Of a stretch of 64,000 nt of DNA, positions 1 through 64,000 are shown piece after piece. Origin of the DNA: Paralichthys olivaceus (lineage: Eukaryota; Chordata; Actinopteri; Pleuronectiformes; Paralichthyidae). The stretch lies in contig NC_091100.1 in NCBI RefSeq assembly GCF_024713975.1, positions 18,372,001-18,436,000 of the forward strand, in the 5' to 3' direction. Within the stretch, counting starts at the first letter, position 1, and each line of letters begins with the position of its first letter. A program made the position numbers and the translations under genes. The notes under the pieces were generated by a model, which saw only the letters and a program-made list of their open reading frames with translations, was not told the origin of the DNA and searched no databases.

Positions 1-665
1 AACAGTGCTTATATGCTAGAAACAACCTAAATAACTGGTGTAAAACATGTGAATATAACAAAGTTAACCTTGAGGTATGTGTATGCTGAAAAACAAAAAT
101 TGTTAACACAATAAAAATAAGTAATACAAATAAATTAAGGTTATATTAAAGTTCAATTCTATTAAAATTACTTTTATTTGCACAAACTTAATTAATTAAT
201 TTGTGTGTTACCAGTTAATTATTACTCAAAGTTGGTTCAACTATTTTAATTTCTCGGTGTGAGGTAAAATTCCTGTTTAAAAAGTGATAATTTACTAAAA
301 CTGCTAAATATATATATATATATAGTTATTATCATATTATATTGAAAATGTTTAATAAGATCCTCTGCATTGAATAAAAGGGGTGAAAAGCAGTGATAAT
401 TACATTTAATTATATCTCATCTGTGTTGCTGGAAAGTCTTTAACAATGTAAGTGTTAATTATTCAGATGAGTCGGTGCCTGTGCTGAGGCAGAAGATTTA
501 TAGAAAGAAGAAGAGAACTAATGGCTGCAAGATACAGCTGGGAAGACTTAGTGTTGAATTAGAGCAAACAATGGCTCCATTTAGAAACAGTCCAATATCA
601 AAAGACGCACAGATCAACATGATCCTCCAAAAAAAACACTTGCATTCTTCAACACTTCCTCTTAC
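1..665 (-). other. dnm2 intron 4, AT-rich
   Basis: AT-rich intron sequence following the fourth dynamin coding exon. A short (TA)n run lies near 308-323. I see no further dynamin exon and no other gene here. Confidence 0.6.
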
Positions 666-5480
<4,815 letters not shown>

Positions 5481-5499
5481 GGATGTCAGTCAGGTCACA

Positions 5500-7150
5500 A
5501 GTACATGTCATCATTTTCATTTTCTATGGATTTGGATTGAATCTGACAAAGCAGGAGAATTCCAACAATAAGCTCATTATAAACTCAATGATTCTGTTTG
5601 GTGGGTTTCACATCCATAACTGCAGACAGGTTACCAATAGTTTCACAATATGTCCATGTAGTTTATGACACAGACACTTAAAAGTAATAAACTGTCCAAA
5701 TTCACCTTGAGATTTTCGATGATAACATTTCCATGTTATAAATAATGTTTTTACTTCATGCATGTATGTACTTTTTAAGTATCTATGGTTTTATTTATTG
5801 TATTAAAATATACAAAAGTAGCAAAGCAGGGAAAATAGATTAAACACATGTTATAACAGTGAGCTTCAGTTGTAGTTTTAACTTCCTGTGTTTTGTGTGT
5901 TTGACTGCTCCATGGACTTCTGGTTATATTTCATGGTATTTTATTTTTTGTGTGCATCTCATTGTAAAATATTCTGTAGAGAAATAAGGTTCAGTTACTT
6001 TCTAGAGCAACTGTGTTTTTTCTTTGCATCTGTATTTCTGCTGATACACCAACAGCACCGAATATTTCATTTCCACGGAGTACAATTACTGTTTTAAACT
6101 ATTACAACAAGAAGAATTAACACAGGGAAAAACCCGTGAGAAATACGTGTAAAAATAGTCACTCAAAAGCAAAAAAAACAGCTGCATTGGTCACTGAATC
6201 AGCCACACGATGGCGCTGCAGAGCAAAAGAAGATACACACGAAGTCACTGATTTGATAATATACATCCTGAATATAAAAGGAAGGCTCGATCAACTGAGA
6301 ATACTGATGTCACAAACCTGCACATTTTAAAACTTTAAAAGGAATGAAATCACATTTCTTCAATAACAAGCTCATAACAATTGTAAGAACATTTCACTTT
6401 TTTTCCATGAACATAAATTCTGCAAATTGCATTTGTGAATAATGTTTAGGAATTTTCACAAACTGACCATTTACATGAAGCGTGTTCAGATATCTCAAAA
6501 AACTGGAAAATGTCAAGTCTATTGATAGCATTCAATAATCCTTTACACTATAGTGCAGTACAGCAAGTAGATAAATCAGTAAGGGGGGAAATCAAGAACT
6601 ATGTCTAATTGATAAAACGTTAAAATACCCAGAGAATTATATTAGAATTCTTTAACACAGAAAAGATGTAGACCAATTATTAATAGCCTGTCATCCTATA
6701 AGTCAAGGGAGTTAAATCTAAGATACAATAAATGTCTATGAACCTTCATTATGATCTGTGCATGCATCAATTGTCTAATTCTGAGTCAATACAACCACAA
6801 CCAGTGACTCTCTTCTTTGCTGTAGTAATTCCTGTGACCCTGTGGATAAAATGGTGCATATAAGTACTAACTGGAATGATAACCTAAGTTATAGTATGTG
6901 CAGTACCCTGTACATCTTTGTGCCTCCTTAAGTAAAGCTGAGTATCAATATACAACAAGCACATTTTTGCTGAGAATGACAGACTGTGGAATTCTTGTAG
7001 TTTCTAAATATTATATCCAGAGCACAAATACAAAATTCAGCATCCGTCGTTCAAAAACGCGTAATCACATAAAAGCTGAAGAATGTTTCTCCACACACGA
7101 TATGTAAATCCTCCGCTGTATGTCCCACTGCAAATATCATTAAAACACTG
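5500..7150. other. intergenic, dnm2 to receptor cluster
   Basis: AT-rich sequence between the dynamin promoter and the 3' end of receptor R1. The open frames are short and look random. I recognise no gene or RNA here. Confidence 0.5.
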
Positions 7151-7153
7151 ACT

Positions 7154-8185
7154 TTATTTAAGTTCCTCAGGGTTTTTGACTGTAGAGTAGAGAGAAGAAG
7201 GCTGGGTGCCACCCTGAGTCATTCTGACTGATGAGTATTCAGGCTGAGGAAACATTTTATCCATGTCGGGATGTGGATTTTCATCTATGGAGACTGTGAC
7301 AACGTCCTGCTGGAAACTGATGCTGGAATAGTGGAGCTGCTCTGCAGGAAGGTTAGCGGAGGCATAAACCGTCAGAATTGTATCTTCAGAGCTTGCCCCC
7401 TGGTTGGGTTCCTTTATCTCCTCATACACTCGATCGTTGTGATTTTCCTGGGGAGGAGGAGGAGTGTGACAGATGTGACGGATGCAGGTTTTACACATAC
7501 TGTGAAAAAGTGAAATAAATGTAGGTTCATATGCACCTCTGAGTTTTGTTGAGCGTGTGTGCTCTGCATTGTTGATCCCCCTGCAGGACGTGCAAAGAAA
7601 AAATGTGCAAGTTAGGCTTTTCATAATTAATTTCAAATATTAATATGACCCCTAAATTACTGTATTAACATCTCTATGATAGGCTACCAACAAGCTTTTT
7701 GCCATTCACAGGAGAATTCAAGACAAAATGAACAAATGAGCAAATGAAAAGTTTGTGTGTATTAATGGGGTTTTACATGTTAGTGTACATGCTACTCTCA
7801 TTCCTCACCTTGTCTCCTGCAGAGTTTATGTATGAACACTATGAGCACAATCCCAACTATCACCAACAACGCCAGACACACTACCATAACGCCAATCCTT
7901 CCTGCAACCACGACACAAGGAGAAAAAGCTGAAGGACACATGCAGGCAGCAGAGGACATGTCAGTGAATGTTTGTGTAGTAGAAGTGAATGGAAGTTATT
8001 TTTGTTTTTTTCTTCACAAGAATCAAAGTGATGAGGTCACCAGAGTCTGAATGGTCATCATGGTGGGTCGTTGTGGAAGATGGTGCTGCTGTTGTCTGCT
8101 GAGGTCCTGATTTTTCGGTTTTGATGCGTCCCTCTGTGGGTGGAGGGAAAAGAAGCCCCAAGATTAGAAGTGTGAAGGACAACAT

Positions 8186-8237
<52 letters not shown>

Positions 8238-10500
8238 CACACACACACACACACTCGTGTCTCCATGAATCGAAAGAGTGAAATTTCTGCACAAACACAC
8301 ACACACACACACACACATTCTAGTACTTCTATCTGAGTGAATACTCACAATTCATTCCCTGGCCTCGAATGCAACCATCACATCTAAACTTTAATCCTAA
8401 CCCTCAAATCAGCTGAAGTGTCCTCACTTTCCCAAAATGGTCCCAACAAAAATATAAGTACAAAAACACACCCACAAATAAAAACCCATTCTGTGTCACA
8501 TACATCCATAGTTCTTCTGTATTCCTGAGAAAACATCCGCTCAAGCAGTTTGGGCTGTAGTATTAAAATGCAACTTTACTCTGTAAGAGTTTGTAAAATA
8601 TATCTTTTCTTTGAAGACTGAAAGTAAGTGAAAGTAGCTCCAGCACAAATATATTTCTAATTATTTTACTGAATCTTTTGCGTAGGTACAAAAAGAATGT
8701 GTGTTAGAGTGTTTCATGTTCTCAGAGTACTCACCTTTCAAAAGGTTGATTTTGGTGTAAGAAGCATTGTGCCATTTCCTGTCTGAGCCACACCAGTACG
8801 TTCCAAAGTCGGCTGTGACCAGATTGTTTATGTTCACCTGGAAGTGCTTCAATCTTTGGTTGTCCCTCATGGAAAACCTGTCTTTATCGGCTTTTGTTTC
8901 ACCTTTTGTTGTCTGTATTAACACCTCACAGTTGAGAGGAATCTCCCCCTTGCACAGGGATTTTGTATTGTTCTCATGGGAGTCTGGGTAGGGACACTCA
9001 ATTTGAGCAGTTTTCTTACTGTGAGTCGCTTTTGCAATTTTATCCGTGTCTGAAAAAAAAAAAAAATCAGGATAAATGCATTCACTGCTCTACAGACTCA
9101 ATCATGTTTTTTACTGAAGAAGTGGAGTTTTATGGGTCAAAGACTCTGTTGTGTCGGTGAGTTTGGAAACAGGATGATTATAAAATCAGATCAATACTTA
9201 CTTACAATCTGGAGATGGATCTGAGTTAAACATATTTTGACGTTATCATAAACGGTGCTCTGAACACACCGGTATCTTCCAGTATCCTCCTGCCTCAGCA
9301 TGGCTATATTCACAGTGTAGACGCCCTGCTCTTTATGGTCTGTCAAAGAAAACCTGTCTTTCATTGTCTTAGGTGAAACGTGCATTGAAATCAAAGTTGT
9401 GCAATCAGAGCTTTCATTTTCTCGTTGGAAGTATTTGATGGTGCTTCCTTCAGCTCGAGGGTAGCTGCAGTTGATGTTAACAGAGCCTCCAAGAAATGCC
9501 GTCTGCCACACTGGTGCGTTGACACCTGCCAGAGAAATGTAGCATGACCGGGTGGGAACTGAAAGTGGAACTTTTCACATAGCCTCATACAGTTTTACTT
9601 TTTCTTTTCACTTCTTAAATAACACATTTCATATTGCATTACAAATGTTAAAATGCAGACGGTCTGCTTGTTTGCATAGGGCTACACTTTGTGTATGAAC
9701 AAGCTCATTGAGGACATAAAGAACAATAAAACACTAAAACCTTGGGCCTCACTGATTTGGAAAAAATCTATTGAGACCTGCAGTGTCGTTGGTAGAGAAG
9801 GAAAAGCAATTCAGATGGTGACCTTGTTAGGCCCTGATGCACAGAAGGACATGATGCGACGCCTCTTGAACAAATCCAAGTTCAAACTGAGACGCACACA
9901 CAAACACACATAAACCCAACTGTGAAACTAATACATTTTACACAATGTGTACATGTGGAACCTCATCACTCACAGTAAGAGTCAATATCTAAGTAGACAA
10001 CAGGATTTCCTGGCATTTCAAAAAACATTATTAAATATCATTATGCATTAATAAGTATCATAGTACTGGTACTAATATTGGCTGTAATTAAATGTGAGAT
10101 AACTTTTACAAATATACAGCTGGGTGTAGTTTAATCAGGAACTATGTATCACACTTCAGACATATACAGTAGCTGTGGAAATGATACAACTGTTTCCTTT
10201 AAAGAGTAGAAGTATTATAAGAAACATTTGAAATAATTTCCTAAGACATATGCTTAAGTACTCTTTATTTTACTTACATCTGATGTGCTCATCTTCTCCT
10301 TTACTCCCTGTCACAGACAGAGTACTCACAATAGCTGACATAAGAAATGCAGGGGGAAAAAAGTTATTTCATCACAACACAGTCAACAGGTTTTAGCCTA
10401 AATACATTTCACACTCAACAGAAACAAATACAAACAGGATAGTAATAATATTACCTGTCATTAAGCAAATGAAAAGTTTCATTGATATTCTCTCAGTCAT
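7154..10500 (-). CDS. CD300/pIgR-like receptor R1, two Ig domains, ITIM tail
   Basis: Type I membrane receptor of about 421 aa. Exons (minus): 10455-10500, 10278-10334 (together the signal peptide, [12 protein letters not shown] then [10 protein letters not shown]), 9202-9525 (Ig V-type 1), 8735-9049 (Ig V-type 2), 8041-8133 (Thr/Ser stalk), 7809-7901 (transmembrane [20 protein letters not shown]), 7537-7580, 7154-7447 (tail, TAA stop). All phases agree. Ig 1 has the NCSYP cysteine and DTGRYRC; Ig 2 has ECPYP and DFGTYWCGS, typical of the CD300/pIgR V-set. The tail has LHYSSI and SLYSTV, which fit the ITIM pattern (S/I/V/L)xYxx(I/V/L), plus PEYSSV and VYEEI. The membrane segment has no charged residue, so it is unlikely to pair with an activating adaptor. 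By family, ligands may be lipids or immunoglobulin. It is the only two-Ig member of the cluster. Confidence 0.8.
8189..8252. repeat. (AC)n microsatellite in R1 intron
   Basis: A long AC run between the Ig 2 and stalk exons of R1. A second, shorter AC run lies at about 8295-8318. The long cysteine/valine frames here are products of the repeat. Confidence 0.9.
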
Positions 10501-11387
10501 GGTTCAGGTTTTCCAAGTGTACTGTGAGATGAATCTTATCTTTTGTCAGATACTGAGTTTAATAAAACTTCTCTTCTCTGATCTTCCTGTTTCACTCTCT
10601 CTTCAAACTTATCTGCATTATAATTCAAGACATTTGCATTTAGAAATTAGGATGTCAGTCTTTTTGTGGTGACAGAGGGTGTGACACAAACAGAAAGGCA
10701 TAAGAGGAAGACAGATTACAGGAAGAGAGGTGGCTCTTGGCCAACTAAAATTCAATGTAACCATGTCTAACAATTTAACTAACTCTAACTCAGTAAAGTA
10801 TTTGTCAAATTAATGTTGAGTTTTAATGTAAGGCAGAAAAACAAAACAGGAAAAGATAATAAAATATTCTCTTCAAGAAGGTTTTCTTTTTATTTAACTT
10901 GGACTTTTGGGTTCCTCCTAATAACATGTCCATCACAATAACATTGCATAAAAAATAAGCACAATTTAAATTAAATATATAAAGATAAACCCCATGAAAT
11001 GTCACTCTTTGCCTGAAACAAACCATGCAGTGGCTCTGGAGGCGGGCTCTTGTTAATATTGCATGTGTGTGTGTGTGTGTGCGTGCATGTGTGCGTGTGT
11101 GTGTTTATTCTGGGTGTTTCACTTCTTCTTTGGAAAATACAAAATCGCACAGAAAAGAAGATCCCGTTTATCTTTTATTTTATTGCGGTTAAAAAGCATT
11201 TCTAAATAGTTTTTTTTACTAGAAGAGTTATTTCTGTCTCCATTGATCATAATTTATATGTCAGAAGAAATAACAAATGAACTCTGACTTCAGACAACAA
11301 CCAGTGAATTCAGTCTAAGAAATGTGCAAGCAGTGGGTATTCACTGTACAGCAGATATTGTTGCTGTGAGCATGTTCAGCACTGAGT
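10501..11387. other. intergenic, R1 to R2
   Basis: Upstream region of R1 and downstream region of R2, with a GT-rich microsatellite at about 11064-11104. I see no gene. Confidence 0.5.
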
Positions 11388-13945
11388 TCAGACATTACAA
11401 TACACGGCTGATTCATCTGTTGCCATGTGTGTGATGATGGAGTATGTGGTCTCTGCAGGGCTAGGTGTGACACTGCTGCGGTCTGCCTGCGTGTTGAAGT
11501 TGACACAGGAGTAAAACAGTTCGTCTGATAGGTATCTGCTGGTCTTGGGGCCATCTGTGGCCTCATCGTCTTTAGCTGACGAAGAAGAAGTGATGATATC
11601 GTGGTTGTTTCCGGTCAGACTGGACGGCGATGCATAGTCAGTCTTCTGGTACTTTCCTGTGTGGAGAGTGATGTTACATCGACAAAGTTTTAAATGCCTG
11701 CAAAGTAAAATCTGTATTTTTCACTTTGACTTACTGAAAAATAATCAATATTTATACTGGCATAATTTTACATTAAAAGCAGCAAATAACCAAAATACAG
11801 TAGAATACATTGCCATCTGTTCAATGTTATCTTTTTCATGCATTATGTCCTGAACCAATATTCTGTCAATTTTATATATTTTGCCCAGAAATAATAGCAT
11901 TTTCAAGAGGGTTGTACCGATGCAGACACAAGGACAACATGCAAACTAAGACCTAAGCCAAACTGGAATTCTAACCACAAACCATTGATCTAAAAATGAA
12001 AACACTGTATGAGCCTTGTATTTCTTCTTAATGAGCAGAAAATACAATAAATGGTTGGATGTAGTCTAAAATATGTTTACCTATGACCTACTAGCTTGGG
12101 TCTGTGCCAGGACCTGAGTCTGGTGAGTTTCGTTCTCAACGCTGATTGGCTTTCACGACATGGTTTCATATACATTTTTTTGCTCAAGGTCAAATGAAAA
12201 ATTATTGTCTTTGTGTGCATGGCCACTTTGCATTGACTTTGTCTCATCACATGAAAACTTCCCTTAGCCTTTGGTGTGAACACATCAGCATTACACACAC
12301 ACCAGTGCTTCTACATGGTTGCTATGGCTCTCTGACACAGTGTCATGAGGTGCTTGTAATAGCGTTCAGGTCTTGGTTTTCCCATGTCTTTGCTATTGTG
12401 TATCATTTGGCTGTTGTGGTAGTTCTGGGCATAATATAAAAACTTCCATCATATCATATAAGCACTGTTTGTTTTTAACCAGAGGATGTGCTGATGTCTC
12501 CGTTTCGATGTTTGAAGAATATCAGCAGCACCACGGCCAGAGCCAGCAAAACCACCCCGAGGCCTATTCCAGTGTACATCAGTTTCTCTGGAGAAAGGAG
12601 ACAACATCACATCTCAGTGGAGATACATCACTCAGGACTCTGTGTCTCACATATATGCATATCTACACACCTGCAGAATCTGACTTAGTAGGACCTGGTG
12701 CAGTAAATGCAAGATGTGCTGCATTTGTAGAAAATGCAAGATGTGCTGCATTTGTAGTAAATGCTTCACCTACAGTTGATTGTGAAAAGTCACCATCAGG
12801 GTCGTGTGTTCTTCCTGAAAGAAACAAATAAAACAGACAGAGTGATGTTTATCTTCTTCCTTGTCTCGTTTCTGTTATAGTGTCTCACTTCTTGTCTGTT
12901 GCAAAAAAGAGAAGATCAGTACGTAACACAAGCTGTCATGAAATGTCGATCACATTTTGTGAAAAGGAAATGGAATAAAAAGGTTAAAGTGATAAAGTGA
13001 CGACAAATGACAACGCCATAAAAATAGTTTCTGTGCAGCGTGGACTGAACTCACCCTTTATTACTGTGAGGACGACTTTGTTGAACGTGTCCTTAAGAAC
13101 TCTATCTATTCCACAAAAGTAGGTTCCTGTGTCGTCCTCTGTCAGATGAGAGATGGTCACAGAGAACGTGTTTCCTTTGTCTTCGATACTGTATCTGCTC
13201 TTACTCTCATCATTGCTTCTTATTAGGACGTCTTTATCCTTACAAGGATCCTTGCAGAAATATTTGATGTTTCCCTCTGCATTAGTGTGAGAGCATGATA
13301 TTGTGACGTCTCCCCCCAGATCTCCTGTTACAGATGTAGCTTCAGTCTCCCAAAATCCTGCACAAGACACAGAGACAGCAACAAAAGTCCATTCAGCCTT
13401 CAACAACTATTTCCTATAAACTCTCATGTCAATAGATTCACTCCTGTAAAGCAGTGGTCCCCATTAACAATCCCTATGTGGAAGTTGTTGACAGAGTTTT
13501 CTTTAATGTGAGTATTTCCAGAAGTCCTCATAGGCAGATGTATGCAGTATTTCCCAAAACATCAAAAACCTGGAAAAATAACCTGAAATTTATGTTATAT
13601 ATTTTATAGTTTTTAACCCTGTCACTGTTTTTGCGGTTAGTTAAGCTGATTTAGAGGTGCACCCACTGTTTTATCTAAACAGCTCTCAACAGCAACTACA
13701 AATCTCAAAGTTTCCTCCCAGCTTCGTCAAAACAGTTTAAAAGACAACAGAGTTAATAGATGAGGCTGAAAATCAACAGCGAGGCAACAGGAAGTGTCAT
13801 TTTTAAAATTAGAAATGTGAGAATGAAAAGTTGTGAGTGTGTTCACTGAAACAAAGACACAGAACACAAACTCAAATGAGTCAATATCAGGAAACTTACC
13901 TCCCACAAGAATCAGAATGAGGAAAACCTTGTCCATGCTACTCAT
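11388..13945 (-). CDS. CD300/pIgR-like receptor R2, one Ig domain, inhibitory-type tail
   Basis: About 289 aa. Exons (minus): 13900-13945 (signal peptide, MDKVFLILILVGG), 13055-13357 (V-type Ig), 12671-12814 (stalk), 12480-12587 (transmembrane, MYTGIGLGVVLLALAVVLL), 11388-11656 (tail, TGA stop). The first four exons end in phase 1. Two in-frame ATGs are possible at 13945 and 13936. The Ig has VTISCSH, KYFCKDPCKDKD (the extra CD300-type cysteine pair) and DDTGTYFCGID. The stalk carries two 9-residue repeats, TNAAHLAFS and TNAAHLAFT; its duplicate in R4 has only one. The tail contains LFYSCV (ITIM pattern), TTYSII (TxYxxI, ITSM-like) and AVYCNV. R2 is the apparent donor of the ectodomain of chimeric R4. 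Confidence 0.82.
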
Positions 13946-14461
13946 ACGTCTTTGTCACTTTCCCTTTGCCTTTTACTGATCTCTGGTTTCATGTCTTTGT
14001 AGCTGTGTTTCCTCTTTGCTGTTGCACCACCTATGTTTCAGTAGCTTCCTCTGTTTTAACCTCACTCTGAAACCACTTAGAAGATGTGAGTAGCACCTCG
14101 AACTACCCTCCCATCCTTGTCTCACTGGGAATATAATAGTACAGTGAATAACACATTCATGTAATATAACTTGATTTATTTGGGGAAAATGTATCTCATA
14201 TCTAATTTTCCTTTCTTCTATTTCATCTAAAATTAAGAAAGCACAACATTACAATGAATTTTGAATTTATAATTGTTCATAAACAGTATAGGTTCATTCA
14301 AAACTTATAAAACATGGGCGTTTTGGTCACCAATCATACTATTATTAAAACTCTATTAGCACCAAGGTATCTCAGAAAGTAGGAAGTTACAACTGGTGGT
14401 TTAAGGTGCTGTGTAAAGTTTTAGTAATAAAAGACCCGAATTGTAAATAAACTGAGGGGTA

Positions 14462-15495
14462 TCAACAGTTCATCTGCGTGGGTCCCTCTTTGGGACCACA
14501 AAGCTTGTGATAAACATGATCCTCCAACTGGCTGAGATCCAGATGTTGGTACTGGCAGACATGTCCTCGTACATCCACATCATAATATTCACTGAGAGTG
14601 ACAGCGGACTCCCGGTGATTTGGCGTTAGGTGGGAGCAGAGGTCAGGAGGTGGGGGTGATGGAGCTGAAAGAGCAGCACGGTCCAAAGGTGAACAGGTGC
14701 AGCTGGGTTCAGGTTCAGTTCCTACACCAGGCGTCACTGTCTCATAGTCATTCGATGTCTGTGAAGGGAACAGAAACACGTCCTGTATAAGAGATCAAAC
14801 TATTATCTCCATGAGATTGTGTGTTTGCAAGGTAATGTGGTGTCTTTAACAGGCCAAAAAGACTAAAATAACTTTCACACATGAAATTATCAAGACATTC
14901 ACCAGAGGAACTGTACGTGTGAACTCAAATGACCAAATCCACTGGACTGGACCAGATGAACAGCTCTTCATTCTAAGTTTGTGTAATGTCTGATTGAGCC
15001 CCTGGCTGCAGACGTTTCTGTCACAGACTGACCTCTTCGTTCTGGGGTGGGCCTGATCTCTGGTGTTTGACAGCGTGCAGGAGACACAGTGTAAACAGAC
15101 ACACAAACAGTATGGCTGCCACACACATCGCCGCAGTCAGCAACAGTGACATGTTGAGCTCTGCAGGAAAGAACGACATGTCCAATTACCTCGAAGAAGA
15201 TTTACACACTTTAGATTTGAGTAATATCAACGCAAATGGCACACACACACAAATATAAATCACTCACTGTCCATTGGGACGTCTGTGGGAAAGTTGGATA
15301 CTTCATTTACTGAGTGCAAAGAAAAAAAAAAAGTATTTATGTTGTTTATTTATTTATAATATGTATTTACACACAAACAAGCTTCATAAACATATTTTAA
15401 CAGGAATAGAAAGTTCAAAAAAGAGGAAGATGACCCTGACTTAGTTCTCATTTACGGTATGAATGGCCTGACATTTATACCCTGCAGGTTGACAG

Positions 15496-15555
<60 letters not shown>

Positions 15556-15564
15556 CTCTATCTC

Positions 15565-15615
<51 letters not shown>

Positions 15616-15616
15616 C

Positions 15617-15659
<43 letters not shown>

Positions 15660-15712
15660 CTCTATCTCTCTATCTCTCTATCTCTCTATCTATCTATCTA
15701 TCTCTCTATCTC

Positions 15713-15744
<32 letters not shown>

Positions 15745-16257
15745 CACATGGCTGTACCTTGAGAGACGTTCAGGTGTATGGCACTGATATGATCCGGGTG
15801 TAAGCTGACGTCCACCCCGCACCAGTATGTCCCACTGTCCTCTGGGACAAGTCTGTCCACTTTGACCAGGAAGAAGGCCGCAGTGGTGTTGTCGTACAGG
15901 GAGAAGCGTCCATTTGTTTCCCACTCGTTGTGTTGATCCGTGCGTATCAGGTGATTGTCATTGTCGTCCATACGGCAGAGGTACTTGGCGTTGCTCCACC
16001 AGCTCTGTGGGTATTCACATTTGAAGTAAAACGTCTGACCCTCCTCACCGGTCACGGCTGTGGTTCTGACACTGATCAGAGCTGTCAGAATGATAAACTC
16101 TGTTAGGTTTGTAATTAGTTTTTGGTTTGGATCAGTTTGAGTCTGTCACAGCAGCTTAAAAAGTCCTAATGCATAAAGGAATCAGCTTACCTGGGATTTG
16201 TGATGCTGTAAAGATAAGAGTTATAATTGTTGTCCATGAGATCCAGGCTGCTCCCAT
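14462..16257 (-). CDS. CD300/pIgR-like receptor R3, one Ig domain
   Basis: About 285 aa. Exons (minus): 16191-16257 (signal, [20 protein letters not shown]), 15758-16081 (V-type Ig), 15268-15309 (42-nt stalk), 15033-15160 (transmembrane, [19 protein letters not shown]), 14462-14758 (tail). Phases are 1,1,1,0. The Ig has [14 protein letters not shown] and [10 protein letters not shown]. The second cysteine pair seen in R2 is absent. The tail is proline-rich near its start and has SEYYDV (ITIM pattern), NDYETV, CQYQHL and HVYHKL, so it may be a phosphotyrosine docking tail rather than a classical ITIM receptor. A TCTA microsatellite of about 250 bp sits directly downstream of the Ig exon donor. 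R5 is the recent copy. Confidence 0.8.
15495..15744. repeat. (TCTA)n microsatellite, long allele copy
   Basis: Interrupted TCTA/TCTC tetranucleotide array, about 250 bp, in the R3 intron just after the Ig exon. The same array in the duplicated copy (R5) is about 93 bp. Serine/isoleucine/tyrosine frames across it are artefacts of the repeat. Confidence 0.95.
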
Positions 16258-18005
16258 CACTCCCAGTTTACTTACAGATCACGCTGTCACACTCTCTGCT
16301 GCTATTGTGTTCAGTGAGGTGCTTTTCATGCCTCTTCCTCTTTTTTAAACAACCTGTCCACACATCACACTCAACCTATGAAAGTGAAATTATGAACTTA
16401 TTGTAACTCGTGTGAGTCAAAAACAACCATCTCGTGTCCTCATAAACTATATCCCACACCAGCACATCCTGCTTCAGTTAAGGGGATAATGCAAGTTTAG
16501 TTTGTTGCATCCTGCAAGGTCGTCACATCTTCTATTATAATTCATCAAGGTAAAATAGAGCTGATCTAGTCTCGAAGAAGACTCAAAGTTTTTTTAACAC
16601 ACAGTTTACAGTTCATTTGTGTACAGCCCTTTCTCTATCACACACAGGGGTTACTGAGGTGAACACTTGGGTATGAGGAATGAGGGAGACTGGTATCAAA
16701 CCACAAGCCCTCCGGTTAGTGGACGACCCGCTCTACCTTCTGAGCCACAGCAGCCCATGATCACAAACTAACAGCCGTGACAAGGATCATCACAAGCCTA
16801 AGGGATTTTTCAGAACATGCCAGTTCAATGTATTTTACCACTGACCTGCCATGAAGAAACAGAAAAAAAAGAAATGCATTCACTTTTTCTCAATTGACAC
16901 TTGACATTAAAATTACTCATCTGTTCCAAATCCTATCGAAACTTTGTTTGGCTATTAATTTCACCAATGCACAACAAAATATACTTTGTTATAAATATGT
17001 AACTATCATTGTGCGTCTGTATCTTATCATGCATTAATAATATCTGATCTGTAGAACAACAGATTAACATTCTACTGACAAGCACATGGGGACTGATATT
17101 TAATTGGACCTTGATTTAATATGAATGTGATGAGATGACACGTGTCTGTTGTAGAGGACTGGATGAGGAAGCTTTGTTCATTTGATCACTTCTTGCCTCT
17201 TCTTTCATTACCCTATTTAACAGTTTCTTTGCTGGGATCCATTTCCCACCTCTCTTCTATCAGTTAGATTAATATTAATCTCTTCACATTATTCCAACAA
17301 CACATCCTTTCTTTTCACTTCTTTATGAAGAAGATATCACTGTCCCATGTTAAACACAACGCAATAGGTTTCACTGTCATGTGGAAATGTGAAATTCTTA
17401 TTTGGTGACTTTATTCATAAGACAGCTTGGAGTCACCAGAGTCTGAACTTTTAACATAAATACAGATCAGCCAAAAATGCGGGCTCAATTATAGTTTATA
17501 GTATTTTTGTAATTGATAAATTCATTTTTTTTTATTTCATACACACACAGCATCATCACATACATATGAAGAGCATGATACAGAAAATAACAACATAACA
17601 AAAACGAATTAAGAAACAAATAAACAAAACAGTGACCGCTGTAAATAACATGATGTCTTTCATGACCTATTTATAAAGGCTTAAAATGTTCTCATTTACC
17701 TCACTGATCTTCTCTCATGTCTCCATGCAAGAAGATAATGGGAGCCACAATTCTTCAAAACATGCCCATGACTGTGTTTTTCAGGAGCTCATTTCTCTAA
17801 AGTAAAGAGTTTTAATATTTGGTCCACAAACATCTTAAAATATGTATGTGAGCAAAAAAGGTGAGCTAAGCCATATTATATACCATCAACACAACATACA
17901 GACCATGTAGTTGTACATGTGCAGAAGCAGAGTGAGTCGTACAGTTCAGCCGCATAAAAACTCCATAACAACATACAAAACTCACATCTCTGAGATGAAC
18001 TCAGG
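16258..18005. other. intergenic, R3 to R4 (duplicated)
   Basis: Upstream of R3 and downstream of R4. It is part of the tandem duplication and nearly identical to 22391-24139. It contains a tRNA-like SINE fragment at 16645-16755 and AT-rich sequence. I see no coding exon. Confidence 0.6.
16645..16755 (-). repeat. tRNA-derived SINE-like fragment, copy 1
   Basis: Read on the minus strand it has a box A-like TGGCTCAGAAGGTAGAGC and a box B-like GGTTTGATACC about 40 nt downstream. CAAGTGTTCACC and a body typical of teleost tRNA-derived SINEs follow. It is not a tRNA gene: the cloverleaf arms do not close and box B is altered. Confidence 0.6.
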
Positions 18006-20245
18006 CTATTCAGACAAATTGAAGCCAAACCAAAGTGAGCGGGGCTCAGATTCAGTGGAATCACTGCAGGTTCTGTAGTAAACAACTGAGACAGTGCTCA
18101 AACCGCTGTCTGTCACTTTGATCATAGCATTCCTCAGTGCTGCGGGTGCATCGGTGTCTTTTCTGAGACAGCCATCACCGGCTCTTTGTGATATCATGGT
18201 GCTGAGGACATTTGCAGCTGAATGTCTTGACTCTGTAGCACCTCTGGAGCAGATGCTTTCACTGATATGAAGTGGTGCGCTGTACTTGACCTCTGCGTAC
18301 ACAGAAGTTGAAGGATCCTGTTTTGGGTGGTGAGCACCAGAGTTCTTCTCAGATAATCCCATCATCGACCACACTTCTTTTTCAGTGTCATTGTTCTCAT
18401 TGTCGAACTGTTGAAAAGTGAAAAGAGATAAATCTGCATGTCATTGTGTGTTTGACTGTGGGCTGAATGTAATTTAAAAAAAATAAGACAGGTGACTCTC
18501 TCCCTGTCTAAATCTCTTTAAGATAATGAAGAAGTGTATTTCCTAAAAAGTTAAGTTATTGCATTAATTCCTGTATCACTGACAATAATTGTCTGAGCTG
18601 TGGTTTTAAATTGTTTAATGATGAATAAAGAACCATGTGGTGAAAGTGAATTTGGAAAACCCCCTCCACATGTCGACCGTGTTTAATTTGCTGTCAGCAT
18701 TATCATCATGCGTCTCTGTAGAAAGAAGGTTGTTAGGCCGTGTGGAGACATATTGACGTGTTATCAACTCTCTGTCTCATACCTCTCCTTCATCTGCACT
18801 GACGAAGTCTCTGCGTTTCCTGAATCTTGTTGCCAGCAGCAGTGACACACTGAGCGTGGCGATGCTCCCAACAGTAGCGTACAGCACCATGTCTGGCCAA
18901 AGGCGAAAAGTGTCTCAATCATTTTTTGTTTGCGTCACAAGTTACACCAAATGATCAGATAGAAACTCACCTAGGCCGGTGTTCTGTTCTCCTGCAGACA
19001 ATGACTTAGTAGGACCTGGTCCGTTTGTAGAAAATGCAAGATGTGCTGCATTTGTAGTAAATGCTTCACCTATAGTTGATTGTGAAAAGTCACCATCAGG
19101 GTCGTGTGTTCTTCCTGAAAGAAACAAATAAAACAGACAGAGTGATGTTTATCTTCTTCCTTGTCTCGTTTCTGTTATAGTGTCTCACTTCTTGTCTGTT
19201 GCAAAAAAGAGAAGATCAGTACGTAACACAAGCTGTCATGAAATGTCGATCACATTTTGTGAAAAGGAAATGGAATAAAAAGGTTAAAGTGATAAAGTGA
19301 CGACAAATGACGACGTCATAAAAATAGTTTCTGTGCAGCGTGGACTGAACTCACCCTTCATTACTGTGAGGACGACTTTGTTGAACGTGTCCTTAAGAAC
19401 TCTATCTATTCCACAAAAGTAGGTTCCTGTGTCGTCCTCTGTCAGATGAGAGATGGTCACAGAGAACGTGTTTCCTTTGTCTTCGATACTGTATCTGCTC
19501 TTACTCTCATCATCGCTTCTTATTAGGACGTCTTTATCCTTACAAGGATCCTTGCAGAAATATTTGATGTTTCCCTCTGCATTAGTTTGAGAGCATGGAA
19601 TTGTGACGTCTCCCCCCAGATCTCCTGTTACAGATGTAGCTTCAGTCTCCCAAAATCCTGCACAAGACACAGAGACAGCAACAAAAGTCCATTCAGCCTT
19701 CAACAACTATTTCCTATAAACTCTCATGTCAATAGATTCACTCCTGTAAAGCAGTGGTCCCCATTAACAATCCCTATGTGGAAGTTGTTGACAGAGTTTT
19801 CTTTAATGTGAGTATTTCCAGAAGTCCTCATAGGCAGATGTATGCAGTATTTCCCAAAACATCAAAAACCTGGAAAAATAACCTGAAATTTATGTTATAT
19901 ATTTTATAGTATTTAACCCTGTCACTGTTTTTGCGGTTAGTTAAGCTGATTTAGAGGTGCACCCACTGTTTTATCTAAACAGCTCTCAACAGCAACTACA
20001 AATCTCAAAGTTTCCTCCCAGCTTCGTCAAAACAGTTTAAAAGACAACAGACTTCATAGATGAGGCTGAAAATCAACAGCGAGGCAACAGGAAGTGTCAT
20101 TTTTAAAATTAGAAATGTGAGAATGAAAAGTTGTGAGTGTGTTCACTGAAACAAAGACACAGAACACAAACTCAAATGAGTCAATATCAGGAAACTTACC
20201 TCCCACAAGAATCAGAATGAGGAAAACCTTGTCCATTCTCCTCAT
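18006..20245 (-). CDS. chimeric CD300/pIgR-like receptor R4 (R2 ectodomain, R6 tail)
   Basis: About 334 aa. Exons (minus): 20200-20245 (signal), 19355-19657 (Ig), 18971-19114 (fused stalk exon), 18783-18892 (transmembrane, MVLYATVGSIATLSVSLLLA), 18006-18407 (tail, TAG stop). Phases agree throughout. The signal, Ig and first part of the stalk are R2-like; the end of the stalk, membrane and tail are R6-like. The stalk reads RTHDPDGDFSQST...GPTKSLSAG, then EQNTGLG. The junction lies at TCTGCA, shared by both parents. The fused exon kept R2's acceptor and R6's donor and lost R2's donor and R6's acceptor. The tail has SVYAEV (ITIM pattern) and VVYY. Relative to R2 the Ig domain has S-to-P, H-to-Q, N-to-D and I-to-M changes. 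No stop or splice-site loss is visible, so it looks functional. Confidence 0.85.
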
Positions 20246-20761
20246 ACGTCTTTGTCACTTTCCCTTTGCCTTTTACTGATCTCTGGTTTCATGTCTTTGT
20301 AGCTGTGTTTCCTCTTTGCTGTTGCACCACCTATGTTTCAGTAGCTTCCTCTGTTTTAACCTCACTCTGAAACCACTTAGAAGATGTGAGTAGCACCTCG
20401 AACTACCCTCCCATCCTTGTCTCACTGGGAATATAATAGGACAGTGAATAACACATTCATGTAATATAACTTGATTTATTTGGGGAAAATGTATCTCATA
20501 TCTAATTTTCCTCTCTTCCATTTCATCTAAAAGAAAGAAAGCACAACATTACAATGAATTTTGAATTTATAATTGTTCATAAACAGTATAGGTTCATTCA
20601 AAACTTATAAAACATGGGCGTTTTGGTCACCAATCATACTATTATTAAAACTCTATTAGCACCAAGGTATCTCAGAAAGTAGGAAGTTACAACTGGTGGT
20701 TTAAGGTGCTGTGTAAAGTTTTAGTAATAAAAGACCCGAATTGTAAATAAACTGAGGGGTA

Positions 20762-21784
20762 TCAACAGTTCATCTGCGTGGGTCCCTCTTTGGGACCACA
20801 AAGCTTGTGATAAACATGATCCTCCAACTGGCTGAGATCCAGATGTTGGTACTGGCAGACATGTCCTCGTACATCCACATCATAATATTCACTGAGAGTG
20901 ACAGCGGACTCCCGGTGATTTGGCGTTAGGTGGGAGCAGAGGTCAGGAGGTGGGGGTGATGGAGCTGAAAGAGCAGCACGGTCCAAAGGTGAACAGGTGC
21001 AGCTGGGTTCAGGTTCAGTTCCTACACCAGGCGTCATTGTCTCATAGTCATTCGATGTCTGTGAAGGGAACAGAAACACATCCTGTATAAGAGATCAAAC
21101 TATTATCTCCATGAGATTGTGTGTTTGCAAGGTAATGTGGTGTCTTTAACAGGCCAAAAAGACTAAAATAACTTTCACACATGAAATTATCAAGACATTC
21201 ACCAGAGGAACTGTACGTGTGAACTCAAATGACCAAATCCACTGGACTGGACCAGATGAACAGCTCTTCATTCTAAGTTTGTGTAAAGTCTGATTGAGCC
21301 CCTGGCTGCAGACGTTTCTGTCACAGACTGACCTCTTCGTTCTGGGGTGGGCCTGATCTCTGGTGTTTGACAGCGTGCAGGAGACACAGTGTAAACAGAC
21401 ACACAAACAGTATGGCTGCCACACACATCGCCGCAGTCAGCAACAGTGACATGTTGAGCTCTGCAGGAAAGAACGACATGTCCAATTACCTCGAAGAAGA
21501 TTTACACACTTTAGATTTGAGTAATATCAACGCAAATGGCACACACACACAAATATTGTCCATTGGGACGTCTGTGGGAAAGTTGGATACTTCATTTATT
21601 AAGTGCAAAGACAAAAAAAAAGTATTTATGTTGTTTATTTATTTATAATATGTATTTACACACAAACAAGCTTCATAAACATATTTTAACAGGAATAGAA
21701 AGTTCAAAAAAGAGGAAGATGACCCTGACTTAGTTCTCATTTACGGTATGAATGGCCTGACATTTATACCCTGCAGGTTGACAG

Positions 21785-21832
<48 letters not shown>

Positions 21833-21841
21833 CTCTATCTC

Positions 21842-21877
<36 letters not shown>

Positions 21878-22390
21878 CACATGGCTGTACCTTGAGAGAC
21901 GTTCAGGTGTATGGCACTGATATGATCCGGGTGTAAGCTGACGTCCACCCCGCACCAGTATGTCCCACTGTCCTCTGGGACAAGTCTGTCCACTTTGACC
22001 AGGAAGAAGGCCGCAGTGGTGTTGTCGTACAGGGAGAAGCGTCCATTTGTTTCCCACTCGTTGTGTTGATCCGTGTGTATCAGGTGATTGTCATTGTCGT
22101 CCATACGGCAGAGGTACTTGGCGTTGCTCCACCAGCTCTGTGGGTATTCACATTTGAAGTAAAACGTCTGACCCTCCTCACCGGTCACGGCTGTGGTTCT
22201 GACACTGATCAGAGCTGTCAGAATGATAAACTCTGTTAGGTTTGTAGTTAGTTTTTGGTTTGGATCAGTTTGAGTCTGTCACAGCAGCTTAAAAAGTCCT
22301 AATGCATAAAGGAATCAGCTTACCTGGGATTTGTGATGCTGTAAAGATAAGAGTTATAATTGTTGTCCATGAGATCCAGGCTGCTCCCAT
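20762..22390 (-). CDS. CD300/pIgR-like receptor R5, copy of R3 lacking the stalk exon
   Basis: About 271 aa if the lost exon is skipped. Exons (minus): 22324-22390 (signal), 21891-22214 (Ig), 21333-21460 (transmembrane), 20762-21058 (tail). The protein is almost identical to R3. Changes seen include R-to-H in DNDNHLI(H)TDQ and V-to-M in YET(M)TPG. The 42-nt stalk exon is still recognisable at about 21557-21598, but an 11-bp deletion removes its GT donor and its CAG acceptor now reads TAA. Because that exon was phase 1-1, joining Ig to transmembrane keeps the frame: LNVSQ then ELNMSLLLT. The product would be R3 with its 14-residue stalk removed. A pseudogene in the making is an alternative, but no stop is seen. 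Confidence 0.75.
21784..21877. repeat. (TCTA)n microsatellite, short copy
   Basis: About 93 bp, the counterpart in R5 of the ~250-bp array at 15495. The difference accounts for nearly all of the length difference between duplication copies. Confidence 0.93.
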
Positions 22391-24139
22391 CACTCCCAGT
22401 TTACTTACAGATCACGCTGTCACACTCTCTGCTGCTATTGTGTTCAGTGAGGTGCTTTTCATGCCTCTTCCTCTTTTTTAAACAACCTGTCCACACATCA
22501 CACTCAACCTATGAAAGTGAAATTATGAACTTATTGTAACTCGTGTGAGTCAAAAACAACCATCTCATGTCCTCATAAACTATATCCCACACCAGCACAT
22601 CCTGCTTCAGTTAAGGGGATAATGCAAGTTTAGTTTGTTGCATCCTGCAAGGTCGTCACATCTTCTATTATAATTCATCAAGGTAAAATAGAGCTGATCT
22701 AGTCTCGAAGAAGACTCAAAGTTTTTTTAACACACAGTTTACAGTTCATTTGTGTACAGCCCTTTCTCTATCACACACAGGGGTTACTGAGGTGGACACT
22801 TGGGTATGAGGAATGAGGGAGACTGGTATCAAACCACAAGCCCTCCGGTTAGTGGACGACCCGCTCTACCTTCTGAGCCACAGCAGCCCATGATCACAAA
22901 CTAACAGCCGTGACAAGGATCATCACAAGCCTAAGGGATTTTTCAGAACATGCCAGTTCAATGTATTTTACCACTGACCTGCCATGAAGAAACAGAAAAA
23001 AAAGAAATGCATTCACTTTTTCTCAATTGACACTTGACATTAAAATTACTCATCTGTTCCAAATCCTATCGAAACTTTGTTTGGCTATTAATTTCACCAA
23101 TGCACAACAAAATATACTTTGTTATAAATATGTAACTATCATTGTGCGTCTGTATCTTATCATGCATTAATAATATCTGATCTGTAGAACAACAGATTAA
23201 CATTCCACTGACAAGCACATGGGGACTGATATTTAATTGGACCTTGATTTAATATGAATGTGATGAGATGACACGTGTCTGTTGTAGAGGACTGGATGAG
23301 GAAGCTTTGTTCATTTGATCACTTCTTGCCTCTTCTTTCATTACCCTATTTAACAGTTTCTTTGCTGGGATCCATTTCCCACCTCTCTTCTATCAGTTAG
23401 ATTAATATTAATCTCTTCACATTATTCCAACAACACATCCTTTCTTTTCACTTCTTTATGAAGAAGATATCACTGTCCCATGTTAAACACAACGCAATAG
23501 GTTTCACTGTCATGTGGAAATGTGAAATTCTTATTTGGTGACTTTATTCATAAGACAGCTTGGAGTCACCAGAGTCTGAACTTTTAACATAAATACAAAT
23601 CAGCCAAAAATGCGGGCTCAATTATAGTTTATAGTATTTTTGTAATTGATAAATTCATTTTTTTTTATTTCATACACACACAGCATCATCACATACATAT
23701 GAAGAGCATGATACAGAAAATAACAACATAACAAAAACGAATTAAGAAACAAATAAACAAAACAGTGACCGCTGTAAATAACATGATGTCTTTCATGACC
23801 TATTTATAAAGGCTTAAAATGTTCTCATTTACCTCACTGATCTTCTCTCATGTCTCCATGCAAGAAGATAATGGGAGCCACAATTCTTCAAAAACATGCC
23901 CATGACTGTGTTTTTCAGGAGCTCATCCCTCTAAAGTAAAGAGTTTTAATATTTGGTCCACGAACATCTTAAAATATGTATGTGAGCAAAAAAAGTGAGC
24001 TAAGCCATATTATATACCATCAACACAACATACAGACCATGTAGTTGTACATGTGCAGAAGCAGAGTGAGTCGTACAGTTCAGCCGCATAAAAGCTCCAT
24101 AACAACATACAAAACTCACATCTCTGAGATGAACTCAGG
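22391..24139. other. intergenic, R5 to R6 (duplicated)
   Basis: Second copy of the 16258-18005 spacer, with the same SINE-like fragment at 22778-22888. No gene is visible. Confidence 0.6.
22778..22888 (-). repeat. tRNA-derived SINE-like fragment, copy 2
   Basis: Duplicate of the element at 16645-16755, carried along by the segmental duplication and not a separate insertion. Confidence 0.6.
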
Positions 24140-26110
24140 CTATTCAGACAAATTGAAGCCAAACCAAAGTGAGCGGGGCTCAGATTCAGTGGAATCACTG
24201 CAGGTTCTGTAGTAAACAACTGACACAGTGCTCAAACCGCTGTCTGTCACTTTGATCATAGCATTCCTCAGTGCTGCAGGTGCATCGGTGTCTTTTCTGA
24301 GACAGCCATCACCGGCTCTTTGTGATATCATGGTGCTGAGGACATTTGCAGCTGAATGTCTTGACTCTGTAGCACCTCTGGAGCAGATGTTTTCACTGAT
24401 ATGAAGTGGTGCGCTGTACTTGACCTCTGCGTACACAGAAGTTGAAGGATCCTGTTTTGGGTGGTGAGCACCAGAGTTCTTCTCAGATAATCCCATCATC
24501 GACCACACTTCTTTTTCAGTGTCATTGTTCTCATTGTTGAACTGTTGAAAAGTGAATAGAGATAAATCTGCATGTCATTGTGTGTTTGACTGTGGGCTGA
24601 ATGTAATTTTTAAAAAAATAAGACTGGTGACTCTCTCCCTGTCTAAATCTCTTTAAGATAATGAAGAAGTGTATTTCCTAAAAAGTTATGTTATTGCATT
24701 AATTCCTGTATCACTGACAATAATTGTCTGAGCTGTGGTTTTAAATTGTTTAATGATGAATAAAGAACCATGTGGTGAAAGTGACTTTGGAAAACCCCCT
24801 CCACATGTCGACCATGTTTAATTTGCTGTCAGCATTATCATCATGCGTCTCTGTAGAAAGAAGGTTGTTAGGCCGTGTGGAGACATATTGACGTGTTATC
24901 AACTCTCTGTCTCATACCTCTCCTTCATCTGCACTGACGACGTCTCTGCGTTTCCTGAATCTTGTTGCCAGCAGCAGTGACACACTGAGCGTGGCGATGC
25001 TCCCAACAGTAGCGTACAGCACCATGTCTGGCCAAAGGCGAAAAGTGTCTCAATCAATTTTTGTTTGCGTCACAAGTTACACCAAATGATCAGATAGAAA
25101 CTCACCTAGGCCGATGTTCTGTTTTGCAGAAGTGTAGTTTGAGTCTGTAAGACATGATCCAGTATTATTTCATTTAAATTCTGTTTATTATTCATTAATT
25201 AACTTCATATTCACATTAATAATAATATTTACTTGCCATCTGTTATCTGCTTTGTATGGACAGTGGTGTCCATTCCAGATGTGAGATGTGTTGATTTGGG
25301 AATATTCTGATTTGTCCATGTTACAGAAATGTCAGGTGTGACAGTCGTCTTCTTTGTCTTAACTTTATTGGGATCTGCGATGGAAATCAGATTCTTAACT
25401 CAGGTAAACATACAAATACAAGAAGTTTAAACTACTTAACATAACAAGTCAATAGGTTACTGTAAGCTAAACTTACCACATACCACATACAAATTAATAA
25501 TGTGAATATCATGTAAATGTAAGAAACATCCATTCTTCAAAGAGGACAAGCTTAAATGCTCGCATTTGCATTTGACACCTGATGGTGAATGGGGAATGCA
25601 GAGAGAAAAATAAAATCAAGCGCACAAATAAATCCTACTCAAGGTGATAATGATAACATCATGCACTTACTTTCCTTTACATTCAGGATTACTGGAGCAA
25701 ACGTGTCAACACCGGGACGATCCACTCCACACCAGTATTTCCCTGAATCTGGCAGCCTGAGCTTACGGAAGGTCACAATGAAGAATCCGTCCGCCGAGTC
25801 CACCAGAGTTATCCTCCCTGACTCAACCCTTCTACCAGATTGTACAGTAGCCAGTATGTCTTTATTTCCCTTACACGGATTCTTGCAGAAGTATTTATTT
25901 TTTTCTGAGGCAAATTTGTGGGAGCACCTGACTGAGAACTGACCTCCCTCGAAGACCTCTATATTGCCTCCATCTGTCCACATAGCTGCCAAAAATTTAT
26001 TTTGTATCAAGAGTTAAAGCATCTTTAAATTTTGAATAAATAAAAAAATAAGCATTTATAGGAAGATACTTACCATATAAAAGACAAAAGAAGAGAGAAA
26101 TGGTCTTCAT
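24140..26110 (-). CDS. CD300/pIgR-like receptor R6, one Ig domain, ITIM tail
   Basis: About 346 aa. Exons (minus): 26074-26110 (signal, MKTISLFFCLLY), 25671-25985 (V-type Ig), 25237-25374 (Thr-rich stalk), 25106-25144 (39-nt second stalk exon, DSNYTSAKQNIGL), 24918-25027 (transmembrane), 24140-24541 (tail). Phases agree. The Ig has VRCSHK, KYFCKNPCKGNKD (extra cysteine pair) and DSGKYWCGVD. The 138-nt stalk exon ends at a GC donor (GATG then GCAAGT), with no usable in-frame GT site nearby. The tail has SVYAEV and differs from R4 by D-to-N in FNNENN and S-to-N in ISENICS; the membrane exon differs by F-to-V (RDVVSADEGE). R6 is the parent of the 3' half of R4. Confidence 0.8.
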
Positions 26111-27084
26111 TCTGATTGATTACGTACTCTGGAAATTTTCTTCTGTCTCTTGAAAAGTCTACACAGGGATTAATGTTTCCTCTCTACCACTGAACCATTT
26201 TGTGCAAATTAGATCACATATGCACTTAACCATCGGCCCTCTTCCTGTGTGATGAAAATAAATAGCTGCAGGCAACACATCAGCCAAAAGAAGTCCAGAA
26301 GTGCTGCATCATTGCTTGAAGTGGCCCACGTGTGAATGCAGTCTCCCCTGTTCCGTGATACTGTTCCCCAAATTGACAGCAGTGTGTGAGTGATGTATGG
26401 TAGTGCTGCACATGGATGCACTGTGTAAATGTGTGTGTAAGTGGGTGAATGACAAACCTGTACTATAACACCCTTGGAGTGGTCATCAAGACTAGAAAAA
26501 CTAAATAAATACAGACGAAACAAGTGTTATAAGATGTGAGATCATTGCCAACTGCATTTTGGTCATAAAACTTTTAAAGTTCAAGTTCACAGTTCAAAGT
26601 GTTTATTGTTGCACTGTCCCTGTACACTGAAATTATTTCTTTGCCTTCCACTAGGAATACAGTTAAGATTTTTATAGCACAGTAATCTGACTAATAAACT
26701 AGAAAGTGCTGTGTATAGGCGTTAGAGGATGTGTAACCCGCCATCATTTTGTTTTCATGCAGTTGCCTAATCACAGAAACAAAGAAGTCAGTGATGTTGC
26801 ACAATTAAAATATTAAATAACAAGAGCCATATGATAAAGAACAAGAGTGAGAGAGTGTGAAAACACCCATTGGACATGTTACTTCAATATTTCAAAAAGC
26901 CCGTTTCTACTTCTGCATAAACCCGACGCTGCAGTGTATGGTGTGGGAACAGTGTAACATTGTCCACTATGACGAGCTGGTCACCTATGTAAGTACACAG
27001 CACAGTGACACAGACAAAAGCAACTGGTCTGCTCTGTGGCATTGTTGTCCAGTGGCGGAACACACACAGTCACACAGAGATTCA

Positions 27085-27345
27085 CTAAGGAGGTTATCAT
27101 CCCTGTTTGGTGGCTTGTTTGTTTGTCAGGATTACACAAAACCTGCAAAACTGATTTCCATGAAACATGTTGGAAATATAGGCCAAGAAAGATCCAGTAA
27201 AAGTGGGAGATGCAGGACTTTTTTTCACTTAATTTAGAGCACTGATTTCCCAGGGAATAAAACATGGACCGTGATGAAAAAAATTCTGGATAATTTAGGG
27301 GACTGACGAGTGTGTGGATCCAAATAAAAATCTGGATTTCAATTT
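27085..27345 (+). repeat. dispersed teleost repeat, copy b
   Basis: Shares with the other copies the order GGAGGTTATC..., TTGTCAGGATTACACAAAA, GATTTCCATGAAACATGTTGG, CAGGGAATAAAACATGG, GTGATGAAAAAAATTCTGG, TTTAGGGGACTGA and GGATCCAAATAAAAATC. Non-coding. Confidence 0.65.
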
Positions 27346-27955
27346 CATGTCATGTGCCTACACTTCTTTCAGCAGCTGTTCAGAAACAGATAGGGCTAGA
27401 AACCTTTAACTACCACCAATGTGTAGTTGAGATAACGTGGCCTTAGTTATGAGGATTGTTTGAATTCAAAGGGATTGTTGGGCTTTAGTGTCGGTATACC
27501 CTCTGTGGGAGTACTCGGCCCACTCTGGGAAAAGATGGCTTGTCGAGGATGACTGTTCAAAGTCCTTTATTATTATTATCCGCCTCGTCAGGCACACACA
27601 CACATATAATACGGTCTCTCGACCCACACACGTCCACACGTCCAGTGGTCAGAGTGATGTAGATACACAGGATCAAAAGTATTGATGCTCACAATAATGT
27701 ATCCATCACAGAAGTATAAACCAGCCGTAGCCAGGTGAAGCTTTTAGCTGCACTTCCTGTCTTTATGTTGTTGTGCTATTTTCTCATTCACATGAACACA
27801 TTTGTGACTGCAGCAGGAGATTTAGATTTTTTTGTTTAATGTAGAATCAGCATGTGTTCATACAGTAACTCTTTAAGAATAACTGATTCCCTCTCTCCAT
27901 GGAGCTCCTCTCTGTGGCTTATTTACTGTAATACATTAGGAACTTTGAAACTGAC

Positions 27956-28238
27956 TTAAAGGGATAGTTCACCGAAAATTTAATTGAAGCGTTTGAGTCC
28001 ACAAAATAATTCTGGAGTTCCAGGGTTAAACATCTTTGCAGCAGAATTGAAATATAATATAATTATTATGTCTGAAGTCACCATTGACTTCAATTGTATC
28101 AGATTCAGCTGCTACAGTGTTTACTTTTGAGACTCCAGAAGTGTTTTGGGGACTCAAACACTTCACCCAGCCCCCCATTGGCATAGTGGTGAGTAGATAA
28201 TGAGTGAATATTCATTTTTCGGTGAACTATACCTTTAA
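27956..28238. mobile_element. piggyBac-type MITE with TTAA ends
   Basis: A 283-bp non-autonomous DNA element flanked by TTAA on both sides (27956-27959 and 28235-28238). Its ends are inverted: AGGGATAGTTCACCGAAAAT on the left and the complement of TTTTTCGGTGAACTATACCT on the right. There is no transposase frame. The TTAA target site is characteristic of the piggyBac superfamily. A partial relative lies at about 32911-32990. Confidence 0.75.
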
Positions 28239-28480
28239 TCTCATTTTAGAGGATGAACAGCACAGCGGGGATGTCCCTGATGATAATCACTGTAAAAACT
28301 GCAGTATACCACAGAGAATTAACCCCCTTACTAATGTTACAATGTTATGCATCACATACCTGACATGCAAAGGAAGAATTCGCACCCCCACATAAATCTA
28401 TTCAATGTTTGAACTTTATTTGATAAAACACGGAGGAAAGAGTGTGGCGAGGTGTCGGCTCAGAAACAGAATGATCCCGC

Positions 28481-28801
28481 TCAGTCCGCAGTTTGGGGAT
28501 CCAGTGCCTGGTAGACGGCAGCATACTGAGAGGCATCCTGAGCACTGGACTCTGGATCAGGCTGTAAAGACTGCAGCTTTACCATCCCCTGAGTGCAGGC
28601 ACCATCTGCATTTTCCTCACAGTAATCGGCCTGTGAAAAAATCAGAATAACCAGGAAGATAAAGATTGAAATAACTATTAGAGTTATACACCTAATACAA
28701 ATAAATATGGTGAATAACAGAGTGGTTGCTCACCTCACCCTTGTTTGCTTCAGGTCTGCTCTGACCTTCTGACACAGAAAATGAGATTCATTAGCATCTT
28801 G

Positions 28802-28868
<67 letters not shown>

Positions 28869-31837
28869 TCACCTGCATTACTCCTCCAGTGTCCGTAGAA
28901 TACAAGAGGGATGAGTGCACAAACCAGGAGGGCCAGGCTCACCGAGATAATGATGACCACTGAGGTGTCTGCAAACAGCAGAGAGAGACATGCCTCAGGG
29001 CCTCCAAGCAAAATAACACAGTCTCTGATTTCTCATCTATTTTTTTCTTTGGGAAAGAGGAAAGAGCAACAGTTATTTTTGTAATACTCTCTGTGTTCGA
29101 ATGACATGTTGTAATAAACTTTGTAATGTAGCGATGTATATTTCTCAGGTTATGGGAAAAGGGTTGTAGTTTTAGGCCATACTTACAACTCCAAGTGTCT
29201 TGTGCTGTGGCAGAATGAAGCAAAACTCTACAGCCCAACTTCCACAGCCCAATCTAAACCTACGTAAATTGTCTGTACTGAATATGACAAGCCACATGTT
29301 GTTTCTGTTCTGTCAATAAAACATTTTTACAGATTGATATCCAATTCACAACAACCTTGTCTGGATGGTGGCGCTATGACAAACATTTTAAGTTAAATCA
29401 AAACATTTCCCTTTCTGCAGAAGAAAGTTTAGAAAAAGCCTCCTGATGTCAAACTCACACAGTTTCAGTGAAGATCAGATTTACCAGAATTAAAAGAAAT
29501 ATATTTTTGGGAGGAGAGGCTCAGTTAGAGAGGAGGGAGGGGCTACATTTTTGACCAAATTACTATAATAACATTACTTTGAAATATGTAAGATGTTCTT
29601 TTTTTTGTTGTTGTCTTGAAGCTTAGTGTAGGAGCGTATAGCTGCAGACGGTGACCTTTGAGTACCTGTGAGGTTGATGGTGGCTTGCTTGTTTGTCTTC
29701 TCTGTGGTGGGCAGCGTTAGCGCTGCGGGGGACGGCTCAGCTGTGGTTTGAAAGCTGCCATTGGGCAGAGATCCAGGAGATCCAGGAGGAACAGTGGAAG
29801 CTTTGAGAGAGAGTGGGGCAGAGGAAACTGTTTGTGTCTGTGTGAGAGCTCATGTGACATTGTGACTGCCTTATAAAGAGTGAAGAAGCGTCACAAGACA
29901 TATATTATGAGTAAATATAATTTCAAACTTTTCAAGCAAACAAGTAGATTGTCGGCTACAAGGACACCCTATTGGGCTCAGTGTGTTTAAAAGCTATCTT
30001 AAAAGTTTATTGTAAAAGTATGATCAAAAGATATTGATCATTGATAAGGATAGTTTACATGATAATTTTTTGTGGCTTTTTTAGCCTACATGACAGAAAG
30101 CCTAGTGTCTAGAAGATGAGGAGTTGCCATGGTTTAACAATCCTTCAGTTCAGAAAACATAACCTCCAACTGACACATTGACCTTCATTAATTTCTTCTG
30201 ATGAATGAAGGATTTGTTCCAGCATTTCCTCATAAATTCTCGGATGTTTTACACATCTATCAAACAGACTCACCATCTAGTACTATTAGATTGACCTCCT
30301 GGTACAACACCTCAAAGCTATTCTCCACTCCGCAGCGGTATCGGCCGGTGTCCGCCCTCTTTAGCTCCTTTATGGTCACATTGAAGACCCCATATCCGCT
30401 GTTAACCTCCATGCTGTATCTCCCCCGCCAGGTGACCGCCGACCTCTTGCCCTCCGACTGAATGAGACGGTTTTCCACGGAGCAGACTCCTCTGCAGAAG
30501 TACATGTTGTCAAGTTGGGAGACGCTGTCTCTGGTCCAGCCAACGGAGCAGTGGATGGATACCTCTGCTCCAGCATGGCCTCTTACCTCCAGCACTGCAG
30601 AGGTCTTCACCCATGCTACTGTAGAAGGGATGGGATGAAAACATTAAACACACTTCGCAATATACCACTGCTTCGAAGTTAATTGATTCACAGTGTCTGA
30701 GTGCCCACATTATCTACAGCTACAGCTACAGACCTACAGCTCACCATATATATTTATATATTTTATCATATTATATCTTTCTATAAAGACTGGAAACAAG
30801 TTAACTTAGCAGAATCTTTAAGATCACTGATGATTAATTAATCTTGCTTGTTTGATCCATAAAAAATAGCTAGCCCCTGTTATGTAAGTCTTTAAGCGAA
30901 GCCAAGCTATGCTAAGCTAACCAGCAACTGACTGTAGCTTCTTAATGAACAGACATCCAAGTGGTGTTGACCTTCTAATGTCACTGTCTGTGTGACATTT
31001 GCTTATATACCTATTTACACAGCACAGATATCATTCATTTGCAGTTATGCATCTGGTCACCTGATGAATTTTAGTCCAATACTTATTCTCTTTTAGCTCT
31101 ATCTTTGGTCATTACCACCTCAAGGGAAGAATATGGCTCCTTAGCTGCTAAAGTGAAGATTGAAGAACAGTGAGAGTGAACATTGAAGCTATTGGTCGGA
31201 CAGCAAAAAAAAAAAGAGCTTTATCTCAATCAAAACTTAAAATCAAGGAGGCTGCAGGAGATAAATCTGTAGGTCACCACAGCAGCTCCTCTATCATTAT
31301 TTTCACATTATCATTTGATTTTATAAAATATGAATAATAGTTGCTTTAAATGATGGATGGAACATGGGAAGTTCATTGCTTCACACAAAAATCTTTCATT
31401 GTTCATTTTATTTTACTTTGATTCCACTTTTGTTTTTACTCTTATTTCACATTATCTAATGTATCTGCAATGACCCATATGAATGTGAAAAAAAAAATGT
31501 CCCCATATTTTTTTTAATATATTAAGTTTTTGAGTCAATTCAGTATCAAACCATTATATCTTTTACCTTGTGTGTTATTTTTCTGTCAATAAAATGTTCA
31601 TAAATCAACTGCAGATTCTGTATGACTGCACAATTTCAGGAATTGTGTACGACAATCAGCACAATTTCAAAGCTTCTGTAGTGGATACATGAGACATTTT
31701 TTTTCTGAATATCATTGGTGCAATTTATCCAAAAAAATAAGTCAATGAGCATTGAGGGTTTTCTCTGTTTTCTATGGCGAGATGCATCAAAACTCACCTG
31801 AGAAGTAATAAAGCACAGCGACATGAAGAATCTTCAT
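28481..31837 (-). CDS. CD300/pIgR-like receptor R7, one Ig domain, tail with SQYAAV
   Basis: About 266 aa. Exons (minus): 31798-31837 (signal, MKILHVAVLYYFS), 30274-30618 (V-type Ig), 29666-29800 (Ser/Thr/Pro stalk), 28873-28968 (transmembrane, VVIIISVSLALLVCALIPLV), 28734-28768, 28481-28630 (tail, TGA). Phases are 1,1,1,1,0. The Ig has SIHCSVGW, NMYFCRGVC (extra cysteine pair) and DTGRYRCGV. The tail ends with SQYAAVYQALD, where SQYAAV fits the ITIM pattern. A possible 18-nt phase 1-1 microexon at 29187-29204 would add six stalk residues. A (GT)n run fills the intron just after the transmembrane exon. Its sequence is the most divergent of the cluster, and it lies outside the tandem duplication. 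Confidence 0.77.
28806..28866. repeat. (GT)n microsatellite in R7 intron
   Basis: About 60 bp of uninterrupted GT, beginning six bases downstream (in transcript terms) of the R7 transmembrane exon donor. It reads as CA on the transcribed strand. Confidence 0.92.
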
Positions 31838-33589
31838 TCTCTATCCAGGTTAAAAAATGAACGGAGTAAAATGTAAAATTCAGTCCAGCAGTATCAATAA
31901 ATTGCAGCAGCCCGCTTCAAATTTGTCATCTGATTCCGTGCCATAAAACACGAGCGTCTCGAAGATCTGGAGACGCTACAAAGATGTGGCTGTGCAGTAA
32001 ATAATTGCAGCCCCTCAGTCGTCCTCAGCTTGTGTGATCAGTAAAGGGGCATGATTCTGTTTTACCATGCCTGTTAAGCTACTAACAGAGGACATACAAT
32101 ATTGTGTAGTTCTCCGGCCTTCTCTCTCTCTCTCTTTATCCTCTCCTTCGCTCTGCTCTGAAGAACCAACTTTGGACTGTGATAGAGTATTACATTTTTG
32201 GTATTTATCTATATAGTTCAGGCTGTTGCAGCTCTCTGTGCCTCTGCTCATTTAGTACATGAGGCTGCAGGGCATCAGATTCAACAAACAGTCTGCTGAC
32301 TGTGTCATGGGTGTCAGAGGACAACCCGAGGGCTGTCCCATAAAGCAAGAAAACCAGTCCGACCACACTTCAGGAAATAACAGTTATTTCCAGAGACATT
32401 TATTTCATGGAACGGATTAAAGTTTGAGCTTAATATCCAATGAAATGTACTTCCTACTTTCATCCTTTAACACTGGTTATAGGCTTAAACATCACCTTAC
32501 CAGTCAGATATAAATTTCTCCTGTGGGACTGAAGTAAAGTCACTGTGGTGGGGAGTTCTTCACACTCTCCATTTGACTTGTTAAACAGGTTCCACTTCAA
32601 TGCAGCGTTCTAACAGATCTGTAGAGAGACCCTGGTATTTGAACCTTTTGTGGGGTTGTTTGCATAATATGAGTCGATTAGGTCACATGAGTCACAGTGT
32701 GAATGGGAGTTAAGATGCCTGGGGAAGGATCTCAAGACTGCCTGATAAATGTTGTAGACCACCTCCCATTCCAGTTTGATGTCATTTTGCTGATTTTGTG
32801 AAGGTAACAGCTCCAGCCATACATTGAACCTGACAGACATTGGCTTTGACCCCCTCATGCAACTCTCATAGAATAAAAATGCATTTACATTGCATATTAT
32901 ATTGGATTTACACTTGACCCATCGGCATAGTGGTGAGTAGATAATGAGTGAACTTTCATATTTAAATGAAAATTCTTGAACTATCCCTTCAAGAATGTGA
33001 TGTTAAGAATCTTAATCTGTTATTGAGCTAACCCCAAACCACAGTTAAAGTACTGTGCCCACATCAGCCCTCTTTTTTCTTTGACTCAGGTTGAAACAAG
33101 GTCACATTCAAAAGTGCTTTATTATCCTGTGGTGTGTGCCAGCATAGCCACACAAGCAAGGTATTGTTCTCGCCACAGTCTGTTTGTATGTGTGTGTGTA
33201 CAAAATAACTTAACAACACACTCTCCTATTCCCCCATGCAAAGATCTACTACATCATTTCGGCCGAGTCTCAGCTTCTTCCACATTCATTTCAGGTGTTT
33301 CTTCATCCTGATGCTGCTGCTGCAGTCACACTTTGCTCTTATGGAAGGAGGCGGAGTCTAATGTAACCTGCCTGCTCTGATTGGATCAGTGAACCAGTGG
33401 CCCTCTTGTGATACATTACTTTGAAACCTAGAATGTCACCAATATTGAACAAGGCCCAACAGTCCCATTAAATTCAATCAAGCTGCACCAAATTGTACAC
33501 ACCCATAGATAACAGTTCCCTAAATATGCCTGATTGTTTTACATAAAAAAACGTTTTTTTTGTTGAAAGAATTTTATGTCAATGAGTGA

Positions 33590-33775
33590 AAAAACACCCT
33601 CCTGGATCTACCCTCTAATTGTGAGCTGCACCAAAGTGCAACAGGTTCTTCCCTGACCTGTACCACCAGGTTTCATGAAAATCCATCAAGTAGTTTTTGT
33701 GTAACCATGCAAACAAACAAACCAACAAAAAACCAGAGAGGAGTGAAAACATAACCTCCTTGGCTGAGGTTAATA
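33590..33775 (-). repeat. dispersed teleost repeat, copy c (inverted)
   Basis: Complement of the family seen at 1258, 27085 and 45530. Markers are GTTCTTCCCTGACC, CCACCAGGTTTCATGAAAA, GTAACCATGCAAACAAAC and CATAACCTCCTTGGCTGAGG. Confidence 0.65.
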
Positions 33776-34360
33776 TAAAAAGAATGTGTAACATGTAACA
33801 CTGTGAATTGTAAACATGTAATGGAGAGGAAAGTACAGATGCTGATATATGTAGTAGTGAAAACTAGAAAGCACCCAAAAATAAAAAGCTGAAAAATGTA
33901 ACATAAATGTATTTGTTACATTCCACCACTTGGAACGCAAACTAAAACTTAAATACACTGAGAAATTATTCATGATTAAATGGAAATGATGTAATCATAA
34001 CAACACTATGAAGGCAGCATCTGCATTAACTTTTGCATCCAAGAGACAGAATGTAAACCAATCATTAACTAATCATCCATTATCATGACCTTACCCTTAG
34101 CATTGCATGATTGGGGTATATACGGTGTTGGACAGGGTGTTCATCAACACTATAATGCTTTTCATTTCAATCTAGAACACTTACATAACAAAATTTCATC
34201 ACTCCCTGCGTGAGCTACGTTGCTAGTTGATTTTAACAACGAGTTTCTCTGAGCACAAATATTCTTTCCAGAAATGTGCACTTCTGAAGTATGTAAGTAC
34301 ATCAAGTGAAAATCTTCATTGCAATTTCATACAAAAGAATAAAACTTCTCAGAGAGAATC

Positions 34361-34366
34361 TTTATT
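34361..34366 (-). terminator. putative dnajb1 poly(A) signal
   Basis: AATAAA on the minus strand about 320 nt past the dnajb1 stop. Other AT-rich hexamers occur nearby, so the site is a guess. Confidence 0.4.
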
Positions 34367-34686
34367 ACAAGAGTTCTCACATAATAAAGCATATATGTTA
34401 TATATTATAATACACTTATTTTTCATCAAAATATAATCTATTCATTAACCAAACACCAAACAATGCTGGTAATATTTACATTTTATCCTGTACAGCTGCA
34501 CTATTTCATGCTGAGCATCTTCCCACGAGGGGAAGAGTAACACAGTGCTGGACAGTGAACATACATCTCCCTCATGAGTCTGCCCTTTAACATCTGCTGT
34601 AAATTTTACCTAAATGATTCATAAAGATAATATAAAAATAGTTGGCAGCTTCGTGTAAGCAAGTCCTGAAGGTCTTTTTGTCTTGT

Positions 34687-36991
34687 TCAAGATCGTGGGA
34701 GGACCTGAGCGATGGTGTCCCGGGCACTCTGACTGAGCCTATCTGGGAACTTGACCTCGTACTCCACTATGAGGTCACCTCGACGACCGGGCCGTTTGGG
34801 ATAAGGCAGCCCTTCGCCGCTCACCCGCCGCCTCATCCCCGGCTGCACAATATCTGTCGTTGGCACGTTGACCGTCCTGTTGTCCAGTGTGGGTGCATTG
34901 ACTGTGCAGCCACACAAAGCCTGATGGGATGGAGGGGAAAATAAAAGGCGAAAAAATATTAATTAAGATCATAATTAGAACCTAACAAGGATTTTCACAG
35001 ATCATTTCCAGGTGAAAATTATAATTCTCAGGTTTACTCTTAAAGCAAAACTTTAATGAACAAAAAGGGATAAAGTTAAACATAATCTTAACTTACATCT
35101 CGGAGAGAGATCTTGGCTGTGTAAACGATGTCAGAGCCATCACGTTTAAACAGAGGATGTGGCTTGTCCTTCAACACAAAGACCACGTCAGCTGGAATGT
35201 TTCTGGGAGTCTCATCCCCCTCTTTAGGAAATGTGATTTTGGTGCCTTCTTTCCACCCCTTCTTTATCTGCACCTCCAGGATTTTATCTTCTGTCCTTAA
35301 TGTTCGCCCGTCTGGGTTCAGTCGTTTGCGAGAGATCTTCATTTTCTTTGTGCAACCTGACAGGACCTCCTCCAAGGTCACCCGCAGATTGTGAACCACA
35401 GGGGGGTCCTGCTGCTTCTTTACAACACTACTGTGACCACCCATTCCTCCCATACCCGAGCTGAAGGAGCGGGGGAACCCGCCCATTCCACTGCCACCCA
35501 TCCCAAAGCGAGCAAAAGGGTCGTCAGTGTCCATGTCTTCCTCCTTGCCCCCATTGCGGGCGCCGAAGAACTGTTCAAAGGGGTTACGCCCACCAAAGAA
35601 CTCTGCAAATATGGCATGAGGGTCGCCCTGGAAGGTGTAACTGAAGGCGCCAGGACCATCACCACCACCAGCTGAGGGGCCGCCGCCTTTCAGACCTGAG
35701 AGAGAGAAACAATCATTTAATGTAACAAAATGTGGTACGTTACTTTAGAATGTTGAAATAGACTGAGGAGTGTCGTCCATGAGGGAGACATCCATTTACT
35801 GTGCTCACATATCTTCATGCTGTTAAATTTATCATTTACTCATTTGTTGCTGATACACAGAGCAAATATATACATGCAGATGCCATTATAATTCAAAATT
35901 GATGTATCTTATATGTTAAATCTAACCACTTGAATTCCCAGCGTGTAAACATCACCACCATAACCACAGTGGCAAAAACTTACAAAACCTACTGATATGG
36001 CTGTTGAGCTGTGAGCTATCGGCCTCCTTATTTCACATTTAATGTGGTATGGATGTATTACAACACACTTTCCACACAGGGATAGAACATGAGAACAATG
36101 TGAACCTGTGCAATGTTTATACCAGAGCTGCTGCCATGGTAACACCTACAACACTGCACCCATTTCCATCCATGACTCAAGTATCATACAGCAGGGGGTC
36201 TATAACTAGGGTCAGCGGACCCCCGAGGGTCCTTGAGGAAAGCCAGGGGGTCCCAACCAAAAAGAGGAAGAAGATTAACCCATTGGTAAAGTACGAACAC
36301 AATGCATGACTATTGTGGCCCTGAATTTATACTTCCTGCAATGAAACGTCCAAAAGCAGAATTGCAGTGCATCGTGTGACATCTTCAAACAGTTAAATAT
36401 ATTAAGATGAGGATATTGAAGATAACAGGAGCTGGAATGGTGTTTTCCGCCCCACGTGTCAGGTCTCTGTGTATATGTACCACTGACTTTAGTGACGTCA
36501 CAGTAAAAGCCCCTGCTCTTGCTTCAGATCGTTTCTAACTTCATGTAGAAACAAGTTCAGTGAGATCCAACTTTCCTGTCTCAACAACAACACCCAGCCC
36601 GGACTGAAGGCCTGGGCTGGGGGGAGCAGGAGGGCGCCATGACAGCCAGGACAACACGACTGTCTCCTGGTGCTGGTCCCGCGTGTCACTGCTGTTGTTA
36701 TTGTTTCTGTCCGCTGTGGACATGTTGTTTAAGGTGTCACTGTAACGACCATGTTTAAGTGACTGGCTGATGAATCGTACCTTCTTCGCCGTAGCGATCG
36801 TAGATGTCCTTTTTGTTCGGGTCGCTCAAAACGTCGTAGGCTTCGGCGATTTCTTTGAATTTCTCCTCGGCTCCCGGTGACTTGTTCTTGTCGGGGTGAT
36901 ACTTCAGAGCCTGCTTACGATACGCTTTCTTGATGTCCTCCTCCGACGCTGCTTTGCTGATTCCCAAAATGTCGTAGTAGTCTTTGCCCAT
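34687..36991 (-). CDS. dnajb1: DnaJ homologue subfamily B member 1 (HSP40)
   Basis: Cytosolic/nuclear co-chaperone that stimulates HSP70 ATPase and delivers unfolded clients. Exons (minus): 36781-36991, 35097-35695, 34687-34920, giving 347 aa (human DNAJB1 is 340). The start is the ATG of [19 protein letters not shown]. The J domain holds the HPD tripeptide in YHPDKN at about residues 31-36. A Gly/Phe-rich linker with [18 protein letters not shown] follows, then the two beta-sandwich substrate domains ([38 protein letters not shown]) and the C-terminal dimerisation region ending VLPRS. The three-exon layout is as expected for DNAJB1. It is head-to-head with tecr. The upstream TATA box and heat-shock element indicate HSF1 control. 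Confidence 0.95.
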
Positions 36992-37096
36992 TGTGACCAA
37001 CGCGCTGCTTATTCAGTGCGACATGAAACGTTCACGGACCCTGTCGGTGGAGATCAGCTGTGTCTGATGTGTCTGCCCGTCGAGCCCGGGTCTCTT

Positions 37097-37103
37097 TTTT
37101 TAT
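37097..37103 (-). promoter_or_regulatory. dnajb1 TATA box
   Basis: TATAAAA on the minus strand about 106 nt upstream of the ATG, placed correctly between the heat-shock element and the 5'UTR. Confidence 0.7.
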
Positions 37104-37112
37104 AAGCCCGTA

Positions 37113-37130
37113 GAAACTTCCAGAGTTTTC
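37113..37130 (-). promoter_or_regulatory. heat-shock element upstream of dnajb1
   Basis: GAAACTTCCAGAGTTTTC on the plus strand is four alternating pentamer cores, GAA-nn-TTC-nn-GAG-nn-TTC. It is one base short of a perfect four-unit HSE and lies 10 bp upstream of the TATA box. HSF trimers bind such arrays, consistent with an inducible HSP40. Confidence 0.75.
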
Positions 37131-37199
37131 CATAACCGTCCCGATCTGTCTGAGCTGTGACGAATCAGCAGGGACCCACCCAGTAGACCTACGCTGCCT

Positions 37200-39100
37200 T
37201 CAGGCCCTGTTGGAAATAATCCTCACAGTGACTCGCCGTGTCCAACATGAATCCCTCACGACACAGTAACATGGATCCGTGGCTCGTCTGGCGGTAATAC
37301 TTTATTACTGATTGTGCTGCACGTAATTTTCTGTTTTAACCTCGACTCATTGCAACAAAAACAAATGTTGGACTTTCTTTGCAGTCAGCAAATTGCAATG
37401 CAACATACAACAAATAAATCAAGAAAAGTCGACATTGGCCTTGTGCTCAAAAACTTAAAGAGAAAAGAAAAGAAGAGATCTGATTAAACCCTGCACCACA
37501 CCACAGAGGACCTGTGGACAGACTGTTGGCAGCAGCTTGTGTTGTACTTGGGTGTGGCCCAGATTTGAGGCCACTAAATCCCCCTGCATACCCTTTGCTG
37601 TTGTGGTGCACAACATGGACATGTAAGGCAGAACCATGTGGCACGTCAAGGTCAGACAAAATAATCCTAAATCTGGCCACACTATACCCTTACTTGGATA
37701 CACACTTAAGTATAAACAGTGCACACCATTTGGATGTGTTTTCAAAGTCTGTTTGAGAGATTGTTGGGTAGAAATGATGGGCCACCTCTGAAAGATGGAG
37801 CATGCTGCCTGCTGGCATTTACACACAAAACAGGTTGATCAGTTATACTGTGTGGACTTATCCAATTTATATAGCCAGTCAGACAAGACCAAACATCACA
37901 ATTAAATATAAAATGAGAGACATAATACTGTAACACTGCTCTGTCCGACTTTAAATTTTGTTTTAAATAGTTTTCAAATACTACAGGGATAGTGTTCATT
38001 GATCAAGAGAGCCAGAGTTAGTTCAGCTCATTTTCATCTGTTGTCCATGTAGCAAGTTTTTACAAGACAACCTGAAAAATGATATGAAATGACCTTATGT
38101 AATTAAAAATTTTAAAATATGTATTTTTGTGTTGTTTAGATTAAGTACACGTTGGTTATGTCTTGACTAATGCAAGCAATTCAAAGCCTGGGAGTGGCTG
38201 TTTGAATCTGTACTGGGCAATTAACAAACTTTATTAGGGTAGAATGGCAATTACAAGGAAATAACAATAGAAAATAGACTATTTAAAGGTGGAATCATTA
38301 TTTTATATTATTTTGTTCCTACATCTAATTAATAATGAACTATTTGTATCGAAGCATGCACTTATATAAGTAACTGAAAATCTACTTCAGCTAGAAAGTC
38401 TCTTTATTTTATCTGGACTGTTCATTTACTATCTGTTCTTGTCCTTTTATTTGATTTGTTGTCCCTCTTATTGGGAAGCACTTTGTAAATGTGTTTTGAA
38501 AAGTGCTTTATACATTTTTATTTAGTTTGATTATGGGAGTAAATAGACAATTTTGACCTTTAGCAGCATAAAAGAGAGGCAGAGAAATAGGATCAAATAA
38601 GAATAGAAAACTTTATTTTGTTTGAGAATGAGGTAGACAAGTGATGAATGAATATTAAAATAAAGGCAATAGAATAAATTAAAAAAATAAAATGCTGTGT
38701 ATGTGCATTATTTACACCTTTCATTGTAGTGGTTTGTATATAAATGTTATAAAGTAAAGTGCAGTGGCACAGGATGATTGCATGAGTGAGTAGAAAGAAA
38801 ACATTTGTAAATAAATATAAGGACATATTGTGATGGGCAGATGACACAAATGTGCAGTTATTTTCTGTTAGAAATAGTGCAAATAGAATGAGTACAGTGA
38901 CATGAGAAATCAAATCCATGCAGTATTTTACTTCATGTAGATAATGTTCTCCATATGTAGCCTAGATAAGAAGCTGAGCTACAGAAGAATATTATTATTA
39001 TAATGATTGTATCTCTACAGTTAAAGGTAGAACTGGTCACAGATGAGCAGTTCGAGTTTGTCTTTGTCAGTCGGATCTGAAGTAAGCGCAAATAAATCCT
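37200..39100. other. intergenic, between dnajb1 and tecr (head-to-head)
   Basis: About 1.9 kb of AT-rich spacer between the two divergent promoters. A SINE-tail-like GCACTTTGTAAATGTGTTTT...AAGTGCTTTATAC stretch lies at about 38476-38520. Nothing coding is recognised. Confidence 0.5.
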
Positions 39101-39135
39101 ATGACGTCAGCATAACCGTGACCTCTCCGCTTCCT

Positions 39136-39267
39136 CCAATCCCATTGGCTACGGCGTCGAGAGTGGGGGCGTGCTCGTCTGATTCCCTCCTATTGTGATT
39201 GGCTGTGATACCGGTTCGTCACCCGCCTGGCGTGGCCTCAGCAGACGTATATTACGCCTGTGATTGG
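39136..39267 (+). promoter_or_regulatory. tecr ubiquitous promoter, cluster of CCAAT boxes
   Basis: CpG-rich sequence with a CCAAT at 39136 and inverted CCAATs (ATTGG) at 39144, 39198 and 39263, ending about 55 bp before the short coding exon at 39322. There is no TATA box. Multiple NF-Y-type sites are common in housekeeping promoters. Confidence 0.6.
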
Positions 39268-39321
39268 ACGTCGGCCTGTCACTCAGCGGAGTTAAGGAAG
39301 GGGCTGCGGAGCGCTGCCAAG

Positions 39322-42300
39322 ATGAAGCACTACGAGGTGAGTGGCGTCAATGAAACTCTAAACCGTCAATGGCGCGGCACACGGAGCCAGACTCTGACCA
39401 GTCTCCATTGTTCGGAGCGTGTGTGGTTCTTGTGTGAACACGAGCGGAGCAGTGGCAGAGCTGCGAGGCTGTAAACACGGACAGGAAGCAGCGCACGCTG
39501 CTGCACCACCGCCGGGTACGAGCTGCTGTCTGACACAGGCCTACTGAGGCCGCTCGTTCACGATAAAGCGCCGTAATGAGTTAACTCATGTCACGGTGAC
39601 AGCTAATGTGCACCCGCACGTATGAGGGATGAAGCCGCGTCGTGTATTTCTGAAGATGTCCACATGTCTCTGAGATAAATGGTCACCAGCATTACCGCCC
39701 CCTCTGGCTGGAATGAGCCACAGCGCTTCTTATCTTGTTATTACTCAATAATGCAGGTGAACAGTCAAGTGCGAAATCTCAGCCTGATAAAGCAGACCTC
39801 ATGGATGAGGTGATTTATTATTAGTATTAGTATTAATATTAATATCATCATAACGGTCGAATCCTACTGAGCATTGGGGCAATATTGAAAAAAATGGCTT
39901 TCGAGTGTAAAGTCGTAATATTACGAGAATCAAGTCATAATTGAGAAAAAAGTCATAATATCACAGGAATAAAGTTGTAATTTAATGAGATAAAATCGTA
40001 ATAATATTAATGATAACTTTATTTGTATAGCACTTATGAAAAAAAAGTTTACAAGTGCTTCACAAAATCCATGGCAAAAAATGAATGAACAAAGATAAAA
40101 GGTATTCAGTTCATTTTTAAGCTCCACACCATACGATATTATCGTCGAGCCATTAAGATATACAGAGAAACCCAACAGTTCCCACACTGAAGAGAGAAAA
40201 ACTCATTAACTGAACAAAACCTGTAGAACCAGACTCAGTGTGGGCGGCCATCTGCCTTGACCGCATAATGTTATGTTAATAAAGTTGTAATTTAACAAGG
40301 AAAAAGTCTTAATAATACAAGAATAGAGTTGTAATCTACTGAGAAAAAAGTCATATTTGGAGAGTGAAGTTGTAATTCAATGAGAATAAAGAACAAAAAC
40401 AGGAAATAAGCAGTGGGAGGAACCGATGCTCACCCTCACCCTGACCCTGGATCCAAAATCTTGATTACCTATTTCATCGTTTCTTGAGAAATCACTAATC
40501 ACCTTGAATATCACATAGATTGCAGTTGCTTTGGTACCAACCATCCACAAAAGAAGCAACTCTCTCCTAGTCTGTCAGTTCTTTCCTCAGAATTGACACA
40601 GTTTCTTTCACATCTGTCCAAAGCTCTGATATTTATGATACTGTGGTGCTGATGTGACAAAGGATTATGTACTTCGTTATTTGTGAAACCTATAGTAAAG
40701 TATAACTTGACAAGATGGTCCACGTTCCTCTTTTTTAAATTTTAAGTGACGAATGATCAAGCATTTCTTCTGATATTCCCCATCTACCATGACACAAAGC
40801 CTAAATTTATATTATTCTCATAATAGTACGACTTTACTCTCATATTCCCACATTTTTCTTGTAACATTACAACTTAATTCTCAAAATTTCCGATTTCTTC
40901 TCCTTTAAGTGGAACTAAAACTCTGTTGACAATCGAGGGATAAAAAGGAAAAAACTGTTGAATTTTCCCTGAAAAAACCCTGTTATCACTATGCTACTTA
41001 CCCATTGTACTACTGCTAGAACTGAAAGTGTGTCTACATGTGAACAAGTGGAATTTCTTGAGCAGATGAAACCCATCAGACAGGATCTGAAGCAGTCTGA
41101 CAGAAACTGAGAAAACCAGTGGCTGCTCTGGTTCCACTTCTTTCTGTCAAAAGTAACCTATGAGGGACAAAACAACATTGACAACAATGAGATACACTGA
41201 GTTCATTTTGTCATTGATTTAAAATCAACATTGATTAAACATATAATTTAATTTGGATAAGAAATATCTTTATTTCATAACAAAATAAAACAAATAACAC
41301 TACAAATCCTACTTGTTTTTCACACTCTATATTCCACTTATCATTCAGTCCTTGTACAGGTGTCAAACCTCAGGCCACTCCTGCGACCCTTAACCTCTGC
41401 TCGACTCACCTCTTCTATCCTCGTTTATCACTTCCTAAACTCTGTCACTCGTGGCTGACCTACCTGCATTTGAAAACTACTCACCTTGCACAATAAGCAA
41501 AATACAGAATCTGGCCATGGTACAAAGTTTTGCGGCTACAACACAGCTCGTTTAACAGGGTTACAAACTATGGTGTAACACCATGCAGCTGTGTGAGTGC
41601 AAAGGTTTTTCCCTACAGTCTATGGTTTTTACGCATGTGGCCTGAGAAACTGAATGATTATGAAAAGATTTTGTATTAGCTGTTCAACAGCATTGTAAGG
41701 AGGCAGAAATGTGAGGCCACTTCAAGTCAAAATATCTCAGCAACAACTCAAAAACCAAACTTTCTGGACATTATAAACTTGGTGAAAATGTGACACATTT
41801 TACAATTCAACTTATTCTGTCACAATTACTCATACTGCAGTTTTTTCTATTGAGAATATTTTTTCAATAAATGTGGCATTGGGAAAATGACATGACCACC
41901 AATTTTCTGTGACCTATAATAAGGGACATACAATTTCCTCATTGTGGGACTAATAAACAGACAGAGTCCAATCAAAAAAAATTGAGGTCATTTTTGTAAG
42001 CATTTGACGATTTTATCAAATCAATTCAAACTTAATAGCACATCAGTGGATTCCTTTCATGGTTTTGGCTTTTACTGTTTTCTTTCCTTTTACAGGGTAC
42101 AACACGTCAAGCTAAAGTTAAACGGAGATACAAGGTCAAACTGAAAGTACATGCTTAAATTATACCTTTTTAAGTTGCAATCTTCACGATGTCTTGCAAC
42201 AAAAATCAAATAGCAAGGTTTTTTCATTTGGTCACTGTACCAGTTTATTCTTCGTTTCATTGCATTTACACCAGATAGCACCAGAGAGCTGCATCGGCTC

Positions 42301-43384
42301 AACAGCGATCGACTTCATCACTTAAGTACAACATATGTGTGCAACATGTACAGGTTGTTAATCTTTCTAAACACAAACATCTTTAGATTTCAGATTGCCC
42401 TCCTACCTTGACAGTTGCAGGCAAAATTAATGGAAAGGAGTCGTCCACCGTCATAATCAAAGTTTACTTCTCTCAGATTCACTCTGACCCATGTGTCCAT
42501 TGCATTGAAAGACTGTCACTGCCAAGCAGAGGCTTTATATAGATGCGAAGGGGGAGGTACAGTGGCAGTGGGTACGCCTGGCATAGAGGAAAGTGAGATG
42601 GGGTTATTTCCCCGAAGTCTCTACAGCAGTGTCAGGTTTCTTGCTCGTTTTAAGGGTCACTTGCACAGTACAACACATGCTCCATGTATTATTAGTTTGA
42701 GTTTTAACAGACAAGTAACTCAGTGAAAATTAGATTAAAAAATGAAATGCATCCCATCTGAAATGGCAAAATAAAGGAAACATACAGACACATTTTATTT
42801 TGTATTGTAGGCCACAAAAAATGAATCACTGAACGTCCTGTTTTACTTTTACTGTCAAGGATTTCAATGACGTTTACAATGACCCCAACATTCTGATTAT
42901 TAGCCTTATCCAGAATAAGACATTATTTCGATTATGGCATTTTCAACAGCTAATAGAATATTCCATTGATATATTCACGTTGACATTTTACAGAGCATAA
43001 CCTGATTATCACTCATGCCATTAAGTCCACTACACCCCAACCTTTAACCTGTTCACATGTCAGTGTCATATTCCGATGCCTTGATCGGGTTAATATTACA
43101 ATATTTGTGTCTTAGTGAACATGTTTCAGGTCTGTAGATTCATCCGTTAAAGTGCATGAAAAATTGTTACGCCTACACTTAGGCTAAGCTAAGGTTAAGC
43201 CTTAAGCTTTGACACTTGTGACTATGTCTGTCATTCACTGTAGAAACTTTATCCAGACTGTTCATTAGAGAGCGAGGGGTGGGTTGGAGGGTGAGGGGGC
43301 TGGCTTTACCAAAGGGGAATGCCCTGAGTTAATCCCTTATAGTCTGGAGTGTTACCATCCCTCGGTGGCAGGAAAGAGCCACTC

Positions 43385-43439
<55 letters not shown>

Positions 43440-46400
43440 TGGGTCGCTCAGTTGCCTCAGAACAGTGACGTTATAGTGTGATCAACATTGAGCCCATGAC
43501 ATCACTACGTAGGCGCTGATGGGAAGGGGCTGCTTATGCAGAGTCAGCAGTAGACATTTATATTTAGCTGGAAGAGGAAGACAGGGGGTCAAACTAGGAA
43601 AGAGGTGCTGCTGTTTGTCATAATTACGCTCCACCATCTTCCCACTTAGCCAGGAGATGAGATGTGTCAGAGGTCGTCAGTTGTCTTTTTTTAGGGGAGG
43701 GGTTGTGTTTCAAAACCAAGTCTGCTGCTGCTCTGACATGAAGCTGCTGCTCTTGGCTCGAGAAGTTTCCTTCACGGGATATTATATGCACAGATCTATT
43801 GTGGACGCTTTGCCAGGGGGATACTGGGCATTCCTGTGTTTGCAACTGTGCACACACACACACAAACACACACACACACACACCCACACACATGTGGTAT
43901 ATGTCTGCACTCTGGGGGGGGGGTGAGTGGTAGTTAAATAAAGCAGCAATGTGAAGGAATGAAAGAGGGAGGGAGAGTGAGAGAATGACAGAGAGGAGAA
44001 AGAAGAGGGAGGGGAGGGGGCGCAGATTTATTTCCACAGCTGAGTGCTGCCCCTCTCCTCTCAGGCTCAACGTGGATCTGTGATAGACAGCCGAGAGGAG
44101 GCAAGTGACAATAGAACTGAGGAGGAAGCGTGAGGGGAAGAAAGGAATAATCTTAAGAGCAGGAGGAGGATTGAGGACATGGATGCACTAGCACTAGAGG
44201 CCACCAGCGTCAAAAAGACGACCAACGGGACAGTGGCGGTGGCCCCGCTGCTGGCTCAAGCCCCGGTCAAACGCAAACCTGCCAAAAAAGCTAAAAAGGC
44301 TGTTGTTTTCTTTGAGGTGGAGATACTGGACGCCAAGACCAAGGACAAGCTCTGCTTCCTGGACAAGGTAAGAACTTTTTTATTTTTTTTTTCAATTTTA
44401 TGTATGACAAATTTAATCTTGATGCAACTGTACTAACCTCACCTGTGCCGGAAGTCTTTTTAATAACAGCTTGTGTGTGCCTGTGTTTCACTAATCTGAA
44501 CAGGTGAAACACGTCTGGTACCACACTACTAAAGCGTCTGTGTGTGTATGAGAGTCAGGCGTTTTCTAGACCATAGAGCTGCTGTAGCTGTTATAACTCA
44601 TGAGACCCTTCCACACAACACTGCTGGGTGCAGTTCTCCGGGCGAGGCAGTGGGTCTTTGGCACAGACACGCACAGGACAAAATATCACAAACAACTGTT
44701 CAAGCGTCCACCCCGATGTGACAACAAGCGATGCATTTGTCGAGGTTAACATCTCACGTGACTGTCGGTGGTTCGACTCCATGTAGACATCATACTAGAC
44801 ATTAGCCTCATCCTATGTCCTCACAGCTGCAGGTGTGTGGGTGAGAACAACATCCCTCCTTCAGGAAAAAAAAGTTTGTTCTACGTATAAATGATCTCGT
44901 TCCAGATGAGCAACATGAGATGTTGTGAAGGAGAATCTCCTCATATGTATAATCAACCAGAAACAAAGGCACTGGAAAGATTCCAGTATTTGAAATGTAG
45001 CCACGTATCTGGAATACATTTCATCTGCTCTAATATGTGACTTTGAGATGAAAGGTGATTATCAACCTACTGATTAGTGACTTTGTTGTAAGTTGAAGGT
45101 CTCTGGATGTTGCTCGAAGTTTGTCAAATAGTACATTTTCTGTAAATGTTACCATGTAGTTCATCTCTTGTTATCTCTTGTTGTGCTTTAACAGAAACAA
45201 AAGTCTGATTCTATATTGCATTACTATAGTCATCTTTGTCCCCTCTTTGGGTGAATATACAAATTTAGGATCACCAGTGCTTTCAGGTTATAATGAACTA
45301 GATACATGAACTTATGTTACGTCACCTGTGGCCAGAGATGTCTTGTACATGAGACACACACACATGCTAATTGTGTAAATCTACATGATATAAAGCTTCC
45401 AATATTTTTTTTTGTGACTTAACAGAGGGAACCGAGTCAAAACTATAGATATTTTTATACTTTCCAGGTCATAGAGCATATATTTCTCTTGAGGACTTTT
45501 AAATTCAAGTGTTGTCATATTTACTTCCATCAGGGCGGTTATGTCCGTCTGTCCATTGGATGTTGTTGTTTTATAGCAGGATTATGCAAAAAAAATTGAA
45601 CGGATTTCCATGAAACTTGGTGGAAGGTTGGGGCATGGGCCAAGGAAGAACACATTAAATGGGGATGTAGATCTGGAATTATAGACGGATCCAGGAATAT
45701 GTTTTTCCTTTCTTTAGTAATTAATGGATCTCTATGGGAAACAATATTAGGCGTATAGCTAGAAGAGTGTTTGCAATTTGGTGTGGCTTGATTAAATTTA
45801 AGAGGACTGAATTTAAGTATTGCACTTCAGTATATAGCCAGTCTCGGTGTGATATTGACTAATGGATTTAGGTTGTGTTTACTGTTGTGATTAAAGGGTG
45901 TCACTGTTATATTTGACACATTTATTTTCAGAGGCTTTTTAAGCCTAATGTTTAATCAGGTATATCCAAAGTAATTAATTCTCATCAATCACTCTGTTAT
46001 TTTAGTTTCAGACCAATTGAATTAGTTAGTGCTCTGCCTGTAGGTCTGTGCTGCAGCATTAGGATGGTTTAGTGTGTTGTTAGTGTGAGGTCTGCTGGAG
46101 TATAGAATTGCATTAGTGTTAGTTTACAGTGGTGTTATCAGGGCTGCTGCACAAGACCCCAAAAGTACAAGGTGCTATCTTTACTGGATTATACCTTGTT
46201 GTCGGCTTAGCAGAGTTTCCATGGTGAAGGCATGTACAATATTAACACCTTTGGATTGACAGAGATAGGTCTGGACTCTGGACCTTTATTTTGGGGGTTG
46301 GGGGTGTCACAGAGAGGTGGTTTCTCAATGATGTAATACTGCTGAAAATGGCATGTGGTCTTCAGGAGGACGTGAACAGAAGCCAGGTCATGCACGGTGC

Positions 46401-47751
46401 GACATTACTTCAGCCTGCAGCTGAGGGATCATAGAGACTGTGAGACAAATCACTTAAGAAAAGAAGTTCAATTGGAAAACAATGACAGAATGTTAGTGAT
46501 GTTTATAATTTCTTAATTTCTGTCATGAGAATTAAAAGAGAGTGAATTTCAAGAAATTTGTCTCTTAACTTTCACTGTGAGAAAGACTATGGATACTTAC
46601 GCTCAGTGTAATTTGTAATAACGTGGTGTTTTGAGGGTTATTCTCTCTTATATCTGTTCAATTTGATCAATTTTTGAAAGTTACTCTCAGAGCAAAAATG
46701 TGTGCACCACATCAACATGTAGATTAATGAACTCTTAAAGCCACAGAACATCACATTTTTCAAATTACATGCTTTCATAATTTCTTGCTTGTGCTCCGAT
46801 ATCTGTGTGCATTTGTGTTTATGTTTCTATAATAGATTTATATCCAGGTAGAGGTTTTACAAAAACATATTTACACATTTACTGCCAGAATGTTTGGAGT
46901 TTGGAGAAACTTGCCACTGAAGTCATAAACCACAACGACCTCAGAGAAACCGGACGCTGATGCCAAATCTATTAAAACGTTGTCATGTGCAGATGGTGTT
47001 TTTATTTAGTAATCGGCCGACAACTATCAGTTTCCATTCGCTTCACTTCACGAGTGAAGCAGTGGCCTAAAAGAGACACCGTTAGAACAGAGAGCAGCTT
47101 AATGCTGGTTCGTAAAGTCCAGTGTGTAAATGCAAACATAACTCATGAGTCAGTACAGTACTGGAAGGGCCTTTGCTGGCAGACTGGGAGAAGTGTGGTT
47201 GTGTGTATGTGTGTGTGTATGGGGGGGGTATGAGACATAGGCTACCTTTGGGTACAAATCAGAATAAAAACCAGTTAACAAGGGAAAAAGCATTCTTTAA
47301 GATCAGTGGTTTAGCTCATGTTTAGCGGGTGGTTTCCAGGAAATGAATGCAACATATGTAATGCTCCAAAAAGTGACCCTAGCGGTGTGTCTGTGTGTGT
47401 CTGTGTGTGTCTGTGTGTGTCTGTGTGTGTGTCTGTGTGTGTGTCTGTGTGTGTCTGTGTGTGTCTGTGTGTGTCTGTGTGTGTTTGTGTGTGTTTGTGT
47501 GTGTCTGTGTGTGTCTGTGTGTTTCTGTGTGTGTCTGTGTGTGTCTGTGTGTGTCTGTGTGTGTTTGTGTGTGTCTGTGTGTGTTTGTGCTCTCACGCGC
47601 TGAGGTTCTCTGAAACCCTAATACCAGCTGTTAAATAGCCCACATCCATGGGATGTGTGGGCACAGCCAGAGCTAAATTTACCACTAATCACCATCATAA
47701 ATGGAAAACAGGATTATTATCTTATCCTGTGTGTGTGTGTGTATGTATGTA

Positions 47752-47783
<32 letters not shown>

Positions 47784-50700
47784 TGTGTTCGTGCATGTCC
47801 TGCCACTTATTTATTGTGTTGTTATTTGTAGGTCGAGCCAAATGCCACTATTGGGGAAATCAAGTCTATGTTCCACAAGAGCCGTGAGTGACGTTTCTGT
47901 GCAGACGACTAAAGCTTCATATATCAGATTTATGTAAATGTTCAAACAGCACACAGAAACACTGACTTTATTTCCTGTGTCTGTTTTCAGATCCTCAGTG
48001 GTACCCAGCACGACAGTCCATCCGCCTCGATCCCAGTAAGTCAACTGTGTGACAGTTTATCACAATGATTAAAGTTAATGTAGAACTTCTTTTTTTCTTA
48101 AATCAACACATGATTTAATGTAAATCTCAATAGAGTGAACGTGTGTGTTTTCCAGAGGGGAAGTCTCTGAAGGACGAGGATGTTCTGCAGCATCTTCCTG
48201 TGGGAACCACAGCAACCTTCTACTTCAGAGACCTGGGAGCTCAGATCAGCTGGGTCACGGTGAGTACGACACTGAGACGTCCAAACACGGGGAAGCAAGA
48301 CGAGCCAACATATTCAGACCAGGTTCAACAGTCCAGACAAACTTGCACGCAGCAGAGTACGAGTGGGATCAAGCAGAGCTATATTGAGATATCCAACTGG
48401 GAAAAACGAGAGAAGGGGGCAGAAGGTTCCTCCTGACCCTGAGGTTAATTTGCTGCAGTGAAGTTCACTCTTAGAGGAGAGCCATGTAGGGAAGAGACAC
48501 AATCAGCAGAGGGTTTTATTAATGTAGCTCTCTAACACCTCAACAGGCCAAGTTATAATCATATCAAGAGACTAGAGGCTAAAAAGTACGAATCACTACA
48601 GTCTTATCCTCTGACTTACCCCTGTCCTTTCTTTTTTCAGGTCTTTCTGACAGAGTACACTGGTCCTCTGGTCATCTACTTGATGTTCTACTTCAGGGTT
48701 CCTTTCATTTATGCACCTAAATATGATTTTACCACCAGCAAACACTGGGTCGTACAGTGAGTGTCTCCAACACACACCTACACGATTTTCATATGGTTAC
48801 TTAGAGCGTTGGACCTCGTTCAGACCTCGTATCAACATCCGTCCTGAGTGATCTAATCACAAGTGGTCAGTGCCAAGTTCAGGTCTGAATGCATCGTGAA
48901 TACATCCTGAGATCTGATGCCTCAGAGCACAATGGGAGGTGGCCTGAGACGCATGTGTCCCCGTTGTTTTCACTGTGCATCCTAGGCCACTTTGAAGGAC
49001 TGCCTACTCAGCTGAATCAAACAGAGTTTTAAGTTTCCCAGTGTCTATACATTGATTTGTTTGATGCCAGAATATTAACACGGACTAAAACATAATGATT
49101 GATTCTTTTTTTTCAAATGGGTAAAATCTTTCTTCGTAGTAGAACTGTGTACATTACATTGATTCAATCAGACCCTGCTGACTCTGCTCAAACGCTTGAG
49201 CAGACACACACACGCACTCAGTCTAGGTTAATTATTATTAGGTTTTCATGAACACATGACGAACTTGCTTGTTTCCATATAGAGCAGGGAACTGAGATCT
49301 GATCACAAGTCGTCACAGGAGACACTTTTTAATGCCACGTGTGGACAGACAAACTTAGTTCAGCCAGGACCACTTTCATCAAAATTAATTTGATTTCAAT
49401 AATGAATGCAATAAGTTATATCTGGTGGGATGGTTGCGTTCTGGGATCTCCCTGCCCCTCCACATGCATACCTACAGAGCCTAAGGAAGGGACAGTACAC
49501 CTCCCTACCCATGAGCCTTCATGGATCCCCAGCACTGAACACGACATTGATGGGGTGGAGTTGAGTTGTGACGTAGCTTCGCAGAGGAAGAGTTGGCAGC
49601 TAAAGCTTAAATAAAACACACAATATGAGCTTTGCCAATTGAATGCAAAGGAGGGGATCGGCTGATGTGAGCTGGCACAGATATCTGCTGCTGTCAGACT
49701 CGACGTGTCTAAGCTAGCGCGATGCTTAATCACTGATCACTTGTGATTGTGTCTCGAAATGGACATTATATCCAGGTCTCTACGGAGCTTCTGTCTCCTC
49801 GTTTAAGAAAACACCCATTTACTTTCTTGGCAAAAATGTGTTACTGTTAGGTTCTCAGTAGCAGGAAGCATCCTCTTTAATTACTGCAGCAGGACTCACA
49901 GAAGTGCCTCTACTTTTTTTCCTCAGTCTCGCCTGCATGTGTCACTCCTTCCACTACGTCAAGAGACTTCTGGAGACACTGTTTGTCCACCGCTTCTCTC
50001 ACGGAACGATGCCGCTACGCAACATCTTTAAGGTGAGATACATTATTATATTATCCGGTCCGAACGTCGCCACGTGTTAATGTGATGTAGATTGTGTGGA
50101 GCGAAAGGTGAATAAATAACTGTTTATGGTTTGACAAAGTGTATCTCTGCCACAACACGGACGCCTCAGTGACAGCGCTCCTGTCTTGTTTTCTGTTTCA
50201 GAACTGTACGTACTACTGGGGCTTCGCGGCATGGATGGCCTATTACATCAACCACCCGCTGTACACGCCGCCCAGTGAGTGTGCGTGTCCCCACCCCCGC
50301 AGACACAACAATCACACATACAGTGGCATTGTCTAGTTGTAGCTTCTTTGGATCACTGACAGTATGTTATTGTGTCTTGTTGCAGTCTATGGGGAGCAGC
50401 AGATAAGACTGGCCCTCATCATATTCTTGGTAAGAATCTGTGATGTGTCTTTAATTTGACTGATAAATGAAAACAACATCATTTAAATAACGTTTGTCCC
50501 ATTTTTGATTTACAATATTTACTAAATATTTCTTTAATTATTTCGTTGCTACTCACTGAGTATTATCAGCATCAGTATGGTTGGTTTGCTAATTGCTCTG
50601 AAGAGGCCGGGTGGTTTGGCTGCACACAGGTGAATCTTGACATAGAGGTCTGGGATAGGTTGAGAAAGGTTAGTGATGTATTTACAAGGACAAGAGAGAC

Positions 50701-51870
50701 GCCATTGTGTTGATGGTGAAATTATTTGCTTGACAAAGTACCATTAATCTCATCACAATACTCTCATGGACATTGGACTCTTAGATTTATTTTTTGGTTT
50801 AGAGTTTGACTTTAAAGTTTTCCCTTTTTTTTCTTGAGGACAAAAAGCCACTACAATGATGATGTACAAAAAGGGGTTTTGCAGACTCAGGCCCTAACTT
50901 TAAAAGAATCTATATCTTTTTCTCCACACACACGATGCAGTATGAAATCACTAATGAGGCTCTGTGAATGTTTTCTGTCTCAGTTCTGTCAGATCGGCAA
51001 CTTTTCCATTCACATCGCTCTCCGGAACCTCCGTCCACCAGGTACTACTACCAGTTCTGGCCACAATCAATATTAAAATTAAAATAATTCACATTTTTCT
51101 TTTAGGAATAATGACATGTTATTCTCAGAGGTCATTGTAATAGAGTTCGATAAAATAGGATTTTTGTGTATTCAAAACATTGTAAAGTTACTGTTCATAT
51201 CAAATATATTTGAATGCCTTTAAATCAAAGCCCCTGAAAACATAATTTTATATTTTAAGTATTTCTCTATAACATTTAATATCATAGCTCAAGCAGGGAG
51301 TATTGGACAGTGTGTTTTACTGTTGATATTAAAATCCAAACATGATTAGATGGATTTGAAAACAATTGTGACAATCCCTTTCTTATCCTCTCTCTTTATC
51401 CAGGCTCTAAGACCAGGAAGATTCCATATCCAACCAAGAACCCCTTCACCTGGATCTTCCTGCTGGTCTCCTGCCCCAACTACACCTATGAGGTAATGTG
51501 ATTTGTTATGGCAGCTGATAGTTAGTTTTCTAATCAGTACAGCTTTAAGTCTCAGGAAACGATTGTCCCATTTCTATTATTGTATCCTCTGGACATTTTT
51601 GTGTTTTGCATTTTAACACTGAAAGTGGCGCGTTAGAGCTGCAGCTGCTGCCCTCTGCTGGTCAGTCTGTGTCTAACACCCCTCCTCCTGTTGCAGCTGG
51701 GCTCCTGGCTTGGCTTCACCGTCATGACACAGTGTCTCCCAGTGGCCTTCTTCACTTTGGTGGGTTTCATCCAGATGACCGTCTGGGCCAAAGGGAAGCA
51801 TCGCAGCTACCTGAAGGAATTCCGCGACTACCCTCCCCTCCGCTCACCCATCCTGCCCTTCATCCTGTAG
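39322..51870 (+). CDS. tecr: trans-2,3-enoyl-CoA reductase, ordinary isoform (308 aa)
   Basis: ER membrane enzyme of the last step in very-long-chain fatty acid elongation: NADPH-dependent reduction of trans-2-enoyl-CoA. Exons: 39322-39336 (MKHYE), 44317-44367, 47832-47883, 47991-48035, 48156-48259, 48641-48756, 49927-50032, 50202-50274, 50386-50429, 50984-51041, 51404-51492, 51697-51870 (TAG). The sum is 927 nt = 308 aa plus stop, the same length as human TECR. The N-terminus has a ubiquitin-like fold ([17 protein letters not shown]... [14 protein letters not shown]). The rest is the steroid 5-alpha-reductase-type membrane domain, with [38 protein letters not shown] and [13 protein letters not shown]. 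The C-terminus is SPILPFIL. Intron 1 is about 5 kb. The family assignment is certain; which teleost copy it is cannot be told. Confidence 0.96.
39880..40400. repeat. GTCGTAATA-type repeat with nested insert, in tecr intron 1
   Basis: Repeated phrases such as AAAGTCGTAATATTACGAGA, AAAGTTGTAATTTAATGAGA and AAAAGTCATAATATCACAGG occur at 39910-40000 and again at 40280-40390. Between them lies unrelated sequence starting ACTTTATTTGTATAGCACTT (about 40016-40260), which looks like an insertion. A related inverted stretch lies at about 40820-40890. Confidence 0.5.
40900..43380. other. tecr intron 1, remainder
   Basis: AT-rich intron sequence with no exon or repeat that I can name. It ends at the GT microsatellite at 43387. 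Confidence 0.5.
43387..43438. repeat. (GT)n microsatellite
   Basis: About 50 bp of GT in tecr intron 1. A shorter CA run lies at about 43851-43893. Confidence 0.93.
43558..43567 (+). promoter_or_regulatory. MEF2-like site upstream of alternative tecr exon
   Basis: TTATATTTAG fits the MEF2 consensus YTA(A/T)4TAR exactly and lies about 610 bp before the alternative ATG. An E-box-like CAGCTG occurs near 44038. A single 10-bp match is weak evidence, but it would fit a muscle or heart promoter. Confidence 0.35.
44179..51870 (+). CDS. tecr: tecr, alternative-first-exon isoform (349 aa)
   Basis: An open frame starting at ATG 44179 runs 63 codons to the same donor at 44367 used by the ordinary exon 2, then shares all downstream exons (1050 nt, 349 aa). 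It replaces MKHYE with a 46-residue start, [20 protein letters not shown] ... [16 protein letters not shown], containing a strongly basic stretch. The codons for AVVFFE (TGTTGTTTTCTTTGAG) are at the same time the polypyrimidine tract and AG of the 3' splice site used by the ordinary isoform. A separate promoter upstream is implied; an MEF2-like site lies at 43558. I recall an N-terminally longer TECR form in other vertebrates but cannot confirm it here. Confidence 0.75.
45530..45800 (+). repeat. dispersed teleost repeat, copy d
   Basis: Carries GGCGGTTATGTCCG, AGCAGGATTATGCAAAAA, CGGATTTCCATGAAACTTGG, TGGAAGGTTGGGGCATGGGC, CAAGGAAGAACACATTAAA and GTGTTTGCAATTTGGTG. Non-coding. Confidence 0.7.
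47385..47590. repeat. 10-bp minisatellite-like array (CTGTGTGTGT)n
   Basis: About 20 units, mostly CTGTGTGTGT with occasional TTGTGTGTGT variants. The unit length is close to one helical turn. The long Cys/Val and Thr/His frames on both strands are artefacts. Confidence 0.9.
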
Positions 51871-52456
51871 AGGACTTTTTCTGAACGCTCCCTCAACCCC
51901 TCCAGCCCCTCTGTAGTTGTAGGAGTCCAGTACTGTCAGCATTAACAGACAGGGTGCTGCTCCTCTTTTCTTTCGTCCAAAGTTTACACCAGAATTTCAT
52001 GGATTGACTGACAGAATCTGTGTCCTCCTCCTTCATTTCCTCCCAACCCACATTTTCTTTCTCCCTTCCTGTTCTTCATCCCTGTCATGTTATGTGAAAA
52101 TATAAAACAATACACTTGTGCTGTTTTTTTGTTTTTTTAATGACCGCTAACAAACTCATTCTGATTGGACAACTGGCCTATGTGCTTTTGATCTCCCAGA
52201 GCAGTCGTCACTCTCAAGCTACCCAGCGTTCATTGACAGACCTGCTGTGCGCAAGTAGTGAGACGTCCTCCTGCTCTTGCATCATCTGATACTGTTGTTT
52301 TGGGGCTGATTCTGCATCGAGTGAAATTCAGTTTTGATATCTATTGCTCTAAGTTTTAGACCATGACAGCATTTAATTTTGTTGATGTCTGAAGTAATTT
52401 ATTAAAAAAGAAAAAAAAATGATGTGTTGCTCTTTTAGATTCATTACAGGTGTTTA

Positions 52457-52462
52457 AATAAA
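52457..52462 (+). terminator. tecr poly(A) signal
   Basis: AATAAA about 590 nt past the tecr stop, in sequence without further coding potential. It faces the ndufb7 signal on the opposite strand 240 bp away. Confidence 0.6.
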
Positions 52463-52698
52463 ACTTAAATCTACACTAAAGGATCTTTTTACAAAGCTTT
52501 GGTTGATTTATAGGACAGAGCTTTACACAAAGATGAATTTCAATCATGTCAGACTATTATCTTTGGACTCCTGGGCAGAAATAATTAATTTAAAATCTCT
52601 TTCCCTTTTCCTCTCGCTCTCTGTGTTTTAATGTCGTATTACTGGATGTTTTTTTCGAAAGTATTCAGACCACAGTTGGTGAAGATTAATCAGTTTTG

Positions 52699-52704
52699 TT
52701 TATT
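52699..52704 (-). terminator. ndufb7 poly(A) signal
   Basis: AATAAA on the minus strand 43 nt past the ndufb7 stop codon, implying a very short 3'UTR. Confidence 0.65.
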
Positions 52705-52746
52705 GTGAACATCTTATATACAAAGAAGAATTGGAGGATGTACTGA

Positions 52747-55499
52747 TTATGCGGCTTCAGCCTTGGCCTCGATTCTCTTCTTCCTCAGCTGGAGCCTCCT
52801 CTCCCTCTCGTACTCCTTCATTCGCATCACATAGCTTTAGGCAGAAAAACACAGGGTACATGGTCAGTGGCAAAGGTGAGTGCACATCACCACATTGGAT
52901 TAAGTCAAGTTGTTAAAAAGGATCTTAAATATTGAGTGCTAGGTACTGGTGATAGTATCTCATGTTTTTTAATGTTTCAGTTTTGGCAAAAAGGCTTTTG
53001 TAAGTGAGTCCTAAAGGAAAGTTTTCACAGTTGTAAAGAGACCAATGTCTTAAAGGTCTGCTTGGACTGTAGTGCTCAGAAAAAATTGAAATGTGAATTT
53101 CTACAACAAAAAAAAACACCTACACTTGCTGAAAGAAATCTTGTGATATGATCAAAAGCTCCAGGGACAGCTACAAAGTAGACCTTGTGGTATCTTGAGC
53201 ATAAAAACAGTTTCATCATACTGACAAATTCTAAAGAAACCACACCTAGAAATGTGTCTCCTGTAAAAACTTACTCCTGGTGTTCACAGTAGTCCCAGTC
53301 ATGTTTCTCGTGCTTGCAGGCCAGGAAGTTGGGCCAGTTGTCTCTCTTGCACTTCATCAGTTTCAGGAGATGATGAGCACAGTAGTCCCTCTGCTCCAAA
53401 GGCAGCTGGGCCAAGTTCATCTGCTCCTGGCTCGCTACCATTTCTGGCAAAAAGAAAAAACATTTACTTTCAGTCATTATTCAGTGTACAAGCAACTGAA
53501 GTGACTTCATGGATGGTCGTGAGTCTAAATGACTGACTGAGAACAGTTGGTTTAAATCCTGTGCAGGGGGGTGACTGTACAATCTTCATTACACAGCACA
53601 TACAGATCAAAGAAGTAGATTTACTAAATGCTCTGTAACACACATTTTAACACTGAACATGAACATTGGATTTACTAGCCCTCTCAAAGCCCTTTGAGAT
53701 AATCAATCAAGCTAAATTGTACATGGTTTGAAAGTTTGACCTTTTTAAAGTGGGCCCACAGAGACTCACTTAGGGCTGGGCGATATGTCCAAAACTTATA
53801 TCGAGATAAAAGGAAATTTTCATCAGTCGATATCAATAATTATCACTATTAATGTCACAATACGGTTTCTTTTACATTTAAAGATCCAGTGTGCAAGATT
53901 TAGGTGAAAGGGAACTATTGGCAGAAATGTAATGTATAATAATCCTCATGATGTTTTCACTAGTTCGTTTCATCTAAATTGTATGACTTGTAGTTTTCTT
54001 TACTCCAGAAAAGGCCCTTTATATTTACATGGAGGGGACCCTCTCTACGGAGGCAGCCAGGTTTTTTACAGTAGCCCAGACTGGACAAACTAAACACCTT
54101 TTGAGTTTTTATGACAATTAAAGGCTTCCACAGTTTCTTTTTCATGTTTGGAAAGGGAGGGTGAGTGAGGGGTGTTCAGCTGCAACATGCAACTTCAACA
54201 CTAGATAATCACAAAACTCACTCTCATTTTTCTGTTCCCAATTTTAGATCCCGTTGAATTGTTGTTACTTACTAAAACTACTCCTCCTGCATGACATGAA
54301 TAGTGTTTGTGAGTTACACCTCGTACTTTTGAATGCATCTGTGTTTGAGAAAGGCATAAATATACTGCAGTAATTCATTGTATGGGCACCTCATGTAGGA
54401 CTGAGCAGCAATTGGTGATTAAAAAAAAGGATGTTAGTTCTAATGTAAAAACTCTACAATTTAAATGTGTTGGGTGATAATATCATTTATGTCAGATTTG
54501 ACATTAAAGGTTCAGTGTGTAGAATTTAGTGACATCTAGTGCTGATGTTGCATGTTGCAGCTGAACACCCCTCCCCCTCCAAACATGACAGAGAACCTGT
54601 GGAAGCCTTCATTTCATTTCTGATGTTTTCATCCTAAGCAAATTACAATAAGTGCATTCAACCATGAGGGATCAAACCTAGAACAACAACAACCTTCAGT
54701 TGTCATAAAAACTCGAAAGGTGTTTAGATTGGAGCACTACTGTAAAAAACATGGCAGCCTCCGTAGAGAGGACCTGCCCCGATGTAAATATAAGTATTTA
54801 CATTTAAAGGGCACATTCTGAGGTAAAGAAAACAACAATTTGGTCAATTTAGATGATCACACATTAGTGAAAACATCACAACGATTATTTTATATTCAAT
54901 TTCTGCCAATAGATCCCTTTCACCTATATCTTACACACTGAACCTTTACCCTCTGTGCTCTTAAATAACTGGGACTTTTAGCTGAACATGTATATATCCA
55001 AATGGGATAACTAGTTTATGATTTGTGAAAAATATCATTAACTTGTTATAAGTATTTCTCTCATGTCTTGGGGTGGGGGGGGGGGGTGTCTTATCAAGCT
55101 ACAGGTAACAAAATCCAGTTACCCAATAACATTAACTTGATGATTTTGATTCATCTTTTATTTATAAAAAGGTGTCAGGGCCAAGGGTTGACATGGGATG
55201 AAGGTAAATACACAAAACAGGTTGACCACACTTCTCCAACACCAGTTAGCTGCTAACTAGCACCAAGCTAGCTCGGGTTAACTTGAAATGAGCTAAACCA
55301 GCTTGGCTAATGATGACGTAAACAGTCAGCCAGGTTACTGTAAACACGTTATAAGATGGAGGTAGAAGAAACTCTGGGCTGACAGACCTCTCTCTTTCCG
55401 CCCATCGAAGCCGAACTGCGGATCGAACTCGTACTTCTTCGCCGGGTCCGGTTCGGTGTCCGTCTCGGTGATGTACCGTCTCACCAGGTGAGCCCCCAT
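52747..55499 (-). CDS. ndufb7: NADH dehydrogenase (ubiquinone) 1 beta subcomplex subunit 7
   Basis: Accessory subunit of mitochondrial complex I, on the intermembrane-space side of the membrane arm. Exons (minus): 55388-55499, 53275-53443, 52747-52834; 369 nt, 122 aa. It starts MGAHLVRRY like human NDUFB7 (137 aa); the shorter tail ends [16 protein letters not shown] domain with twin CX9C motifs is visible: [16 protein letters not shown] and [16 protein letters not shown], each with exactly nine residues between cysteines, the form recognised by the Mia40 import pathway. The Gly at position 2 after Met would suit N-myristoylation, as reported for the family. An upstream in-frame ATG exists, but the conserved MGAHL start is preferred. 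Intron 1 (1.9 kb) contains an inverted pair of MITE copies. Confidence 0.96.
53879..54205 (-). mobile_element. MITE copy 1, truncated, in ndufb7 intron 1
   Basis: Begins TAAAGATCCAGTGTGCAAG and runs through an internal segment (GGCAGAAATGTAATG, TTTACATGGAGGGGACC, GGGGTGTTCAGCTGCAACAT). It lacks about 30 bp of the far end compared with the inverted copy at 54505. There is no coding capacity. The superfamily is uncertain. Confidence 0.7.
54505..54948 (+). mobile_element. MITE copy 2, full length, inverted relative to copy 1
   Basis: About 444 bp with terminal inverted repeats: TAAAGGTTCAGTGTGTAGAA at the left and the complement of TTACACACTGAACCTTTA at the right. The internal sequence is the inverse of copy 1. 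I could not see a clean target-site duplication. It is non-autonomous, with no transposase. Confidence 0.75.
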
Positions 55500-55789
55500 T
55501 ATTGGCACCGGCGATGTTCTACACAAGAAACGGTCAAATGTGTTGGTCTGTCCCTGTTCGATGCTAAGCTAACATCCAACAAAGTGTTTCAGCTCTCTGC
55601 CATTCGGTCACCTCCACAAGCCCCTTGCTGCCGACTTCCGCTCTACACCGGAAATAAACAGCTGAGAGGTGTTTCAGAGAAACAGCTTCCCTCCGGATTC
55701 GGACAAATGACAAAGGTTCCGGTGGCCCATGGCTGGGGTCGTGGAGAATACTATGGAGAATATTTAAAGATATACTGGTAAACAGACTG

Positions 55790-56190
55790 TATATAAAGAT
55801 ATAATGAATGTATATAAAGATACAATGAATGAGTATAAAGATATAATGAATGTATATAAAGATACAATGAATGAGTATAAAGATACAATGAATGTATATA
55901 AAGATACAATGAATGAGTATAAAGATATAATGAATGTATATAAAGATACAATGAATGAGTATAAAGATACAATGAATGTATATAAAGATACAATGAATGA
56001 GTATAAAGATATAATGAATGTATATAAAGATACAATGAATGAGTATAAAGATACAATGAATGTATATAAAGATACAATGAATGAGTATAAAGATACAATG
56101 AATGTATATAAAGATACAATGAATGAGTATAAAGATACAATGAATGAGTATAAAGATACAATGAATGTATATAAAGATACAAATGTATAA
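55790..56190. repeat. 21-bp satellite array with TATA motif
   Basis: About 19 units of 21 bp alternating between two types, ATGAATGTATATAAAGATAC and ATGAATGAGTATAAAGATAC with an extra A, forming a 42-bp higher-order unit over most of the array. Because 21 is a multiple of three, frames stay open on both strands (MNVYKDT/MNEYKDT on plus). These are not genes. Confidence 0.95.
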
Positions 56191-56640
56191 TGAATGTGTA
56201 TGAAGATATAAACACCTAAGGTAAAAAGACTGTATATAAAGATACAAATGTATAATGAATGTATATAAAGATACAAATGTATAATAAATGTATATAAAGA
56301 TATAAACACATAAGGTAAAAAGACTGTATACAAAGATACAAATGTATAATGAATGTATATAAAGATATAAACACCTAAGGTAAAAAGACTGTATATAAAG
56401 ATACAAATGTATAATAAATGTATATAAAGATACAAATGTATAATAAATGTATATAAATATACAAATGTATAATGAATGTATATAAAGATACAAATGTATA
56501 ATAAATGTATATAAAGATACAAATGTATAATGAATGTATATAAAGATATAAACACATAAGGTAAAAAGACTGTATACAAAAGTATAATGAATGTATATAA
56601 AGACACAAATGTATAAGGTAAAGAGACTATATATATGATT
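56190..56640. repeat. degenerate extension of the satellite
   Basis: Longer, less regular units built from the same words (GTATATAAAGATACAAATG, ATAAACACCTAAGGTAAAAA). CTAAGGTAAAAAGACTGTAT or a close variant marks recurring higher-order units. The long tyrosine/isoleucine frames on the minus strand come from the repeat. Confidence 0.9.
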
Positions 56641-56929
56641 ATAAAGGCATATGTATACATCTTGTGGTTATGGATGATGAAAAGTGACCGATTCAGCTAT
56701 AAACTCACATAGACAATAAATAAAGGTATTCAGTGTAAACCGTGCAAATTGTATTGAGCTTTAGCTTTATTTCTCACTCATAGGTCCGTGCAATACCTAA
56801 TTACACTCACTCAGAGATAACAGTTCCATTAATATGCTTTATTTTATTCATCTAGATACATGAACATTTCCCCAGGAAAAATGTTAAAAATTTCAAAAGA
56901 AAGCACAATCTTGCAATGTTCAAGGGAGT

Positions 56930-57115
56930 GAAAAAAGATTCCTGGATCCACCCCCTGATCCCCACCCACACCAAAATGTACTAGGTTCTTCCCTGACCCA
57001 TATCACATCCTTCCACCAAGTTTCGTGGTAATCCGTCCAGTAGTATTTGCGTAATCCTGCTTAGTAACAAACAGAGAGCAGATGAAATCATGACTTCTTT
57101 CACTGAGGTAATAAA
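56930..57115 (-). repeat. dispersed teleost repeat, copy e (inverted)
   Basis: Complement of the family core: GGATCCACCCCCTGATCC, TAGGTTCTTCCCTGACCCAT, CCACCAAGTTTCGTGGTAAT, GTAATCCTGCTTAGTAACAA. Confidence 0.7.
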
Positions 57116-58119
57116 CATTCCAATTTTAGCTAAGTGAAGGCCTCACATTCACATTATATCAGTGGCTTTGTGGGAATATATCATGTACAGAAAAGCAAAA
57201 AATCATTGTGTTGAGTGTTCAGAGATACTGACACATCTCTTTCAGATTTCTCAAATATAGATATATAATCTGGGCCTAAACGTTCTATTTACATTGATTG
57301 TATTTGAGTATATTCATACATCCTACTATTTAAAACTATTTACATCACTAGATATCAAAAAAGAGAATGGGAAAATATTTGTTAATGTCATTTGCATGAA
57401 CTGACTCTTTAATATGCACCAGTCATGAAGCCCTGAGGAGCTATGTGTTGTGTCAGATTTAATACGTTTTATTTCAATTCATATTGTGTCTTATTAATGG
57501 TGCATCATCGTAAATACAAGGGTTGATCGAACAAACACTTTTTTAAAGTAGGTATTTTGCCTTGATATAGTAGGAAAAGTACAGGGTTTGTAATATTTCC
57601 ACTAAAGACATAAAACATGGCTTTTATTAAAATGTTCTGCTAAAAAAATCAGAATGAGCAATGCGGCTAAATGGAAACAATTACATTCCCCATCAGTATC
57701 ATTTCAGAGTGCTATAAACACATACAGTATCCCATACACTGCAAGATAAGACCGACCCTAAAGGCATGCAAAACAATTCATCTATCACATTTCAAACTCA
57801 CACATACACAAGACCTTTTATCACAACCGGTGGGTTACTTTAGTGTTTGGTGTTATTATCCTTTAAAACGTAATTGTTTTTTCTACATGCCCAAATCTAA
57901 CAGGTGTATTACCTTTTACATTGAAGCTCATCTATAAACCTATTTATGGCCAGACAGTCCAAATCTGAATTCTTGTTTGATTCATGTTATTACTCCTGTT
58001 TGGAAAAGTGTTTTTCTTCATTAATTCATTCATTCATTCATCTGTTTCTCTCCCTGCAGGGAAGCCAGGCACAGCAGTGATGGAGGAAAACCCTGTGCAG
58101 CTCTATGATGGGTTTTTTA

Positions 58120-63930
<5,811 letters not shown>

Positions 63931-64000
63931 TCAGTTTGATGGCAAGATTTATTGATTTCACATTCAGATGTGAAATCAATATTGCTGAGCTGACCTGTTC

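Follow-up and report, generated by a model that had tools for sequence, protein, structure and literature searches.

Hybrid genes assembled from adjacent immune receptors are already known from KIR, Siglec and CEACAM loci, and the flounder gene described here, R4, adds one more. In the available parts of the reports cited in this paragraph, human KIR hybrids such as 3DL1/L2 (3DL1*059) are described as products of exchanges in introns, at or near shared repeats (PMC3606631). Like these, R4 combines the 5′ part of one tandem receptor gene with the 3′ part of another, in a cluster with duplications/deletions, each part being near-identical to that of the neighbor it matches, with the predicted frame and splice sites kept. 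Unlike in the KIR hybrids, the joint is exonic, the parents cannot be aligned there and the receptors belong to a different family. The SIGLEC14-SIGLEC5 fusion and its reciprocal duplication in people likewise place a neighbor's body under the promoter of the adjacent gene (PMC11018521, PMC6288428), but the common human allele is a deletion removing a receptor, whereas R4 is an added gene beside which both parents remain. The dog CEACAM28/CEACAM1 pair is also similar, since 5′ flank, leader and ligand-binding exon are 99% shared while the tails differ, a sharing that was read as gene conversion (PMC2110893). In the dog, however, an activating and an inhibitory tail are contrasted, whereas both flounder tails carry inhibitory-type motifs, and R4 appears to have arisen at a duplication seam and not as a conversion tract. 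Finally, primate CD300A/CD300C are of the same broad class as R4, and gene conversion keeps their extracellular domains alike despite different signalling, but a hybrid gene is not described for that pair in the part of the report available (PMC12447643).

Two features of R4 are less ordinary, as far as the sequences tell: its joint lies in an exon where the parents show no alignable homology, and the same pairing occurs in several flatfish. The fish case keeps both parents beside the hybrid, its joint can be placed within a few bases, and the predictions for other flatfish genera include hybrids like it, which allows one to ask how frequently ligand-binding heads are moved to new signalling tails and how selection acts on such moves. 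No paper on this flounder gene was among the matches listed in the open-licence PMC literature, which is not proof of absence.

The window, i.e., the whole 64-kb stretch of Paralichthys olivaceus DNA analyzed, carries on its minus strand a cluster of V-type Ig receptors, named R1 to R7 starting from the left. All eight Ig ORFs submitted, two of which belong to R1, matched Pfam V-set. The model of R4 and its exons are as follows:

18006-20245, minus strand: R4, whole gene; intact five-exon model, 334 aa, CMRF35/CD300-like receptor
20200-20245, minus strand: R4 exon 1, R2-type, containing the start codon and signal peptide; differs from R2 exon 13900-13945 at 2 of 46 nt
19355-19657, minus strand: R4 exon 2, R2-type, encoding the V-type Ig domain; differs from R2 at 5 of 303 nt
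18971-19114, minus strand: R4 exon 3, fused stalk exon of 144 nt with the acceptor of R2 and the donor of R6; both ends are in phase 1
18783-18892, minus strand: R4 exon 4, transmembrane (TM) segment (by eye), R6-type; 1 of 110 nt differs from R6 24918-25027
18006-18407, minus strand: R4 exon 5, R6-type, encoding the cytoplasmic tail that contains SVYAEV; differs from R6 24140-24541 at 4 of 402 nt

All introns of this model are GT-AG, the exon ends are in phases 1, 1, 1 and 0, and a single frame of 334 aa is open throughout, in agreement with the earlier proposal of one fused exon that has the R2 acceptor and the R6 donor and keeps the frame. The NCBI prediction P0001, 'CMRF35-like molecule 8' of Paralichthys olivaceus, is 100% identical to the model over 334 aa. 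We considered P0001 as independent support for the assembly and rejected it as such, the NCBI model probably coming from the same assembly as the window, given that the two contigs agree in length (27,660,206).

By its single V-type Ig domain, R4 would be a member of the CD300/CMRF35-like class with a pIgR-type V domain. The R4 Ig ORF (19284-19706) matches Pfam V-set at 3.6e-14, and the PDB sequence matches include pIgR (1.1e-23) and CMRF35-H/CD300a (2q87; 2.1e-10). The class is characterized, in the part of the source available, by two disulfides, i.e., four cysteines, and by a YWCR motif (PMC3031540). Exactly four cysteines occur in the Ig domain of R4, at positions 22, 35, 39 and 82, so that it agrees with the class by cysteine count, judged from sequence alone, and reads YFCK where the class motif is YWCR, two residues being changed. 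A hydrophobic TM segment, MVLYATVGSIATLSVSLLL, was recognized by eye. As to genomic context, the same carp/zebrafish study describes, in its available part, related zebrafish loci that are not syntenic with mammalian CD300 or pIgR (PMC3031540).

Comparison of the window with itself gave two long direct matches, 15652-18988 against 21785-25123 (98.98% over 3339 columns) and 12724-15588 against 19024-21877 (98.64% over 2865 columns). They are one pair of adjacent copies of 6.1-6.3 kb, about 99% identical, whose contents are:

12724-18988, unstranded: duplicated unit, copy A; contains R2 head, R3 and R4 tail
19024-25123, unstranded: duplicated unit, copy B; contains R4 head, R5 and R6 tail
14462-16145, minus strand: R3, V-set receptor inside copy A; limits are the outermost ORFs, the signal exon lying just beyond
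20762-22278, minus strand: R5, copy of R3, inside copy B; limits are the outermost ORFs

The seam of copies A and B (18989-19023) lies inside R4, and the outer edges of the copies lie in R2 and R6. A GATA-type microsatellite stands beside the Ig exon of R3 and R5 (15490-15760 and 21780-21880) and has lost or never gained some 156 bases in copy B relative to copy A. Upstream of the genes, R4 and R2 remain alike over ~1.6 kb of 5′ flank, which falls in a single alignment of 98.6%. The original prediction, that the signal peptide, Ig domain and stalk of R2 are joined to the TM segment and tail of R6, is thus borne out by the seam and by the exon matches. Its estimate of a match of about 99% holds for the 5′ exons against R2 and the 3′ exons against R6, but not for the stalk exon, where 6 of 123 aligned nt differ between R4 and R2 and 21 nt of R2 are absent from R4.

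The genome (588,085,608 bases in 25 contigs) was also searched. The R4 Ig domain has at least 14 matches, counts for large families being lower bounds: R4 itself at 99%, R2 at 95% and 12 others at 28-42%. The R6-type tail was found only in R4 and R6 (2 matches), and the whole R4 span, taken as DNA, has three matches, namely R4 itself, the R2 head and the R6 tail, so both parents of R4 are local. The hybrid structure is, judged by these alignments, far beyond chance. The parent genes are:

11388-13945, minus strand: R2, head donor; 289-aa model with its own TM segment and tail (LFYSCV, TTYSII) and a weak TM donor at 12480
24140-26110, minus strand: R6, tail donor; 346-aa model whose stalk is divided between two exons, 25237-25374 (GC donor) and 25106-25144

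The tails of R4 and R6 each contain one match to the ITIM pattern, SVYAEV, and that of R2 has LFYSCV, also of ITIM pattern, together with TTYSII, which is of ITSM pattern. The tail of R2 is uncertain, and the R6 model has two stalk exons with a GC-donor intron that had not been mentioned before. The TM-to-tail donor of R2, CTG|gttaaa, agrees with the consensus at 5 of 9 positions (the other 12 donors of the R2, R4 and R6 models at 6 to 8), and read-through at this site gives ...STSSG followed by an immediate stop. Because this donor is weak and read-through meets a stop at once, R2 may yield a short-tailed receptor. In the R6 model, the GC-AG intron between the stalk exons (ATG|gcaagt at 25237) is needed for keeping the phase, and it is by-passed in R4. 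The protein database searches returned no row equal to R2 or R6 of this window, although R4 (P0001) was returned. Coding differences between R4 and R2 in the signal and Ig exons amount to 1 synonymous and 6 nonsynonymous, and those between R4 and R6 in the TM and tail exons to 2 synonymous and 3 nonsynonymous. With numbers this small, neither constraint nor adaptation is apparent.

The joint itself lies in a short zone of the fused exon:

18981-19001, minus strand: zone of the fused exon that contains the joint; the sequence is R2-type as far as about TCTGCAGG and R6-type beginning near AGAACAGAAC

At their ends, the stalk exons read TCTGCAG|gtgtgt in R2, TCTGCAAAACAGAAC in R6 and TCTGCAGGAGAACAGAAC in R4, exactly as the junction letters had been quoted earlier. 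In a longer reading, R2 has ...AAGTCAGATTCTGCAG|gtgtg, R4 ...AAGTCATTGTCTGCAGGAGAACAGAACACCGGCCTAG|gtgag and R6 ...ACTTCTGCAAAACAGAACATCGGCCTAG|gtgag. The differences between R4 and R2 form two small patches and the 21-nt length difference, all in the last ~55 nt of the R2 stalk exon. Five substitutions in 33 nt on this side correspond to a Poisson P of 9e-6, a value to be read knowing that they are two patches beside an indel and that the stretch was picked post hoc. Pieces of 501 nt from R2 and R6 around the joint have no alignable homology (best E 0.37). Exchange within homologous parental sequence, which a hybrid of KIR type would call for, is not seen in these pieces. R4 thus resembles a KIR hybrid in how it works but was probably not made by homologous unequal crossing-over at the joint; since the parents cannot be aligned there, end joining or microhomology would fit better than ordinary crossing-over.

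It had been proposed that the break falls at the word TCTGCA shared by R2 and R6. Chance alone is expected to produce common words of this size (6-mers, 4 observed against 1.24 expected; a single 7-mer, TTCTGCA, against 0.3 expected). A crossover exactly at this word was rejected, as R4 is three bases longer than R6 after it and these bases are, by the proteins of relatives, old R6-type sequence. In protein, the R4 stalk reads SAGEQNTGLD and that of R6 SAKQNIGLD, and HAGEQNTGSD is found in 5 of 8 aligned pleuronectid rows (P0002, P0005, P0008, P0009 and P0012, from three species), the segment being absent from the other three (P0003, P0004 and P0006). The distance from the start of this segment to the QN position is 11 residues in those five pleuronectid rows and in 9 of the 10 non-flatfish R6-type stalks that have the segment; it is 10 residues in R6 and Perca, and P0036 lacks the segment. 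As pleuronectid stalks carry R4-like AGEQN and nearly all of the R6-type stalks compared have the full length, the R6 side of R4 is older than today's R6: the GGAG/GGAGAAC of R4 is old R6-type sequence kept in pleuronectids, and present R6 is the changed copy. Either R6 changed later, or an older R6 allele was copied. An ancestral R6 with TTCTGCAGGAG would have overlapped R2 by nine bases (TTCTGCAGG).

Three protein searches yielded 87 homologues from a clustered database, whose heads and tails were classed by BLAST score thresholds against R2 and R6. Among them, 28 have an R2-type head and tail, 21 an R6-type head and tail, 12 an R2-type head with an R6-type tail and none the reverse combination; 26 of the 87 are unclassified at one or both ends. 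All 12 rows with an R2-type head and R6-type tail are from flatfish, P0001 (R4) included, the other five species being H. hippoglossus, H. stenolepis, P. platessa, L. limanda and P. flesus. Of these rows, P0010, P0011 and P0013, all from P. flesus, are mixed models that also contain an R2-type TM segment and look like read-through, and P0007 falls in the same class without a TM segment. Apart from R4, the rows P0002-P0006, P0008 and P0012, which represent four species, can be regarded as clean hybrids; two of them are partial, as P0008 breaks off within the R6-type tail after its first part and P0012 ends after the TM exon. By contrast with the hybrids, all 21 homologues with an R6-type head and tail are from non-flatfish, and the R6-type head may have been lost in pleuronectids, absence from a clustered database being weak evidence. 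This census indicates that the two unmixed architectures are the older ones and R4 is derived, in keeping with the original view of R4 as a new receptor. The opposite polarity, with R4 ancestral and R2 and R6 derived, was rejected, as the unmixed architectures occur in many other fishes and the hybrid was seen only in flatfish.

We also would like to mention that a tyrosine of the R6-type tail has apparently moved between the non-flatfish and flatfish forms. The eight non-flatfish tails checked (P0021, P0034, P0036, P0037, P0039, P0042, P0043 and P0051) all have IYENI or IYDNI and no SVY(A/T)EV, and the six flatfish tails checked (P0001-P0006) all have SVYAEV or SVYTEV, with HISE at the place of IY(E/D)NI.

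Taken together, it is highly probable that R4 is a genuine hybrid gene that arose through tandem duplication, from an R6 with the older stalk, and whose surrounding units were probably homogenized since. This reading builds on the structure, the parents, the frame and the polarity against relatives, all of which can be followed in the letters. For the mechanism of joining, the homogenization, and the expression, ligand and signalling of R4, the same data suggest rather than establish the following course. A stretch reaching from inside the R6 stalk, through R3, to inside the R2 stalk would have been tandemly duplicated, and the seam would have put an R2-type promoter, signal peptide, Ig domain and stalk onto an R6-type stalk end, TM segment and tail, in frame and within one fused exon. 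At that time the donor R6 would still have read ...GCAGGAGAACAG..., since lost from today's R6. As the 5′ flanks of R4 and R2, the likely promoters, match, R4 is expected to be on where R2 is on; its protein would be displayed wherever the R2 promoter is active, recognize the same ligand as the Ig domain of R2, and signal via SVYAEV, the one ITIM-type motif in its R6-type tail, presumably by phosphatase recruitment.

Outside the microsatellite, the two units differ at 57 of 6013 aligned sites, and within the BLAST limits by 48 substitutions in 5973. One account of this ~1% divergence is a young, self-contained duplication in which fusion and units are of the same age and no later homogenization took place; one seam, collinear units and the low overall divergence speak for it. 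The distribution of the differences agrees with it less well. Divergence climbs towards the joint, from 12/3208 in mid-unit to 18/1526 and 18/1230 beside the joint, although the zone limits were chosen after the divergence profile had been seen and the corresponding Fisher tests (p 6e-5 for all sites, 0.002 for noncoding sites) are for that reason not leaned on. Substituted sites lie nearer to the unit ends than expected (p 0.004; 0.035 for noncoding sites, the R3 exon limits being approximate), whereas equal thirds of the unit (20/2088, 8/1796 and 20/2088) show no significant heterogeneity (chi-square 4.10, p 0.13), which is what a young duplication predicts. Such a duplication would in addition need a 3-nt deletion and two substitutions within ~20 nt of R6 afterwards, next to exons that differ from R4 by 1%, and would have to accommodate the two patches and the length difference at the end of the R2 stalk. 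A recent single duplication with fast change of the stalk is a possible fit to the data, and we regard this account as rather unlikely. On balance we lean towards the units having exchanged sequence since they were duplicated, the case being moderate because the equal thirds are not significant and the zone limits are post hoc. The pattern would fit, with moderate strength, an exchange between units that fades near the end of homology. As the units probably exchanged sequence later, the 1% divergence is best read as a minimum age of the fusion; the 99% identity may date the last homogenization and not the fusion, and near-identity of tandem copies can conceal an older fusion.

The relatives bear on how often such a fusion took place. 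In pleuronectid hybrids, R2-type repeats (e.g., TTNAARPAF) lead into R6 stalk-1 sequence (e.g., TTVTPNIS), P0002 reading ...NAARPAFTTTVTPNIS..., and stalk 2 follows the stalk-1 sequence in 5 of 8 rows, whereas R4 has the whole R2 stalk, up to PTKSLSAG, and passes into stalk 2 mid-exon. The pleuronectid joints were read from predicted proteins, not from DNA. In a tree of 23 heads, in which 3 of 20 inner branches are starred, the hybrid heads group with R2-type heads of the same genus, with support of 100/98 for Paralichthys, 98/97 and 83/78 for two Hippoglossus groups, 96/96 for Pleuronectes and 91/86 for one Platichthys pair, the Limanda hybrid being placed without resolution. In a tree of 13 tails, R4 and R6 pair at 100/99 inside a flatfish group at 100/100. 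The two trees are compatible both with recurrent fusion and with an old fusion followed by concerted evolution; the flatfish fusion either recurred or is old and homogenized.

Under the latter reading, R4 and the pleuronectid hybrids would descend from a single ancient flatfish fusion that concerted evolution has given a species-specific look. The same head and tail classes in Paralichthys, two species of Hippoglossus, Pleuronectes and Limanda, with the mixed models of Platichthys, are in its favor, and grouping of hybrid heads with R2-type heads by genus is what homogenization would produce. The different joints, as seen in predicted proteins, favor recurrence over an old fusion, and the R4 locus contains no convincing remnant of R6 stalk 1 (tblastn E 0.19 at best; blastn gave five pieces, 13-24 nt long, with E 0.069-0.84). 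One ancient hybrid is thus a doubtful explanation. We also entertain, tentatively and at less than even chance, that fusion between the same two receptor classes was repeated in flatfish, with the joint at differing points of the stalk but always as R2-type head with R6-type tail, the original R6-type head being seemingly lost in pleuronectids, and that the flounder R4 is perhaps the only sound ITIM outlet of the R2 head if the R2 donor fails. If so, the cluster would be a natural repeat experiment in which one ligand-binding head is rewired to another inhibitory tail. In either case, the earlier idea of a single self-contained recombination event does not sit well with the same head/tail pairing, joined differently, in five other flatfish species. 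A search of related species for the junction had been suggested as a way to date it; it recovered the pairing but with another joint, making the event less unique and harder to date than first thought.

Recent tandem copies often decay, and R4 could be a pseudogene or an unexpressed by-product of the duplication. This is improbable, given that exons, splice sites and frame are all intact and that the protein is predicted by NCBI.

A single flounder assembly underlies the analysis. In the available part of its description, the published flounder assembly was built from PacBio HiFi reads (N50 14.23 kb) with hifiasm and purge_dups and has 588.22 Mb in 25 scaffolds (PMC9668919), and a later paper, likewise seen in excerpt, gives 588,170,514 (PMC11535246). 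HiFi reads of that N50 would span the 6.1 kb unit and its flanks, which argues against misassembly of R4, unlikely also from the sequence. Although 1% divergence could equally be allelic, an artefact from two haplotypes joined head to tail or from a chimeric read is extremely improbable, as the window contains no N, the seam offers no long overlap usable by an assembler and yet falls in frame inside matching stalk exons, the assembly appears to be the published HiFi one with purge_dups (PMC9668919), the annotations of other species include comparable hybrids, and the plaice R2-type gene P0064 and partial hybrid P0012 are presumably on one contig (380,064 bases).

Elsewhere in the window, repeat arrays with 21- and 29-base spacing at 55686-56650 leave open frames of up to 367 codons and probably represent no gene. 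On the minus strand, flanking genes were recognized by eye in 1-5300, 34700-37000 and 58300-63900, with Mx/dynamin-like (Dynamin_N match slightly under its cut-off), DnaJ-B-like and VCP/p97-like exons.
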